Shown here in pieces: positions 1 through 64,000 of a stretch of 64,000 bases of DNA. The number at the start of each line of letters is the position of its first letter. The first letter of the stretch is position 1. The notes under the pieces were generated by a model that made no database searches, was not told the origin of the DNA, and saw only the letters and a program-made list of their open reading frames with translations. A program made the translations under genes and the position numbers. Origin of the DNA: Verrucomicrobiota bacterium (GTDB taxonomy: Bacteria > Verrucomicrobiota > Verrucomicrobiia > Limisphaerales > UBA9464); assembly GCA_017309115.1 (NCBI GenBank), contig JAFLEF010000005.1:1-64000 (forward strand), in the 5' to 3' direction.

Positions 1-101
1 ACCCCGCCTTGCGGCGACGCAGTTGCCTTCAGCTACACGACGCCCTGTCGGCATCGTACTCAGTCTTTCACTGGTTAGTCTCATCAGTTTCACAAACGCA
101 C

Positions 102-138
102 GGACTGCGCCAGCCCTCTGGCGCTTTTGGAGCGCGGG
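102..138 (+). repeat. Intergenic repeat, GACTGCGCCAGCC family
   Basis: The core GCGCCAGCCCTCTGGCGC is a short inverted repeat followed by TTTTGGAGCGCGG. A near copy in reverse orientation lies at 35254-35289, and a more diverged one at about 55860-55900. All three are intergenic, so this is probably a dispersed REP-like element. Confidence 0.65.
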
Positions 139-231
139 AGGGCAGGTGAGGGTTGGAGTGACTCGACGCCTCAGCAGCCGGGACGAAAAGCGGTAGTAGC
201 TTCGCTGGCTTCACTACCGCACTCCAAAGGC

Positions 232-261
232 GGTGGGGCGAGGTTCCACCGAGCCGTTCGG
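232..261 (+). repeat. Intergenic repeat, GGTGGGGCGAGG family
   Basis: The sequence GGTGGGGCGAGGTTCCACCG followed by AGCCGTTCG recurs almost unchanged at 12833-12862. Both copies lie between genes and next to other repeat types, suggesting composite repeat islands. Confidence 0.65.
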
Positions 262-298
262 ATTTCGGCGTAAAGCGCGTTGGGAGGCCACACGCGGC

Positions 299-323
299 CG
301 GCTCCGCGGAGCGTCGCCCTACC
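299..323 (+). repeat. Intergenic repeat, 25-bp GCTCCGCGGAGC family (copy 1)
   Basis: A 25-base unit with core GCTCCGCGGAGCGTCGCCCT. An identical copy lies at 17159-17183, and a copy with two substitutions lies in the opposite orientation at 14855-14879. All three are outside genes. The core contains the palindrome GCTCCGCGGAGC. Confidence 0.8.
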
Positions 324-355
324 GGCGTCGCCCTACCGTTCTTACCCGCTCCGAC

Positions 356-1966
<1,611 letters not shown>

Positions 1967-2125
1967 GAACTGAAAAGGAAACTGGGATGCCCAGACTGGA
2001 CCGGGCGGATTCTGCGGATCCCAGGGACACAGCCGCCCCGGGGCGGGACAGCATGCCTCAGAAACGCGGTGAGCGGCTAGTGCCGTGTCGCGACAATCGG
2101 CAGCGGCCACCGTGGTGCAGATCTT

Positions 2126-2153
2126 GGTAGGGATGGACCGCCGGGCCGTCCCC
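2126..2153 (+). repeat. Intergenic repeat, GGTAGGGATGGACCG family (copy 1)
   Basis: The unit GGTAGGGATGGACCGCCGGG followed by CCGTCCCC recurs at 49608-49635 (same strand) and, with a few changes, at 55796-55823 (opposite strand). All copies are intergenic. Confidence 0.7.
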
Positions 2154-2230
2154 GATGAGCCAGCAGAGCGCCGCCCATCGGCCCTTCCTGGTCAGCTTCA
2201 GAACCACCTTCGCCTCAATTCGCCCGCAGC

Positions 2231-3205
2231 CTACGGAACCCGAGCCCACTCCGTCCACTGACGCTCGAGAGCCGCCGCGTCCGGAGGTCCATCGGCCACC
2301 AGAATGCGGTACCGCGCGACGTGCGTTCCACCCGGAGGTATCGAAAACTCGCCCAATTGCTGCGGCGCGAAACAGAAGAACGGTTCGGTCGGGTTCAGGC
2401 GCATGGGTTCAGGAGAACGAAAGTTGGTGGGATGCCCCAGGATGGCGACCCCGGCGACTCCGTTCGATACCGCGCCGCCAATCCAGCACCAGCGACCACG
2501 GGTCTCGTTGCCCTGGAGACGGTTGGTAATCCCTTCGGACGTGAGGAAAAGGCACTGCGTGGGGCCATTCCAGGCGTCGAGACCGCGAAAGCCCAGACCG
2601 CCGTAATGGTACTTCGGAAGCGTCAGCGGTTCGGTCGTGACGTTGGTTTGCCGCAGCGTGAGATCGATTCGGTAGGGTTCGCCCAGCGGAGTCGGAAGCA
2701 CCCGGACCGTCCAAGCCTCTTCGAGCACGGTGAGCGGTCGGGGAGCCGAAAGATCGACGTAACGGTGCAGCGCGCGCAGTTCCGCTGCATCGGGCGTTTC
2801 CTCGGATCCGAGCCAGCGGACAAACTCCACCCGACCCTTCTTCTGACCCATGTTCCAGAAGTCCGGACTCCGGCCGGCAAACTCCGTGCGAGTCCAGGCT
2901 GTCCAGAATCCATGATGGTGGAGGTGGTTCGACGGATAGTCGCCGGTCACAACCTGACCCGAAGGCGTGGTCACCGGATGCAAATAGCCCGCGCGGCGAT
3001 ATTCATCAGGAACTCCGGACGGTAGTGTGCCTTCGCCCCCTTGGTAGACCACGACGGGCCGGTCCCGAAGCAGGAAGGAAACAACGTCGTTGGAGCGAAT
3101 CAGTCGGACAGAATCCGCCGCTGAAGAGGTCAACACCAGCAGGCTCGCCAGCAGCCAGCCGATGATCCGAGATCCCTGCGGGTGGTTCGAACAAGTGAAG
3201 TTCAT
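2231..3205 (-). CDS. Secreted DUF6807 (PmoA-like) family protein
   Basis: A 324-aa exported protein of the DUF6807/PmoA-like family, common in Planctomycetes and Verrucomicrobia; the reaction is unknown. A signal peptide is visible (hydrophobic IIGWLLASLLVLTSSAA). The N-terminal half has a histidine-rich segment (NHLHHHGFWTAW) where this family carries its conserved His cluster, and the C-terminal half is beta-rich. The ATG at 3205 is preferred over ones 30 bases upstream because a perfect 12-bp hairpin occupies 3206-3238. That hairpin would otherwise be coding. The name PmoA is a family label and does not mean methane monooxygenase. Confidence 0.8.
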   Translation of the reverse strand: MNFTCSNHPQGSRIIGWLLASLLVLTSSAADSVRLIRSNDVVSFLLRDRPVVVYQGGEGTLPSGVPDEYRRAGYLHPVTTPSGQVVTGDYPSNHLHHHGFWTAWTRTEFAGRSPDFWNMGQKKGRVEFVRWLGSEETPDAAELRALHRYVDLSAPRPLTVLEEAWTVRVLPTPLGEPYRIDLTLRQTNVTTEPLTLPKYHYGGLGFRGLDAWNGPTQCLFLTSEGITNRLQGNETRGRWCWIGGAVSNGVAGVAILGHPTNFRSPEPMRLNPTEPFFCFAPQQLGEFSIPPGGTHVARYRILVADGPPDAAALERQWTEWARVP

Positions 3206-3238
3206 CGGGTGATGCGGTTGCTTAAGCCGCATCACCCG
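3206..3238 (-). terminator. Perfect 12-bp hairpin between LamG and DUF6807 genes
   Basis: CGGGTGATGCGG at 3206-3217 pairs exactly with CCGCATCACCCG at 3227-3238 across a nine-base loop. It sits 25 bases past the stop of the leftward LamG gene and directly before the ATG of the next leftward gene. No T-run follows, so it may be a factor-dependent terminator, an attenuator or an RNA-stability element rather than a classical intrinsic terminator. Confidence 0.6.
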
Positions 3239-3262
3239 GAAGTGCGAGGCAAAGTTCAGACC

Positions 3263-4882
3263 TCAGTTCTCGGGACGGAACAGACGGTAGAACGTCTCCA
3301 CCTCGGTGGTGGGAAGCAGAACGTAGATCCGGTCCCCTTCGACAATCGGCGTCGCTGACACCGTGGTCCAAACCTTGGGCTCATTCAGCGTCGTGGAGCT
3401 CTGAAGCACGAAGCCCGTGCCCCCGACCGGCCAGGACACCGACACCGCGGTGCCGATGGAAAGTTCCGGCGTTCCCGGAATAACTCCCGGGATGGCGAGG
3501 TAATCGAGATCCTTGGGCTCAATCACTTCATTCGCCAACTGCAAGCGGTCGATGGCGCCCACCAACGGCAATCCGCCGGAGAACTCCGAGCCGAGCCAAA
3601 AGAAATTGTTGCCCCGGACATTCAAGCCCTGGGTGTAGGCGATCGTGTCACCCAGGATTCCATCGACGTAGAACTTCAGATTGACGCCTTGAGTATGCAC
3701 CACCGCCACATGATGCCAGAGACCGTCATTGGGAATCGCCGCCGCAGTCGGGATGTCGAGAATACCGTAGGTGGTGACGAAGATCTTGCGATCGGCCGTC
3801 ACGGAGAAGCTGAGCGCGCCGCCGACGCCGAAGTAGCCGAAGAGGACACTGCGAGCCTGGGGGAGTGTGCCGTACTTCACCCAGGATTGGAGCGTGAAAT
3901 TACCGGTCAGACCGTCGCCCACGAGGTTGACCAACTGGGTCGGGTCATCGACTTGCGCGAGGTCGTTGCCGTCGAACGCCAAGGCGAAGTCATCGGGTTT
4001 GCCCGACGGAGAATCGGTGGTGAAGGTGGGTGAAGAACGGGCAAGCAGAACCGCCGCCGCCGGTGTCGCACTGCCACCCACTGTTCCCGTATTCGCGTAG
4101 GGTGCGGCCGCTTCGTTCAAAGCGAAGGCCAGGACGGTGCTGGCGAGCGGGGCCTTGGGCGCGGTGGCCACGGAATCCAACTGTTCTGCTGTGAGAACCG
4201 CCCGGTGGACCCGAACGCGGTCAATCGTGGCGTTGACCGGTTCGCTCAATCCGGCCGAGCCAATGCCCACGATTCCTCCGCTCGGAGCCCGCATGGCCCC
4301 GGTTTGTTCGATGAACCCGACGTCAACGCCATCGATGAAGTAGCGGACTCCGACGCCCGGTTCCCAGACCGACGCGACGTGCGTCCAGGTTCCCTGAGCC
4401 GGAAATGTGCCGGAGAAAATGTCGGCCACGCCAAACAAAGTGAACGTCAACTCGCCGGTGTTGTTCAGTCCCAGTTTCCAGGAATTGCCATAGCCCACGA
4501 TGCCTTCAAAGCGGGGCGTAGCACCCGCAGGAATCAGCACCCAGGCTTCGACTGTGAGCGGCGTGTCGACCGCTTCCAGGGCGGGAGCGTTGGTGGCGGT
4601 GAGAACAAGATACCCGGCGGGATCGACAATGGTGAGCGCGCGATCGCCGGCCGTTCCTGCCGGCGTCGAGTCGCTGGTCAACGGAATGTTGGTGGGATCC
4701 ACCAGGGCGCCGAGAAATCCGGTGAGTGTGCCCGTGGAGTTGGTGATGCTGTTGCCCTTGCCTTCGCTGAAGTCGAAGCGAAAGAGCGTTTCACCCCGGA
4801 GGGTGGAACCAGCGAGCAACGCGGTGACTCCAGCCAGGCAGCAAGTTTGGCGAAGAAGACGGGGAAGTGCGTAGTGGGACAT
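3263..4882 (-). CDS. Secreted protein with two LamG-like domains
   Basis: A 539-aa exported protein with two concanavalin-A-like/LamG jelly-roll domains. The first follows the signal peptide (FRFDFSEGKGN onward) and the second begins near VLAFALNEAAAPY. Each shows the typical pattern of WTHVA/WHHVAVV, YFIDG/FYVDG and a closing IDR(V/L)xxxxxxL segment. Such domains usually bind glycans or proteins; no catalytic motif is seen. The C-terminal strand (SVSWPVGGTGFVLQSS...FYRLF) is a tail common on verrucomicrobial exoproteins. The ATG at 4882 is chosen because it begins a good signal peptide; upstream in-frame codons are not protein-like. It is divergent from the CTERM protein gene and has its own sigma-54-like promoter. 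Confidence 0.85.
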   Translation of the reverse strand: MSHYALPRLLRQTCCLAGVTALLAGSTLRGETLFRFDFSEGKGNSITNSTGTLTGFLGALVDPTNIPLTSDSTPAGTAGDRALTIVDPAGYLVLTATNAPALEAVDTPLTVEAWVLIPAGATPRFEGIVGYGNSWKLGLNNTGELTFTLFGVADIFSGTFPAQGTWTHVASVWEPGVGVRYFIDGVDVGFIEQTGAMRAPSGGIVGIGSAGLSEPVNATIDRVRVHRAVLTAEQLDSVATAPKAPLASTVLAFALNEAAAPYANTGTVGGSATPAAAVLLARSSPTFTTDSPSGKPDDFALAFDGNDLAQVDDPTQLVNLVGDGLTGNFTLQSWVKYGTLPQARSVLFGYFGVGGALSFSVTADRKIFVTTYGILDIPTAAAIPNDGLWHHVAVVHTQGVNLKFYVDGILGDTIAYTQGLNVRGNNFFWLGSEFSGGLPLVGAIDRLQLANEVIEPKDLDYLAIPGVIPGTPELSIGTAVSVSWPVGGTGFVLQSSTTLNEPKVWTTVSATPIVEGDRIYVLLPTTEVETFYRLFRPEN

Positions 4883-4950
4883 GTCAGAGATAGTTTTGAA
4901 GAGTCCGCTCGGTCCCTGGGCTGAACCAAGTCGGACCACCAAATTCCCCT

Positions 4951-4966
4951 TAAGCAAAGGGTTGGC
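4951..4966 (-). promoter_or_regulatory. Candidate sigma-54 promoter of the LamG gene
   Basis: On the minus strand CGGCCAACCCTTTGCT has GG and GC exactly ten bases apart, with TTGCT at the -12 element as in the consensus TGGCACG-N4-TTGCW. The -24 side matches only GGC. The GC lies about 70 bases before the ATG. The call is suggestive and gains support from a better match in front of the divergent gene. Confidence 0.45.
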
Positions 4967-5312
4967 CGAATTCGCGAATGCCTTCGTTTTGCGGCCAACC
5001 TTTCAGCAAGAATTAGCAGCCATTACCCCCCAAGTAATTGAGATGAGCCGGACCCCGGGGTTCGAGCGCACTTCAGAGTTCCAGTTCGGGCAGGTAGCAC
5101 GAGAAAGGGCAGGATGCTCCAAAGCCCACGAACCGTTGGCGAACTGTCAGGCCGACCCAAAGTCGCCAGCCTGCTCTCTTCCTCCCACCCGTTTCCGAAG
5201 CCCATACGCCGACGGCGTGGAATGGTACCGGTTTGCGATTCTCGCAAATGGAGACGCCACGCGATTCTCTTAAGCACCTTTCTACCAATTGATTGCGAAT
5301 ATCCCTACAGCG

Positions 5313-5331
5313 CCTAGGGGATTTCCTTAGG
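5313..5331. promoter_or_regulatory. Imperfect palindrome next to the CTERM gene promoter
   Basis: CCTAGGGGATTTCCTTAGG is a 19-bp imperfect dyad ending two bases before the candidate -24 element. It could be an operator that blocks or positions RNA polymerase. The assignment rests on position and symmetry only. Confidence 0.3.
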
Positions 5332-5332
5332 C

Positions 5333-5348
5333 AGGTACGCCAGTTGCT
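5333..5348 (+). promoter_or_regulatory. Candidate sigma-54 promoter of the VPDSG-CTERM gene
   Basis: AGGTACGCCAGTTGCT matches the consensus TGGCACG-N4-TTGCW at GG, A, C, G, TTGC and the final T, with the strict ten-base spacing. The predicted start point near 5359 would give a leader of about 38 bases. PEP-CTERM type genes are known to be under RpoN control in some bacteria, which makes the match more credible. No sigma-54 activator gene lies in the window. Confidence 0.6.
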
Positions 5349-5396
5349 TAAAGGACTTGGAAGGAGTTCGAGTCGCGCAAAACAGAATACCAAAAA

Positions 5397-6263
5397 ATGC
5401 ATTGCAAATACTACGGTCTGATCGCCGCCGCACTGGCGCTCAGCCCCCTCACCCAAGCGAAGGACATCACGATTTTCGATGAGGTCACGCAGGGGAAGAA
5501 AAACAACAAGGGATGGTGGGGCGGTTCCGCCCTGCAGAACGACGTCAACGTCGACACCCGTGGAATCAAGGAAGACAACGAAACCGAACCCGGCACGGCC
5601 ATCGGCCAGGAATGGGATCTCGAGGCGTTCCATCTCAATGGGACCACGCTGAGCATGATCGGCGGGTTCAACTTCCTCACTGGCGAAGGCACGTATGCTT
5701 CAGGTGACATCTTCATCGATGTCGATGGCGACGCGGTCTTCGGACCCTCCACCCCCGGCGGCACGGGAACCACGCTGAAGTCGAACAGCCTCTTCGGTTA
5801 CGACTACGTGATCTCCCTGCAAGGCCGCGGTCTGAACGGAAGCTACGACAGCGTGGATCAGACGATCGATGGCACCTACAAGGTGTACAAGATCTCCAAC
5901 AGCTCTGTCGACGTGACCGTGGCGGCCATTGGTTCCGCCAATCCGTGGACCTACCACAGCGGTGGCGAGTTGATCCGCAATCCGGCGACCCCGGGCTCTG
6001 ACATCTACGGCACCGCCACGCAGACTGCGTACACCGGTGGCGAGTATCAGGGATTCAACGGCAACAACAACCACTACGAACTCGGTGGTTTCGACCTCTC
6101 CTTCCTGGGCAGCCAGCTCGGGCCTGGGACGCTCTTCAAGTTCACCATGGAATGCGGCAACGACAATCTGATCGGCCGAGTTCCGGATGGCGGAACGACG
6201 ATGCTGATGCTGGGCATGAGCCTCGGCGGTCTGGCGTTCGTATCGCGCCGCTTCCGCGCGTAA
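5397..6263 (+). CDS. VPDSG-CTERM/PEP-CTERM sorting domain protein
   Basis: A 288-aa exported surface protein. An N-terminal signal peptide (LIAAALALSPLTQA) precedes a glycine- and asparagine-rich beta-type body of about 230 residues with no recognised enzyme domain. The end holds the motif VPDGGTTMLMLGM, a hydrophobic stretch, and the basic tail SRRFRA. This tripartite tail is the verrucomicrobial VPDSG variant of PEP-CTERM signals, handled by an exosortase in the inner membrane; no exosortase gene is in the window. The segment MECGNDNLIGR just before the signal is typical of PEP-CTERM proteins. A 23-base gap and an 11-bp hairpin follow, and a sigma-54-like promoter lies upstream. The ATG at 5397 lacks a clear ribosome binding site. 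Confidence 0.88.
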   Translation: MHCKYYGLIAAALALSPLTQAKDITIFDEVTQGKKNNKGWWGGSALQNDVNVDTRGIKEDNETEPGTAIGQEWDLEAFHLNGTTLSMIGGFNFLTGEGTYASGDIFIDVDGDAVFGPSTPGGTGTTLKSNSLFGYDYVISLQGRGLNGSYDSVDQTIDGTYKVYKISNSSVDVTVAAIGSANPWTYHSGGELIRNPATPGSDIYGTATQTAYTGGEYQGFNGNNNHYELGGFDLSFLGSQLGPGTLFKFTMECGNDNLIGRVPDGGTTMLMLGMSLGGLAFVSRRFRA

Positions 6264-6319
6264 GTTCTTCGTTAGGCTAGTTGGTTTGTTTGGTTTGTTT
6301 GGTTGTTTGGGTTAAGCAC

Positions 6320-6345
6320 GGCGGCCGGTGGGAACACCGGCCGCC
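6320..6345 (+). terminator. Strong hairpin terminator after the CTERM gene
   Basis: GGCGGCCGGTG pairs perfectly with CACCGGCCGCC across a GGAA tetraloop, giving an 11-bp GC-rich stem, followed by CTTTGGTTTCCCGTTT, which is only partly T-rich. Just before it lies a T/G-rich stretch made of repeated GGTTTGTTT units at about 6281-6310. It most likely ends the CTERM transcript before the sulfatase gene. Confidence 0.7.
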
Positions 6346-6403
6346 CTTTGGTTTCCCGTTTCGCAGGGTAGGCAATCCGGCCGGACTACGGTTCAATTCC
6401 GGA

Positions 6404-7855
6404 GTGACGTTCCGCCTCTTTCTGCTCGGACTGCTGGGAAGTTGGCTCGGCCTCGGAGTGACCTTCGCTGACCGACCCAACATCCTGTTCCTCTTCGCCG
6501 ACGATCAGCGCGCCGACACTATCGGCGCTTGGGGTAATCCCTACATCCAGACCCCGCATCTGGATCAGCTGACCCGCCAAGGCTTCAGCTTTCGCCACAA
6601 CTACTGCTTTGGCGGCAATAGCGGCGCCGTGTGCATTCCGAGTCGGGCCATGCTGCTCAGTGGCCGAACCTGGTTTCACGTGGACCACTCTTTGAAGGGT
6701 GTGGAGACCTTTCCCGAACGCTTCCGTCAGGCCGGCTACCGGACCTTCGCCACCGGCAAGTGGCACAACGGCCAACCCTCCTTCGTTCGCAGTTTTGATT
6801 TAGGCCGATCCGTTCACTTCGGTGGCATGGCCGACCACACGAAGATCGAAGTCCAGAATCTCCTTCCCGACGGAACCTTCTCTCCGAAGACACCCGTCAC
6901 CCGCTTCTCCAGTGAACAGTTTGCCGACGAGACCATCGCGTTCCTGCAACAGCAGACCTCCGCAACCCCATTTCTGGCCTATGTGGCCTTTACCGCGCCG
7001 CATGATCCTCGCAATCCGCCACCCGAATGGCGGGAACGCTATTACCGGGACCGCCCACCGCTGCCGCGGAATTACCTGCCCCAACATCCGTTCGACAACG
7101 GACACTTGGTGTTGCGCGATGAAGATCTGCTGCCTTGGCCGCGGCCGCCCGAACTGCTGCGCGATCAATTGGCAGAGTACTACGGCCTGATCAGTCATTT
7201 GGATCAGCAGATCGGCCGCATCCTGCAAGCCCTCCAAAACTCGCCGTCCGCGACGAACACCCTGATCGTGTACGCCGCCGATCACGGCCTCGCCTTGGGC
7301 AGTCATGGATTGCTCGGCAAACAGAGCGTATACGAACACAGCATGCGCTGCCCGCTGATCCTGGCCGGCCCAGGAATCCCCGCCGGGAAGGATTCCACAG
7401 CGTTTACCTATTTGTTCGATCTGTATCCAACGCTCTGCGACGTCGCGGGAATCCAACCGCCGCCGGACTTGGACGGCTTCAGTCTGCGTCCCCTCTGGAC
7501 GGGCACGGCCGCCAACGTGCGCACCTCCGTGTTCCTGCCGTACCTGAATCTGATGCGCGCCGTGCGGGACGAACGTTGGAAACTGATCTGCTATCCGCCC
7601 GTGAATCACTGGCAGTTGTTCGACCTGAAGAATGATCCCAACGAACTGGTGGACGTGAGCGGAGATCCCGAGCGGGCGGCGGACGTCGCGCGACTCACCC
7701 GACTAATGGCGGAGTGGCAGACGCGGTCGGGGGACACCCTATCGTTGAGCACGAACGCACCGAAACCATTGATGCGGGATCTGACCGGAACCGCTCGCCG
7801 GCCGGACGCCTGGCAACCGGAGTGGATTGTGAAGAAATACTTCGGCGCACCGTGA
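6404..7855 (+). CDS. Secreted sulfatase
   Basis: A type I sulfatase that hydrolyses sulfate esters, probably on glycans, after export. The mature N-terminus PNILFLFADDQRADT holds the metal-binding Asp pair. The active-site signature is CIPSR, whose Cys is converted to formylglycine by a maturase (not in the window). Further markers are GKWHNG and the late DLYPTLCDVAG segment. The GTG at 6404 is chosen because it starts a clean signal peptide (FRLFLLGLLGSWLGLGVTFA). An in-frame ATG at 6281 would add 41 residues that run through the upstream terminator hairpin. Length 483 aa fits the family. The substrate cannot be deduced; iduronate-2-sulfatase-like members have similar layout. Confidence 0.92.
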   Translation: MTFRLFLLGLLGSWLGLGVTFADRPNILFLFADDQRADTIGAWGNPYIQTPHLDQLTRQGFSFRHNYCFGGNSGAVCIPSRAMLLSGRTWFHVDHSLKGVETFPERFRQAGYRTFATGKWHNGQPSFVRSFDLGRSVHFGGMADHTKIEVQNLLPDGTFSPKTPVTRFSSEQFADETIAFLQQQTSATPFLAYVAFTAPHDPRNPPPEWRERYYRDRPPLPRNYLPQHPFDNGHLVLRDEDLLPWPRPPELLRDQLAEYYGLISHLDQQIGRILQALQNSPSATNTLIVYAADHGLALGSHGLLGKQSVYEHSMRCPLILAGPGIPAGKDSTAFTYLFDLYPTLCDVAGIQPPPDLDGFSLRPLWTGTAANVRTSVFLPYLNLMRAVRDERWKLICYPPVNHWQLFDLKNDPNELVDVSGDPERAADVARLTRLMAEWQTRSGDTLSLSTNAPKPLMRDLTGTARRPDAWQPEWIVKKYFGAP

Positions 7856-7870
7856 CCGTCAGCGCACAAC

Positions 7871-8710
7871 CTACGGCTGGATCGCGGGCTCGCCGTAACT
7901 GGCGCCGGATTGAATCCAGCGAATCAACGCCATCGTTTCGTCGGCCGTCAGGGCTTCTTTGCCCTCTGGAGGCATAACCTCGTCGTGATCCGGCGGCAGC
8001 AAGCTGACCACGATCAACCGACTCTTGAGCGGATCCCCCGGTACCAGTGCCGGCTCGCCGCTGCTCCCGCCCTTCATCGCCAAGTCACGTTGATCGAGGC
8101 GCAGTTTGCCCTTTTGCTTCTCAGCTCCGTGGCAGGGATAACATTTACGCGCCAGGATGGGTTCGATCTGGGTCGGAAACATCTGGGCCGCGGCTCGGGG
8201 GTCCGGCTTCGCTGACGATTCCAAGTTTCCGAGAAACCGATTCAACGCCGGCGGCGCACCTTCCGTGAGGAACTTGGAGCCATGGGTCAGCGTTCCCCCG
8301 CCATGGGCCGCCGCCACCAAGCAAACCGAACTCACCGCGAGCAAACCCCGATACGAAAGGCGGAGCCGGGCGCCTTGGGCGGCGGGATACCATTTAACAT
8401 ACAGCAGCCAAGTCGCGGTGATGAGCAGCGCGAACGCCAGACCCAGCACCGTGTGCCAGTAGACCACCTGGGCATCGTATTCACCGTGGGAAGCCCGCAG
8501 ATAGCCGAGCAGAGCCACCATCCACGAGGCCGCCACACTGAATCCCAGCGCCACGGCCACGGCCTGACGCGCTCCCTCGGAAGGCCTTCGGGTCGCCCAA
8601 ATCTCCAACAACACCGCGAGAACAAAGGCGCCAATGGGCAGGTGCAGCATGACCACGTGAAAGGGACCCAGGAAGTTGGACCATTCGAACGGCGCGGCGG
8701 CGTGCATCAT
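7871..8710 (-). CDS. DUF2231 membrane domain fused to PSCyt1 cytochrome c
   Basis: A 279-aa membrane protein. The N-terminal ~150 residues form four hydrophobic segments beginning FHVVMLHLPIGAFVLAVLL, matching the DUF2231 membrane family. The C-terminal half has one CxxCH heme motif (CYPCHG) followed by KQKGKLRLD and VMPPEGK, the planctomycete-type cytochrome c (PSCyt1) pattern. It is probably a heme protein anchored in the inner membrane and facing the periplasm, with an unknown electron partner. The pair ATGATG at 8710 was taken as start because the 14 residues upstream are not hydrophobic or conserved. It is convergent with the sulfatase gene, 15 bases away. Confidence 0.85.
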   Translation of the reverse strand: MMHAAAPFEWSNFLGPFHVVMLHLPIGAFVLAVLLEIWATRRPSEGARQAVAVALGFSVAASWMVALLGYLRASHGEYDAQVVYWHTVLGLAFALLITATWLLYVKWYPAAQGARLRLSYRGLLAVSSVCLVAAAHGGGTLTHGSKFLTEGAPPALNRFLGNLESSAKPDPRAAAQMFPTQIEPILARKCYPCHGAEKQKGKLRLDQRDLAMKGGSSGEPALVPGDPLKSRLIVVSLLPPDHDEVMPPEGKEALTADETMALIRWIQSGASYGEPAIQP

Positions 8711-8808
8711 GCGATTACGCGGTTGGACGCCACCGCAACTGCCCGTCATCACTTGGATTCCATGGACAGGGACTTGCCGACCAGCCCTCCCGGGTCAGGG
8801 TGACGCCC

Positions 8809-9696
8809 ATGGATCGGTCTCGTCGGGTTCTGATCATTGGATGTGGCTACGTCGGGGAAGCACTGGCCCGGCGCCTGAGCTCCTCCGGCCACACGGTGTT
8901 CGGACTGCGGCGTTCCGCGCCGGACGCCCGAGCCGACCTCCCGTATGCGCCATTGGTGGGCGACCTCACTCAGCCGGGGTTCTGGAGCCAACTTTCGGGA
9001 CCATTCGACTGGGTGGTGAATTGCGTTTCGTCCTCGCGTGGAGGGCCGGCCGAGTACCGACAGGTCTATTTGGAAGGAAACCGGCATCTGCTGATCTGGC
9101 TCCGCCGTCATCCGGTGGACGCCTTTGCCTACACCAGCAGCACGAGTGTGTATGGGCAGACCGACGGCTCCTGGGTGGACGAGACGGCTCCCACCCAGCC
9201 GGGAACCGAGACCGGCCAATGCCTGGTCGAGACCGAACAGCTTCTGCTCTCCGCAGCCCGGGAGCAGGAAGTCCCGGCTCGAATCCTGCGTGTGGCGGGG
9301 ATCTACGGTCCGGGGCGGGGCCACTTGTTCCACCAGTTTCTGAACGGCGAAGCCCGGCTCCAGGACCAAGGTCAGCGGTTTCTCAACATGATTCACCGGG
9401 ACGACGTCGCCTCGGCCTTGGAAGCCGCTCTGGAGCGGGGTCGATCTGGGGAGGTTTACAACGCCTCTGACCTCGAACCGGTCACCCAACGCGACTTCCT
9501 GCAGTGGCTGGCGGACCAAACCGGCCGACCCCTGCCACCTCCGGCCGAGCCCGGAACCGGACCCGTCCGCAAACGGGGCGTTACCCACAAGCGAGTTTCC
9601 GTCGCCAAACTCCGCCAGGAAACCCACTGGAGCCCACGCTTTCCCACCTTCCGGGAAGGCTACGCCGAAGCGTTGGCAGCCCTTCGTTCCTCCTGA
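8809..9696 (+). CDS. NAD-dependent epimerase/SDR family protein
   Basis: An extended-SDR Rossmann protein of 295 aa, probably cytosolic. The dinucleotide-binding motif is VLIIGCGYVGEAL at the N-terminus. The central segment YTSSTSVYGQ supplies the active-site Ser/Tyr region, although the usual YxxxK is replaced by a sequence around CLVETEQLLL, as in YeeZ-like members. YNASDLEPVTQRDFL near the C-terminus is typical of nucleotide-sugar or YeeZ-type epimerases. The substrate is unknown. The ATG at 8809 is preferred over a GTG nine bases upstream because CAGGGTGA sits at a suitable distance before it. Confidence 0.85.
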   Translation: MDRSRRVLIIGCGYVGEALARRLSSSGHTVFGLRRSAPDARADLPYAPLVGDLTQPGFWSQLSGPFDWVVNCVSSSRGGPAEYRQVYLEGNRHLLIWLRRHPVDAFAYTSSTSVYGQTDGSWVDETAPTQPGTETGQCLVETEQLLLSAAREQEVPARILRVAGIYGPGRGHLFHQFLNGEARLQDQGQRFLNMIHRDDVASALEAALERGRSGEVYNASDLEPVTQRDFLQWLADQTGRPLPPPAEPGTGPVRKRGVTHKRVSVAKLRQETHWSPRFPTFREGYAEALAALRSS

Positions 9697-9706
9697 CGTC
9701 CAGGAC

Positions 9707-10162
9707 TTAGCCCAGTCGGAAGCTGATCTTCTGCACCATGGTCCGACCCAGGAGATGTTGCATCCGCTCCAAAATCTCCCGGCGCCGATACCGACTCAAT
9801 TCGTCCAACCAAACGTTGCTATCCACGCTGACGAAGAGCGTGCCCTTGTGCAATCCGGTGGGCTGAGCATGCGCGGTCACGACGGGATCCATGGCCTGGG
9901 TCCAGAGCGTGAGAATCTGCGATTCCGCCTGCTTTTTTTCCAAGCGCAGACCCTGAAGAACATTGGGCAGAACGTCCGCAATGGGCCGAGCTTTGGTGGT
10001 CCGGGCGATCTCGGCCTCGGTCAGGTCCACGCGCCGCCATTCCGCCAAGACCCGCCGACGGGATCGGCTGGACGGCGGGGGACGACTGGATTTGGTGAAG
10101 GATCCGAACACGGAAGAAACTTGGGAATCAGCCCAACTGCCCCCGGCTGACTTTACCAGCAC
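9707..10162 (-). CDS. DUF721 (DciA-like) protein
   Basis: A 151-aa basic protein. The C-terminal ~95 residues (LPNVLQGLRLEKKQAESQIL ... LFVSVDSNVWLDELSRYRRR) match the DUF721 family. Its members include DciA, the loader of the replicative helicase in bacteria that lack DnaC. The N-terminal third is Ser/Arg-rich and probably disordered. A GTG start at 10162 is assumed; another GTG further inside is possible. It is convergent with the epimerase gene and divergent from the membrane protein gene, so it is probably transcribed alone. Confidence 0.75.
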   Translation of the reverse strand: MLVKSAGGSWADSQVSSVFGSFTKSSRPPPSSRSRRRVLAEWRRVDLTEAEIARTTKARPIADVLPNVLQGLRLEKKQAESQILTLWTQAMDPVVTAHAQPTGLHKGTLFVSVDSNVWLDELSRYRRREILERMQHLLGRTMVQKISFRLG

Positions 10163-10206
10163 TTTTTCGTTTCCCGCCGTAAACCTGATTTGCCACGCTC
10201 TGCCTC

Positions 10207-11163
10207 ATGCTTTGGTTGCGTCGAATCTCCAGCTGGGTTGCTGGCTGCCTCGTGCTCGTCTCGGCTTTGGGAGCTGAGTTCAAGCTTATCACCGGCGACG
10301 TTTATCGGGGCGAATTGTCCGCAGCCGACGATGACGGCATCGTGGTCCGCCTGGAAACCGGGGAGTTTTCGCCCCGGATCGACTGGGCCAAGCTGAGCGA
10401 CGAAACGCTCCGCCTGCTTGCCGAGAATCCTCGGGCCAAACGATTTGCCGAACCCCTGGTGGAACCCACGGTGGAGATTGTGCAGACCCCGGTTAAGGAG
10501 ATCCCAATTCGGGCGGTGACCACCCGGGTGACCCTGCCCGACACCAAGAAGGGACTGCTTGCTTCCCTGACATCGCCCAACGGCATCATCCTGCTTCTGG
10601 CACTGTTTTTTGCGAATTTGTACGCCGCCTACGAAGTGGCCCGCTTCAAATGGCGTCCGGTCGGCGTCGTTTGTGGTTTGTCAGCCGTGTTGCCGGTTTT
10701 GGGCTGGCTGATCTTCCTGGCGTTGCCGCGGCGGGTTCAGGAAGAGGTCGAGAGCGCCACCGAAGCCGCCGTGGCGGGAACCTCGGTTAGCGCCCCGACT
10801 ACCGCACCGGCGGCGGCGGAAGCCCCTCGTTCCGGCGCGGCTGCCGCGCTGGGCCTGTCCAAGAATGCGGCGGCGGGAGGCGGGGCAGCGGACGGATTGC
10901 CCAAGGTCTTCAAACGCGGCGAAACGACCTTCAATCGCCGGTTTTTCGAAACCCAGTTCCCCAGCTTCTTCCGGGTGGTCACCACTGAGGCCGACCGCGA
11001 TCTGGTGCTGGATATCGCCGCCGGCAAGAGCAGTGTGGTCGCGTCCCGTATCAGCCGCATCACTGCCAATGAAGCCCACTTCAAAACGGCCACGGGCCAG
11101 GAAGTCGCCGTCAATTTCCCCGAAATGGTTCAAGTGACCCTGCGCCACAAGGATGCCGCCTAA
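10207..11163 (+). CDS. Membrane protein of unknown function
   Basis: A 318-aa protein not assigned to a named family. It has a signal peptide (SWVAGCLVLVSALG) and a small beta-rich segment (FKLITGDVYRGELSAADDDG) like those in planctomycete/verrucomicrobial exported proteins. Two membrane helices follow near residues 120-135 and 150-165, then an Ala/Pro-rich linker and a C-terminal soluble domain (about 235-318). The linker suggests the C-terminal part works some distance from the membrane. The adenylate kinase gene follows 36 bases downstream and may be co-transcribed. Confidence 0.7.
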   Translation: MLWLRRISSWVAGCLVLVSALGAEFKLITGDVYRGELSAADDDGIVVRLETGEFSPRIDWAKLSDETLRLLAENPRAKRFAEPLVEPTVEIVQTPVKEIPIRAVTTRVTLPDTKKGLLASLTSPNGIILLLALFFANLYAAYEVARFKWRPVGVVCGLSAVLPVLGWLIFLALPRRVQEEVESATEAAVAGTSVSAPTTAPAAAEAPRSGAAAALGLSKNAAAGGGAADGLPKVFKRGETTFNRRFFETQFPSFFRVVTTEADRDLVLDIAAGKSSVVASRISRITANEAHFKTATGQEVAVNFPEMVQVTLRHKDAA

Positions 11164-11199
11164 TCCGGCGTCCAACCCGACCCCTCCCGCTCTCCCCTC

Positions 11200-11853
11200 G
11201 TGAAATTCCGCGCGATCCTGTTGTTCGGTGCCCCCGGCGCCGGCAAGGGCACCCAGGGGAAGATCCTGGGTCAAATCCCCAACTTCGTTCACTTCTCCTG
11301 TGGCGAGGCATTTCGCAATCTGCGGGTCGACAGCCCGCTGGGTCGCGTCTTCGTCCAGTACGCCGGCCAAGGCAAACTGGTCCCGGACGAACCCACCATT
11401 CAGCTCTGGAAGAACTCCATCGACGCTATGATCGCCACCGGCCGCTTTCACCCGGAGGCCGATACCATGCTGCTCGATGGCATTCCGCGGAATCCCCGGC
11501 AGGCGCAGATCATGGCCGAACTCATCGATGTCGTGGCCATTTTCAATCTGTTCTGTCCACAGGTGGATAAATTGGTCAGCCGATTGCAGCGGCGCGCCCT
11601 AAAGGACAATCGTCTGGATGACGCCAACGTGGAAGTCATCCGCGCCCGCCTGGAAACCTATCGGCGCGATACCCGGGCGGTGCTCGACTGCTATCCGGAG
11701 AAGGTCATCCACCAGATCGACGCCACGCAGGAACCCCTCCTGGTGCTGTTCGACATTCTCAAGATCATCACCCGGATTCCCAAGCCGGCGATCAGCGACG
11801 GCAACACCACGTTCACTCCGGCGCCGGACATCACTCCAACGACCCCGATTTGA
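11200..11853 (+). CDS. adk: Adenylate kinase, short form
   Basis: A cytosolic nucleoside monophosphate kinase that balances ATP, ADP and AMP. The P-loop GAPGAGKGT lies at residues 10-18. The NMP-binding region reads HFSCGEAFRN, and DGIPRNPRQA corresponds to the usual DGFPRTxxQA. The lid is short (RALKDNRLDD) and has no zinc-binding cysteines. A C-terminal tail of about 25 residues (ISDGNTTFTPAP...) looks disordered. The GTG start at 11200 puts the P-loop in its normal place. Of the nucleoside kinases, adenylate kinase fits best, but a kinase with different specificity is possible. Confidence 0.85.
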   Translation: MKFRAILLFGAPGAGKGTQGKILGQIPNFVHFSCGEAFRNLRVDSPLGRVFVQYAGQGKLVPDEPTIQLWKNSIDAMIATGRFHPEADTMLLDGIPRNPRQAQIMAELIDVVAIFNLFCPQVDKLVSRLQRRALKDNRLDDANVEVIRARLETYRRDTRAVLDCYPEKVIHQIDATQEPLLVLFDILKIITRIPKPAISDGNTTFTPAPDITPTTPI

Positions 11854-11918
11854 GCGTTCCCTGAATCTGCGGCTTGCCTTCCGCGTCGGGTGCCGGGAAC
11901 GCTATTCCCCGTCACCTC

Positions 11919-12704
11919 ATGAAAACACTCGCCTGGCTTTCGCTCAGTGCCGTCGTCGTCTCGTCCGCTTTGGGACAGGGCGTTGGCTACACCGACACCC
12001 CCACCATCCGCGGTCAGAAGTGGAAGGTTCACGACAAGGACCGACCCAATCCGCCGGTCGTCACCCCCGGAGCCACCTTCAGCAATGGCGCCCCAGCGCC
12101 CTCTGACGCCATCGTCCTCTTCGACGGCAAGGATTTGTCCCGCTGGAAAACCGGCCAGGGCGAAGCCAAGTGGAAGGTCGAGAACGGATATTTTGAAGTC
12201 GTGCCGAAATCCGGTGACCTGAGCACCAAGGATCAGTTTGGCACCGTTCAATTACATCTGGAGTTCGCCACGCCTTCCAAGGTGGAAGGGGAAAGCCAGG
12301 GCCGGGGCAATTCCGGCGTGTTCTTCCACGACCAATTCGAAATCCAGGTGCTCGATAGCTACAAGAACAAGACCTACGCCGATGGCCAGGCTGGTGGACT
12401 GTACGGTCAGTGGCCGCCGCTGGTGAATGCCATCCGGCCCCCGGGCGAGTGGAACACCTACGACATCGTGTTCGAAGCGCCGGAGTTCGACGCCGCTGGC
12501 AAGCTGGTGAAGCCGGCTTACGTCACTGCCTTCCTGAACGGCGTGTGCGTCCACAATCGCAAGGAGCTTAACGGACCCACCAACCACCGCGCCACCGATC
12601 CTTACAAGGCCTACTCCGGCAAGGGCGGCCTGCGCCTCCAGGATCACGGGAATCCGACGCGGTTCCGGAACATCTGGATCCGTCCCATCGGCGAGTACAA
12701 CTGA
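11919..12704 (+). CDS. Secreted DUF1080 (3-keto-disaccharide hydrolase) protein
   Basis: A 261-aa exported protein with one DUF1080 domain, a concanavalin-like fold annotated as 3-keto-disaccharide hydrolase. Typical motifs are IVLFDGKDLSRW, WKVENGYFEVVP, GNSGVFF and GGLRLQDHGNPTRFRNIWIRP. The signal peptide is LAWLSLSAVVVSSALG. The ATG at 11919 begins that signal peptide; the reading frame extends 45 bases further upstream without protein-like sequence. Such proteins accompany oxidoreductases and isomerases in sugar or glycoside breakdown. Confidence 0.9.
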   Translation: MKTLAWLSLSAVVVSSALGQGVGYTDTPTIRGQKWKVHDKDRPNPPVVTPGATFSNGAPAPSDAIVLFDGKDLSRWKTGQGEAKWKVENGYFEVVPKSGDLSTKDQFGTVQLHLEFATPSKVEGESQGRGNSGVFFHDQFEIQVLDSYKNKTYADGQAGGLYGQWPPLVNAIRPPGEWNTYDIVFEAPEFDAAGKLVKPAYVTAFLNGVCVHNRKELNGPTNHRATDPYKAYSGKGGLRLQDHGNPTRFRNIWIRPIGEYN

Positions 12705-12717
12705 GCGACCGGTCCAA

Positions 12718-12826
12718 CGTAGCCGCCGAAGGGACGAGGCGCTGGCTCACCCAGTCAAATCCACGCGCCAGATTCCCAGCATCGCGCCACGACACCCAAT
12801 GGCGCCTCCTGCCGTCGGCGGCTACG
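12718..12826. repeat. Palindromic (MITE-like) element, CGTAGCCGCCGA arms
   Basis: Left arm 12718-12742 begins CGTAGCCGCCGAAGGGACGA. Right arm 12802-12826 is its reverse complement with three mismatches over 24 bases. About 60 bases separate the arms. The element fills the gap after the DUF1080 gene. Its size and long arms fit a non-autonomous mobile element or a large REP structure. Confidence 0.65.
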
Positions 12827-12832
12827 CGCCCC

Positions 12833-12862
12833 GGTGGGGCGAGGCTTCCGCCGAGCCGTTCG
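12833..12862 (+). repeat. Intergenic repeat, GGTGGGGCGAGG family (copy 2)
   Basis: Second copy of the element at 232-261, placed directly after the palindromic element and followed by iterated seven-base GCTTACC-like units at about 12869-12893. Confidence 0.65.
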
Positions 12863-12892
12863 CGTCCTTACCGCTTACCTCTTACCCGTTCC

Positions 12893-13678
12893 TCACGGCT
12901 TCCGCGCCGCCGAACGCTCCTTCAACCAGTCCCAATCAGTCGTCGGATCGGCCGCGTAGATCCCACCCGCCCCACCCTTCACATTAGGCCGAATGGTCGC
13001 CCCTGGACCCGTGGTCACCTGCCACCGATGTGCCTCCGCATGGCCATCCCCAAAGGTCAGGTTAGCCGCGCCATTGTGGTAACTGGCGGGTAAATTGCCC
13101 CACTTCGGGGCCTCCTCCAGACGGTTCATAAAGAAGCCGTCGTTCACCGTGTCCGGATGCTCGTCCAGAAAGATGAACACCAGGGCCGGGCTAGCGAGAT
13201 CCGTGTCCCGGAACGCCTGCACATAGGAGGGATTGAAGCGGTTGGTCAACTCCCCAGGATCGCCCACGAGGGAGTTCATGGAGAAGCTGCGCGTGCGCGG
13301 ACCCACCAGACTCTTGGATTGATCCGAAGGGCACTTGAACACCGCCACCGAACGTCCGACGTAGCTGCCGAGCTTGGCGTCCGTCAGATAGGCCTGATTC
13401 GTGTTCTCCTCGGAGTCCTCCCAGTTCATCACGTGGTTGACCCAGTTGTCGCGGCGCGCCCGGGTCTCCCCCACACCGTGATTGTTCACCAGCCGATCGG
13501 CGTGATCATTGCCGTACAATTGCCAGCCCAGCTGGAGCTGCTTCAAGTGACTTTGACAGGCGGTGCCCTGGGCTCGGGCCTTGGCCTTGCCCAACGCCGG
13601 CAGCAGAAGTCCCGCGAGAATCGCAATGATGGCGATCACCACCAGGAGTTCGATCAGCGAAAAGGCAGCACGACGCAT
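12893..13678 (-). CDS. Prepilin-like protein with H-X9-DG C-terminal motif
   Basis: A 261-aa protein with a type IV/type II prepilin leader, cut after the short basic peptide MRRAA. A hydrophobic helix ([20 protein letters not shown]) follows. The body has ESTN-like and CPSD segments and the C-terminal [21 protein letters not shown] of the large verrucomicrobial/planctomycete H-X9-DG family. It should sit in the inner membrane and be assembled by a secretion or pilus system; its exact role is unknown. The ATG at 13678 is chosen because it gives the normal short leader; the same frame extends 268 codons upstream, antisense to the dehydrogenase gene. Confidence 0.9.
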
Positions 13679-13728
13679 GTGAAGTCCATCGACGGCGGGA
13701 GGGCGGGGGGATTCACCGCAATTCGGCT

Positions 13729-14757
13729 CTAATCCAAGCTGACCACGGCCTTGATCACGCCGGACTCCGGTTTCAGCCAACCCGGGAACGCGTCGATCAC
13801 CGTGGAGAACGGGGCGCGATGGGTGATCCAGGGTTGGGTATTGATGCGACCGGTTTCGATCAGCGAAATAATCCGGGTGAAGTCGGGACCAAGGGCGTTG
13901 CGGCTCGCCATGAGGGTGAGTTCGCGTCGATGCATCACCGGCGAATGCAGGAAGGACAATTCCGCCTGCGTGATGCCGACGTAGACCAATCGGCCGGCGA
14001 AGGCGCAGTAGTTCAACGCGTGGCTCATCGATTTGTTCGACCCGGTGGCGTCGATGACGACGTGGGCGAGTTCCCCACCGGTCAGCTCCGCCAGTCGTGT
14101 TGCTTCCGAGCCATCGCCGCGAGTCAGGATGGTGTCGGGGATTCCCATCACCTCTCGCACGAACGCCAGGCGTTGCTCGTTCATGTCCATTACGATGGTC
14201 CGGGCGCCGGCCACCTTGGTGAATTCCATGGCCGAGAGTCCGATGGGCCCCGCGCCAATGATCAGCGCGGTTTCGCCAGTGCGCAGCTGACTGCGATTCA
14301 CCGCATGGCAGCCGATGGCCAGGGTTTCGACCAAGGCGGATTGCTCGTAGGATAGTCCGTTGGCCGGATGCAGTTTGCGGGCCGGCAGGATAATGCGGTC
14401 GCACAGACCGCCGTCGCACATCACGCCCAGCGTCTGGTTGGATTCGCAGCAATTGGTATGACCCCGGCGGCACGCGGAACACTTCTGACAGTTCAGATAC
14501 GGTTCCACGGAGCAGCGATCCCCCGGGCGAACGTTCGTGACCCCGTCGCCCACCGCGAGGACTTCCACGCCCAGTTCGTGACCGGGGATTCGCGGGTAGC
14601 TGTAGAACGGCATCTTGCCGAGGAACCCACCGTAATCGGTGCCGCAGATGCCGACTCGATGAACCCGGAGCAGCGCTTCACCGGGCCCGGGCGCGGGCGG
14701 TTCGGGAAGGTCGAGAAACCGGAAGGACTGCGGACGTTCGAGCTGGAGTGCTTGCAT
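13729..14757 (-). CDS. Zinc-dependent alcohol dehydrogenase family protein
   Basis: A 342-aa medium-chain dehydrogenase. Catalytic zinc ligands are visible in GICGTD and GHELG, structural zinc cysteines in [15 protein letters not shown], and the NAD-binding motif as [13 protein letters not shown]. The layout resembles sorbitol, threonine or galactonate dehydrogenases; the substrate is probably a sugar alcohol or sugar acid, but this is inference. It is cytosolic. The ATG at 14757 follows a normal N-terminus ([20 protein letters not shown]). Confidence 0.9.
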
Positions 14758-14854
14758 GAATCGGAATCAGGAGCCGAAGCCCCGGGGCGAAGCTTGCTCC
14801 GAGACCGCCGGCAAACGCACGCCGGATCTGAACCTGCCCAGAAAGGCCAGGACT

Positions 14855-14879
14855 GGTAGGGGGACGCTCTGCGGAGCCG
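14855..14879 (-). repeat. Intergenic repeat, 25-bp GCTCCGCGGAGC family (copy 2)
   Basis: Reverse-oriented copy of the element at 299-323 with two substitutions. A GGAGTGCGGTAGCC...GGACTCC segment, related to the hairpins at about 190-224 and 18721-18752, follows at once. The repeats occupy the gap between the dehydrogenase and the permease. Confidence 0.75.
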
Positions 14880-14914
14880 ATATGGAGTGCGGTAGCCGGA
14901 CTCCAAAAAGTGGT

Positions 14915-15679
14915 TCAAAACGCCCCGAGTAACTTGAACGCCGCCACAACCGCGAAGGCCAATACCAGCGAGTCGAAGCCGCGTTGCGGGATGCGGGTGA
15001 CAATCTCTCGGCCCAGGAACAGTCCGGCGAAAATCACGGGCACCAGCATCAGATTGAAGGTCAGCGTGGGGGTGGTGATGAGCCCCAACTGCGCGCTAAA
15101 GGGGACCTTGATGAGATTGATCAGGAGAAAGAACCACGCGCTGGTCCCAACAAAATCCGCCTTGGGCAACGCCACAGCGAGGAGATAGAGGGCCATGACA
15201 GGTCCAGCCGCATTGGCCAGCATGGTCGTCACGCCGGCGGTAAATCCCATGGTCCAGGCAAACCCCCGGGTGTGGGGAACGGCGGCGAAGAGTCCGGGCT
15301 TCCAATTCCGCAGGATTTGCAGCAGGGCCAACACGAGGACAATGCCACCAATCACCGGATTGAAGCGGGCTCCGGGCAAACCAGTGTGCTGCGCCCATCG
15401 CATGATCGCCCATCCCGCTGCCACCCCAACGATGGCCGGTGGCAGGGTGCGCACCACATGCGCCCATTGCGCGTGGCGACGAAACAGCCAGACCGCTCCC
15501 AGATCGCCGGCGATCAACATCGGCAGGACCACTCCGGTGGATGCCAAGCCAGGGAACAGCTGGGCGAAAATGACCACGTGCATCAGACTGATGCCGGGCA
15601 AGCCGCTCTTGGAGATCCCGATGCCCAGACCTGCCAGCACCGACAAGAGCCATTGCGTCAGGGAGAAGTCAGGCAACAC
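14915..15679 (-). CDS. TauE/SafE family sulfite/sulfonate permease
   Basis: A 254-aa inner-membrane protein with about eight hydrophobic segments. It belongs to the TauE/SafE family, which exports sulfite or moves sulfonates and other anions. Family signs are the N-terminal GLGIGISKSGLPG, the central GFTAGVTTMLANAAGPVMALYLL, and the C-terminal LGREIVTRIPQR. Sulfatases in the window release sulfate rather than sulfite, so a link to them is not established. The ATG at 15679 starts just before the first helix. Confidence 0.88.
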   Translation of the reverse strand: MLPDFSLTQWLLSVLAGLGIGISKSGLPGISLMHVVIFAQLFPGLASTGVVLPMLIAGDLGAVWLFRRHAQWAHVVRTLPPAIVGVAAGWAIMRWAQHTGLPGARFNPVIGGIVLVLALLQILRNWKPGLFAAVPHTRGFAWTMGFTAGVTTMLANAAGPVMALYLLAVALPKADFVGTSAWFFLLINLIKVPFSAQLGLITTPTLTFNLMLVPVIFAGLFLGREIVTRIPQRGFDSLVLAFAVVAAFKLLGAF

Positions 15680-15729
15680 AGGAACAGAGTGGGAACGAAG
15701 TGTTGGCCTGACTCACGGTTCAACCGCGT

Positions 15730-15930
15730 TCAGAAAGGCAGGTGCGGGGGCGGCAGAATTCCATACTGAGCCAGTAGCCACCAGGCCCCGACGGCTAAGA
15801 TGACCAGGACCGATAGCCAAAAAACGACTTTCAGAAGTGACTTCGTCAGCTTCCAAACAACTGCCAAGCCGCACAGCGCCACCACGACCAAGCCGGCCGA
15901 AATCAAGTAGGCCTTGGTCTCGTGACTCAT
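15730..15930 (-). CDS. Small membrane protein, unknown
   Basis: A 66-aa protein with two adjacent hydrophobic segments (AYLISAGLVVVALCGLAVV and VVFWLSVLVILAVGAWWLL) separated by KLTKSLLK. This gives a likely hairpin in the inner membrane. It lies 3 bases after the DAHP synthase stop and 50 bases before the permease, in the same direction, so the three may be one transcript. No family was recognised. Confidence 0.6.
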   Translation of the reverse strand: MSHETKAYLISAGLVVVALCGLAVVWKLTKSLLKVVFWLSVLVILAVGAWWLLAQYGILPPPHLPF

Positions 15931-15933
15931 GAC

Positions 15934-17004
15934 TTAGGCGGCGGTCAGGACAGGCCGGGTCGCGCGCAGACGCTCGGCGCCGTGCCGCAGCATCCGCTCG
16001 GTGACGTCCCAGCCCAGACAGGCATCGGTCAGCGAAATGCCGTATTGGAGATCGGCGAGATTCTTCGGAATGGGCTGATTTCCTTCCAACAGATGGCTCT
16101 CAATCATCACGCCGATGAGCGGGTCGCTACCTTCGACGCGTTGGGAGATCAGATTCAGCCAAACTTCCTCCTGCTTCGCGTGCTGCTTGCTCGAGTTGGC
16201 GTGGGAGCAGTCCACCATTAGCCCGTCGGGCAGCCCGGCCTTGCGCAACTGTGCGGCGGCGTCGGCAATGCTGGCGGCGTCGAAATTGGTGCGGGCCCGG
16301 CCGCCACGGAGCACCACGTGACCCTCGGGATTGCCGACCGTTTGGACCACCGCGACCGCGCCGGTGTCATCAATACCCAGAAAGTGGTGCGGATGCCGTG
16401 CGCTCAGCATGGCGTCGATGGCAATCTGCAAGGAGCCGTCGGTGCCGTTCTTGAGGCCGACGGGCATGGACAAGCCGCTGGCCATTTCGCGGTGGGTCTG
16501 GCTTTCGGTGGTGCGGGCGCCAATGGCGGCCCAGCTGACCAGATCCGCGGTGTATTGCGGGACGATCGGATCCAGAAACTCCGTGGCCGCGGGAATACCC
16601 AACTCGTTGATGTCCAACAGAAGTTTGCGAGCGACGCGAAGACCTTCCTCGACGTCGTACGTGCCGTCCAAGTGGGGATCGTTGATGAGTCCCTTCCAGC
16701 CGATGGTGGTGCGGGGCTTCTCGAAATAGACCCGCATGACCAGGAACAGCTGGTCCTGGACCTCAGGAGCCAGTTTGGCGAGCCGCTGAGCGTACTCGAG
16801 GGCGCTCTTGGGATCGTGAATGGAGCAGGGACCAAGGACGACCAGCAGGCGCGGGTCTTCGCGGCGGAGAATTCGTTGCACCGTGGCGCGGCCGTTCACC
16901 ACGGTCGCGTTGCTGCGTTCCGTCATGGGCAGCTCGTTCTTCAGGTCGCGGGGCGCCTGGAGCCGGCGGGTGCGGACGACCCTCAGGTCGTGCGTTTGTT
17001 GCAT
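15934..17004 (-). CDS. aroF: 3-deoxy-7-phosphoheptulonate (DAHP) synthase, class I
   Basis: The first enzyme of aromatic amino acid synthesis: it joins phosphoenolpyruvate and erythrose 4-phosphate. The 356-aa length and motifs [41 protein letters not shown] and [12 protein letters not shown] identify the E. coli AroF/G/H type. No separate chorismate mutase or ACT domain is fused, so feedback regulation, if any, would act through the N-terminal extension. Which of the three E. coli paralogues it matches best was not determined; the symbol is generic. Confidence 0.93.
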
Positions 17005-17236
17005 AACAGGGGGAAGATCCTAGCGAAGCCCCGAGCCCTTGGCGAGCAGTCGGTGAAGTCCTGGGACGGAAGGCGGGGGGAAAGCTGAGAGCTGAGAGCT
17101 GAGAGCTGAGAGGCCGGAAGGAGTGGGGCGACGCTCGACGGAGCGGTGCGTACATGGACGGCTCCGCGGAGCGTCGCCCTACCAGTCTGCCGCTTACCGC
17201 TTACCCCTTTTCCGACCTCTCAGCTCTCAGCTACCC
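17005..17236. repeat. Intergenic repeat island
   Basis: The gap between aroF and proA is almost all repeats. AGCTGAG is repeated four times at 17083-17112. The sequences GGGCGACGCTC (17127-17137) and GAGCGTCGCCC (17170-17180) form an inverted pair around the GCTCCGCGGAGC element. CGCTTACC-like heptamers lie at about 17190-17206 and CTCAGCT units at about 17217-17232. No gene or clear promoter is visible. Confidence 0.7.
17159..17183 (+). repeat. Intergenic repeat, 25-bp GCTCCGCGGAGC family (copy 3)
   Basis: Exact copy of the element at 299-323, in the same orientation, inside the aroF-proA repeat island. Confidence 0.8.
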
Positions 17237-18517
17237 TCATCCCCTCACCTGGCCGGTTCCCCAGCCCAGCCACTTGTAGCTGCACAACTCCTCCAGGCCC
17301 ATCGGACCGCGGGCACCCACCTTGTCCGTGCTGATGCCGATTTCCGCTCCCATCCCGAACTCCCCGCCGTCCGTGAATCGGGTGCTGGCATTCCAATAGA
17401 CCGTTGCCGAGTCGACGTCGGTTAGAAACTTGCGGGCCGTGGCCTCATTGGCGGTCACAATGGCGTCGCTGTGGGCCGATCCAAACTGGTGAATGTGGTC
17501 CACCGCTTCCCCCACGCCGGCGATGACGCGGACGTTGAGCACGTAGTCGTTGTATTCCGTGGCGTAGTCCTGATCCGTGGCCAGCTTCATTCGAAGATCC
17601 GGAATGCCTTGGAGGAGTTCCAACGACTGGGCATCGCCTCGAAACTCGACGTTGCGGCTTTGAAGCTTCCGGGCGGCCCGGGGCAGGAACTCCACGGCCA
17701 CGGCCCGATCCACCAACAGGGTTTCAACCGCGTTACAGGCCGAAGGACGTTGAACCTTGGCATTCCAAAGAATGGATTCGGCCATGTTCAGGTCAGCTTC
17801 ACGATCGACGTAAAGGTGGCACACGCCCTTGTAGTGTTTGATCACCGGGACCTTCGAACACTCCGTGACGGCGCGGATCAGTCCCTCCCCACCGCGTGGC
17901 ATGCAGAGATCCACGTATTGGGTCTGGGAAAGCAGGATGGGAACCGCCTCTCGATCGGTGGTGGGGACGACCTGAATTGCGGCCGCGGGAAACCGGGGAC
18001 CCAGGGTTCGCCGGCCGGCTTCAACCATCAGGCGGGCGATGGTTTGATTGGAGTTCAGCGCCTCCTTGCCGCCGCGCAGGATGGTCGCATTGCCGGTCTT
18101 GAAACAAAGACTGGCAGCATCGGCGGTCACGTTGGGTCGGGATTCGTAGATGATAACCACCACGCCGATGGGTGTGCTGATCTTTTGCAACCGCAAGCCA
18201 TTGGGTCGGACCCGTTCGTCGAGAATTCGTCCCACCGGATCCGGCAGCGCGGCCACTTCCTGGACGCCACCGGCCATGGCGGCGATCCGCGCCTCATTGA
18301 GGGTGAGCCGATCCATCATCGCCGAACTGAGTCCCAGCGTCTTGCCCACCTCCAAGTCCAGCGCGTTGGCGGCGAGGAGTTCCGGTCCGGCGCCCGCGAG
18401 CGCTTCGGCCATCGCCTGCAGCGCCAGATCGCGTTCCTCCGAGGACAGGCGCGCCAACTCCCGCGAAGCGGTTTTCGCGTCACGAGCCAATCCGGTGATC
18501 TGTTCGGTCAACGTCAC
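17237..18517 (-). CDS. proA: Gamma-glutamyl phosphate reductase
   Basis: The second step of proline synthesis: NADPH-dependent reduction of glutamyl 5-phosphate to the semialdehyde, in the cytosol. The 426-aa protein has the ProA pattern throughout, including PIGVVVIIYESRPNVT, GNATILRGGKEA and the catalytic cysteine in RPSACNAVETLL. The end GLEELCSYKWLGWG matches the usual GLxxLTTYKW tail. A GTG at 18517 is chosen (VTLTEQI...); upstream codons back to 18610 run into repeats, and AAGG/CAGG lies at a usable distance before the GTG. No proB was seen in the window. Confidence 0.95.
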   Translation of the reverse strand: MTLTEQITGLARDAKTASRELARLSSEERDLALQAMAEALAGAGPELLAANALDLEVGKTLGLSSAMMDRLTLNEARIAAMAGGVQEVAALPDPVGRILDERVRPNGLRLQKISTPIGVVVIIYESRPNVTADAASLCFKTGNATILRGGKEALNSNQTIARLMVEAGRRTLGPRFPAAAIQVVPTTDREAVPILLSQTQYVDLCMPRGGEGLIRAVTECSKVPVIKHYKGVCHLYVDREADLNMAESILWNAKVQRPSACNAVETLLVDRAVAVEFLPRAARKLQSRNVEFRGDAQSLELLQGIPDLRMKLATDQDYATEYNDYVLNVRVIAGVGEAVDHIHQFGSAHSDAIVTANEATARKFLTDVDSATVYWNASTRFTDGGEFGMGAEIGISTDKVGARGPMGLEELCSYKWLGWGTGQVRG

Positions 18518-18651
18518 GAGCCTGACCTTAGGGTTCGGGAAGAAAATGGAAAGAACAGGGAGTGGCGGAGCTGTTTGTGGAGTGCGGCAGACCTTCTGCC
18601 GCTTTCCCACGAGCGAGGCGCAGGAGTATCCGACGCGTCACCACTCCACCT

Positions 18652-18752
18652 CTGGGAGCGCCGGCGTCTCGCCGGCATGTTTCCCACACGTCACCATTCC
18701 ACCTACGCTTGGGAAAATGGGAAAGCGGTAGCATGGGCTACCGCACTCCATA
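18652..18752 (+). repeat. 100-bp direct repeat, copy A
   Basis: Begins CTGGGAGCGCCGGCGTCTCG and contains the hairpin GCCGGCGTCTCGCCGGC, then TTTCCCACACGTCACC, then a GCGGTAGC...GCTACCGC hairpin. Copy B at 18808-18907 has the same order of parts with about ten to fifteen scattered differences. Confidence 0.75.
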
Positions 18753-18772
18753 TCCGGTTCGACCCTTCCGGC

Positions 18773-18803
18773 CTCTCAACTCTCAGCTCTCAGCTCTCAG
18801 CTA
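18773..18803. repeat. Heptamer iteration, CTCAGCT units
   Basis: Three to four tandem seven-base units (CTCAACT, CTCAGCT, CTCAGCT) between the two 100-bp direct repeats. It is the reverse complement of the AGCTGAG array at 17083-17112. Confidence 0.65.
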
Positions 18804-18807
18804 CCTT

Positions 18808-18907
18808 CTGGAGCGCTGGCGTCTCGCCGGCACGTTTCCCACACGTCACCACTCCACCCGCGCCTGGGAAAATGGGAAAGCGGTAGCAGGGCAACCGCAC
18901 TCCATAA
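18808..18907 (+). repeat. 100-bp direct repeat, copy B
   Basis: Second copy of the element at 18652-18752, starting CTGGAGCGCTGGCGTCTCGC. The final hairpin has decayed (GCGGTAGCAGGGCAACCGC), so copy A is probably closer to the parent sequence. Confidence 0.75.
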
Positions 18908-18963
18908 CCACGGTGCTCGCTTGCGTGCGTTCGGCCGGCAGCCCATAAACGCCCCACACTGTC

Positions 18964-19779
18964 ATGAAACTTGGTAAACTCCTTTGGGGCGCCGCCGCGT
19001 CGGCGCTGGTCTTGGCTCAGGCCTTCGCTGCCGATCTCACCAGCCAGCTCGGCATTCAGACCTGGACGCTGCGCAATCTGGACTTCGACCAGGTCGTCGC
19101 CTTCGCCAAGAAACACGGCATCACCAATCTCCAGGTCATCAGCAAACACATCGACCCGAACTCGCCCCGCGAGGAATACCTCAAGAAGAAGGCCGTACTC
19201 GAGGCCAACGGGCTGCGCGCCTACACCTTCGGCGTGGCCGGAACCAGCCTCGACAAGGAACAGAACCGCAAGCTGTTCACCTTCGCCAAGGACATGGGCA
19301 TCCAGCTCATCATCGTCGAACCCAACGATTTCAAGATTCTCGAAAACCTCTCCGAACTCGCCAAGGAGTACGACATCAAGGTCGCCATCCACAACCACGG
19401 CATCCGCTCGCTATATGGCAATCCGCTGGTCGTGCGCACACTGCTGAAGCACCTGGATCCGCGAGTCGGCGTGTGCATGGACGCCGGCTGGATCACCTCC
19501 ACCGGCATGGATCCCACGAAGATCTTCAAGGAGTATGAAGGCCGGGTGTTCGACATTCATTTGAAGGACAAGCGCGTGGAGAAGACCCAGGGCGACGACG
19601 TGGCCTTCGATACCTTCATCGGCGAAGGCCAGGGCAATCTCGCGAACCTGTTGGCCGAACTGGAGAAGACCAACTGGAAGGGCATCCTGGCGATCGAGAC
19701 GGACAGCGGCGACTTCGCCCGCAGCCCGGATGAATTCGTCTCGAAGGCGAAGGCCTTCGTGGAGAAGAGTTCCAAGTAA
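18964..19779 (+). CDS. Secreted sugar phosphate isomerase/epimerase-like protein
   Basis: A 271-aa xylose-isomerase-like TIM-barrel protein of the AP-endonuclease-2/IolE type. Visible markers are LGIQTWTLRN after the signal peptide, VAIHNHG, GVCMDAGWI, FDIHLKDK and ILAIETDSGD; His, Asp and Glu of these segments normally bind a metal. It has a signal peptide (LLWGAAASALVLAQAFA), so it acts outside the cytoplasm. That is common for the planctomycete/verrucomicrobial members, whose substrates are mostly unknown. The propeller gene follows 38 bases downstream. Confidence 0.88.
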   Translation: MKLGKLLWGAAASALVLAQAFAADLTSQLGIQTWTLRNLDFDQVVAFAKKHGITNLQVISKHIDPNSPREEYLKKKAVLEANGLRAYTFGVAGTSLDKEQNRKLFTFAKDMGIQLIIVEPNDFKILENLSELAKEYDIKVAIHNHGIRSLYGNPLVVRTLLKHLDPRVGVCMDAGWITSTGMDPTKIFKEYEGRVFDIHLKDKRVEKTQGDDVAFDTFIGEGQGNLANLLAELEKTNWKGILAIETDSGDFARSPDEFVSKAKAFVEKSSK

Positions 19780-19817
19780 GGTCGATCTTCCCGGCCGAAT
19801 TCCTCGGTCGTTTCGCC

Positions 19818-21149
19818 ATGCGCACGCCCCTTCTGGGAATTCTCGGATGGGGCGTCGCTTTTCTCCTGCGGTGCCTGGGGGCGGAGGTCAGTGATGCGTC
19901 CCTGCTCCGCGCTTGGCCCAGCTGGCGGGGTCCGTTGGGCAATGGCGTGGCTCCGTTCGCGCAGCCACCCCTGACCTGGAGCGAGACGAACCACGTCCGC
20001 TGGAAACTTCCGCTGCCCGGCAAGGGCCACTCCTCGCCCATCGCCGTCGGCGACCGGGTCTTCCTGCAAACCGCCATTCCCATCGGGGAGCCTCAGGCTC
20101 CGGTGTTCGACAAGGCCCCGGGAACCCATGACAACGTTGGCGTCACCCACCGACATCAGTTCGCTCTCCTGGCGGTGAGCCGCACCAACGGATCCGTTCT
20201 GTGGCAAAAGGTCCTTCGGGAATCCTTTCCCCACGAAGGCGGACACGCCACCGGCAGCCTCGCCTCACATTCGCCCACCACCGATGGCGAGCGCGTCTAT
20301 GCGTTCTTCGGATCCCAGGGTCTATACTGCCTCTCGGTCTCCGGCGAACTGATTTGGCAGAAGGATCTGGGCCGGATGAACACGCTCCATGCGCACGGCG
20401 AAGGCAGTTCGCCCGTGCTCTCCGGCGATCTGCTCATCCTCTGCTGGGATCACGAAGGCGAATCGTTTCTGTACGCGTTCGACAAGCGAACCGGAGAGCT
20501 TCGCTGGAAGGTTCCGCGCAATGAAACCACCTCCTGGGCCACCCCGCTGGTGGTGGAACATCAGGGACGTCGCCAAGTGGTCGTGTCCGCGACGCGCCGG
20601 GTGCGGGGATACGACTTGGAGACGGGCCGACAGATTTGGGAATGCGCGGGACTGACCGACAATGTGGTGTCGTCGCCGGTGCACTATCAGGGCCTGATCA
20701 TTGCCGGAAACAGCTACTATCAGCAGGCCATGCTCGCCATTCGACTCGAGGGCGCGGAAGGCGACCTGACTGGGACCGAACGCGTCGCCTGGCGGCTCAA
20801 CCGTCTCACGCCCTATGTGTCCTCCCCGCTGCTCTACGACGACACGCTCTATTTTCTGCGGCACAATCAGAACATCCTTTCCCGAATCGACCCATTGACC
20901 GGCAAGCCCCGGGGCGAGCCTCTCCGCTTGGATGGCATCCGGGACTTTCTCTTCTCCTCACCCGTGGGTGCCGCCGGCCGGATCTATCTGACCGGTCGCG
21001 ACGGCGTCACGCTCGTCCTGCGACACGACCGCGAGAACGCGACCCTGGCGGTGAATCGCTTGGACGACGTGTTCAGCGCCACCGCCGCCCTGATCGACCG
21101 TGAACTGTATTTACGCGGCGAACGATTCCTCTACTGCCTCGCGGAATAA
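19818..21149 (+). CDS. PQQ-binding-like beta-propeller protein
   Basis: A 443-aa exported protein with a BamB/PQQ-like propeller. Repeated blades end in W-x-x patterns such as NGSVLWQKVL, SGELIWQKDL, TGELRWKVP and TGRQIWECAG. A signal peptide (LLGILGWGVAFLLRCLGA) precedes WPSWRGPLGNGVAP, which is typical of the planctomycete-type quinoprotein family. There is no fused cytochrome or evident catalytic residue, so a scaffold role is as likely as a dehydrogenase. It probably shares a transcript with the isomerase-like gene upstream. Confidence 0.85.
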   Translation: MRTPLLGILGWGVAFLLRCLGAEVSDASLLRAWPSWRGPLGNGVAPFAQPPLTWSETNHVRWKLPLPGKGHSSPIAVGDRVFLQTAIPIGEPQAPVFDKAPGTHDNVGVTHRHQFALLAVSRTNGSVLWQKVLRESFPHEGGHATGSLASHSPTTDGERVYAFFGSQGLYCLSVSGELIWQKDLGRMNTLHAHGEGSSPVLSGDLLILCWDHEGESFLYAFDKRTGELRWKVPRNETTSWATPLVVEHQGRRQVVVSATRRVRGYDLETGRQIWECAGLTDNVVSSPVHYQGLIIAGNSYYQQAMLAIRLEGAEGDLTGTERVAWRLNRLTPYVSSPLLYDDTLYFLRHNQNILSRIDPLTGKPRGEPLRLDGIRDFLFSSPVGAAGRIYLTGRDGVTLVLRHDRENATLAVNRLDDVFSATAALIDRELYLRGERFLYCLAE

Positions 21150-21755
21150 ACTCCTCGGCCCTTGCCCGGTGGCGACCATGGAGACCACACAGCTCGCGTG
21201 TCGGGCGGCCACCCACCGGCCAACAGCTGATGCCCTCATTCGCGAGACAAAATCACTCTTCGGCGAGGATCGATCCTGAGGTCCCCAGCATTCCGAACGG
21301 AACTGCAGAATTTGAGTGAAGTTGTTAGTCCGCCTTGGAGTTTGGAAATAATATCTGAAAGGTTCCTAATCGCTTACCTGACGGGTGATCGAAGCGCCCC
21401 AAGAGCGAGGCCAGAGTGAATCACAACCGAACGAAGTTCGAGAGAAAGGGAAAAAGGGCTTGCTTTAAAACAGTATAACGCAAAGCCTCAATATAACCCT
21501 CCAAACTCAGATGCTACTGGTACAGTTCTCCTCTTCCCTGCATTCGCACTCCGACCGTACCCGGGTGACCACCCTCGACTTGCCGATTTTGCCGGCAGCA
21601 AGCGCACGCCCTCCCGCTCGTACCGCATGCTTCGTATCGCCCGCGCGCCCGCAAAACGATTTCGCTCCGCCAGCAGAACGTAATCAGCGCCAGCCCCTGG
21701 TGGGATTGGCGCCGGCTTGGCGGCCACGTGCTGTCCAGCGGAGCGAAACTTGAGC
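21150..21755. other. Noncoding gap before the HAF exoprotein gene
   Basis: About 600 bases with no supported gene and a lower GC share than the neighbours around 21300-21500. An A/T-rich stretch with CTTGCTTTAAAAC lies near 21456. This resembles a -12 element, but GG lies eleven rather than ten bases before the GC, so it is not called as a promoter. Bases 21510-21700 hold short open frames without family resemblance; they may be gene debris. Confidence 0.6.
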
Positions 21756-24755
21756 ATGAATAAACAATCGACGCCCATAGGCAAGTGGCTTATCGCAACG
21801 GTCCTCGGCTGGCTGGCACTCCTCCATGTTTCGGCAGCCCCCAAAAAAGTACTGTTCTACGGTCCCACCCACGCTTTCGGTGGAGTGGCGGAGACCTTAA
21901 TCAACAACAACTCCACCGAGTTCTACGCCATCGGCTCAGGCTCGGAAATCTGGTCACCCGGAGACATCAATCCTGCTAAAGATTGGAACCAGAAGACCAA
22001 GGTACACTTCGAGGCCTTTGATGTCATTGTCATCGGAGATCCAGGACAAGCCGGGGTGGATTCCGCCTTGTTAACCGGAGCCATTGTCAATCGTTCGGTC
22101 TGGACGCCAACCATCACTGGCAATGTTGTGATCGTCGCCGGCGACCCAGAATATCATAACGGAGCCTCAGGTGCGGCCGAACTCATTGGACAGGCGATCC
22201 GCTTCGCTGCTGACGGCTCCGGGCGCGGGCTTTACGTTGCTTCCGGCAACCTATCCCCGCACGAAAGCCCGCTCGACCCGCAGAAAAATGCTCTGGCGCA
22301 TCTGCTCTCGGAGTTCGGGCAGTTCAAGTTGGTGCATGACTGGGGCGAGGCTGTACGGAAGATTGGCAGTCTGCCCATTCTGGACTGCCTGACCGAAGTT
22401 GATTTGAGCGGTTGGGGTTCTTCTGCTCATGGGGGATTTCACGACTGGCCGGCTGCGTTCACCCCATTCGCTTTGGTGACGGATATCCCAATTCATCGCT
22501 ACACTCCGGCCAACAAGCTCCCGGCAGGCATATCGGGTTTGGTTCATATTCTGGTGGGCCAGGGCAATTTAAAGACCTACTCAGCAACGCCGGTTCTCGG
22601 CGGACGGCTAATCGGAACCCAGCATTCTGTGACTGTGCGTTACCTCAATCCCAATGGCACCGGCATTTCCGGAGCGACCATTGTATTCGACGTTACTGAT
22701 GGTCCCAACTCAAGCCAAGGACCAGTCAATCGTACCACCGACGCCAGCGGCACCGCTACCTGGACCTACACCGGCTCCAACACAGTGGGGCGCGACACCA
22801 TCACCGCGTCACTTTCGGGTTCTGGGTGTCAGCCATCCGCCACTGTTTGGTGTGACTGGTCGGACCAACTTGTGACCATCAGCGCGACCGACGCGATCGC
22901 GCAAGAGCCAACCTTTTCGGGAGGCCCAGCCAACACAGGCACCTACACGATTTACCGGTCGGGATCTACGAGCGGTGAACTGACGGTCAACCTGAGTCTC
23001 GCGGGCACCGCGCAACCGAACTTTGACTACTCTGCCGTGACTTCGGTCACTTTTAGCTCTGGGCAGACCAGTCGCACAGTGACCCTATCACCGCTCTTCG
23101 ATCAAATTCCGGAAATCGTGGAAACTGCAGTCGCCCAGATTATCCCGGATGAGTACGGCCTCTATGCCGTGGGTTCTCCGGGCACGGCAACCGTGAATAT
23201 CACCAGCCATCAGCAGGTCTTCGTCACGGTAACGGTACCGGATAGTTCCATGGATGAAGGCGCTTCCAACCCAGGCACCTTCCGGGTGAACCGCAGTTCC
23301 TCCAGCGGCCAGCTTACCGTGGCAATCCAGTTCTCGGGCACGACCTCGTTTGGGAACGATTTTGTGGTGGATTATCCGGAATTTGCCGGCTCGGTGATTA
23401 TGGAGGACGGAGTCTCGTATATAGACATCCAGACCTTGGCGATCCCCGACACCCGGGCCGAAGGAACGGAAACCATCGTCCTCAGCGCCTTGCCCTCGCC
23501 CGCCTCGCCCGCGGGCGAGTACATTCTGGGCAGCCCCGCGAGCAACGCCCTCAATCTCGTCGACAACGACTCGGCCACTTATCCGCAGAATGGCTACACG
23601 CTCACCGACTTGGGAGCCGTGAGCAGCACCGGCAGTTTTGCCTATGGCGTGAACTCTCTGTCGCCCAATCCCCACGCAGGTGGCAACGCCCACAGTGTTT
23701 ATCAATCGCCCTACACCTATTGGGTATTGGCCTATCGCTGGCAGAATGGCTCTGCCAACTACCTGATGCCACCTTCCGGCTGGGGAGCCTACTCAGGTCA
23801 CAGCAGTGCGTATGCAGCCAATGACACTGGCATGGTGGTAGGACAGAGCGGCTATTATCAGTCTGGCTACGTCACGCGCGCTACCTATTGGTCCGGGGGC
23901 TACACCACCGCCAACCAACTTGCCCCACTCCATACCGCCAACACGCTCGACAATTACGCTTTGGACATCAACCAGCGCGTCAGCGGCAAGGGCGGTTTGA
24001 TCGTCGGCCAGTCCATCCGGAGCAATGGGAAATTCCATGCCGTGGCGTGGATTCCCAACGCCAGCCTCAACTACAGCGGCGCGGTGGACCTCGGAGATTT
24101 GGCTGACGGTTCCAAGCACAGCCTCGCCGCCGCCATCAACGATTTTGCCCAAGTGGTCGGCCGTTCCCAAATCAGCTCCGGCAACAACTACCACGGATTC
24201 ATCACCCGCAGTCAGCAAAATGGCTCTAATGGTAACCAGTGGGAACCGGAAGCGCTATCATCATTCCTCGACGACATGGGCACCGCCTCATTGATTGAGG
24301 CACACACGAGCGAATTCAACGACATCAATGCTATCGGAGAGGTGGTGGGGCGAGGCCACACCGCGTCTGGGCAGATACAGGCGATCTACAAGGTGCCCGA
24401 TACAGACAAAAACCTGGGCTACTACGATTTGGGCGTGCTGGGATTCGGCACGCCGGATGCCGGAACGGAGAGCGTGGCCCACGGCATCTCGGCCAACGGC
24501 ACAATTGTCGGCCAGTCTCGATTAAAGGTAAGCGGCAACCAAGTGTGGCGGGCGGTGGTGGTGAAGAACGCGGGCAATCCGGGTTCTCAGCCGCTGGTGA
24601 ACCTGAACTCGCTGGCCTATACCACCGGCAGCACGCTGGCCACGTCGGCAGGTTGGACCCTACTGAGCGCCGAGCGGGTGAACGCCCAGGGTGTGATCGT
24701 GGGTTACGGCACGAAAAGTGGCCAGAATCGTGCCTTCCTGCTCACTCCTCGCTAA
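21756..24755 (+). CDS. Large secreted protein with Ig-like, Calx-beta and HAF repeats
   Basis: A 999-aa exoprotein. After the signal peptide (residues 1-28) comes an uncharacterised domain to about 290, starting KKVLFYGPTHAFGG. A bacterial Ig-like domain (about 298-370, GISGATIVFDVTDGP ... TDASGTATWTYTG) follows. Two Calx-beta domains (about 373-485 and 490-605) are marked by GELTVNLSLAGTAQPNFDY and GQLTVAIQFSGT. From about 610 to the end are HAF repeats, e.g. LTDLGAVSSTGSFAYGVNS, GVLGFGTPDAGTESVAHGIS and VNAQGVIVGYGT. Calx-beta domains bind calcium and often serve adhesion; HAF repeats are of unknown function. The ATG at 21756 follows GGAG. No CTERM anchor is present. Part of the 3' end was copied downstream. 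Confidence 0.88.
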   Translation: MNKQSTPIGKWLIATVLGWLALLHVSAAPKKVLFYGPTHAFGGVAETLINNNSTEFYAIGSGSEIWSPGDINPAKDWNQKTKVHFEAFDVIVIGDPGQAGVDSALLTGAIVNRSVWTPTITGNVVIVAGDPEYHNGASGAAELIGQAIRFAADGSGRGLYVASGNLSPHESPLDPQKNALAHLLSEFGQFKLVHDWGEAVRKIGSLPILDCLTEVDLSGWGSSAHGGFHDWPAAFTPFALVTDIPIHRYTPANKLPAGISGLVHILVGQGNLKTYSATPVLGGRLIGTQHSVTVRYLNPNGTGISGATIVFDVTDGPNSSQGPVNRTTDASGTATWTYTGSNTVGRDTITASLSGSGCQPSATVWCDWSDQLVTISATDAIAQEPTFSGGPANTGTYTIYRSGSTSGELTVNLSLAGTAQPNFDYSAVTSVTFSSGQTSRTVTLSPLFDQIPEIVETAVAQIIPDEYGLYAVGSPGTATVNITSHQQVFVTVTVPDSSMDEGASNPGTFRVNRSSSSGQLTVAIQFSGTTSFGNDFVVDYPEFAGSVIMEDGVSYIDIQTLAIPDTRAEGTETIVLSALPSPASPAGEYILGSPASNALNLVDNDSATYPQNGYTLTDLGAVSSTGSFAYGVNSLSPNPHAGGNAHSVYQSPYTYWVLAYRWQNGSANYLMPPSGWGAYSGHSSAYAANDTGMVVGQSGYYQSGYVTRATYWSGGYTTANQLAPLHTANTLDNYALDINQRVSGKGGLIVGQSIRSNGKFHAVAWIPNASLNYSGAVDLGDLADGSKHSLAAAINDFAQVVGRSQISSGNNYHGFITRSQQNGSNGNQWEPEALSSFLDDMGTASLIEAHTSEFNDINAIGEVVGRGHTASGQIQAIYKVPDTDKNLGYYDLGVLGFGTPDAGTESVAHGISANGTIVGQSRLKVSGNQVWRAVVVKNAGNPGSQPLVNLNSLAYTTGSTLATSAGWTLLSAERVNAQGVIVGYGTKSGQNRAFLLTPR

Positions 24756-24784
24756 AACATTCCAGCCATGTGCCCCTGGCGAGC

Positions 24785-25289
24785 CACACCATCACCTACC
24801 TCTCCCCCGTCGGGGGAAAGGGCTGGGGTGAGGCGGTACACATCCGCCTTTACCCTGATTGAGCTGCTGGTGGTGATTGCGATCATCGCGATTCTCGCCG
24901 GGCTGCTATTGCCCGCGTTGGCCCGCGCTAAAGAGCGGGCCAACGCGGTGCTTTGTCTCAACAATCTCAAGCAACTGCACCTGGGGTGGTTCCAGTATGC
25001 CGAAGAACACGGCAAGGTGCCGCCGAACGACGACTACGGCCTGGGCAACCCGCAGCACAGTTGGGCCGGCAACGTGATGTCGTATGAGGAGGTGGTGCAG
25101 GCCCCCATCACGGAGTCCACCAACGTGGCGGTGATGTTTCAGCGGACCAACGGGCGGATCGGTCCCTATGTCGGCGCGCCCGGACCCTTTCGCTGCCCAT
25201 CTGACAAGTCGTATGTACTCTTGGCGGGAAAGCGGCACGCCCGGGTGCGTAGCTATTCGATGAACATGTTCATCGGCGAAAGCACTCGT
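24785..25289 (+). repeat. Near-identical 505-bp direct repeat, unit 1
   Basis: Matches 25763-26267 with seven differences in 505 bases by direct reading. It starts 43 bases before the GTG of the first prepilin-like gene and ends after the codons for GEST. Beyond this point the two copies diverge clearly. The inner part is also shared with the truncated third copy at 26645-26905. Confidence 0.9.
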
Positions 25290-25637
25290 CGGCCAAACCT
25301 GCGGCTACGTTATCACTATACCCTGGACGACTTTACAGTGCCGGGCCCAGCAGAGACGTTTGTCTTCCTCGATGAACATGAGGACTCCATCAACGACGGT
25401 CACTTTCTGATCGCCTACGATCCCACCATCACGAGAACCGGCTGGGATGATGTACCTGCCAGCAGGCACAATCGGGGCTGCCAATTCGTCTTCGCCGACG
25501 GTCACGCCATGCGGCACCGCTGGCAGGACCGGCGGACCGTTATGCCGGTGACCAGAACCCGAAAGATCGGAATTGCTCAACCAAACAGTCCCGATCCTCG
25601 TTGGCTCAACCAGCATGCCAGCGCTCCGTCCAACTGA
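24828..25637 (+). CDS. Prepilin-like protein, tandem copy 1
   Basis: A 269-aa H-X9-DG type prepilin-like protein. A short leader (VRRYTSA) precedes the methylation/cleavage site and helix [20 protein letters not shown]. Then come [25 protein letters not shown] and the C-terminal [10 protein letters not shown] of this family. The GTG at 24828 gives a normal leader with GGGGGAAAGGG before it; an in-frame ATG at 24768 would add 20 residues of Pro/Ser-rich sequence. It lies 72 bases after the HAF exoprotein stop and probably shares its transcript. It would be cut by a prepilin peptidase and anchored in the inner membrane or a pseudopilus. Confidence 0.9.
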
Positions 25638-25652
25638 CCACGTGGGTACTAC

Positions 25653-25755
25653 GTCATTGGTGGAGGCGCACACGAGCAAGTTAAAGTTAAACGACATTAA
25701 CGCCGTCGGAGGGGTGTTGTTCACGTCGGTGGGTTGGTGAACGCCCAGGCTATGC
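25653..25755 (+). pseudogene. Decayed fragment of the HAF exoprotein 3' end
   Basis: Two blocks resemble the end of the upstream exoprotein gene: 25653-25716 against 24288-24345 (shared CACACGAGC and AACGACAT(C/T)AA) and 25722-25755 against 24641-24695 (shared CACGTCGG, GGTTGG and GAACGCCCAG). The pieces between are missing, and the last ~90 bases before the prepilin gene are reduced to about 12. It marks the left part of a duplicated exoprotein-prepilin unit. Confidence 0.75.
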
Positions 25756-25762
25756 GCACCTG

Positions 25763-26267
25763 CACACCATCACCTACCTCTCACCCGTCGGGGGAAAGGG
25801 CCGGGGTGAGGCGGTACACATCCGCCTTTACCCTGATTGAGCTGCTGGTGGTGATTGCGATCATCGCGATTCTCGCCGGGCTGTTATTGCCCGCGTTGGC
25901 CCGCGCTAAAGAGCGGGCCAACGCGGTGCTTTGTCTCAACAATCTCAAGCAACTGCACCTGGGGTGGTTCCAGTATGCCGAAGAACACGGCAAGGTGCCG
26001 CCGAACGACGACTACGGCCTGGGCAACCCGCAGCACAGTTGGGCCGGCAACGTGATGTCGTATGAGGAGGTGGTGCAGGCCCCCATCACGGAGTCCACCA
26101 ACGTGGCGGTGATGTTTCAGCGGACCAACGGGCGGATCGGTCCCTATGTCGGCGCGCCCGGACCCTTTCGCTGCCCAGGTGACAAGTCGTATGTGCTCTT
26201 GGCGGGAAAGCGGCACGCCCGGGTGCGTAGCTACTCGATGAACATGTTCATCGGCGAAAGCACTCGT
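25763..26267 (+). repeat. Near-identical 505-bp direct repeat, unit 2
   Basis: Partner of 24785-25289. Differences include TCT versus GGT in the codon pair after CGCTGCCCA, while the first ~395 bases carry only three substitutions. Confidence 0.9.
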
Positions 26268-26612
26268 GGCCCTGACCTGCGGCTGCGCTATTACCACTCG
26301 CTCGACGATTTCACGGCACCTGGTCCCGCGGAGACGTTTGTGTTCCTGGACGAGCACGAGGACTCCATCAACGACGGGTATTTTCTAGTTGGAACAACCG
26401 GGGCGAGACAGGCCGGTTGGAACGACGTTCCAGCCAGCCGCCACAGCCGCGGCTGCCAGTTTGTTTTTGGGGACGGACACGCCTATCGGTGCCAATGGAG
26501 GGATCGCCGCACCGTTCAACCGGTGACGCGGGCGCGGAAATTCGGGCTGGTGCAGGCAAACAACCGGGATATCCATTGGGTGCATGATCATGCTTCCGCT
26601 CCAGCGAAGTGA
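25806..26612 (+). CDS. Prepilin-like protein, tandem copy 2
   Basis: A 268-aa paralogue of the preceding gene. The first ~150 residues are almost identical to copy 1 (the leader and helix are the same). The C-terminal ~115 residues differ, for example [14 protein letters not shown] against [15 protein letters not shown]. The closing family motif is kept as [21 protein letters not shown]. The GTG at 25806 corresponds exactly to the start chosen for copy 1. The two proteins thus share a constant assembly part and vary in the exposed domain. Confidence 0.9.
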
Positions 26613-26905
26613 GGTGGGGAGGGACCGGTTGTTTCTGGCTTTCTCCCTGATTGAGCTGCTGGTGGTGATTGCGATCATCGCGATTCTCGCCGGGCTGCTA
26701 TTGCCCGCGTTGGCCCGCGCTAAAGAGCGGGCCAACGCGGTGCTTTGTCTCAACAATCTCAAGCAACTGCACCTGGGGTGGTTCCAGTATGCCGAAGAAC
26801 ACGGCAAGGTGCCGCCGAACGACGACTACGGCCTGGGCAACCCACAGCACAGTTGGGCCGGCAACGTGATGTCGTATGAGGAGGTGGTGCAGGCCCCCAT
26901 CACGG
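26584..26905 (+). pseudogene. Prepilin-like protein, truncated tandem copy 3
   Basis: The frame starts at an ATG inside the end of copy 2 (another ATG at 26590) and enters homology at 26645 with [14 protein letters not shown]. It matches copy 1 with one difference in 261 bases up to 26905 (EEVVQAPIT). Homology stops abruptly; the frame then runs on to 27243 antisense to the permease gene, which is not meaningful coding. The variable C-terminal domain and the H-X9-DG motif are absent. The break lies 28 bases from the stop of the convergent permease gene. Confidence 0.85.
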
Positions 26906-26933
26906 TGGTGATTCGAGGGGAACCCAGAGATTC

Positions 26934-29492
26934 CTATTGGGTTCGCAAAGCCACCATGGGATCGACCCGGCTCGCCCGTCGGGCGGGCAGCCAGCAGGCC
27001 AGAACGGAGGCCAGGGCCAAAATCAGCGGCGCCACGGCGAAGACCACCGGATCAAAGCGCGGTACTTCGAAGAGGAAGCTCGAGAGCACCGAGGCCAAGC
27101 CCAAAGCCAGGACCAAGCCCAGCCCCAATCCCGCCGCCGTCAGTTGCAATCCCTCCCGCAACACCATTCCCAGAACGTCCGTCTGGCCGGCGCCCAGAGC
27201 CATGCGAATGCCAATCTCCCGCGTGCGCCGCGCCACCGCGTAGGCCTTCAGGCCGTACACCCCGATTACCGACAGCATCAGCGCAATCGCGGCAAAGACG
27301 CTGAACAGCGCCGCGCCCACCCGTACCATCCACAGCGGACCATTTCGTTCGAAGTGCGTGCGGAGGGAATGCAACGCGAGAATCGGCAACTGGGCATCCA
27401 CCTTTTGCAGTTCCGCCCGCACCGCCGCCAGCAGCGTGGCCGAAGCCACACCCGGCGCCGGAGTCACGTGCAGATGCTGCGAGGACTGGTAATTCTGACC
27501 CAGGGGCACGTACACCCGATACTGATCCCCGCGATCAAACAGATCGGTCTTCAACGTGGGCACCACACCCACCACTTCCAGGGTCTCTCCGGTTTTCGCC
27601 GGAGCGTCTCCGCGAATTCCCACGCTGCCACCCTCTGAACCTTCGCCCACGGCAGCGGTGAACTGGATCTGGCGACCCAGCGGATCCTCACCCGGCCACA
27701 GCTTCTGCGCGAGGTCGGTGTTGATGATCGCCACCCGCGGACCGTTGGTGGATGCCACTTCGGCTCGGACAAACTCCCGCCCGCGCACCAACCCCACGCC
27801 CAACGATTCGAAGTAGCCCTCACTGATCACATTGAAGCCGCTGCTGAACGCCTTGCCCTGCGCCACCGTCGCGTCCTTCGAAGCGGGTTCCGCCGGGGCA
27901 CCTCCACGTTGGACCGACTGCCCGAGCTGAACGTCTCCAAATGGAACCGTGGCCGCCAAACTCGCCGTTCCCACACCGGGCAAACTCCGCACCCGATCGA
28001 GCAGTGTCAGAAACACCTGGCGACCGCGCGCCTCGTCGTAACCCGCCATCTGCGCATCGCTGTGCAGGATGAATCCCCGATCCACGTTGAAGCCTGGATC
28101 GCTGCGCAGGGCATTGATCGCGCTCCGGGTGAACAATCCCGCCGCCACCAACAGCGTGAGCGACAGCGCCACCTGGCCGATCGCCAGGAGATTGCGCGGC
28201 GTCCAGAAGCGGCCGCGGAAACTCTCGCCGGTGCCTTGATCCTTGAGATCCGAATTCACATCCAGGCCGGTGAGCCGCCACGCCGGTCCCACGGCAAAGA
28301 AGACGGTCGCCAATCCGCAAAAGCCCAGAGTTGCTACAAGTACGACGGGTTCGAAGGGCGAACTGAAAACAATCAGCACCGGCGCCAGTCCCTGCAGCGA
28401 GCCCTGCAGCCCGCGGGTGGACCACGTGGCAAGGAACAGTCCCAACAGACCGCCCAAAAGCGAGAGCAGCAGCGCTTCGGTAATCAATTGGCGGAAGATC
28501 CGGTGGCGCTGCGCTCCGAGGGCGAGTCGAACGGCGATTTCCTTCCGTCGGGAGGCGCCCCGGGCGAGCATCATGTTGGCCAGATTCAGGCAGGCGATCA
28601 GCAGCACCACACACGACATCGCCAACAACAATCCGCCCAGCACGGAGAACTGGCTTCCGCGCTGCGGACGATCCGTGATCGCCATTCGCGGCAACGGCGC
28701 CACGCTGAATTGCTGGTGGGCATTCTCCTTCGGATACGCCTTGGCGAGTTGATCCGACAAGACCTGCAACCGCGCCGTCGCCTCCTCCATCGTCACCCCG
28801 GACTTCAGCCGCGCCACTGGCATCATTGCCCCCCGACTCCGATCCTCCAGGCCGTTCCGACCGCCGTTCATGAAGGTGTTCGCCAACTGATCCGAGAGTC
28901 CCAGGGGCAACAGAACCTCCGGTGCCACCAGCGCCATCGTCCCGGTGAATCCTGGAGGAGTCACGCCCACCACCGTGCACAACAGCGAGTTGATCTTCAG
29001 CGTGCGACCCACCAGACCGGGATCGCTGCCGTGCTTCCGCCAGAAGTCGTGGCTGACAATCACCACCGGCACGGCCTGCGTCTCCTCTTCCGGAAGAAAG
29101 GCCCGACCCAGCGCCGGCGTGACGCCCAACGTGGAAAAGTAATTCGCGGTCACCAGCATTCCCATGGTCCGGCGGGTGGTGTCCCCTTCCTTAATCCCAA
29201 TCACGGTGGGCATTTGTCCCAACACATCGGTGAACACCTCATTCCGATCCCGCAGGTCGCGGTAATTCAGATACGAGAACGCCCGATAGTCATCCGGCCG
29301 CGACGTGTCCCGACTAAACACCGACACCAATTCTCCCGGCGCTCGGACCGCCAGGGGCTTCAACAGGATGTTGTTCACCAGGGTGAACATGGCGGTGTTG
29401 GCGCCGATCCCCAGGGCCAGGGTCAACACGGCCACAGCGGTAAAGCCCGGGTTCTTCACCAGCTGGCGAAACGCGTAACGGACGTCAGTCAT
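26934..29492 (-). CDS. ADOP/MacB-like ABC transporter permease 2
   Basis: An 852-aa inner-membrane permease with the duplicated MacB-periplasmic-core plus FtsX layout of ADOP (acidobacterial duplicated orphan permease) proteins. Each half has one N-terminal helix, a large periplasmic domain and three C-terminal helices. It starts [20 protein letters not shown] and ends [17 protein letters not shown], both family hallmarks; [18 protein letters not shown] and [17 protein letters not shown] are the cytoplasmic coupling segments. It is the last gene of the leftward efflux operon, 41 bases after permease 1. It needs the separate ATPase encoded upstream. Its end is intact despite the nearby duplication scar. 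Confidence 0.92.
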
Positions 29493-29533
29493 AGCGTGTC
29501 AGGAGCAACAGAAATTCAGCAGCCGTTCAAATG

Positions 29534-31933
29534 TCATTCGGTGCGCAGGGCCACCAGCGGATCCACCCGAGCCGCGCGTCGCGCCGGGATCCAGCACGCC
29601 ACCCAAGAGACCCCGATCAGAATGACCGTGACCCAGCCGAACGTGGGCGGATCGTGGGGTTGAATCTCGTAGAGCAATCCGGCCAGGAACCGAGCCAGTC
29701 CAACGCCGCCTAAGAGACCGAGCGCAACGCCCAGGAAGGTCAGCACCATCCCTTGGTGAATGACCAGTCGGCGAACGTCACTCCATTGCGCGCCCAAGGC
29801 CATGCGAATGCCGATTTCCTGGGTGCGTCGGGAGACCGACCAGGCCATGACGCCATAGATGCCCACCGCCGACAGCACGAGTGCCAAGGCTGAAAAGGCA
29901 CCGAGAAGAACCGCCTGAAGCCGACGCTGCGCCAGGGTGTCATCGACCATGGACTCCATGGATCGCATCTGATCCAGCGCCTGTTCTCCGTCGATGGTCA
30001 GCACCGCCCGCCGGACCGGGCCCTCGAGCGTTTCGGCGCTTCCGCGCGTTCGAATTACCAGCGACGCGAGCCCCCAACACTGCTGCGACATCGGCATAAA
30101 CATCTGGGGTTCCACCGGCTGGGTCAGCCCGCCGTCGCGGATATCCCGCACCACGCCCACGATCTGAATCCAGTTGTTGGTTCCATCCAGACTCACCCGG
30201 GCGCTGGGCACCTGACCCGGCGCTCCGCCCGGAAAGAAGGTGCGCAGAAAGGATTCGTTCACGATGACCACCCGGGCTGAATCAGGTCCGTCACGAAGCT
30301 CAAAGTCCCGGCCACCCAGCAGTGTGGCGCCGAGCGTGCGAAAGTATCCGGGGGTGATTTGCCGGTAGTTGGCGTTGTCGGGTTCGTGCGCCGCCGGAGC
30401 GGGTCGACCTTCGATCCGAAAGGTGACCTTGGATTGCATTCGTCCAAACGGCAGACCGAACACGGCCGCGGCGGATTCCACACCCGGCAGGGCCGCCACC
30501 TGTTCCACCATTCCCAAGATGGCCTGCGCCTTCTGCGGCTCGGTGGGATACTTCTGATCGGTGAGCGCCAGCGTGGCGGTGAGAAGGTGCTCGGTTTTAA
30601 ATCCCGGATCCACCCGCTGCGCCCGGGAGAAACTGCGCAACAGCAGTCCCGCGCCCACCAGCAGAATCAGGGCGAGTGCCACTTCCACCACCACCAGCAC
30701 GTTGCGCAGTCGGTTCCGCCGCAATCCCTCGGTGGTGCCGCGGCCGCTGTCCTTGAGCACTTCCGTGAGATCCGTCCGCCAGACCTGCCAGGCCGGGACC
30801 AAACCGAAGCCGAGGCCGGTCAGCAGGGAAACTCCCAGCGTGAAGGCGAGGACGGATCCATTGATCTGTCCGGTGCTGAGCAGATGGCCTTCGGGCAACC
30901 AACCGACAAATCCCGTCACCCCCCACCAAGCCAGCAGGATTCCCAGCACACCTCCCGACAGCGACAGCACCAGGCTCTCGCTCAAGAGCTGACGAATCAC
31001 ATCCCCCCGACGGGCCCCGAGCGCCGCCCGGACCGCAAACTCGCGAGCCCGCGCCGCCGAGCGGGCCAACATCAGATTGGCCACGTTGGCGCAGGCAATC
31101 AGGAGCACGCAACCCACCGCGCCGAGCAGAATCAGGAGCGGCAACCGCAGTTCGCCGACCAGTTCCTCGCGCAGTCCAATCACCGTCACTCCGAAATCCC
31201 GAACATCCTCGAACTGTTCGCCCAAGCGGCGCGCGATGCCGTTCATCTCGACCTTCGCCTGTTCCAGGGTTACCCCAGACTTGAGCCGGCCCATCACCCA
31301 CCAACTGTGATTGCCCCGCAGCTCCAGTTCCTCCGGCTCAAATCCGGCCGGAGTCCACACTTGGGTGTTCCGGGAAGGAAGTCGCAGCTCACCGGGCATC
31401 ACCCCAATCACCGTGTAGCTCCCGCCATCCAACAACAGGGATCGCCCCAACACTCCCGGATCGGCTCCAAACGAACTGCGCCAATAACTCTCGCTGAGCA
31501 GCACGACGAAGTGTTTTCCGAAGGCTTCCTCCTCCGCGGTGAAGGTCCGACCGAGAAGCGGGTTAACGCCCAGCAGGGAAAACAGGTTGGCCGTGACGCG
31601 CGCCCCAGTAATTCGCCGGGGATCTCCCTGACCCGTGAGATTGTATTCGGCGTGACGGAGACCGGCGAGGCCCTCGAAGGAAGCGCTCTGACGTTGCCAG
31701 TCGATCAAGTTGGGCACCGCAACGGGAACCCGATCCACACCTCGCGCGGGAACGGATTCGTGCACCTGCACAAGCCGATCAGCCTCGCGATACGGGAGAG
31801 GTTGGAGCAGGAGACCGTAGACTAGGCTGAAGATTGCGGTGTTGGCGCCGATGCCCAACGCGAGCGTGAGTATCGCCACCGCGGCAAAGCCGGGTGATTT
31901 GGCCCACTGACGCAGTATCTGACGGAGGTTCAT
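29534..31933 (-). CDS. ADOP/MacB-like ABC transporter permease 1
   Basis: A 799-aa paralogue of the next gene with the same duplicated permease layout. Markers are LRQWAKSPGFAAVAIL at the N-terminus, AREFAVRAALGARRGDV in the middle, and [17 protein letters not shown] and PARRAARVDPLVALRTE at the end. The two permeases differ strongly in their periplasmic domains, so they may form a heterodimer or handle different substrates. The ATG at 31933 is chosen since the 30 codons upstream are not conserved in type. It lies 49 bases after the VOC gene. Confidence 0.92.
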   Translation of the reverse strand: MNLRQILRQWAKSPGFAAVAILTLALGIGANTAIFSLVYGLLLQPLPYREADRLVQVHESVPARGVDRVPVAVPNLIDWQRQSASFEGLAGLRHAEYNLTGQGDPRRITGARVTANLFSLLGVNPLLGRTFTAEEEAFGKHFVVLLSESYWRSSFGADPGVLGRSLLLDGGSYTVIGVMPGELRLPSRNTQVWTPAGFEPEELELRGNHSWWVMGRLKSGVTLEQAKVEMNGIARRLGEQFEDVRDFGVTVIGLREELVGELRLPLLILLGAVGCVLLIACANVANLMLARSAARAREFAVRAALGARRGDVIRQLLSESLVLSLSGGVLGILLAWWGVTGFVGWLPEGHLLSTGQINGSVLAFTLGVSLLTGLGFGLVPAWQVWRTDLTEVLKDSGRGTTEGLRRNRLRNVLVVVEVALALILLVGAGLLLRSFSRAQRVDPGFKTEHLLTATLALTDQKYPTEPQKAQAILGMVEQVAALPGVESAAAVFGLPFGRMQSKVTFRIEGRPAPAAHEPDNANYRQITPGYFRTLGATLLGGRDFELRDGPDSARVVIVNESFLRTFFPGGAPGQVPSARVSLDGTNNWIQIVGVVRDIRDGGLTQPVEPQMFMPMSQQCWGLASLVIRTRGSAETLEGPVRRAVLTIDGEQALDQMRSMESMVDDTLAQRRLQAVLLGAFSALALVLSAVGIYGVMAWSVSRRTQEIGIRMALGAQWSDVRRLVIHQGMVLTFLGVALGLLGGVGLARFLAGLLYEIQPHDPPTFGWVTVILIGVSWVACWIPARRAARVDPLVALRTE

Positions 31934-31982
31934 ACGACTCTGAAGTTGGCAGGACTGATCGGAGGGGAATTCGGGTATGGAT

Positions 31983-32378
31983 CTACCGCGGCAACGGAGT
32001 TGCGAACCGAAGGCCGAACCCATCCGGGTCGGCGATCATGAAATCGCGCATCCCGTAGGGTTTGTCGGAAAGGGGATCCAGCACCCGCACCGGCAGCCGG
32101 GACACCTGCCGCCAGAGCGCATCGACGTCGCGAACCAGGATTCTCACGTTGGATCGCGGACTGTCATCCAACGCTCCCGCGTGAACCCAGCGCGCCACCG
32201 GCGGCTGATACAATCCAAGCACCGTCTGATCCCAGGCCAGCTCGGCAAACCGCGTTCCCGACCGCCGCACCTGGAAGCCCAGCGAACAGTAGAACCGCCG
32301 GGAACGATCCACATCGCGCACGAAGAGCTCCAGCATCAGCTGCGGTCCGGGCGCGGGCGGGGGCTTCGGCAAGGCCAT
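31983..32378 (-). CDS. VOC (glyoxalase/bleomycin-resistance-like) family protein
   Basis: A 131-aa single-domain protein of the vicinal-oxygen-chelate fold. Markers are LMLELFVRDVDRSRRFYCSLGF, then SNVRILVRDVDALWRQV, and the closing MRDFMIADPDGFGLRF. The fold includes metal-dependent lyases and antibiotic-binding proteins; which applies is unknown. It sits inside an efflux operon, between the ATPase and the permeases. The ATG at 32378 is chosen as the start nearest the domain. An alternative ATG at 32456, 14 bases after the ATPase stop, would add 26 residues. Confidence 0.8.
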   Translation of the reverse strand: MALPKPPPAPGPQLMLELFVRDVDRSRRFYCSLGFQVRRSGTRFAELAWDQTVLGLYQPPVARWVHAGALDDSPRSNVRILVRDVDALWRQVSRLPVRVLDPLSDKPYGMRDFMIADPDGFGLRFATPLPR

Positions 32379-32469
32379 CGTCACGGCGTCGCCAGAATCC
32401 AGCGCCTCGGGCCAAAGATCCGTTTTCCAGGACGAGTTGGGAGCTACAGCGACCATGACGGGAGTGCGC

Positions 32470-33183
32470 TCAACGAGCTTCCACGAGTTCCTCCACGATC
32501 CGACCGTCGAACAGATGAATCTGGCGATCGGCGTGGCGGGCAAAGCGGGGATCGTGGGTCACCATGCAGATGGTGGCGCCTTCGCGGTGCAGTTGTCGGA
32601 GCAGGTCCATCACGGCCTCCCCGTTTTTCGAATCGAGGTTACCGGTCGGTTCGTCGGCCAGCAGGATGCTCGGCTTGCCACCCAGGGCGCGGGCCACGGC
32701 CACGCGCTGTTGCTGACCGCCGCTGAGCTGACTTGGATAATGCCGGAGACGATGGCTCATCCCGACCTTCTCCAGGGCTTCCATCGCCCGTTCCTTGCGC
32801 TCCCCGGCGCTGAGCCCGCGATAGGTCAGCGGCAGTTCCACATTCTCGAAAACGGTCAGATCACCGATGAGATTGAAGCTCTGAAAAATGAAGCCGATCT
32901 CGCGGTTGCGGATGCGGGCGCGGGCGGAGTGATCGAGATTGGCGACCTGGTTTCCATTGAGCGTGTAGGTGCCGCCCGTGGGCGTGTCGAGCAGACCCAG
33001 GATGGCCAGCAACGTGGATTTGCCACAACCGGACGGGCCGGCAATGGACACGTATTCGCCCTGGGCAATCTCGAGATGAATCTCCGACAAGGCGTGGGTC
33101 TCGACTTCATCCGTGAGGAACACCTTTTGGATGCCCTGAAGGTGAATGAGCGGTGACGCGGCGGATTGAGGTTCGGCAGTCAT
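32470..33183 (-). CDS. MacB/LolD-like ABC transporter ATP-binding protein
   Basis: A 237-aa cytosolic ATPase that should power the two ADOP permeases. Walker A is GPSGCGKST near residue 50, the Q-loop GFIFQSFNLI, the signature LSGGQQQRVAVARAL, Walker B ILLADEPTGNLD, and the H-loop MVTHDPRFA. The extended FQSFNL/LTVFENVELP stretch is typical of the LolD/MacB group, which drives mechanotransmission rather than transport through the membrane domain itself. It lies 78 bases after the adaptor gene. Confidence 0.93.
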   Translation of the reverse strand: MTAEPQSAASPLIHLQGIQKVFLTDEVETHALSEIHLEIAQGEYVSIAGPSGCGKSTLLAILGLLDTPTGGTYTLNGNQVANLDHSARARIRNREIGFIFQSFNLIGDLTVFENVELPLTYRGLSAGERKERAMEALEKVGMSHRLRHYPSQLSGGQQQRVAVARALGGKPSILLADEPTGNLDSKNGEAVMDLLRQLHREGATICMVTHDPRFARHADRQIHLFDGRIVEELVEAR

Positions 33184-33261
33184 GGCGTGGTCTATCGGAA
33201 CGCTTCGAGTCTCAGAAATTAGGGACCGGGTTGGCGGTGTTCGGAGGCAGTTGAACCCAGT

Positions 33262-34617
33262 TCAGTCGAGTCGGACCCGGTCATGTCCATCCCATTGGCT
33301 CATGTCGGAAAGGATGACCTTGTCACCGACCTGGAGGCTGTTCCCGACGACCTCGATGGTGCTGACGGAACTCCGACCGAGTTTGACCGGCACCCGCACG
33401 GCGAACTTGCCGCCGGGTTGAACGCGGAACAGTCCGACCGTGCTGTCGGGCTGACCCTGCACGGGACGGCCGACGTACACGACGTCATCGAGCCGTTCCA
33501 GTTCGATGGTGCCCTCGACGCTCAGGTCCGGGCGCGCCCCGCGGGGTAGGGGGCCTTCCAGCTTCACCTCGACCAGGACAGTGCCGTTCAACACTGCCGG
33601 GTCCACCCGCACAACGCGGCCGGTAACCACGCCATTGCGGGTGTCGATGGATGCTAGTTGGCCCAGCGCGACATCCCGCGCCTGAGTCTCCGCGATTCGC
33701 ACCTCGGCCTTGAGACGCGAGGGCACCACCACCTTGGCCAGCGTGGCACCGGGAGTGACGCGTTGGCCTGCCTGCAGTACCTCGCGGTCCCCCAACTGCG
33801 TCAGGACTCCGTCAATCCCGGCGCGCACGCGCAAATTCTCTACCTGCCGTTGCCGCAGATCCCGCAGCGCCCGGAGCTTTTCCCCCTCGGCTTGCTGCAC
33901 GGCCAGCTGAGCCGTGGCCGATTCTGCGGCGAACTGCAGGCGCCGTTCCTCAATGGCCACCCGGGCCACCAGGTCCTCCGCCTTGGCCTTCGACTTCTCC
34001 AAAATGATCTTTGGCACCAAGCCGTCAGCCGCCAGAATTTCATCGGCATTGGCTTCGAGCAGCGCTTGCTTTGCATCGGCCCGAAGCGTGGCGAGAGCCG
34101 CCTCCTGCCCCAGCCGATCGCTCTCCAACTGCACCCGGAGCCGTTCCAGCTGGGCGATTGCCGACTTCGCCTCCCACTCCGCGTCGAAAGCACTTTGCTT
34201 CAGCTCGGGATTGCTGAGTTCCAACACCACCGTGTCGGCTGTCACCGCCGCGCCGGGTTGAACCAGAATCCGTTCCACCTGCCCCCCGGTATCGGCTTGG
34301 ACGTACTGGATCTGCTCCGGAACCAGGGTGCCGTTGCCCCGCACTTGACGGAGCATCTGGCCGCGCTTGACGGTATCGAACCACGGATTCTCGACCCTTG
34401 GAGCCGCCGGTTCGAGCCGCGCCAGAACCACCGAGATTGCTCCCACCACGGCGACCGCGGCGAGGCTGAGCAAGATCTGCTTGCGACGACGTTTGCGGGC
34501 GAGATCAGGTCGGGCGATGTCCATTCCAGTGCTGGCCGGGGTAAATCCCGAGGACTTCGGGGGAGTCGGCCGAACTGTGGATGGCGTGATTTCGCCGCTG
34601 GTCGCAAGCCGGTTCAT
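33262..34617 (-). CDS. HlyD/MacA-family periplasmic adaptor
   Basis: A 451-aa membrane-fusion protein. A basic N-terminus (ARKRRRKQ) precedes one membrane anchor (ILLSLAAVAVVGAISVVLA). The lipoyl half-motifs flank a long alpha-helical coiled-coil hairpin (about residues 130-270, rich in A, E, Q, L and R). It should bridge the inner-membrane permease to an outer-membrane channel, as MacA does. No TolC-like gene is in the window. The start lies three bases after the stop of the small upstream gene, indicating translational coupling. Confidence 0.9.
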   Translation of the reverse strand: MNRLATSGEITPSTVRPTPPKSSGFTPASTGMDIARPDLARKRRRKQILLSLAAVAVVGAISVVLARLEPAAPRVENPWFDTVKRGQMLRQVRGNGTLVPEQIQYVQADTGGQVERILVQPGAAVTADTVVLELSNPELKQSAFDAEWEAKSAIAQLERLRVQLESDRLGQEAALATLRADAKQALLEANADEILAADGLVPKIILEKSKAKAEDLVARVAIEERRLQFAAESATAQLAVQQAEGEKLRALRDLRQRQVENLRVRAGIDGVLTQLGDREVLQAGQRVTPGATLAKVVVPSRLKAEVRIAETQARDVALGQLASIDTRNGVVTGRVVRVDPAVLNGTVLVEVKLEGPLPRGARPDLSVEGTIELERLDDVVYVGRPVQGQPDSTVGLFRVQPGGKFAVRVPVKLGRSSVSTIEVVGNSLQVGDKVILSDMSQWDGHDRVRLD

Positions 34618-34620
34618 GAA

Positions 34621-34872
34621 TCAAACCAAGTTTCGGACCAATGTGGCCAACCCGTGAGCGAACTCCGGCATCTGCTCCACGAAGCTGTGAGCGACCCGGG
34701 CGTGCTCGGCAAACGCCATCAGGACGGCGCCGGTCAACACGACAAACAGGGAAAACTCACCCCGGCTTAAACCAGAGTCACTGCGGAGGTCCTGAGCGGT
34801 CGGCCGATAGGACCGTCCGATGTTCCGGGCGCGATCGCCCGAGTGCAGATTCAAATTGATGCGCGGTTTCAT
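34621..34872 (-). CDS. Small membrane protein at the head of the efflux operon
   Basis: An 83-aa protein with a polar, Arg/Asn-rich N-terminal part and one hydrophobic segment (FSLFVVLTGAVLMAFA), then an amphipathic end. No family was recognised. The evidence for its being real is position: it is the first frame after the sigma-54-like promoter at 34938-34953 and its stop is followed after three bases by the adaptor ATG. It could be a small regulator or accessory subunit of the pump. Confidence 0.6.
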   Translation of the reverse strand: MKPRINLNLHSGDRARNIGRSYRPTAQDLRSDSGLSRGEFSLFVVLTGAVLMAFAEHARVAHSFVEQMPEFAHGLATLVRNLV

Positions 34873-34937
34873 GTTCGTCGGTGCCGGTCGTGACTTCCTC
34901 GGATCCGGCTAAAACGGGTTCGTGTCGGAACCCCTTT

Positions 34938-34953
34938 CGCAGCAGCCGTGCCA
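34938..34953 (-). promoter_or_regulatory. Strong sigma-54-like promoter of the efflux operon
   Basis: On the minus strand TGGCACGGCTGCTGCG matches the consensus TGGCACG-N4-TTGCW perfectly over the seven-base -24 element. GG and GC are exactly ten bases apart, and only the first T of TTGC and the last base differ. The GC lies 67 bases before the ATG of the small membrane protein. It is the best such match I found in the window. Confidence 0.65.
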
Positions 34954-35253
34954 GCCCAATTTCCCGTCCCAACGAATGTTCCAGCATATTGTCCTTCAAT
35001 GAGTTGAGTATTTTTCGGCGGTCCGAGATGCCGCCCGCTCCCTCGCCGAATGGATTCGCTTCCGGGATTTGGTCGTCCCGCAAGTGGGACGCTCTGCGCC
35101 CGGCCATCCAACTGACCGTGCAGCGTCCTGAGCTTTCCGGATCTACCCCTCGACGTCCTCGGCCACCAAGACCTCCAGCGCCGCAAGATCTGCCAAACCT
35201 TCCGTGAATCCCGGTCGGCCGACGCTCGAGCAACTCCAACCCGCACCCGCTCA

Positions 35254-35289
35254 CACGCGCCCCAAAGCGCCAGGGGGCTGGCGCAGTGG
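35254..35289 (-). repeat. Intergenic repeat, GACTGCGCCAGCC family (reverse copy)
   Basis: Reverse-complement copy of the element at 102-138, with core GCGCCAGGGGGCTGGCGC, between the efflux operon and the delta-60 repeat gene. Confidence 0.65.
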
Positions 35290-35317
35290 AATCGGCGCTT
35301 TTAGGCGACCCGGCAGG

Positions 35318-38110
35318 TCATTCAATCGAAACCCGGAAGAAGCCATCGGATTCCGAGGAACTGGCGGTCCATTGGAGCAATTCGCCGGTACCGTTCAAGC
35401 GGGTCAAAACAGACCATTGGGCCGGGCTGAGAGTGGGCGATCGTTCCACGACATAGGTGCGACCCAGCCGGCTATTGATCCCCAACTGCGCACGCCCGTC
35501 CGCCAAGTACCACGGTGTGATCCGCCGCTCGTCATTCGAGTTCAGCCGAATCACGGAATGCCGACGGAGCCCATCCGGTTGCCACAAATCACCCGCCAGA
35601 AGAACCTGACCGGCTGAATCGTTGCTGAAAGACAGCGTATTGACCTGAAGCCAGATCCGCCCGGGCGCAAACAGGAACTCCGGATCCGCAGCGCCATCCG
35701 GCAACAGGCGCACCATTTGTACCGCCAAATCAGTCAGTGTCGCCCCCTCGGAGAAGACCGCCAGGATTCGGCCCGCGGCATCCAGTCCGATACGGTAAAC
35801 ACCGTTGGTGGCCGGGCCGACTACCTGGAACGTCGGGTCCAAAGCGCCATCGGCGAGCAAGCGAACGAGCCCGGCCGGAATCGGACCGCCGGAGGGCGAT
35901 GGCTGGTTACCCACCAGCACCCGTCCATTCGTCAGAGCAATCATCCCACTGACGCTGGGAAAAAGTCCTGGCTGAGGCACGAACACGGTGTCCAACGAGC
36001 CGTCGGAATTAAGACGGGCGAGGTTTCGGCGCGGCTGACCTCCGACCGTGTTGAAAACGCCGCCAACATACATGCCGCCGTCCGGCAGTAGACCCAGGTG
36101 CCAGAGCACAGCGAGGCCAGTGGACTCAAAGGCGGGTGCCTTGAACGCAGCATCCGTTGCGCCGTCGGGCAGCAAGCGCAGTGCGGTGGGGCTACCGAAC
36201 TGGGGCCGATGGAGGATGATAATTCTTCCGGCAGAATCCACGTCCATCGCCCAGACATTGCGGCCTACCACGACAATGCCGTTGGAGCCGAATGTGGGGT
36301 CCAGCCCGCCGTTGGACAGCAAACGAAAAACTGCCCCGTTGTCGGCATCCAGAGGACCCGATCCCCCGAAGAGGGACCGGCTGGTTTGGGCCACAGCCAA
36401 TACCTTGCCATCCGGCAGAGAGCGGACGGCAATCACCTGAAGCACTTGGGTGCTTGAGGCCAGTTTCGGATTGAACTGAAATGTTTGGTCCACGGTGCCG
36501 TCCGGGTTGAGGCGCACCAGATAAGACTGGCCAGGGTAACCGTAATCCGCGAACGCGCCTCCCAGCAGTACCTGTCCATCCCGCGTCGTGGCGACCGCTA
36601 CCGGAGGCCGCTGATTCGCTGGAAGACCGTCCAACCGTGGGGCCCTGACGACCGCCGGCAACTCCGGCGGCGACCCAAAGCTCACATCCAGTGATCCGGG
36701 GTGAGACGGACCACCAACCACCTTGACCGCAATATCCCTGGAAATCGTCCCCCCTGCCGAGGTCACCGTAAACCGATAGGGTCCCGAGTCGCGCAGTTGG
36801 ACGTTGCGAAGGTGGAGCTCCGACAGGACTCCCTGAACGACCCCGCCCCGTGTCCAGGAGAAGGTGCTGTCCGCAGGAACGTTCAACCGGGGTTCGATAT
36901 CGAGGACATGTCCTTCGATGACTTCAATGCGATCCGGCAGGCTGGCGATGACGGGTTGGGTTGGCGCCGGCACCTTGGCCAGGACCGCCAGAGGCGTTCC
37001 CGACGCCGAGTCTCCGACGCCGACAAAACGTCCGGCGACAAAAGTCCGGCCATCATTTAATTCGCCGAGACTACGAACCAACAGATCCACAAAAACCATG
37101 CCTCCCGGAAGCTCCGTTCCCAGATCGGCCCGGAAGCTGGCGTCGACCCGCCCATCGCCAAGTATCAGCGCCAGACCGGAACGATGCAGCCCGCCGATGC
37201 CAGCGAAGTTGCCGCCCACCAGGCAACTCCCATCGGCACGCACCTCGAGGTTGTCGGCTATGCCTCGGATTGGAACAGGGGGAAAGCCCCCATCCACTGA
37301 GCCATCGGAGTTCAGTCGCAACAGCCAGCGAACGGAACGGTCGGCTGGATTCAACGACCGGCCCGCTGCGAGGAGCTTTCCGTTCGGCAGCATGGTCACC
37401 GCATCGGCGCTTTCGAAGGATGTTGCGAATGTCTCGTCCCGTTGGCCCGAGCGATCCAGGCGGTAGAGGGCACCACCGCCCAGCACGACATAGCCGTCGC
37501 CCTGGGCGAGCACGGCACCCACGGAACCCAGTCGGGGGAAGCTTCCACCCTGCGCGAAACTCGAATCGAACTGTCCATCCGGCAGGATACGATGGAGGTA
37601 GTCATCGACCACCGTCGCGGTGTCGTTGGTGATTACGGCGCCCACCATCAGAGAGCCGTCGGACATCGGAGCCAAGCAGTTGATCCCGGGAGTTGAGAAA
37701 GTCACCGCAAATGCCGGATCCACCTCGCCGAGGGCGCTGAGGCGAATCACCCGCGAGGTATTGGTCGGGGCCTCGGTCGGCCGGTAAGCCGTAAGGATTC
37801 GGCCGTCCGCCAACACCTTGAGCTGCCGAGGCGGAAAGCCAGGAAGCGGTCGGCGCGCGAAGCGGCCATCCCGGGATCCGTCCGGATTCAAGGCCACCAA
37901 TTCGGGACCGGTTGGAAATTCGAGCACTGCCAGCAACCGGCCGTCGGGATGAGCCGCCGCGGCCAGTACCTGAGCGGCCGGCGGCAGGCTTGGATCGAGG
38001 CGAAAGGCCGGATCGAGATCCCCCGGAAAAGGATCATCGGCGACCGCAAGTCGAACACAGAGGAGGCCGAATGCCAGCAGGCATCGGACAGGAATCGATC
38101 GAGTATTCAT
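35318..38110 (-). CDS. Secreted delta-60 repeat protein with Ig-like insert
   Basis: A 930-aa exoprotein built from delta-60 repeats, a beta-propeller-like unit of about 55-60 residues. Examples are GDLDPAFRLDP, LNPDGTVDQTFQF, LLSNGGLDPTFGS, LNSDGSLDTVFVP and LLADGALDPTFQV. Between two repeat blocks, about residues 395-490, lies an Ig-like segment (IEVIEGHVLDIEPRLNVP ... YRFTVTSAGG). The signal peptide is VRCLLAFGLLCVRLAVA. The C-terminal strand block (YVVERSPTLSPAQWSVLTR ... FFRVSIE) is the same type of tail seen on the LamG protein. The ATG at 38110 begins the signal peptide; the frame is open 66 codons further. Function is unknown, perhaps surface binding. Confidence 0.85.
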   Translation of the reverse strand: MNTRSIPVRCLLAFGLLCVRLAVADDPFPGDLDPAFRLDPSLPPAAQVLAAAAHPDGRLLAVLEFPTGPELVALNPDGSRDGRFARRPLPGFPPRQLKVLADGRILTAYRPTEAPTNTSRVIRLSALGEVDPAFAVTFSTPGINCLAPMSDGSLMVGAVITNDTATVVDDYLHRILPDGQFDSSFAQGGSFPRLGSVGAVLAQGDGYVVLGGGALYRLDRSGQRDETFATSFESADAVTMLPNGKLLAAGRSLNPADRSVRWLLRLNSDGSVDGGFPPVPIRGIADNLEVRADGSCLVGGNFAGIGGLHRSGLALILGDGRVDASFRADLGTELPGGMVFVDLLVRSLGELNDGRTFVAGRFVGVGDSASGTPLAVLAKVPAPTQPVIASLPDRIEVIEGHVLDIEPRLNVPADSTFSWTRGGVVQGVLSELHLRNVQLRDSGPYRFTVTSAGGTISRDIAVKVVGGPSHPGSLDVSFGSPPELPAVVRAPRLDGLPANQRPPVAVATTRDGQVLLGGAFADYGYPGQSYLVRLNPDGTVDQTFQFNPKLASSTQVLQVIAVRSLPDGKVLAVAQTSRSLFGGSGPLDADNGAVFRLLSNGGLDPTFGSNGIVVVGRNVWAMDVDSAGRIIILHRPQFGSPTALRLLPDGATDAAFKAPAFESTGLAVLWHLGLLPDGGMYVGGVFNTVGGQPRRNLARLNSDGSLDTVFVPQPGLFPSVSGMIALTNGRVLVGNQPSPSGGPIPAGLVRLLADGALDPTFQVVGPATNGVYRIGLDAAGRILAVFSEGATLTDLAVQMVRLLPDGAADPEFLFAPGRIWLQVNTLSFSNDSAGQVLLAGDLWQPDGLRRHSVIRLNSNDERRITPWYLADGRAQLGINSRLGRTYVVERSPTLSPAQWSVLTRLNGTGELLQWTASSSESDGFFRVSIE

Positions 38111-38173
38111 GGCGAAAGGTGTCAACAGACCGAACAACCTGGGACCGAAGACCGGCTGGGAAGTCAGGTGACA

Positions 38174-38189
38174 GGCAACAGATAAACCA
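38174..38189 (-). promoter_or_regulatory. Possible sigma-54 promoter of the delta-60 gene
   Basis: On the minus strand TGGTTTATCTGTTGCC has TGG and TTGC at the correct spacing; the middle of the -24 element and the last base do not match. The GC lies about 65 bases before the ATG, as at the other candidates. This is the weakest of the four and could be chance. Confidence 0.3.
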
Positions 38190-38404
38190 TTTGTTTTACA
38201 CATGTCAACAGTACCGTTTGCATCCGTAATTCTAAAAGCGTACGGCACGCGTCCGTGTCGGTTAATCCCAGCTCTGGCCGGGAGCGGTGTGTACCTCTGG
38301 TGGCGCAAGCGCCGAATCGAGGGAACCCGTTAGCTCGGTCGGCCTCTCCCCGGTGAACACGGGGAATGTTCGCTCTGTTCCTCTGACCTTCCTACACTCC
38401 CGCT

Positions 38405-39184
38405 GTGTTTCGTCCGTGCATTGATCTTCGTCAGGGTCAGGTCGTCCAGATCGTCGGGGGCACGCTGTCCGACTCCGGAGCGGGCGTGCGCACCAACTTC
38501 GTTTCCGAGCGGCCGCCGCGCTGGTTTGCCGAGCAGTATCGGCAGGATCAGCTGACCGGTGGGCACGTGATTGCCCTGGGGCCGGGCAACGAAGCCGCCG
38601 CGCGCGAAGCCCTGGCGGCCTGGCCGGGCGGACTTCAATACGGCGGAGGCGTCACCGGGGAGAACGCCGCATCCTGGCTCGAAGCGGGGGCGTCCCACGT
38701 CATCGTGACGTCCTGGGTGTTTCGCGAAGGCCGACTGGACCGGGAACGTCTGCAGCAGCTGGTTTCGTCGATCGGCCGCGAGCGCCTGGTACTCGACCTC
38801 AGTTGTCGCCAGCGCGGCGACGACTACTTCGTGGTCACCGACCGCTGGCAGAAGTTCACGGATCTCCGGGTGGAACCCGCCACGCTGGCTGATCTCGCCG
38901 GCTCCTGTGCCGAATTCCTAATCCATGCGGTCGATGTCGAAGGGCTGTGCCGGGGCATCGACGAAGGTCTGGTGCAGCGTTTGGCCGAGAGTTCCCCGCT
39001 ACCGACCACCTACGCCGGCGGCGCCAAATCCCTGGCGGATCTCGAGCGCGTGGAAGAGCTCGGCCAAGGTCGGATTCATCTGACCATTGGCAGCGCCTTG
39101 GATCTGTTCGGCGGCCAGGGCGTCCGCTACGCCGATTGCGTGGCGTTCAATCGACGAGTCGCCCACCGGGAGCGCACCGCATGA
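38405..39184 (+). CDS. hisA: HisA, eukaryotic (HIS6) type isomerase
   Basis: Phosphoribosylformimino-5-aminoimidazole carboxamide ribotide isomerase of histidine synthesis, a cytosolic TIM barrel. The N-terminus FRPCIDLRQGQVVQIVGGTL is close to fungal/plant HIS6 rather than to bacterial HisA. Other markers are QYGGGVTGENAASWLEAGASHVIV, LVLDLSCR (second catalytic Asp) and the C-terminal IGSALDLFGG. At 259 aa it matches the eukaryotic-type family, which also occurs in some bacteria. A GTG at 38405 is used. The stop TGA overlaps the ATG of the next gene (ATGA). No other his gene is nearby. Confidence 0.87.
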   Translation: MFRPCIDLRQGQVVQIVGGTLSDSGAGVRTNFVSERPPRWFAEQYRQDQLTGGHVIALGPGNEAAAREALAAWPGGLQYGGGVTGENAASWLEAGASHVIVTSWVFREGRLDRERLQQLVSSIGRERLVLDLSCRQRGDDYFVVTDRWQKFTDLRVEPATLADLAGSCAEFLIHAVDVEGLCRGIDEGLVQRLAESSPLPTTYAGGAKSLADLERVEELGQGRIHLTIGSALDLFGGQGVRYADCVAFNRRVAHRERTA

Positions 39185-41541
39185 ACTCCGCGATCTGGGC
39201 GCGGATCCTGTGGCTGGGGTTTCTCTGCGGAACCCTCGCCGCCGCCGAGCCCGGTCGCCTGCGGGTGTTGATTGAGACCGACGCCGGAGGGGATCCCGAC
39301 GACGAGCAATCCCTGGTGCGGTTTCTCCTCTACGCCAACGAATGGGACGTCGAAGGCCTCATTGCCAACCGACCCCAGGCCCGCTCCGGCGAGAACCGCA
39401 ACCCCGAACGGACCGGCCTCGGCATCGTGTTGCGCCAAATCGCGGCCTACGGCCAATGCTGGACCAACCTAACTCAGCATGACCCCCGGTATCCTTCGGC
39501 CGAACAGTTGCGTCAGCGAACCGTCGCGGGTCACAACGAAACCCAGGCCGCCGTGGAGTTGATTCTGAAGGCCGTGGATTCTCCGGATCCCCGGCCGCTC
39601 TGGTACGCCGACTGGGGAACCGATGCCGGCGCCGCCACCAACAATCTGCGGCGCGCCTTGGATCGGGTGTGGACGGAACGCGGCCCAGACGGCTACGCCC
39701 GCTTCAAGAGCCGTTTGCGGTTGGCCTCCGCCGATCAGTTCGGTCGGCACACCCACGAATTGTCCCCGCCCTTTCCGATCTGGATCGACACCTTTCGGCC
39801 CGAACTGGACCGGCGCCGCTGGTATCATCGGTTCTCCGCCCTGACCGCCACCGCCGGTGGCTTCGACCTGCGCCGCGACGTTCTAAACGATCATGGCCCG
39901 CTCGGCGCGTTGTATCCGACGAACACCACCCACTGGCTGAAGGAGGGCGATTCCATGACCTTCATCTATTGGCTGCCCAATGGACTGAATGAACCCGGAG
40001 AACCCACCTGGGGCGGCTGGGCCGGACGCTACGGGCCCAACGAAACCCTGCCCGGACGCCCTTACTACTGGGCGAATCAAAAGGATACCTGGAGGGGAAC
40101 CACCCTACGCGATCACACGTTGGGACGTTGGGCCGAAGCCTTGCAGAACGATTTCCGGGTCCGCCTCGACTGGTGTGTTCAAGCGCGCACCAACGCCAAT
40201 CACCCGCCCCTCGTCCGACTCAATCGCGAACGGGTCCTGCGGGTTCGCCCCGGGGAATCGGTCCAAGTCTCCGCCGCCGCTTCCACGGATCCCGACGGTC
40301 AGGCGCTCCAGTTCTCATGGATCCCGTATCCGGAAGCCGGGACCTATCGCGGCGCATGGGAGGGAATCCGCACGGACGGATCCGAACTGAGTTTTCAAGC
40401 CCCGGCGGTGGACTCCGAGGAGACCCTCCACTTCGTGGTTGCCGTGACCGATTCCGGTTCGCCCGCGCTGACCCGCTACGCCCGCGTGGTGGTGGTTGTG
40501 GAACCCACCGCCCGACCCGTTGACCTGTCGGCCCACCTGCGGCCACCAGCAGAGTTTCTCTCCGCTGTCGCTTCGAACCCTTTCTTGCATCCGACCAACG
40601 GCGCGCCGATTCAATCGGTGGCGGATTGGACGCGGCGCCGTCAGGACATCAAATCCACTTGGGAACGTTTGCTGGGACCGTGGCCGGCGTTGCTGGAACA
40701 TCCGCGCTGGGACGTACTCCACTCCGCTCCGCGGGAAACCTTCGTCCAACAACGCGTGCGGCTGGAGATTGCCCGGGATCAGTTCGTGGAAGGTTGGTAT
40801 CTGATTCCAGCGCGCACAGGTCCGCTTCCGGCCGTCCTAATTCCCTACTACGAACCGGAGACCAGTGTCGGACTGGGGACGCAACGCCACCGGGACTTCG
40901 CGCTCCAGCTGGCTCGGCGGGGTTTCGCCACCCTCGCGATCGGCACACCGGGAGGAGACGCCCGCCAGCCGAACCTCGGGGACGCCCAGTGCCAACCGCT
41001 GTCGTTCCTAGCCTATGTCGCGGCCAACGCGCACACCGCCCTCACTCAACGTCCAGAAATCGACCACGACCGCATCGGCGTGCTCGGACACAGCTACGGC
41101 GGCAAGTGGGCTCTGTTTGCCGCGGCGTTGTACGAGCCCTTTGCTGTCTGCGCAGTCAGCGATCCCGGCGTTTCCTGGGATGAGTCCCGGCCCAACGTGA
41201 ACTACTGGGAATCCTGGTACCTCGGAGCCGAGCCCGGGAAGCGCCGAACCCCTGGACTGGTCACGCCCGACAATCCCCGCACAGGCGCCTATCGGGAACT
41301 CATCGCCGGTGGGCATTCGTTGACCGAACTTCAGTCTCTGCTCGCGCCTCGACCCTTTTTTGTTTCCGGCGGTGCTGAAGATCAGCCCGAACGCTGGCGC
41401 GACTTGAGTCAGCTGCTCCCGGTGTACGAACTGCTGGGTCTTCCCGGACGCGTCGGTCTCACCGCCCGCCCCGGCCATGATCCCACGCCTGAATCCAACG
41501 CCGAGCTCATGGCATTCTTCGAGCGATTCCTGGCTCCCTAA
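39181..41541 (+). CDS. Secreted DUF1593 glycosidase-like domain fused to alpha/beta-hydrolase
   Basis: A 786-aa exported fusion. After the signal peptide (WLGFLCGTLAAA) a nucleoside-hydrolase-like DUF1593 domain starts RLRVLIETDAGGDPDDEQSL, where the Asp cluster normally binds calcium. An Ig-like DUF1593 C-terminal domain follows (about residues 335-440, PGESVQVSAAASTDPDGQAL). From about 445 an alpha/beta-hydrolase of the acetyl-xylan-esterase/dienelactone type has nucleophile GHSYGGKW and a late RPGHDP histidine. Both parts look intact, suggesting one chain that deacylates and cleaves a glycan. The ATG overlaps the hisA stop by four bases. Confidence 0.85.
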   Translation: MNSAIWARILWLGFLCGTLAAAEPGRLRVLIETDAGGDPDDEQSLVRFLLYANEWDVEGLIANRPQARSGENRNPERTGLGIVLRQIAAYGQCWTNLTQHDPRYPSAEQLRQRTVAGHNETQAAVELILKAVDSPDPRPLWYADWGTDAGAATNNLRRALDRVWTERGPDGYARFKSRLRLASADQFGRHTHELSPPFPIWIDTFRPELDRRRWYHRFSALTATAGGFDLRRDVLNDHGPLGALYPTNTTHWLKEGDSMTFIYWLPNGLNEPGEPTWGGWAGRYGPNETLPGRPYYWANQKDTWRGTTLRDHTLGRWAEALQNDFRVRLDWCVQARTNANHPPLVRLNRERVLRVRPGESVQVSAAASTDPDGQALQFSWIPYPEAGTYRGAWEGIRTDGSELSFQAPAVDSEETLHFVVAVTDSGSPALTRYARVVVVVEPTARPVDLSAHLRPPAEFLSAVASNPFLHPTNGAPIQSVADWTRRRQDIKSTWERLLGPWPALLEHPRWDVLHSAPRETFVQQRVRLEIARDQFVEGWYLIPARTGPLPAVLIPYYEPETSVGLGTQRHRDFALQLARRGFATLAIGTPGGDARQPNLGDAQCQPLSFLAYVAANAHTALTQRPEIDHDRIGVLGHSYGGKWALFAAALYEPFAVCAVSDPGVSWDESRPNVNYWESWYLGAEPGKRRTPGLVTPDNPRTGAYRELIAGGHSLTELQSLLAPRPFFVSGGAEDQPERWRDLSQLLPVYELLGLPGRVGLTARPGHDPTPESNAELMAFFERFLAP

Positions 41542-41663
41542 TTGGCGCGAAGCACTTGGAGAAAGTAGGCCGGGGAAAAAACCGGGATTCCCCGGACTTC
41601 TCCGGCCGCCTGGACGTGCTCCTTGTCACCGCTGGGAGGGACGTCTGGCACGGCGAACCTCAC
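41538..41663 (-). pseudogene. Collapsed PIN-domain toxin partner
   Basis: In another frame, overlapping the end of the antitoxin gene, a 41-codon frame starts at GTG 41663 with VRFAV and continues PSGDKEHVQAAGEVRGIPV, then FSPAYFLQVL. The start looks like a PIN toxin N-terminus (VRFALDTN...) and the rest like the C-terminal end of such toxins (GDKDLL...GIPILTPxxFL). The ~100 middle residues, with the catalytic acids, are gone. I read it as an in-frame internal deletion. Its stop overlaps that of the convergent esterase gene. Confidence 0.5.
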
Positions 41664-41898
41664 GGATGGCCGACAACACCGCGGTGTTGTCGGTTTCGTT
41701 TATCTCCGGCAGTTGTCTTCCGCCCGCTAGCGACGCCCGGATTCGGTCGAGAGTGAGCGGCCGCCTCTTTCGAATCACGATCAAGCCGTCCGAGTATCCG
41801 ATATCGACCCGATCACCTTGCTTGAGCCGAGCTTGTTCCCGAAGCGCCTCGGGTATGACGAGCCGCCCTTTACTCGATAGGGTTGCCTGCATGCGCAA
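41626..41898 (-). CDS. AbrB/MazE-family antitoxin-like protein
   Basis: A 90-aa protein with an N-terminal swapped-hairpin AbrB domain: MQATLSSKGRLVIPEALREQ, then GDRVDIGYSDGLIVIRK. The C-terminal tail (ASLAGGRQLPEINETDN...) would bind the toxin. Antitoxins of this type repress their own operon. The expected PIN toxin downstream survives only as a 41-codon scrap, so the antitoxin is probably an orphan that may persist as a DNA-binding protein. An ATG two codons further in is possible. Confidence 0.8.
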   Translation of the reverse strand: MRMQATLSSKGRLVIPEALREQARLKQGDRVDIGYSDGLIVIRKRRPLTLDRIRASLAGGRQLPEINETDNTAVLSAIREVRRARRPSQR

Positions 41899-42064
41899 GT
41901 AAGTTCTGCCTTACCAAGGCAAGACTCCAGACCCATTCCACCAATTCCATTTGCCACACGGACCGAAGGGGAACTCTCGACCCCTCGATCGGCGGCCTCT
42001 CGAAAAAAGGGAACTCACCTCCGGTTTTGCTTTCGCCCGGCATGTTTGCGAACCTCCGGGCCTT

Positions 42065-42922
42065 GTGACTTTGCAGGACGAAATCGCCCGTCGGCGAACC
42101 TTTGCCATCATCTCGCATCCCGATGCCGGCAAAACCACGCTGACCGAGAAGCTGCTGTTGTACGGCGGCGCCGTGCAACTGGCCGGTTCCGTGACCGCCC
42201 GCAAAAATCAGCGGGCCACCACCTCGGACTGGATGGAGCTCGAAAAAAAGCGCGGCATCTCGATCAGCTCAACGGTGCTGCAGTTCGACTACGACGGCTA
42301 CCGCATCAACCTGCTCGACACCCCGGGTCACAAGGACTTCTCCGAAGACACTTACCGGGTGCTCACCGCCGTCGATGCCGTGATCATGGTGATCGACGCC
42401 GGCAAGGGCGTGGAAACCCAGACGCGAAAGCTGTTCGAAGTCTGCGCCCGCCGGGGAGTTCCGATCTTCACCTTCATGAACAAGCTGGATCGCCCGGCCC
42501 GGGATCCGATCGCGCTCATGGACGAACTCGAGGCAGTCCTGGGCATCAAGTCCGTCGCCATGAACTGGCCGCTGGGCAATGGCGCCGATTTCCGAGGCGT
42601 CTATGACCGGGCCCAAAAATGCGTCCACCTCTTCGAACGCGTGGTGGGCGGCAAGTATCGGGCAGCCGTCAACGTGACCGGTCTGGACGATCCCCTGGTT
42701 CAGGAGAAACTGGACGAGCAGACCTACCGGACCGTCCGGGAACAGATCGAAATGATCGAGCTGGCCGGAGCGGACTTCGATCACGCCCAGGTTCTGGCGG
42801 GCAAGCTGACCCCAATCTTCTTCGGTTCCGGTGTGAACAACTTCGGTGTTCAGCTGCTCCTCGACAGCTTTCTCAAGTACTCCAGTCCGCCCCTCGGCCG
42901 CATGGCCGCGGTTCCCGCCTGA
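42065..42922 (+). CDS. prfC: Release factor 3 GTPase domain only (truncated prfC)
   Basis: RF3 is a translational GTPase that removes RF1/RF2 from the ribosome after termination. The GTG start at 42065 ([15 protein letters not shown]) matches the normal RF3 N-terminus. All G motifs are present: [23 protein letters not shown] and NKLD, and the RF3-specific insert [13 protein letters not shown]. The protein ends at residue 285 with [12 protein letters not shown], just where domain II should begin; family members have about 525-540 residues. No continuation is found in any frame before the next gene at 43013. It is either a 3'-deleted pseudogene or a GTPase-only variant. Confidence 0.85.
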
Positions 42923-43012
42923 GATTGGGACCGGTGGAGTTCGGCCCAGATCCCTAATTCGGCCGAACATCTCGCCGGTTGTTTCCGTCGCACTCGCCCG
43001 TAAGGTTCACCC

Positions 43013-44497
43013 ATGAAGCCCGACCTCGCCGCCGAGCTGCGCTTGGAACACGCCCGGATTCTCACCCGTCGGGAGTTTTTCGCCCGTTCCAGCGCCTTCA
43101 GCCTCGGTAGCCTGGCGCTCGGGCAACTCGCCGGCACCTCCGCTTGGGGCGCCGCAAGCCGTCCAGCTCCCCCCGCCAACCCGCTGGCGCTGAAACCCTC
43201 CCCACTGCCGGGTCGGGCCAAATCGGTGATTTACCTGCACATGTCGGGAGCGCCGCCGTCCCTGGACCTGTTCGATTTCAAGCCCGAGTTGCAGCGGCTG
43301 AACATGCAGCCCTGCCCGGATTCCCTGCTCAAAGGGGAACGGTTCGCCTTCATCAAGGGCGTGCCCAAGATGCTGGGTTCGCCCTATTCCTTTCAGCAGT
43401 CGGGACAAGCCGGCGGTTGGTTCAGCAAACCCATCCCGCATCTCGCCAGCGTTGCTGACGACATCACGGTCATTCGCTCGATGTGGACCGATCAGTTCAA
43501 CCACGCCCCGGCGGAACTGATGCTCTACACCGGCAACATGCGCGCCGGCAACGCCAGCATGGGGTCTTGGATCACCTACGGATTGGGCACCGTGAATCAG
43601 GATCTGCCTGGCTTCGTGGTGTTGCTGAGCGGCGGGACCGATCCCACCGGCGGCAAGAGTCTCTGGGGTTCCGGATTCCTTCCCGGCGTGTTCCAAGGAA
43701 CCCAATGCCGTACCACGGGTGAGCCCATTCTCTATGCCAGCAATCCGGCGGGCATGAGCCGTGACAGCCGCCGCCGCACCCTGGACGCGCTCAAGGAGCT
43801 GAATCAGGCCGAAGCCAAGCTGTTCCGGGATCCCGAAACGCTCACCCGCATCGAACAGTACGAACTGGCCTTCCGCATGCAGGCCAGCGTTCCGGAGGTG
43901 TTCGACATCGGCAAGGAACCGGAGTCGATCCGCGCGATGTACGGTGCCAAGCCCGGGGAAGGCAGTTTCGCCAACAACTGTTTGCTCGCGCGACGCCTGG
44001 TGGAAAAGGGCGTTCGTTACGTGCAGTTGTTCGACTGGGGCTGGGACATTCACGGAACCGGCGCCGGGGACGACCTGATGGAAGCCTTCCCGCGCAAGTG
44101 TCGTGACGTCGATCAGGCCAGCGCCGCGTTGATCAAGGATCTCAAGCAGCGGGGTCTGCTCGACGAAACCCTGGTTATCTGGGGCGGCGAATTCGGCCGC
44201 ACACCCATGAACGAAGCCCGCGGCGGCTCGACCTTCCTCGGCCGGGATCACCATCCCAAGTGCTTCTCGATCTGGATGGCCGGCGGCGGCATCCGACGGG
44301 GTGGGGTGTACGGAGCGACCGACGACTTCGGCTACAAGATTGTCGAGGATCCGGTGAGCGTCCGCGATTTGCAGACCACCGTGCTGCATCAACTGGGCCT
44401 CGACGCCCACGCGCTGTCGTATCGGTACCAGGGCCTGGACCAAAAACTCATTGGGCCCACCGGCGAAGGCGAAGTGGTCAAAGGAATCCTGGCGTAG
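43013..44497 (+). CDS. DUF1501 domain protein with Tat signal
   Basis: A 494-aa sulfatase-fold-related DUF1501 protein, exported by the Tat pathway (TRREFFARSSAFSLGSLALG). Family markers are YLHMSGAPPSLDLFDFKPEL, TDQFNHAPAELML, ARRLVEKGVRYVQLFDWGWD, VIWGGEFGRTP and GRDHHPKCFSIWMAGGG. These Asp/His clusters suggest a metal site, but no reaction is established. DUF1501 genes usually follow a DUF1549/DUF1553 cytochrome gene, as at 55951-60490. Here the upstream neighbour is a truncated prfC, so the usual partner is missing. Confidence 0.92.
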   Translation: MKPDLAAELRLEHARILTRREFFARSSAFSLGSLALGQLAGTSAWGAASRPAPPANPLALKPSPLPGRAKSVIYLHMSGAPPSLDLFDFKPELQRLNMQPCPDSLLKGERFAFIKGVPKMLGSPYSFQQSGQAGGWFSKPIPHLASVADDITVIRSMWTDQFNHAPAELMLYTGNMRAGNASMGSWITYGLGTVNQDLPGFVVLLSGGTDPTGGKSLWGSGFLPGVFQGTQCRTTGEPILYASNPAGMSRDSRRRTLDALKELNQAEAKLFRDPETLTRIEQYELAFRMQASVPEVFDIGKEPESIRAMYGAKPGEGSFANNCLLARRLVEKGVRYVQLFDWGWDIHGTGAGDDLMEAFPRKCRDVDQASAALIKDLKQRGLLDETLVIWGGEFGRTPMNEARGGSTFLGRDHHPKCFSIWMAGGGIRRGGVYGATDDFGYKIVEDPVSVRDLQTTVLHQLGLDAHALSYRYQGLDQKLIGPTGEGEVVKGILA

Positions 44498-44617
44498 CCG
44501 AAGGCTCCACCCCTCGCAGTTTTTTGTCGTCGATTGAAGGAGGGTCACACCACCCTCGTCTGCCCGAGCCGTGGACCTCCGGCGACTCCCCACCGAGGCC
44601 CGTCGCTTACTGCTTCC

Positions 44618-45835
44618 ATGATCTGGTCCCTGTGTCGCTCTGCGTTCCTGGCCACCCTGCTGGCGTCTCTGCTGCCCACCGCCGCAGCCGACGTGAAACT
44701 CCCGACCGGATTCACCCGGGAAGTTCTGGCCGGACCGGAACTCAAAGAGCCGATGGATCTCACCTTCGCCCCCGACGGCGCAGCGTGGATTACCGGACGC
44801 ACCGGAGAAATCTGGCGCCTCGAACCCAATACCCGGGAGAAGCATCAGGTAGGCTCCATCGCCACGGACTACAGCGGCGACCGCGGTCTGCATGGACTGG
44901 CGCTGCATCCCGACTTCGCCCGCAACGGAGAACTCTTCGTCTTCTACCACGCCACCAACCGACCGGCCGGCAAGTACCGCAGCCGAGTCAGCCGCTGGAC
45001 CGTAGAGGGAACCGGTCCAGCCGCCCGGCTGAATCCGACCAGCGAGACCGTCTTGCTCGAATTCGACGGCGACGAGGGACATCAACACGTCGGCGGCGGC
45101 TTGCTGGCCCATCCGGTCGAACGAGTCCTGTACGTCACCACCGGCGACAACAACGTCATCTGGGAACTCAAGAAGTACTGCAACGATCCCGAGAATCGCG
45201 CGCAGTCCACCGCCGACCTGCGAGGCAAGGTGCTGCGAATTGGCTTCGACGGTTCCGCGCCGGTGGACAATCCGCATCAGAAGACTCCCGGCGCCCGACC
45301 GGAGGTGTTCACCCGCGGACATCGCCAGCCCTGGCAGCTGAGCTTCGATCGGCCGACCGGACTGCTTCTCCTGGCCGAGAATGGCGGAGACGAACTCGAC
45401 GACGTCGAGGAAATCAACCGACTCCAACCCGGCGGCAATTACGGATGGCCCAAGGCCTTTGGGAACAGCCTGGAAACCGCGACCCGCACCAATCGGGTGG
45501 AAGGTTTGCAGGACCCCTGGTTCAAGTACGCGCGCAACAACGGCGGCTCCTGCTCCGGGGCGTTGATTTATCGGGCCCCGGCGGCGGGAGGATTCCCGGA
45601 GCGCTTCCGCGGCGGCTTGTTCTATTCCGACTACAACCGAAAGACCGTCCGCTTCGCGCCAGTGGACGCCACCACGCTCACTCCCGGCGCCAGCGAAAGC
45701 TTCGCCCAGAATCTCCCTGGCGGTCCTGTCTCCCTGCGACTGGGTCCGGATGGCGCGCTTTACCTGGTCGAGTACGGCGGCTGGTTCCAATCGACCACCA
45801 ACGACACCGTCTCCCGGATTGTTTTCCGACCGTGA
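44618..45835 (+). CDS. Secreted PQQ-dependent sugar dehydrogenase-like protein
   Basis: A 405-aa exported six-bladed propeller of the soluble glucose dehydrogenase/aldose sugar dehydrogenase family. It oxidises sugars with PQQ in known members. Markers are PMDLTFAPDGAAWITGRTGEIWRL, GDRGLHGLALHPDF, DEGHQHVGGGL, FTRGHRQPWQLSFD and the late GPVSLRLGPDGALYLVEYGG. The catalytic-type His (GLHGLALHP) is kept. The signal peptide is FLATLLASLLPTAAA. The ATG at 44618 is taken because the frame upstream is not protein-like. Confidence 0.9.
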   Translation: MIWSLCRSAFLATLLASLLPTAAADVKLPTGFTREVLAGPELKEPMDLTFAPDGAAWITGRTGEIWRLEPNTREKHQVGSIATDYSGDRGLHGLALHPDFARNGELFVFYHATNRPAGKYRSRVSRWTVEGTGPAARLNPTSETVLLEFDGDEGHQHVGGGLLAHPVERVLYVTTGDNNVIWELKKYCNDPENRAQSTADLRGKVLRIGFDGSAPVDNPHQKTPGARPEVFTRGHRQPWQLSFDRPTGLLLLAENGGDELDDVEEINRLQPGGNYGWPKAFGNSLETATRTNRVEGLQDPWFKYARNNGGSCSGALIYRAPAAGGFPERFRGGLFYSDYNRKTVRFAPVDATTLTPGASESFAQNLPGGPVSLRLGPDGALYLVEYGGWFQSTTNDTVSRIVFRP

Positions 45836-45892
45836 GGGGCAAACTGGGTAAGGGGTAAGCGGTAAGGGCACAGTCGGAACGAGGCAGATGGA

Positions 45893-45918
45893 ACCGCGAA
45901 TCAACGCGAATTCACGCG
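45893..45918 (+). repeat. Short ACGCGAATTC-type iterated repeat
   Basis: CCGCGAATCAACGCGAATTC followed by ACGCG is a run of three 10-11-base units (CGCGAAT plus 3-4 bases). It resembles in design the CGCAGATT units at 49720-49882. It lies just before the start of the hypothetical gene at 45920, and (A/G)GGTAAG-like heptamers precede it at about 45845-45868. Confidence 0.5.
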
Positions 45919-45919
45919 C

Positions 45920-46711
45920 ATGAGAGGGGACGAGATCGAATTCAAGGAGCCGATTTTGCCCAAAGGTACTCCGTTCCCGATGCCACCGTGGATTCAGGAG
46001 GACTTCCCTCCCAATCCGCGGGCCGCGGTGGACTATTTCCGTCGGACCGTCGATGCGGGGATGCTCCAGGAAATCGCCGAGGCCGACTACGCTCAAGGGT
46101 CGGAGAAGCACCTGCAAGCCCTGCGACCCATCTGGAGCGGCGCGAACCTCACGGAACTCAATTCCTGGTATCCCCGGGAGGTCCTCGAACTGATTCGATG
46201 GTCGGAGCCCGAAGATCCCGAATGGAAGCCGGGTGCCACCGGTCTGCGCGGACACCGAATGCGGGCCTTCTCTTGCGCGGTACTTTTGGCGGCCCCGAAC
46301 TTGGAGAATGACCAGGCGACACTGATTCAGCTGGTTGACTCGGGATTTGTCCTCGGCCCCGACGCGCAGAAGGCCATTGTGTGTTTCCTGACCTGGAAAG
46401 TCGGGACCCTCGACCGAGAAAACGATCGTCCCTTCTTTGCTTTCGCCTTGGCGAGTCTCCTCCAGGCCCTCGAGCCCAAACTTCCCATCGCGAAGGAACA
46501 GGAGTTGGCGGACTGGTTACAACAAGAGGAAGCGGCGGAGCGAAGCCATCAGGCAAAGAGAGATAAGAGTTGCCAGACCTCTCCGTGGCTCGTGGGACTT
46601 TCGCCCAACGGCCAACGGAATACGCGATGGGAATCGCTTCTTCAGAAGGTCGGTCAAACGTCCGGCTCCCGACCGTTGGGTGTGATGCTCGCGAAACATC
46701 AGCCGCAGTAA
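45920..46711 (+). CDS. Hypothetical protein
   Basis: A 263-aa protein, probably cytosolic, with no signal peptide, membrane helix or family I recognise. The N-terminal half contains FPPNPRAAVDYFRRTVDAGM and YPREVLELIRWSEPEDP. The middle is helix-rich (FSCAVLLAAPNLENDQATLIQLVDSG ...), rather like small immunity or HEAT-like proteins, but this is only an impression. A Gln/Glu-rich tail follows. The ATG at 45920 lies inside a short repeat; an ATG at 45980 is an alternative. It opens a run of poorly known genes to 50.2 kb. Confidence 0.6.
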   Translation: MRGDEIEFKEPILPKGTPFPMPPWIQEDFPPNPRAAVDYFRRTVDAGMLQEIAEADYAQGSEKHLQALRPIWSGANLTELNSWYPREVLELIRWSEPEDPEWKPGATGLRGHRMRAFSCAVLLAAPNLENDQATLIQLVDSGFVLGPDAQKAIVCFLTWKVGTLDRENDRPFFAFALASLLQALEPKLPIAKEQELADWLQQEEAAERSHQAKRDKSCQTSPWLVGLSPNGQRNTRWESLLQKVGQTSGSRPLGVMLAKHQPQ

Positions 46712-46853
46712 CCCTCGTCCCAGCCGACTCGTCGCACCGGCTTTCCTCTGAACGATCGTTCCCCGGTCAACGTGAAACGGGAGTTGATGAGGTCGCTGAG
46801 GGCCGCTTTGCTCGCAGACAGCTTCCGAGGAAGCAATCTCTTCATCCTTAGCC

Positions 46854-47669
46854 GTGGCCGACCGTTGCTTTCATCTCCTGCGGTTGATTTTCGTTCTCGG
46901 GGCCTTCCTGGTCTCGGGCTCGACGCTTGCCCAACGGGAGACCTCGTCGGGACGCCCCGCAGACCTGGAAAAAGTCATCACGACGTTCGGGATCCAAATC
47001 GTCACAACCGATCCGGGCTTTCCCATCAAGACCACGCACGGCGCGATTGCCGGGAAGGTTGCTGACGTCCGGGAACTGCAGGACTACGCCGGTGTGTTTG
47101 TTCGCGAGTTCTCCCTCTATCCGCGGGAGTTGGTGGAGCGGTCGCGACTCAAGCGAGTGGTGTTGTGCAGCGACCTGTCCTTTGCCAGCCAGCGGAGAAG
47201 TGCCATTCCGGATTTTGAGCACCACACCCTCTATCTCGATGTCAGCGGAGGCCGTGACAATGGCCTCTACCAAAGGAAGGTCATTCACCACGAATTCTTC
47301 CACATCCTGGATTGGATCGACGACGGAAGAGTCTATGAGGACATCACGTGGGTGCGCCTGAATCCGCCCGGATTCAACTACGGTTCGGGCGGCAGCCGGG
47401 CCCAGGACAATTCGGGGACGTCGGTGCTGACAGAGAAGTACCCCGGCTTTTTGAACCATTATTCGACGACGGGAGTGGAAGAAGATAAGGCCGAGATTTT
47501 CGCGAATCTCATGGTTGATTCCGACTACGTGCGACGCCGGATTTCCAAGGATCCGGTGTTACGAACCAAAGTGGAGACGATGAAGACCTTGTTGTCTCAG
47601 TTTTGCCCGCAAATGAACGAGGCGTTCTGGCGAAGGGTGGAACGCACGGCGGCGGGTGACCAACCTTAG
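46854..47669 (+). CDS. Secreted zinc metallopeptidase-like protein
   Basis: A 271-aa exported protein. The signal peptide (LLRLIFVLGAFLVSGSTLA) is followed by a domain with the zincin motif HEFFH (in RKVIHHEFFHILDW). A downstream Glu in EEDKAEIFANLMVD is the likely third zinc ligand. The overall pattern (metal motif, then EDxAE about 75 residues later) matches putative zinc-binding metallopeptidases of the M60/gluzincin-like kind; the substrate is unknown. The start is a GTG at 46854. The gene lies 142 bases after the preceding one and 36 bases before the next, on the same strand. Confidence 0.8.
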   Translation: MADRCFHLLRLIFVLGAFLVSGSTLAQRETSSGRPADLEKVITTFGIQIVTTDPGFPIKTTHGAIAGKVADVRELQDYAGVFVREFSLYPRELVERSRLKRVVLCSDLSFASQRRSAIPDFEHHTLYLDVSGGRDNGLYQRKVIHHEFFHILDWIDDGRVYEDITWVRLNPPGFNYGSGGSRAQDNSGTSVLTEKYPGFLNHYSTTGVEEDKAEIFANLMVDSDYVRRRISKDPVLRTKVETMKTLLSQFCPQMNEAFWRRVERTAAGDQP

Positions 47670-47705
47670 GACGGACTCGATATCGGCCGATGAGTGCGAC
47701 GCTCG

Positions 47706-48122
47706 ATGAAACCAAGACAGAACAACCAACTTTCCATCGGACTTTCCCGACCCCTGATCGTTTTGCTCGGGTCACTCGTCGTGCTTCTGCCACTCGTGGC
47801 GCTGCTGGTTTCCAGATCCTCACGCTGGCGAGTCATCGACGCCCGTCATTTACCCCCGGCTGAAATCGACGGAATCGGCACCGCTGTCCGCGCCTGGTAT
47901 TGGTCCGAAGCGTGGAACTCAGCCCTCCGCCATGACTTTCGCTCAGCGTGTTTATGGGCCCAACGTTCAGCCACGGTGAACCTGCTAAAGATCACTGCGG
48001 AGGAAGATACTGTGGTCCTCGCCGAAGTTGGCTGGATGCGGAGCGGCGTGACCAACCTGGATCTCACCCTCGGCGTCTCGAAGTCCGAGAACCGATGGCT
48101 CGTGATCGGTTCGGCGTGGTGA
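47706..48122 (+). CDS. Hypothetical membrane-anchored protein
   Basis: A 138-aa protein with one N-terminal membrane helix (LIVLLGSLVVLLPLVALLV) and a periplasmic domain of about 95 residues (IDGIGTAVRAWYWSEAW ... NRWLVIGSAW). The fold is suggestive of a small NTF2-like/lipoprotein-like beta domain, but no family is certain. An ATG at 47706 is preferred over a GTG twelve bases upstream. It is convergent with the SEC-C gene. Confidence 0.6.
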   Translation: MKPRQNNQLSIGLSRPLIVLLGSLVVLLPLVALLVSRSSRWRVIDARHLPPAEIDGIGTAVRAWYWSEAWNSALRHDFRSACLWAQRSATVNLLKITAEEDTVVLAEVGWMRSGVTNLDLTLGVSKSENRWLVIGSAW

Positions 48123-48195
48123 TTCGACTCGGCAATTCGGCCAAGCGGATCCAACTTCCGACTCTCAGCGTAGGCAGGCAGGACTGAGGTTGTCT

Positions 48196-49509
48196 TCAGC
48201 CGCAACACTTCTTGTACTTCTTACCACTGCCGCAGGGACACGGGTCGTTTCGACCAACGGCAGCTGGCGCGATGTAGGGGGTGCTAATCGCCTCTTCCTC
48301 CCATGGCTCGTCGTCCTCGTCCTCGTCCTCACTGGAATTGAAGCAGGGCCAACGGCTGCAGTCGGCAATCGCGTTGATCGGCTGGTTCCACTCCCGAATA
48401 AAGGACGCCCAAACTTCAGCGCTGGCCCCCAAACTGGACTCAAACTCGGTCAGGGATTCGATAGCCCCCTCCAGTTGGCCCTGCTTGAAGGCTACCCGAA
48501 GGTCAGGAACAAGCTCCCTCAAGTTGAGGCTATTGATCACGTCCAGAAGACTAATCGCCACCAAGATGTCCTCGGGGGGCTTCAACGCGGTCAGATGGCG
48601 CCGCAGAATTTCCAGGAGAGTGTCGCGGGATAATTCTTCCCACGCATACAAGACCAACAAACTACGGAGGGCCTGCCCCCGAACCAGCGCATGGGCCATT
48701 CGGTTCAAGGCCAGCTCCGCCAAGGGATCCGGATCCTGGGGGAACACCGAGGCCAAAATCCTCGCCGCATCATCCACCATGTCGTTTTGCGGGAGTTCCA
48801 GCGATAATCCCGACGGATGGATCATATACTGGAGCACGGCCTCCTTGGCCCGGGGCTCCCGAAACTCGGCCAACAGATAGAGGGCGAAACGGTGCAGGCT
48901 GTATCCCTGACGATTTTGCACCATCGCCGGATCTACCACCACCCGCTCCACACTGGCGATGAGTTCCGGAACGATGGCATCCCGACACTCGAGGGCGGAG
49001 ACCAGAGCATGAGCGTAGGGAATGAAATCGGCAGTCGCCGGAACGGACTCCAAACGCCGAAGGATATCGGGCATTGAGAGCAGCCGAAGGGGCGGCAGCG
49101 GAGGAAGGCCCATAGTAGGGTCCTGCTTAACCCAGTGGCGGCGGTAGTGACTTTGAATCAGTTCCGCGGTGTCCCGCTGGTCCCGGAAATGCACGATCAA
49201 GGCTTCAACCAACGCCCGAGCTGCGGGATCCTCAAACTGGGCTGGGTTCAGGAGGAGAGTCTCTTCCGTCACATCGTCGGTATGCCAACTGTAGGTGATC
49301 TCCGCGAGGGCTTGAGTCGGGTTTTTTGGGTCGAAGATCTCCAGCAGGACGTAACAGTCCTCGCACGCGTCCGGATCTCCATACCATTCTCGAATTCGGT
49401 ATTCTCCGGGCGCCAACGACGGGGTGCCTTTGGTCACTTGGAAGGAGAGACTCAGGCACTCGCCCTCATCCGGAAAAAGCGACTCAAATGATGTCTTGGA
49501 CGTATTCAC
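48196..49509 (-). CDS. SEC-C zinc-motif protein with DUF1186-like repeats
   Basis: A 437-aa cytosolic protein ending in a SEC-C zinc-binding motif (GRNDPCPCGSGKKYKKCCG), the same metal-binding tail as SecA. The central part (about residues 150-390) is a run of alpha-helical repeats matching the DUF1186 type. An acidic linker (SSEDEDEDDEPWEEE) separates them. The first ~110 residues are beta-rich and unassigned. SEC-C tails occur on proteins linked to ribosomes, secretion and some stress systems; the role here is open. It is transcribed alone, leftward. Confidence 0.8.
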   Translation of the reverse strand: MNTSKTSFESLFPDEGECLSLSFQVTKGTPSLAPGEYRIREWYGDPDACEDCYVLLEIFDPKNPTQALAEITYSWHTDDVTEETLLLNPAQFEDPAARALVEALIVHFRDQRDTAELIQSHYRRHWVKQDPTMGLPPLPPLRLLSMPDILRRLESVPATADFIPYAHALVSALECRDAIVPELIASVERVVVDPAMVQNRQGYSLHRFALYLLAEFREPRAKEAVLQYMIHPSGLSLELPQNDMVDDAARILASVFPQDPDPLAELALNRMAHALVRGQALRSLLVLYAWEELSRDTLLEILRRHLTALKPPEDILVAISLLDVINSLNLRELVPDLRVAFKQGQLEGAIESLTEFESSLGASAEVWASFIREWNQPINAIADCSRWPCFNSSEDEDEDDEPWEEEAISTPYIAPAAVGRNDPCPCGSGKKYKKCCG

Positions 49510-49607
49510 TGGTTTGGTTTGGCCCGGCTAGGTTCCAGCCAGCACCGAGATCCGATTGAGAACCCGTCGCACCACAACTCCAGCGCGAAGTTGTGGCCCT
49601 CTTCCGA

Positions 49608-49635
49608 GGTAGGGATGGACCGGAGGGCTGTCCCC
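49608..49635 (+). repeat. Intergenic repeat, GGTAGGGATGGACCG family (copy 2)
   Basis: GGTAGGGATGGACCGGAGGG followed by CTGTCCCC, differing at a few bases from 2126-2153. Confidence 0.7.
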
Positions 49636-49719
49636 TCGATTCCGCGCGCAGCGCCGGAACGCGGCCCTGGCTGGTCAGCGTTGAATCACCGGCATATTGA
49701 GCCACGCGTGGGGAGGGTT

Positions 49720-49882
49720 ATCCGCAGATTAAACACAGATTGCCGCAGATTTCCGGAGAAGGTTTGGAGAGGTTGAGTCTGAGGGACCGGTGGCAGGTGT
49801 CAGCGGCGAAGTCGGGTCCTGCTCGGGTGATAGGGAGCTCCGCTTCCAAAAAATCTGCGTCAATCTGCGTTAATCTGCGGAT
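49720..49882. repeat. Inverted-repeat element of CGCAGATT units
   Basis: Left arm ATCCGCAGATTAAACACAGA... (49720-49752) and right arm ...CGTTAATCTGCGGAT (49850-49882) are imperfect reverse complements over about 32 bases. Each arm is itself made of three CGCAGATT-like units. About 97 bases lie between. It may be a small non-autonomous mobile element or a protein-binding site array. Similar iterated units are frequent between genes in related phyla. Confidence 0.6.
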
Positions 49883-49988
49883 CACCTCCCCCCTTCTAAG
49901 CCGGACAGGCGAAACCCGGTCTGTATCCCCAAATTTCGCGAGCCACTTCGGTCTTGATCCCCTACGGCGACAGGACTAACGAAGGGTC

Positions 49989-50237
49989 ATGGTCACCTCG
50001 CGAAATCTGAAGGATCTCCTGGAGGCTCGGCCCTTTCGGCCGTTTGAGATTTGCCTGTCCGACGGAAGCCGCCATGAGGTTCCCCATCCCGAGTTTGCCT
50101 GGGTCATCGGCGGACGGGTGTTTGTGGGAACGCCCGCCACACCCGTCGCGGGTCAGGAGGATTTCAAGGTGCAACAACTCTCCCTACTGCACATCACTCG
50201 CGTGGAAGAGTTCTCCAGTCACTCCGATCCCAAGTAA
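49989..50237 (+). CDS. Small conserved-type hypothetical protein
   Basis: An 82-aa protein with the pattern LKDLLEARPFRPFEICLSDGSRHEV, then HPEFAWVIGGRVFVG, then LLHITRVEEF. This matches a small family seen in planctomycete, verrucomicrobial and acidobacterial genomes (FRPFRI-L-DG-x-HPE) with no known function. It is probably a compact beta protein. It converges with the sulfatase gene, 18 bases away. Confidence 0.75.
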   Translation: MVTSRNLKDLLEARPFRPFEICLSDGSRHEVPHPEFAWVIGGRVFVGTPATPVAGQEDFKVQQLSLLHITRVEEFSSHSDPK

Positions 50238-50255
50238 TGCCCAACGGCCGGCGGC

Positions 50256-51878
50256 TCAGAGCTGAGAGTCCGGATGCTTAACGTCCATTTGTTTGGGTCG
50301 GAAGTCCACCGTGTCGCGAGGTAGGGTTCCACTAAACTGATTCGTATCGCCGAGTTCCCGCTGAAGCCGCGTCAGACGCGTCTTCAAATCCGCCACCGTT
50401 GCGGCCGCAGCCGGATCCGAATACAGGTTCTTCATCTCCTGCGGATCCTGGACCAGATCGAAGAGTTCCCACTGATCCGCCTTCCAGTAGTGGATGAGCT
50501 TGTGGGTGTCGGTTCGGACGCCGTAGTGGGCCCGAGTGTTGTGATGTCCGGGATCGTGGTAGTAGCGATAGTAGATGTCCGACCGCCAATCGGCCGGCCG
50601 ACCGCCGGCAAACAACGGCACCAGACTGCGGCCCTGCATATCGTCGGGAATCGAAGCTCCGGCCAAGGCGAGAAAGGTTGGGGCGAAGTCGCAGTTGATC
50701 GCCAGGCCGTCGCTGACGGTTCCCGGTCGGATTCCTGCTGGCCAACGCGCGAGGAACGGCATGCGAGCCGACGGTTCGTACATGAACCGCTTGTCGTAGA
50801 GTCCGTGTTCGCCCAGGAAGAACCCCTGATCGCTCGTGTAGATGACCAACGTGTTCTCACCAAGACCCTGGGCATCGAGCCAGTTCATCAGCTGACCCAC
50901 GCTGTCATCCACACTCTGCACACAGGCGAGATAGTCCTGCAGGTACCGCTGATACTTCCAGCGCTCGAGTTCCTCGCCTCGCAGAATCTTCCGCTCTCCG
51001 TTGACCACCCACTCCACTTCGGTCGGGACGGTGGACAGCCAACGCTGACGTTCCGGCCCGGTGAGATCGGCCGGCGGCACCAGCTTCAGATCGTTGCGAT
51101 TCAGATCGCGAAACACCGATTGCCGCTGTTCGCGCAACGCATCGGCGCGTCCGGCGTAGTCATCCCGCAACGTGACCGGCTCGGGAATGGTTCGTTGGGC
51201 AAATTCTTTCCGGTACTTCTCGTTGGGCGTCCATTCGCGATGAGGCGCCTTGTGATGACACATGACGAAGAAGGGCCGGTCCTTGGGACGATTCTTCAGG
51301 ACGTCGAGGGTCAGGTCCGTGATCACCTCGGTGGCATATCCCCGGTAGATGCGATGGCCGGTGCGGTCGTATAGGACGGGATCCACGTAGCGACCCTGCC
51401 CCGGCAGAATGTTCCACGTGTCGAAGCCCTGCGGATCCGAACCGAGGTGCCATTTGCCGATCATGGCGGTGTAGTAACCGGCGTCCTGGAGACGACCGGC
51501 GACCGTCTTGGTGGCAGGGTCGAGGTTGTTGAAGACGGGCACGCCATTGCGGTGACTGTACTGGCCGGTGAGAATCGTAGCGCGACTGGGCGTACAGATG
51601 GAATTGACCGCATAGCAGCGATTCAGCCGCAGACCCTGAGCCCCAAGCCGATCCATGTTCGGCGTCTGGTTGATCACGCTGCCGTAGGCGCCGATGGCCT
51701 GCGTGGCGTGATCATCGGTCATGATGAACAGGATGTTGGGCCGAGCCGCAGCTCGAACGCCTTCAGGCGCCAGCCAAGCCACGGCCAGGAGCAACGTCGA
51801 CAGGAGTTGGCACGTCACTCGGCTCCGGTATCCTCCGGGGCGAATCAGCCCACGACGTTCCGCGACGAAATTGACCAT
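50256..51878 (-). CDS. Secreted sulfatase
   Basis: A 540-aa type I sulfatase. The N-terminus PNILFIMTDDHATQA has the metal Asp pair; the formylglycine signature is CTPSR (NSICTPSRATILTGQ). Further markers are AMIGKWHLGS, a VIYTSDQGFFLGEHG segment near residue 360, and a C-terminal DxxELFDLVQDPQEMKNLY region. The signal peptide is LLSTLLLAVAWLAPEGVRA. The ATG at 51878 has AGGAGG only one base upstream, which is too close; a GTG at 51818 with GGAGG further upstream is a possible true start. It is divergent from the next sulfatase. Confidence 0.92.
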   Translation of the reverse strand: MVNFVAERRGLIRPGGYRSRVTCQLLSTLLLAVAWLAPEGVRAAARPNILFIMTDDHATQAIGAYGSVINQTPNMDRLGAQGLRLNRCYAVNSICTPSRATILTGQYSHRNGVPVFNNLDPATKTVAGRLQDAGYYTAMIGKWHLGSDPQGFDTWNILPGQGRYVDPVLYDRTGHRIYRGYATEVITDLTLDVLKNRPKDRPFFVMCHHKAPHREWTPNEKYRKEFAQRTIPEPVTLRDDYAGRADALREQRQSVFRDLNRNDLKLVPPADLTGPERQRWLSTVPTEVEWVVNGERKILRGEELERWKYQRYLQDYLACVQSVDDSVGQLMNWLDAQGLGENTLVIYTSDQGFFLGEHGLYDKRFMYEPSARMPFLARWPAGIRPGTVSDGLAINCDFAPTFLALAGASIPDDMQGRSLVPLFAGGRPADWRSDIYYRYYHDPGHHNTRAHYGVRTDTHKLIHYWKADQWELFDLVQDPQEMKNLYSDPAAAATVADLKTRLTRLQRELGDTNQFSGTLPRDTVDFRPKQMDVKHPDSQL

Positions 51879-52163
51879 GCCTCCTTTTTCGCGATCGGCG
51901 TGGAGAGCGCGAGCCTGAAATGCTGATCTGTCCGAAAGAGGAACCAGATGTTCTAACTCGTAGCCGCCATCAAACGCGCTGAAGGGACAGAACGTGGTGG
52001 ATGATCCGCAGATGGGAGCCAATTTACCGCCTGCCGATTCGGTCCACCGATCTTGTCGCGCCGGCAGTCGATCGGCCCAAACACCTCATCTGCCGGTGGA
52101 CTTGAGCGGACGGTTCAGTAGGATTTCGCAGGTTCTTGATGGCTGAATACCAAAGGCTTTTCC

Positions 52164-53585
52164 ATGAGGTTAATCATCGGTTTGTTTCTGCTGATCGGCG
52201 GGGTCGGTTCAACCGCCCAGGCAGCCGCCCCCCGCCCCCACATCATTCACATCGTTGCCGATGACCTCGGATGGAAGGATGTCGGATTCAACGGGTGCAC
52301 CGACATCCGAACTCCTCATCTCGACGCCCTAGCGGCGGGTGGGGCGAGATTCACCCAGTTTTACGTTCAGCCAATGTGCACTCCGACGCGGGCGGCGTTG
52401 ATGACCGGGCGGTATCCGTATCGTTATGGACTTCAGACCGGCGTGATTCCCTCTGTCTCAACCTACGGTCTCGACACCAACGAATGGTTAATGCCGCAGA
52501 GTTTGCAGGAGGCGGGTTATCGGACAGCGATCATCGGCAAATGGCATCTGGGCCATGCTGACCGCAAGTATTGGCCCCGTCAGCGCGGGTTCGACTACCA
52601 ATACGGGGCCATGATCGGGGAGTTGGATTACTTCAAGCACGAGGAGCATGGCGTGCTCGACTGGTATCGCGACAACGTGCCCGTGCGGGAACCAGGCTAC
52701 ACCACCGAGCTTCTCGGCAACGACGCGGTCAAACTCATTGAGCGTCAGGATCCATCGGTTCCGTTGTATCTCTATCTCGCCTTCAACGCTCCCCATACTC
52801 CCTACCAGGCGCCGGAAGCCTACCTGGCGCGGTATTCCCAAATTGCCGACCCAACCCGTCGAACGTATGCGGCCATGGTGACCTGCCTGGACGACCAAGT
52901 CGGTCGAGTGGTGGCGGCCCTCGACCAGAAAGGCATGCGGGACCACACGTTAATCGTCTTCCACAGTGACAACGGGGGCACCAAGAATCCCCTGTTTGCC
53001 GGCGTGATGGCGGATATGTCGAAGGTGAAGATTCCCTGTGACAACGGGCCCTATCGCGATGGCAAAGCGTCGCTTCTGGAAGGCGGAACACGGGTCTGCG
53101 CCCTCGCCAACTGGCCCGGACAGATCAAGCCGCAGGTGGTGGAAGGAATGATCCACGCCGTCGATCTGTATCCCACCTTCGCTCTACTGGCGGGCGCGTC
53201 GACTGCCCGTAGCAAGCCGCTGGATGGACTCAACGTTTGGAAAACCATGGCTTCGGGCGAGCCATCGCCGCGCACGGAGGTCATCTACAATATTGAACCG
53301 TTTCGCGCCGCTATTCGCCAGGGAGACTGGAAATTGATCTGGCGCGCCATGCTCCCGAGCTCCGTCCAGCTCTATCACTTGCCGCAGGATCCCTCCGAGA
53401 CAAACAATCTCGCTTCGGTCCATCCGGAGAAAGTCGCAGCCCTGAAGGAGCGTCTGAACACGGCCGCCCAAGAGGCCGCCAAGCCCTTGTTCTTGGTGGA
53501 TCAGTTCAAGGTCATCCAACTCAACATGGACGGCGAGCCAGTGCTGCCTTCCGACGAGGGATTCGGCGATCCGGACCGACCCTGA
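52164..53585 (+). CDS. Secreted arylsulfatase-type sulfatase
   Basis: A 473-aa sulfatase with the variant signature CTPTR (VQPMCTPTRAALMTGRYP), typical of the arylsulfatase-B-like group. The metal site is in HIVADDLGWKDVGF, and the substrate-side segments are IIGKWHLGHAD and VFHSDNGGTKNP. The signal peptide is IIGLFLLIGGVGSTAQA. The three sulfatases in the window differ in their motifs, so they probably attack different sulfated linkages. It is convergent with the next gene by eight bases. Confidence 0.92.
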   Translation: MRLIIGLFLLIGGVGSTAQAAAPRPHIIHIVADDLGWKDVGFNGCTDIRTPHLDALAAGGARFTQFYVQPMCTPTRAALMTGRYPYRYGLQTGVIPSVSTYGLDTNEWLMPQSLQEAGYRTAIIGKWHLGHADRKYWPRQRGFDYQYGAMIGELDYFKHEEHGVLDWYRDNVPVREPGYTTELLGNDAVKLIERQDPSVPLYLYLAFNAPHTPYQAPEAYLARYSQIADPTRRTYAAMVTCLDDQVGRVVAALDQKGMRDHTLIVFHSDNGGTKNPLFAGVMADMSKVKIPCDNGPYRDGKASLLEGGTRVCALANWPGQIKPQVVEGMIHAVDLYPTFALLAGASTARSKPLDGLNVWKTMASGEPSPRTEVIYNIEPFRAAIRQGDWKLIWRAMLPSSVQLYHLPQDPSETNNLASVHPEKVAALKERLNTAAQEAAKPLFLVDQFKVIQLNMDGEPVLPSDEGFGDPDRP

Positions 53586-53593
53586 TACTCCGG

Positions 53594-55702
53594 CTAGAAG
53601 CGCGCACGAAAGAAGCGGTGCGAAGCGCTGGGCGAATCGAACATCCGGAGCTCTGAACCCTGGTCACCGATCATTGCCGATCCCCAAGGTTCCCAGTGCG
53701 TGAGGTCAGCGGAAGACTCGAGGTCGACCAACCTCTCCGGCAACCCGTCGAGAACGAACCAGCCGGATTCGTTCCGGGGACTGGGACGCAGGGTAACAAA
53801 CGCGGAAGGAAGCGGATTGGCGTAAGGGCCCAGGTCGAGTTGCACCACTCCGGGAAGACCGGGCTCGGTGGCCACCCGTAGCAGGAATTCCCGCCGCTCG
53901 GGGCTGGTAAACTGGGCGTAGCCCACGGGCCAATACCGACGGGGCAGGGCATGGGCGACCGGTATCCACTGACCGTTGGAAGCGCGGTCAAACACCGTAA
54001 CGGAAGCCGTCGTGTCGAGTCGCCAGACCGACTGATTCACCGTGCGGAGCTGATAACGCCCCGCTCCCGGCGCCAGCCAGCGCACCCAGACGGTCCCTCG
54101 TTCGGGACTCAGCCACTGGTCCTGAGCCGCTTCGCCGGTGGCGCCCAAGGTGGAGAGGGTGAAGGAATTCTGGGTCAGCAACGGCGCCTGTTCCGGGGTG
54201 TCCTGGGGATTTGCCTGATCCCATTGCAGCTGGGGCGGGATCTCAGAACCAGGACCGGGTTCGACCGCAATCCGAACCGGACCGGGTCCAAAGTCGGAGA
54301 GGGAAAACGAAACTCGGCCCACTCCGGGAAGGTTCGTCGGCAGTTGTGACTGCGCCAGGAGCGTCAGTTGATCCAGGGACTCGCCCCGGTAGATCGCCAC
54401 GCGCGCGCCAGCTGGACCTTGAAACTGCAGGCTGGCCAGACCGTTCGGCGGAACTTCGCCCCGATACCAGAGCGACGCCCGCGCCGGCTGGCCGGCATGG
54501 TCGGGTTCTCCGGATTCGGGGGTGGGGAAGGACCCACGGGCGATCACCAAGGTGCCTGGGGAAAGCGGACCTGCGGCGGCGAATTCGTCATTCGCGGGCG
54601 CCGAACGAAGCTGAATCCATCCGTAGGAATCGTAATGGGGTGTCACCCAATTGACGATGCGGTCGCCGTTCCAGACTCGTTCCGCCGTAATCTGATCCAC
54701 GCGCACGACATACTCCCGGCCAGCTTGGGCTCGGAACGGAACCACCACCGTGGACGACCCGCTGAATTCCCTCCCATTGGGTCCCGCCTCGGTCATTTGC
54801 CCGTTCACTTTCCGGGCAACTTCTCGGAGTCGGTTGAACGTGAGGGGGGAATTCTCGTCGCCGGTCACCTCGTAGACCGCACACTGCGGAAAGCTTCCTG
54901 GCATGAAGAACTCGGCAGCGACTCCGCCCCCGGCGGGGGCACGCCACCGGTACCAAAGGGAGTTCCCGCCTCGGGTCATCCGGTCGACGAATTGATTCAC
55001 GACAAATCCGCCGCCGGAATTGGGCATGGAGACTCCGTACCACCAGTCCCAAGTGCCCCAAGTGGGTTCGCCGGGTTCCAGAGTGGCCCCGCGCAGTTCA
55101 CTGTACTGGGGACCGCCGTCGAGAATCAGAGGGGCGGCATCGGCAAGGAAGTCGTGGGAAGAAGTTCCGGCGGACTGATGAAGCAGGATCTGAAACGTAT
55201 TGGTCCGACCCTGAGCGTCCCTGGGATATTCGTTGTCAAAGGCGAGGAGGTAGGTCTGACCGCTTTCGGCCGAAAAGGCGGTCGTGACGGGAAACCCGTG
55301 GCCTCCGAGGGGCCGGCCGACTGGAATCAGGTTGGTGACCGAGTTTGACGCCAAATAAGCCGCCACCCCCCAGGGCTGTCGAATCGGTGCGGAAAACAGT
55401 TCAGCTGGCGCGTTCGACGGGGTGGCGCTGACGTAGACTGGACCAGAGGCGGGAGCCGTCCACCGCATCCACACGGAGCGAATCGTGGGAACTTCCGGGA
55501 AATGTGGGGTTTCGCGCGGTTCTCGAGTGCCACCGGCATTCCAGAGGACTCCTTCCCAGTGGGATCCGGTGAGTTCCAGTGGCTCGACGAAGCGATCGCC
55601 TGGGATGGCGGCGAAAAGCGGGGGGACGGCGAGGGCGAACAGGCCGGAAAAGACCACCCCGGCAAGTCGGAACGCCGGGACGAGGCGGTATCGAGGGTTC
55701 AT
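53594..55702 (-). CDS. Large secreted protein with pre-peptidase C-terminal-like repeats
   Basis: A 702-aa exported protein. The body repeats a beta-sandwich pattern in which W-x-RW-x-A-P segments recur: SVWMRWTAPASGPVYVSATP, LWYRWRAPAGGG, SLWYRGEVPPNGLASLQF and TVWVRWLAPGAGRYQL. Each is followed by a short AVYEVTG/AIYRGES/TVFDRAS strand. These look like bacterial pre-peptidase C-terminal domains, used for binding. The C-terminal strand block VDLESSADLTHWEPWG ... FFRARF is the tail seen on other exoproteins here. No active site was found. The signal peptide ends at LAVPPLFA. Confidence 0.8.
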   Translation of the reverse strand: MNPRYRLVPAFRLAGVVFSGLFALAVPPLFAAIPGDRFVEPLELTGSHWEGVLWNAGGTREPRETPHFPEVPTIRSVWMRWTAPASGPVYVSATPSNAPAELFSAPIRQPWGVAAYLASNSVTNLIPVGRPLGGHGFPVTTAFSAESGQTYLLAFDNEYPRDAQGRTNTFQILLHQSAGTSSHDFLADAAPLILDGGPQYSELRGATLEPGEPTWGTWDWWYGVSMPNSGGGFVVNQFVDRMTRGGNSLWYRWRAPAGGGVAAEFFMPGSFPQCAVYEVTGDENSPLTFNRLREVARKVNGQMTEAGPNGREFSGSSTVVVPFRAQAGREYVVRVDQITAERVWNGDRIVNWVTPHYDSYGWIQLRSAPANDEFAAAGPLSPGTLVIARGSFPTPESGEPDHAGQPARASLWYRGEVPPNGLASLQFQGPAGARVAIYRGESLDQLTLLAQSQLPTNLPGVGRVSFSLSDFGPGPVRIAVEPGPGSEIPPQLQWDQANPQDTPEQAPLLTQNSFTLSTLGATGEAAQDQWLSPERGTVWVRWLAPGAGRYQLRTVNQSVWRLDTTASVTVFDRASNGQWIPVAHALPRRYWPVGYAQFTSPERREFLLRVATEPGLPGVVQLDLGPYANPLPSAFVTLRPSPRNESGWFVLDGLPERLVDLESSADLTHWEPWGSAMIGDQGSELRMFDSPSASHRFFRARF

Positions 55703-55795
55703 GACAACAGGATCTGACGGACCTTAGCTAAGGTACGTTGGAGTGATCCCATTTGTAAATGCCGGACCCGGCGCGCCGGCCAACCGGGACCAACC

Positions 55796-55823
55796 GGGGT
55801 CGACCGGGCGGTCTATCCCTACC
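55796..55823 (-). repeat. Intergenic repeat, GGTAGGGATGGACCG family (copy 3)
   Basis: Reverse-oriented, diverged copy of 2126-2153 between two divergent large genes. The GCGAGCCCCAAAGCGGCAGG element at about 55862-55900 follows it, a distant relative of the repeat at 102-138. Confidence 0.6.
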
Positions 55824-55950
55824 TGAGACCGGATGGGTCTAACTGCCGCCCACCTACCAGCCGCGAGCCCCAAAGCGGCAGGGGACTGCCGGACACTCCA
55901 TAGACGCGGTGAAGGCGCCGGGGTATCGTTTCGTCTCACCTTGGATAGCC

Positions 55951-58900
55951 ATGTCCCGACGCTCTCTCCAACGTTTCCGGCTCGTCAGCCTACTGCTCAG
56001 CCTGGGGTGTTTGACCGGCGGCTTGCGAGCGGCGGAATCCACCGCGAACCGTGTGGAATACAACCGCGATATCCGGCCCATTCTCTCCGACACCTGCTTC
56101 CACTGCCACGGCCCGGATAAGAACACCCGCAAGGCGAAGCTGCGTCTCGATGTCCGGGAGGATGCCCTTGCCCAAGGAGCCTTCGTTCCCGGAAAACCCG
56201 CGGAGAGCGAGTTGGTGAAACGCCTGTTCTCGTCCGATCCTGAAGAGCTGATGCCTCCGCCCGAGGCGCACAAACCCCTCAACCCCGCTCAAAAGGAACT
56301 GCTCCAACGCTGGATTGCCCAAGGCGCAGAATATCAACCGCACTGGGCGTATCTCCCCCCAAAACGCCCCTCAGTTCCCGCCGACGCAAATCCCATCGAC
56401 GCACTGGTCGATGCCCGACTCGCCGAACACGGGACTCAACGCTCCCCCGAAGCCGACCGCCGGACCCTCCTGCGGCGTCTGAGCCTGGATTTGATCGGAC
56501 TGCCGCCCACGCCGGAGGAGGTCGAGGCCTTCGTAAACGACCGCCGACCTCAGGCCTATGAGGAACAGGTCGAACGGTTGCTGAAGTCACCCCACTACGG
56601 CGAACGAATGGCCGTGCCCTGGCTCGACCTGGTTCGCTTTGCCGACACCGTGGGATATCACGGGGACCAGAACGTAAATGTGTTCCCCTACCGGGACTAC
56701 GTGGTGGCGGCGTTCAACCGGAACAAGCCGTTCGACCAGTTCACCCGGGAACAACTTGCTGGGGATCTGCTGCCGCAGCCCTCGGTGGAAGCCCGAGTGG
56801 CCACGGGTTTCAACCGGCTCAACATGATGACCCGCGAAGGCGGAGCTCAGCCGAAGGAATATCTGGCCAAGTACGCGGCCGACCGGGTCCGAACCGTGTC
56901 CATGGCTTGGCTGGGTTCGACCATGGGCTGCGCCGAGTGCCACGATCACAAGTTCGATCCGTTCACTCAGAAAGACTTCTACTCGCTGGCCGCGTTCTTC
57001 GCCGATGTCCGGCAGTGGGGGGTCTACAACGACTACGACTACACGCCCAACCCCGACCTCAAGGGTTGGAGCAATGACCATCCTTTCCCGCCCGAGTTGG
57101 AAGTCGAAAGCCCCTACCTGCGTCTGCAAGCCGCCCGGTACGCGGACCAGATGGAAGCGATCGCCCGCGCGGTGGCCGATAGCGCGCGCAGTCCGGGGCC
57201 GACCCAAACCGCACTGGCCGCCTGGGAAACGGGAATCCACGCGACCCTGGCCCAATCTCCCGACGGATGGATCAGCCCGGTTCCCACCTGGGATCCTTCG
57301 GCCCCAGTTAGCGGAACTCCCTCCGGGACCATTACGGTGGTTCGTCCCGCGACTGAACCCGAGAAAGTGGGTCTGCCCAAACTTCAATACAGTCTTCCAG
57401 CCGGCCTCGTCGCGGCAATTCGTCTCGAACTTCTGCCGACGGGCACCAACGGCATTACGCGCGACGGTCGCAGCACCACCTTCCGGCCGTCGTTCAAACT
57501 GATTCGTGGGACCAACGCGCCCCGGGACCTCCCGATTCAACACGCCGAAGCCAATCTCGACGAACCGCGGTATGCCAATGGCGCCGAGTTCATCGGCATT
57601 CGCGACAACTGGAAGACCAGCGCCAAACGTTCCAACGATCGTCACGTCGGCGTGTGGGCCTTGGCCCAACCGTTGAAACTTCAGGAGGGCGACCAGATCT
57701 CGGTGGACGTGCGGAACACGGCCCTGGAGCGAATCCGCGTTTCCTTTACGCCCCTGGCCGCAGCAAACCCGTTGCGATCCGGCGCGACGGTGGAGTTGGT
57801 GGATGCCCTGGCTCGTCCCGCCGCCGTGCGAACGGATCGGGAACGTCAGGTGGTGGCGGAAGCCTGGCTGCTCAGCACTCTGGATCAGCTGGAGGAACGT
57901 CGACGATTCCTCGCGGCGCATGCCGAATACCTCCAATGCCGCTCTGGCTTCGCTCCCACGGTGGTTACCGCCGCTTGGGAGCCCACAGTCACGCGGGTCC
58001 TGGCCCGAGGGAACTGGATGGACGAAAGCGGGGAGATCGTTTCGCCCCAGCCGCCCTCCTTCCTGCCGCGCCTTCCCTGGCCCGCCGACCGTCGGCTCAC
58101 CCGCCTCGATCTTGCCGATTGGCTGGTGGCTCCGGAAAACCCCCTCACCACCCGGGTCTTCGTCAACCGGCTGTGGAAACAGTTTTTCGGCAATGGCCTG
58201 TCCGCCCAAGTCGAAGATCTCGGGGCGCAAGGGGAATGGCCCACGCATCCAGAGTTACTCGACTGGCTGGCGGTGGAGTTCCGGGAACACGGTTGGGACG
58301 TGAAGCACTTGGTTCGCCTGATCGTGCTGTCGGGTACTTACCGGCAGAGCTCGAATCTGCGCCCCGAACTGCGCGACGCGGATCCGGCGAATCGCTGGCT
58401 GAGCTCCCAGAATCCACGCCGTCTGGAGGCGGAATTCGTCCGGGACAACGCCCTGTTCATCGCCGGCCTGCTCAACCCCGAGGTGGGCGGACCCAGTGCG
58501 TTTCCATATCAGCCGGCCGGCTACTACGCCAACCTCCAGTTCCCGGATCGCGACTACCAGGCGAGCCCGGGGGAACGGCAATATCGCCGCGGGCTCTATG
58601 CCCACTGGCAGCGGACGTTCCTGAATCCCATGCTGGCCAATTTCGACGCGCCTTCGCGGGAGGAGTGCACCGCCAGCCGGCCCGTCTCCAACACCCCGCA
58701 ACAGGCGCTGACCCTCTTGAATGACCCGGCCTTTGTCGAAGCCTCCCGGGCCTTCGCGGAGACGCTCCTGAACAGCGAGCGGCGAACGGAAGCCGACCAA
58801 ATCCAGGCCGCTTTCCAACGCGCTTTGGCCCGCCCTCCGCGCCCCGCTGAACTTGAGTCCCTACAGCGGTTCTTCCGGCAACAGCAGGACTACTACGCCG

Positions 58901-59040
58901 CCCATCCCGAGGAGGCGGCCAAGTTCCTTCGGATCGGTTATCGGCCGCTGCCCGCCAGCGCGCCGGAACCGGAACTCGCCGCGTGGACCCAGGTGGCCCG
59001 CGTGATCCTCAACTTGCACGAAACCGTGACGCGTTACTGA
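55951..59040 (+). CDS. PSCyt1-DUF1549-DUF1553 cytochrome protein
   Basis: A 1029-aa exported protein of the planctomycete/verrucomicrobial PSCyt family. A PSCyt1 heme domain comes first (CFHCHGPDKNTRKAKLRLD ... LMPPPEAHKPL). DUF1549 follows (RRLSLDLIGLPPTPEEV ... MGCAECHDHKFDPF, with a second CxxCH), and DUF1553 lies in the last third (NRLWKQFFGNGL ... NTPQQALTLLNDPAFVE). It is probably a periplasmic heme oxidoreductase; substrates are not established. The signal peptide is LVSLLLSLGCLTGGLRA; the ATG at 55951 begins a normal one. The DUF1501 gene follows 19 bases later, the usual pairing. Confidence 0.92.
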   Translation: MSRRSLQRFRLVSLLLSLGCLTGGLRAAESTANRVEYNRDIRPILSDTCFHCHGPDKNTRKAKLRLDVREDALAQGAFVPGKPAESELVKRLFSSDPEELMPPPEAHKPLNPAQKELLQRWIAQGAEYQPHWAYLPPKRPSVPADANPIDALVDARLAEHGTQRSPEADRRTLLRRLSLDLIGLPPTPEEVEAFVNDRRPQAYEEQVERLLKSPHYGERMAVPWLDLVRFADTVGYHGDQNVNVFPYRDYVVAAFNRNKPFDQFTREQLAGDLLPQPSVEARVATGFNRLNMMTREGGAQPKEYLAKYAADRVRTVSMAWLGSTMGCAECHDHKFDPFTQKDFYSLAAFFADVRQWGVYNDYDYTPNPDLKGWSNDHPFPPELEVESPYLRLQAARYADQMEAIARAVADSARSPGPTQTALAAWETGIHATLAQSPDGWISPVPTWDPSAPVSGTPSGTITVVRPATEPEKVGLPKLQYSLPAGLVAAIRLELLPTGTNGITRDGRSTTFRPSFKLIRGTNAPRDLPIQHAEANLDEPRYANGAEFIGIRDNWKTSAKRSNDRHVGVWALAQPLKLQEGDQISVDVRNTALERIRVSFTPLAAANPLRSGATVELVDALARPAAVRTDRERQVVAEAWLLSTLDQLEERRRFLAAHAEYLQCRSGFAPTVVTAAWEPTVTRVLARGNWMDESGEIVSPQPPSFLPRLPWPADRRLTRLDLADWLVAPENPLTTRVFVNRLWKQFFGNGLSAQVEDLGAQGEWPTHPELLDWLAVEFREHGWDVKHLVRLIVLSGTYRQSSNLRPELRDADPANRWLSSQNPRRLEAEFVRDNALFIAGLLNPEVGGPSAFPYQPAGYYANLQFPDRDYQASPGERQYRRGLYAHWQRTFLNPMLANFDAPSREECTASRPVSNTPQQALTLLNDPAFVEASRAFAETLLNSERRTEADQIQAAFQRALARPPRPAELESLQRFFRQQQDYYAAHPEEAAKFLRIGYRPLPASAPEPELAAWTQVARVILNLHETVTRY

Positions 59041-59059
59041 ACCCCTCACGCTCCGCTCC

Positions 59060-60490
59060 ATGTCCGAAACTCCCTTCGCGCTCTCCGTCAACCGACGCAC
59101 CTTTCTGCAGCGGTCCGCCTATGGTTTGGGCGGACTGGCCCTCGCCTCCCTGCTGGACCGCAGTCTGCTCAACCGGACGCAGGCCGCCCCGGCGGGCTGG
59201 AACGGCGTCCTGACCGAACCGCACTTCCCCATCAAAGCCAAGCGGGTGATCCATCTGTGCATGGCCGGCGGCCCGTCGCATCTCGAGACCTTCGACTGGA
59301 AACCCCGCTTGAAGGAACTGCACGACCAACCGTTTCCTGAATCCTTCACCAAGGGCCAACAACTGGCGCAGCTCCAGAACAAGGTTCTCAAGGCCCGCGG
59401 CGCGTTCTGCAACTTCCAGCGCTGCGGAAAGTCCGGGCTCGAGATTTCCGACCTCTTCCCTCATCTGCAATCCGTGGCCGACGACCTCTGCATCGTCCGC
59501 TCGATGCAGACCGAACAGATCAACCATGACCCGGCACACGCCTTCATGAACACCGGGTCGATCATCAAAGGCCGGCCCAGCATGGGTTCCTGGTTGCTGT
59601 ATGGATTGGGCTCGGAAACAGAGACTCTGCCCGGGTTCATCGTGCTCACATCCGCCGGAAAGTACGGACTTCAACCGGTGTCGGCGCGCCAGTGGTCGGC
59701 CGGATTTCTGCCCAGTAAGTTCCAGGGAATCCAGTTCCAGTCCCGGGGAGATGCCGTCCACTACATCGGCAATCCTGACGGCGTCTGCCAAAGCACCCAG
59801 CGCCAAGTCATCGAGGAGATCAACCGGCTCAACGGTCTGCTGGCGGAGGAGCGGATCGACCCGGAAATCCAGACCCGGATCGCGCAGTATGAAATGGCGT
59901 TCCGCATGCAGGCTTCAGTGCCCGAACTCACCGACTTCCAGCGGGAACCCCAAGCCATGCTGGACCTGTACGGCGTCAAGCAACCGGGCGACGGCAGCTT
60001 TGCGTCCAACTGCCTGCTCGCGCGTCGGTTGGCGGAACGGGGCGTGCGCATGATCCAGCTCTATCACCGCGCCTGGGATCACCATGGCGACATCGAGAAA
60101 GCAATGCCCAGCGCCGCCGCCGATGTCGATCAGGCCAGCGCCGCGCTGATCAAGGACCTCAAGCAACGCGGTCTGCTCGACGACACCTTGATTCTCTGGG
60201 GTGGTGAATTCGGCCGCACCCCGATGGGACAGGGCACGGGCCGGGATCACCACATTCTCGCGTTTTCTGTGGCGCTCGCTGGCGGCGGCGTAAAGGCCGG
60301 AACCTCATTCGGAGCGACGGACGAACTCGGCTATCGCGCGGTGGATGACGTGGTGAACGTCCACGATCTCCACGCCACCCTGCTGGCGCTCCTCGGGGTG
60401 GACCACAAACGGCTCACCGTGAAGTATCAGGGCCTGGATGCGCGGTTGACTGGGATCGCCGGCAACGTGGTCTCCGGAGTCATGGCCTGA
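59060..60490 (+). CDS. DUF1501 domain protein with Tat signal
   Basis: A 476-aa partner of the preceding cytochrome gene. The Tat signal is NRRTFLQRSAYGLGGLALAS. Family markers are HLCMAGGPSHLETFDWKPRL, TEQINHDPAHAFMNTG, ARRLAERGVRMIQLYHRAWDHH, ILWGGEFGRTP and GRDHHILAFSVALAGGG. Compared with the paralogue at 43013 it has the same order of motifs but about half the residues differ. It is likely co-transcribed and co-exported as a folded protein. Confidence 0.92.
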   Translation: MSETPFALSVNRRTFLQRSAYGLGGLALASLLDRSLLNRTQAAPAGWNGVLTEPHFPIKAKRVIHLCMAGGPSHLETFDWKPRLKELHDQPFPESFTKGQQLAQLQNKVLKARGAFCNFQRCGKSGLEISDLFPHLQSVADDLCIVRSMQTEQINHDPAHAFMNTGSIIKGRPSMGSWLLYGLGSETETLPGFIVLTSAGKYGLQPVSARQWSAGFLPSKFQGIQFQSRGDAVHYIGNPDGVCQSTQRQVIEEINRLNGLLAEERIDPEIQTRIAQYEMAFRMQASVPELTDFQREPQAMLDLYGVKQPGDGSFASNCLLARRLAERGVRMIQLYHRAWDHHGDIEKAMPSAAADVDQASAALIKDLKQRGLLDDTLILWGGEFGRTPMGQGTGRDHHILAFSVALAGGGVKAGTSFGATDELGYRAVDDVVNVHDLHATLLALLGVDHKRLTVKYQGLDARLTGIAGNVVSGVMA

Positions 60491-60546
60491 TCCGACAGTT
60501 CCCCCGAACAAACGCGGTGAATCTGGAACACCGGGAAAGAGGGGAA

Positions 60547-60936
60547 TCAGGCGTGGCGGTCATACTCGGAGACCTCGATGAGGTTGGAGTCCGGGTCGCG
60601 GAAATACACCGAGGTGATCGGTCCGGTGGCACCCGTGCGGCGAACCGGCCCCTCGGTGATGGAAACGCCGAGGCTCTGCAGATGAGCCACCACCTCGACA
60701 ATCGGAGTTGTGGTGATGAAACACAGGTCCGCGGAACCCGGCGTCGGATGCAACGCATGCGGCGCGATCGGGGCCTCGGCAGCATGGAGATTGATCTTCT
60801 GACGGCCAAAACTAAGCGCACGGCGACGCCCGCCGAACGTGACCGGCTCCAGATGAAGGACGCGCGCGTAGAACGCACACGTCGCCTCGACATCGCGGAC
60901 GGTAAGGACCAGGTGGTCGAGTCGGTCGATGGTCAT
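60547..60936 (-). CDS. VOC family protein
   Basis: A 129-aa vicinal-oxygen-chelate protein. Markers are LDHLVLTVRDVEATCAFYARVL, the metal-ligand His in HALHPTPGSADLCF, and SVYFRDPDSNLIEVSEY at the end. This pattern is close to the GLOD5-type glyoxalase-domain proteins of unknown substrate. It is cytosolic. It is last in a leftward group after the nucleotidyltransferase and macro-domain genes. Confidence 0.88.
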   Translation of the reverse strand: MTIDRLDHLVLTVRDVEATCAFYARVLHLEPVTFGGRRRALSFGRQKINLHAAEAPIAPHALHPTPGSADLCFITTTPIVEVVAHLQSLGVSITEGPVRRTGATGPITSVYFRDPDSNLIEVSEYDRHA

Positions 60937-60989
60937 GGGCGGGTCGGGGAGTGAGTTCAGATGCTTCCGCGTTTCATCCCGAGGGGCGA

Positions 60990-61583
60990 TTACCCGGAAA
61001 GATTCGCCGAGGTATTCAGGCGGATATGTCGCTGCTGGGCCTGGCCAATCGAAGTCGGGAATTCTCGGGCTCCGAGCATGACCTCTCGGTACGCGACATG
61101 CATCTGATGCGCTGCGAGCTGCGGTGCCAGCCCCCCGACACCGGTGGCCAAACCAGGAACCGCAACCGAGTCGATACGTTCGCTATGATCTCGACAGGCG
61201 ATCAGTAGCGCCTTCATGGCGAGATAAGCGTTCACGGACTGCTTCACCCGCATGGGCACACGCATGGTGGGTGCCGACACGACCCATCGCGGATTGCTCC
61301 GCAAGGTCGGCACCAACAGCGCGTCCCCAACCAAAAGCTCACCCATCGGGCGCTCTTGAATCATTTTCTGAAGGCGCTTCTGGACGTCCCAACCAAGGTA
61401 ATCAGACAAAGCCAAGTCGAGACCTCCATCCATGTAGCCGAACGAATTGGCCGGGCTCACGATCGCATCGCAGACGAGTGTCCTGAAGTCTTCAGTCGTT
61501 ACTTCAACACTGCTCTCGTCCGCAAACGCCTCTTTCCACGCACTCGCCAGCTCGGTCCGCTGATCGAAGAGGATAATTTTCAT
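60990..61583 (-). CDS. Macro-domain protein
   Basis: A 197-aa protein made of one macro domain, which binds ADP-ribose or related nucleotides. Markers are DAIVSPANSFGYMDGGLDLAL (the NANS/xDGGxxxAI loop), GELLVGDALLVPT, and VAVPGLATGVGGL, where the phosphate-binding GxGxG-type loop lies. Some members remove ADP-ribose from targets or act on ADP-ribose 1''-phosphate. The ATG at 61583 fits the domain start (MKIILFDQ); 14 further residues upstream overlap the preceding gene. It lies 22 bases after the nucleotidyltransferase stop, so the two are likely coupled. Confidence 0.85.
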   Translation of the reverse strand: MKIILFDQRTELASAWKEAFADESSVEVTTEDFRTLVCDAIVSPANSFGYMDGGLDLALSDYLGWDVQKRLQKMIQERPMGELLVGDALLVPTLRSNPRWVVSAPTMRVPMRVKQSVNAYLAMKALLIACRDHSERIDSVAVPGLATGVGGLAPQLAAHQMHVAYREVMLGAREFPTSIGQAQQRHIRLNTSANLSG

Positions 61584-61605
61584 GAGGTGCCCGACGTTTT
61601 CTGGA

Positions 61606-62451
61606 TCAGCGGGTGCGTTGGGCAAGCAGTTCCACCAAACCGCTGAGCACTTCGTCCCGGTCGGAACCTTCCAGAGCCAACGCCAACTGGGCGGTCAGCA
61701 ATCCGTAGCGCGCGCCAATGTCATAGCGACGTCCGCTGGCTTCGAAGGCGAGGTAACGCTCCTTGCGGGCGAGTCGGGAGAGCGCGGTGGACAGATGCAC
61801 GCCGCTTTGGGCGCCTCGTTCGGTTACCAGATCTCCTAACAGATCCATGACCGTTGGCGTCAGGACGTGCATGCCGAAGAAACAAAGGTAGTGCCCGGCC
61901 CTGAGCCCCGGCACGACCAGACGTTGTTCCGCTTCGGTCGGAGTCGGCTTCTCCAGGACGTCAGTAATTTCGTAGACGCCATTGTGGGAGGCCACGCGGC
62001 GTCCGCCGATTGCCCCGTAATAGGGCAGCTTGCTTTCGTGAGTGGCTTGCACCGCCGACACCGCCGCCTCGGCCGTCACCGCGAGGTTGACCAGCTGACG
62101 GGCGCAGCCGGAGCCGGTGGTGCTGACATAAAGGTGATCGCCCACCAGCAGCAGGAAGGGTGCGGCGCCGGTGAACTCACGGGCGCACCACACGGCATGG
62201 CCGTAGCCGCGCGGTTCGGCCTGCTCAATGAACTGCAACCGGCCCGCGTGCGGTCCGGCTGCCGCCCGATAGGCCGCGGCATCCCCGGGACAGATCACCA
62301 CCGCAATTTCCTCTACACCCGCCGCCAACGCTTCCTCGATGATGATGGTCAGGGCGGTTTTGCTGACCCCATCGCGATCCACCAGCGACTGGAGCGGCAA
62401 CGTGCGCTGATTTTTTCCGGCGGCGGTGATGACGGCCTTGGTGAGTTGCAT
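61606..62451 (-). CDS. Sugar-1-phosphate nucleotidyltransferase-like protein
   Basis: A 281-aa GT-A-fold protein resembling UTP-glucose-1-phosphate uridylyltransferases. Shared features are [16 protein letters not shown] at the N-terminus, [29 protein letters not shown] (GLGHAV in GalU), [10 protein letters not shown] (the metal Asp) and [17 protein letters not shown]. It departs from canonical GalU in the first loop: GxGTRxxP becomes GKNQRTLP, and the following TKAxPKxM lysine segment is replaced by LQSLVDRDG. Activity or specificity is therefore uncertain. The ATG at 62451 begins the domain; 19 upstream residues are unlikely. Confidence 0.8.
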
Positions 62452-62585
62452 GGGGCGTAACCATGAAATCGGCGACCGGGAACGGCCAAGCGGAAAACCC
62501 AGGTTCACGCCGTGTCTGTTTGTCGGTCACCGCGTTTCCCGTCCCGGGGATTGCTCCGGGGGCTCCGGAACGAGAGGCTGGAGCG

Positions 62586-64000
62586 ATGAACGTGAGCGTG
62601 CTGCGGCGATGGAACTGGCTGTGCCTGCTGGGAACTTTGCTGGTCTCGACCTGGGAATCCGTCAGCCAGAACGCGCCCGAAGTGATTCGCGAAGCCTTGG
62701 TCATCGAGTCGCTGGGTCGCGCCGGCCGGAACACGTTGTTTACCGACGCCCTGGAATCCCAAATCGTCGCCGGCACTTGGGAACCACCCCAGGCCGGTCA
62801 AGTCATCACCCTGGCCGATGGTCGCCAACGCACCTGGACCAATGCCGTGGCCAACACCAATGACTGGTTCTCCGGACCGGCGATGCGGGGTGGCTACCTC
62901 TACTTTGCAGTCAACGCCACCGAACCACGGGTCGTGTTGCTCAACGCCAGCGGCCACAACATGGCTTATGTGAACGGCGAACCGCGGGCCGGCGACTTGT
63001 ACCAATACGGTTACGTCCAGTCTCCCGTGTTGCTGCGTCCCGGACGTAACGACTTCTTGCTGGTGGCCGGGCGCGGACGACTTCGCGCCAGTCTGCTCAC
63101 GCCTCGGGCTCCCGTGAGCCTTAATCTGGGCGATCCCACGGTTCCCGACCTGATCTTGGGTCAGCCGGTTCGAACTTCCGCCGCGGTCATCGTGATCAAT
63201 GCCACCACCAACTGGCAGCGCGATCTGTCGCTGACGGCGGAGTGGTCCGGTCAGGTTTCCCGGACTCTCCTTCCGGCTCTTCCGCCACTGACCACCCGCA
63301 AGGTGGCCTTCCAGATCGAGGGACCAGCCCCCGCTGCCGCGGAATCCGGCACCGTGACGCTGTCGCTGATTTCCGGAGGTGCCACCTTGGATGAGCAACC
63401 GTTGACCCTGCGAATTCGCCGACCGGATCAACCCCGCAAGCAAACGTTCGTCAGCGGCATTGACGGCAGTCTCCAATACTTCGCCGTGAATCCGGGTCAG
63501 GGATTCTCCGGACCGCCCGCTCTCTTCCTTTCCCTGCATGGCGCCAGCGTCGAGGGCATCGGCCAGGCGGAATCGTATGCTCCGAAGCGAAATGGACACG
63601 TCGTCTCACCCACCAATCGGCGACCCTACGGCTTCGACTGGGAGGAATGGGGACGACTGGACGCCCTGGAAGTCCTGGATCTCGCCACTGCGCAGTTCTC
63701 GCCCGACCCGTCCCGGATTTATCTGACCGGCCACTCTATGGGTGGGCATGGCACGTGGAGTCTGGGGGCGACCTTTCCGGACCGCTTTGCCGCCGTCGGT
63801 CCGAGCGCCGGATGGATCAGTTTCTTCAGTTACGGCGGCACCAATCCCTACACCAACGCCACTCCGGTGGAGGCCATCCTGCGCCGCGCCTCCGCCTCGA
63901 GCGACACCCTGGCCCTGCTCACCAACTTTTTGCACCTGGGCGTTTACGTGATTCACGGGGATGCCGACGACAACGTTCCCGTTCGGGAAGCCCGCCGCAT
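62586..64000 (+). CDS. Secreted esterase/prolyl-oligopeptidase-like protein (partial)
   Basis: The frame opens at ATG 62586 and runs to the window end without a stop, giving 471 complete codons. A signal peptide-like segment (WLCLLGTLLVSTWE) is followed by a beta-rich region of about 270 residues with no sure assignment (FTDALESQIVAGTWEPP ... LTLRIRRPDQP). An alpha/beta-hydrolase then starts near residue 285: FVSGIDGSLQYFAV, FLSLHGASVEGIGQ, nucleophile TGHSMGGHGTWSLG, and a late VIHGDADDNVPVREA with the acid. This resembles exported acyl esterases/peptidases of the DUF/PHB-depolymerase-like kind. It is divergent from the nucleotidyltransferase gene. The C-terminus lies beyond the window. Confidence 0.85.
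   Translation, partial: MNVSVLRRWNWLCLLGTLLVSTWESVSQNAPEVIREALVIESLGRAGRNTLFTDALESQIVAGTWEPPQAGQVITLADGRQRTWTNAVANTNDWFSGPAMRGGYLYFAVNATEPRVVLLNASGHNMAYVNGEPRAGDLYQYGYVQSPVLLRPGRNDFLLVAGRGRLRASLLTPRAPVSLNLGDPTVPDLILGQPVRTSAAVIVINATTNWQRDLSLTAEWSGQVSRTLLPALPPLTTRKVAFQIEGPAPAAAESGTVTLSLISGGATLDEQPLTLRIRRPDQPRKQTFVSGIDGSLQYFAVNPGQGFSGPPALFLSLHGASVEGIGQAESYAPKRNGHVVSPTNRRPYGFDWEEWGRLDALEVLDLATAQFSPDPSRIYLTGHSMGGHGTWSLGATFPDRFAAVGPSAGWISFFSYGGTNPYTNATPVEAILRRASASSDTLALLTNFLHLGVYVIHGDADDNVPVREARR

Follow-up and report, generated by a model that had tools for sequence, protein, structure and literature searches.

Tandem H-X9-DG prepilin-like genes with near-identical front parts and diverged back parts beside a HAF-repeat gene in a Verrucomicrobiota draft genome

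Genes and features at the locus

The window considered here, the whole 64,000-nucleotide stretch that was analysed, lies on a contig labelled C57 of a draft assembly of 7.53 Mb in 111 contigs. On its forward strand, 21717–24755 encodes a HAF-repeat/DUF3466 protein with a Calx-beta domain (1012 residues counted from the first possible start). The product scores 42.1 bits against NCBIfam HAF_rpt (cut-off 22.65) and 30.9 bits against Pfam DUF3466 (cut-off 25.1), and Pfam Calx-beta is also above its cut-off. This gene is the upstream partner of a prepilin unit: 3′ of it, on the same strand, lie two complete H-X9-DG prepilin-like genes and then a truncated third. The first copy (W1, 24785–25637) runs from its mature Phe codon at 24849 to 25637, and the second (W2, 25763–26612) from 25827 to 26612. 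Both match Pfam N_methyl (PF07963; 30.4 bits in each, cut-off 21.2), SBP_bac_10/DUF1559 (PF07596; 37.5 and 35.4 bits, cut-off 23.3), and NCBIfam H-X9-DG (TIGR04294; 20.8 and 20.3 bits, cut-off 19), and both pass the cut-off of NCBIfam IV_pilin_GFxxxE. The third copy (W3, 26645–26905) reaches 19.6 bits for N_methyl, under the cut-off, and falls just under that of SBP_bac_10. Candidate starts for W1 are a GTG at 24828, which would give a seven-residue leader and has a purine-rich stretch 5′ of it, and an ATG at 24768. In copies 1 and 2 a GC-rich element (24798–24833 and 25776–25811) overlaps the leader and what may be the ribosome-binding site.

The two complete copies are almost identical in front. 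Between 24785–25289 in copy 1 and 25763–26267 in copy 2, a recount gave 7 differences in 505 bases (24805, 24824, 24906, 25200, 25201, 25217, and 25256 in copy 1 numbering), the same figure as in the initial annotation of this DNA, and the copies share an identical run of 293 bp. This tract takes in the leader and ribosome-binding segment and the N-terminal helix and ends at codon 147. Identity falls at once from 25290, which bears out the abrupt switch described earlier. At silent sites the boundary is sharp, with 2.0 differences at 79.3 sites in codons 31–145 (pS 0.025) and 67.4 at 83.0 sites beyond (pS 0.812), and a clean stretch like that observed was reached in 0 of 2000 trials in which the silent sites were shuffled. 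Because the silent sites are clean and shuffling did not reproduce this, the identical front part is not explicable by protein constraint. The tract stops after GES-T/S-R, at the start of a loop whose length varies across the family. Its left end is only 64 bp ahead of the mature Phe codon, and the 15–20 bp immediately to the left align poorly between the copies. When the genome was searched for the shared leader pattern with up to two mismatches, it was present at copies 1 and 2 only, and a DNA search gave no others; a dispersed repeat as the origin of the shared leader was rejected on this basis.

The sequence between the complete genes (25640–25749, forward strand) is recognised by DNA match as what is left of the HAF gene's 3′ end, diverged and with an internal deletion. 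Positions 25640–25719 match 24274–24347 at 71% (E = 9e-7), and 25736–25749 match 24677–24690 over 14 exact nucleotides, a match that is weak alone (E = 0.07) and lies in the same order as the first. This remnant suggests that the duplicated unit consisted of the HAF 3′ end together with the prepilin gene and that the duplication is old. Homologous sequence that has diverged lies on either side of the tract. Such a tract of low divergence (98.6% identity) between diverged flanks is the signature of later gene conversion, and the proposal in the initial annotation that recent gene conversion homogenised the 5′ ends is well supported for copies 1 and 2, where a tract with pS 0.025 lies between back parts with pS 0.81 and a HAF remnant at 71%.

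The diverged 3′ parts, 25290–25637 in copy 1 (115 codons, including the H-X9-DG motif) and 26268–26612 in copy 2, align end to end. They carry the same H-X9-DG motif and are 66.7% identical in amino acid sequence, with 0.20 replacement differences per site (dN 0.23) while dS is saturated. Among the proteins compared they are mutual best matches, the next being a paralogue in the same genome (54.5/57.4%). What had been described as clearly different C-terminal domains is therefore one H-X9-DG domain in two versions that are 67% identical and more closely related to each other than to any other protein compared. Swapped 3′ domains were rejected on this ground and because the 5′ tree and the 3′ tree each join W1 with W2. 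No sign of diversifying selection on the 3′ part was seen, with dN at 0.23 against saturated dS.

Copy 3 is identical to copy 1 at 260 of 261 positions and to copy 2 at 259 of 261, and the earlier description of it as the constant part only, with one difference in 261 bases, stands. It has in-frame leader residues of its own, AFS ahead of LIELL. In a codon alignment its homology stops after about 88 codons, and the still-open frame continues across the end of an ABC-permease gene, antisense to it. We read W3 as a truncated copy that took part in the homogenisation; it is possible that it is a pasted piece of 261 bp.

Each of the three copies carries a strong intragenic hairpin on the forward strand, a 16-bp stem with one mismatch and a TAAA loop, at 24913–24948, 25891–25926, and 26705–26740. 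These are the only hairpins with a 16-bp stem in the window, none appeared in 10 shuffles, and the RNA fold z score is −4.4. Neither the paralogue A described below (RNA fold z −1.7) nor the folded part of the prepilin gene of genome G012 (z 0.5) shows an evident hairpin. In copies 1 and 2 a perfect 18-nt palindrome (25258–25275 and 26236–26253) lies close to the switch point, its end 14 nt ahead of it; there are three perfect 18-nt palindromes in the window, compared with 0–2 in 10 shuffles.

Related copies in the same genome and in relatives

The 5′ part has 109 matches in the window's genome. From the fetched stretches, 96 prepilin-like genes were taken by script, with motif and length limits that lost some. 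Gene pairs that are more than 85% identical across at least a 250-nt stretch (>250 nt) fall into four groups among these 96 genes: the window's copies, a set that we call A, B, and X, and two at contig ends. A, B, and X are further copies in a second array set on contigs C101 and C79. Between A and X, pS is 0.137 in the 5′ part and then 0.868 across the 37 codons seen past the drop; in the alignment, this drop is one or two codons at most from the place at which W1 and W2 switch. A and B separate sooner, past about codon 63. Beyond the loop A and X are similar again, when X is continued with the end of C80. That end overlaps the end of C79, where a gene is cut, by 24 exact nucleotides and is likely to be the continuation of X.

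The two groups at contig ends are not counted as cases, since they may be strain-redundant contigs or duplications. One is the C52/C78 pair (L076/L078), with 96.5% identity over 828 nt. A different protein of about 281 residues is also encoded there, with a prepilin gene after it and a second copy, incomplete, where the contig stops; the two contig ends are 86% alike over 2.3 kb, and, read by eye, C-terminal parts are near-identical and N-terminal parts clearly different. In the other, the prepilin gene at the end of C30 (L073) matches that on C104 (L060) at 93.7% over 668 nt, is cut inside the H-X9-DG motif, and then continues in unrelated sequence near the contig end. This could be either a truncated copy or a contig-end artefact.

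In searches of 39 and 321 genomes, both including the window's own, the best-scoring matches outside that genome were 47–49% identical at the amino acid level among the matches listed, so no close orthologous locus was found in relatives. The unit itself recurs. A duplicated HAF 3′ end adjoins a prepilin gene in six draft genomes from four families of one order: the window's own (at the window and on C101/C79/C80), G147, G012, G161, G079, and G085. In G012 (CAIWAH010000048.1), HAF is followed by prepilin genes P1 and P2 and then by a 397-bp copy of the HAF 3′ end at 90% identity and 68 bp resembling the start region of P2. The order in G147 (WGOC01000041.1, RI_55) is HAF, P1, partial HAF, P2, P3. 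G161 has two HAF 3′ remnants, one ahead of each prepilin gene. G079 and G085 have a single prepilin gene on the contig concerned: in G079 it follows HAF, and 108 bp of the HAF 3′ end are repeated exactly where the contig stops; in G085 it stands between a HAF remnant and a long HAF frame. Short pieces of HAF 3′ end plus leader are also found in G012 and on C80 of the window's genome. A profile made from five HAF C-termini and run on 44 sources gave matches in 14 of them, 12 distinct, five of those 12 by construction; the 30 sources with no match to this profile include C101 and C80, whose HAF remnants are short and were recognised through DNA similarity to the remnant on C79.

Contigs stop inside or beside HAF-prepilin units at L328 (C95 of G079), L059 (C79), L344 (C80), and L058 (C101), one of them in the exact 108-bp HAF repeat. 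Because draft assemblies break at these arrays, array copies may be undercounted.

Where HAF-linked arrays occur elsewhere, divergence between neighbouring copies is uneven in G012 and G147 and not clearly uneven in G161. Nucleotide identity for the G012 pair is 79% in codons 41–147 and 61% after, and between P1 and P2 of G147 it is 84% in front and 63% after codon 147; the loss is 18 and 21 identity points, respectively, compared with 34 for W1/W2. Silent divergence (pS, front/back) is 0.025/0.81 for W1/W2, 0.14/0.87 for A/X, 0.57/0.80 for G012, 0.45/0.68 for G147 P1/P2, 0.63/0.86 for G161, and 0.76/0.73 for G147 P1/P3, the last pair being saturated in both parts. dN rises from front to back in W1/W2, A/X, G012 (0.10/0.34), and G147 P1/P2 (0.09/0.34), with no rise in G161 (0.17/0.14), whose identity profile is flat, or in G147 P1/P3 (0.53/0.45).

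Nucleotide identity was compared in 29 cases, of which 21 concern other loci once 3 from the window, 3 from L030, and 2 from G012 (one a duplicate) are set aside; L281 and L291 yielded no pair. None of the 19 of these 21 comparisons that have a 3′ figure loses 15 or more identity points, the largest loss being 9, at L282. The fair controls, those starting above 75% identity, number 3 of the 19 (L274, L278, and one of L280) and all come from one genome. For pS, front/back values at other loci are 0.64/0.73 (G131), 0.73/0.72 (G027), 0.53/0.56 (L274), 0.49/0.53 (L280), 0.58/0.77 (L282), 0.67/0.76 (L283), and 0.56/0.50 (L289), and L278, from another family, has the opposite gradient (0.63/0.29). 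The gradients of G012 and G147 are weak evidence, because their silent rise of 0.22–0.23 is equalled by G161 and nearly by L282, which lies outside the HAF arrays; moreover, in G012 and G147 the conservation of the 5′ parts is only relative. The sharp switch is thus clear only in the window's genome, in W1/W2 and A/X, and G012 and G147 are suggestive. Concerted evolution was also sought in tree topology for G147 and G146; a first tree was suggestive, but the AU tests, with p values of 0.30–0.39, did not discriminate between the alternatives.

Proposed history and competing explanations

On comparison of the sequences, we consider it probable (about 0.78) that an old tandem duplication was followed by gene conversion between the copies that overwrote their front parts. 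The unit, the 3′ end of the HAF/DUF3466 exoprotein gene with the H-X9-DG prepilin gene downstream of it, would have been duplicated in tandem long ago, and the copies would then have diverged. Later gene conversion would have replaced about 505 bp in one of the complete copies (ribosome-binding region, leader, helix, and the first 147 codons) with the corresponding stretch of its neighbour, and the same sequence would also have filled 261 bp of the truncated third copy. The variable-length loop after codon 147 is where pairing between the copies should be poorest, and it could have acted as the barrier to the tract, with ordinary homologous recombination as the presumed agent. The outcome would be a common membrane/assembly half and C-terminal halves that drift independently. 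As the tract includes the candidate GTG start, the seven-residue leader, and the purine-rich stretch, conversion would maintain the signals for translation along with those for assembly. Partial concerted evolution through gene conversion between tandem paralogues leaves a sharply bounded tract, low in silent divergence, with diverged sequence on either side, and the window has the same tract pattern in a different gene family and in a HAF-prepilin unit. The case is new, the process is known, and no new mechanism is needed.

Unequal crossing-over or replication template switching could instead have fused a fresh constant segment to an older 3′ part, with the 261-bp piece pasted in as copy 3. 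That copy 3 ends in unrelated sequence fits such an event, as do the short pieces of HAF 3′ end plus leader in G012 and on C80, and the 16-bp-stem hairpins, which the window holds only in its constant part, could promote template switching. However, exchange of a unit would be expected to bring the HAF remnant along, whereas the left end of the tract lies close before the mature Phe codon, and the AFS that copy 3 keeps in frame before the tract is what a converted older copy would show. We regard this explanation as unlikely. An artefact, in which the collapse of a short-read assembly graph gave constant parts that only seem identical, has to be weighed in a draft of 111 contigs with a 293-bp identical run between copies 1 and 2 and with sister arrays that break contigs C79, C80, and C101. 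It is made very improbable by the seven differences inside the tract, by three separately flanked copies on one contig, by the intact frames of both complete genes, and by the related gradient in independent assemblies.

The initial annotation had also raised recombination that changes the displayed domain, and the constant 5′ and variable 3′ parts, together with a switch whose aligned position almost coincides in two of the genome's array sets, could be taken for a dedicated system in which exchangeable 3′ cassettes are displayed behind an unchanging assembly part, in the style of a shufflon or of pilE/pilS. The evidence turns against this. No recombinase domain was found in the 8 neighbouring proteins scanned against Pfam. 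Of the 14 inverted-repeat pairs in 14000–40000 none joins the 3′ parts, and in four the constant part forms a palindrome with itself. When the genome was searched with the 3′ part of copy 2, the 30 matches included no independent 3′-only copy: 29 have a 5′ match adjoining, and the remaining one is the C80 end. Silent 3′ cassettes of the pilE/pilS type were rejected on this result. The partial copy at the locus is the constant part, and each 3′ part has the other as its nearest relative, at a low dN and a saturated dS. Dedicated cassettes are the least likely of the explanations weighed here.

HAF-prepilin arrays could more generally be a slow, homology-driven diversification device, in which conversion keeps the front half uniform, the loop blocks the tract, and the back halves specialise. 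Arrays with conserved fronts and diverged backs in three genera (weak in two) and a nearly identical switch point in two array sets fit this idea. If true, each back half could become adapted to its own partner or HAF substrate. We consider so general a role unlikely, the more so as silent-site gradients of similar size are also seen in G161 and L282.

Known systems and possible function

The locus resembles Neisseria pilE/pilS in its constant N-terminal part and in the proposed non-reciprocal homologous recombination between pilin copies (PMC6796969). In that system, as described in the available portion of the same source, none of the silent copies has the constant region, and the expressed gene is the one that receives variation. 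At the window locus, in contrast, the shared part is the constant part, and so is the partial copy. The PilV shufflon of R64/TP114 is likewise a pilin with a constant N-terminal part and differing C-terminal parts and, in the part of the source available, relies on invertible cassettes, sfx sites, and rci (PMC9045228). No such elements were found at the window locus (14000–40000 and the 8 neighbouring proteins), and its 3′ parts sit in two complete genes. As far as tested, the locus works like neither system.

By domain architecture W1 and W2 belong with the DUF1559/SBP_bac_10 H-X9-DG prepilin-like proteins of PVC bacteria (PF07596, TIGR04294), a large expanded family. The available sections of one family account report at least 41 prepilin-motif genes per genome in Planctomycetales, most with the second domain, and 91 with both domains in Tuwongella immobilis, where such genes are often flanked by signal-peptide genes and are spread evenly round the genome; 25 of these 91 N_methyl plus SBP_bac_10 proteins were detected, mostly in two detergent fractions (PMC8567305). 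Those sections mention neither HAF-linked tandem arrays nor half-homogenised pairs, unlike what is seen at the window locus. More widely, the literature on the H-X9-DG family and the HAF-prepilin unit, in the portions available, gave no description of HAF-prepilin arrays.

W1 and W2 are probably pseudopilin-like, with the N-terminal helix holding them and the upstream HAF exoprotein as their partner, and they may have a role in secretion or assembly. A rival idea is a solute-binding role: in the part of the source available, DUF1559 is termed a solute-binding family in Rhodopirellula baltica, with genes that respond to salt and heat (PMC2754498). The recurrence of the unit points to joint action of HAF exoproteins and H-X9-DG prepilins. 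A unit of this kind that duplicates in tandem and has its front half homogenised offers a way into the numerous H-X9-DG prepilin-like genes, and the tract indicates which half of the prepilin is kept uniform. Beyond the array, on the reverse strand, 26934–34617 holds two adjacent MacB/FtsX-type permease genes (852 and 829 residues) and an HlyD-type protein at 33262–34617.
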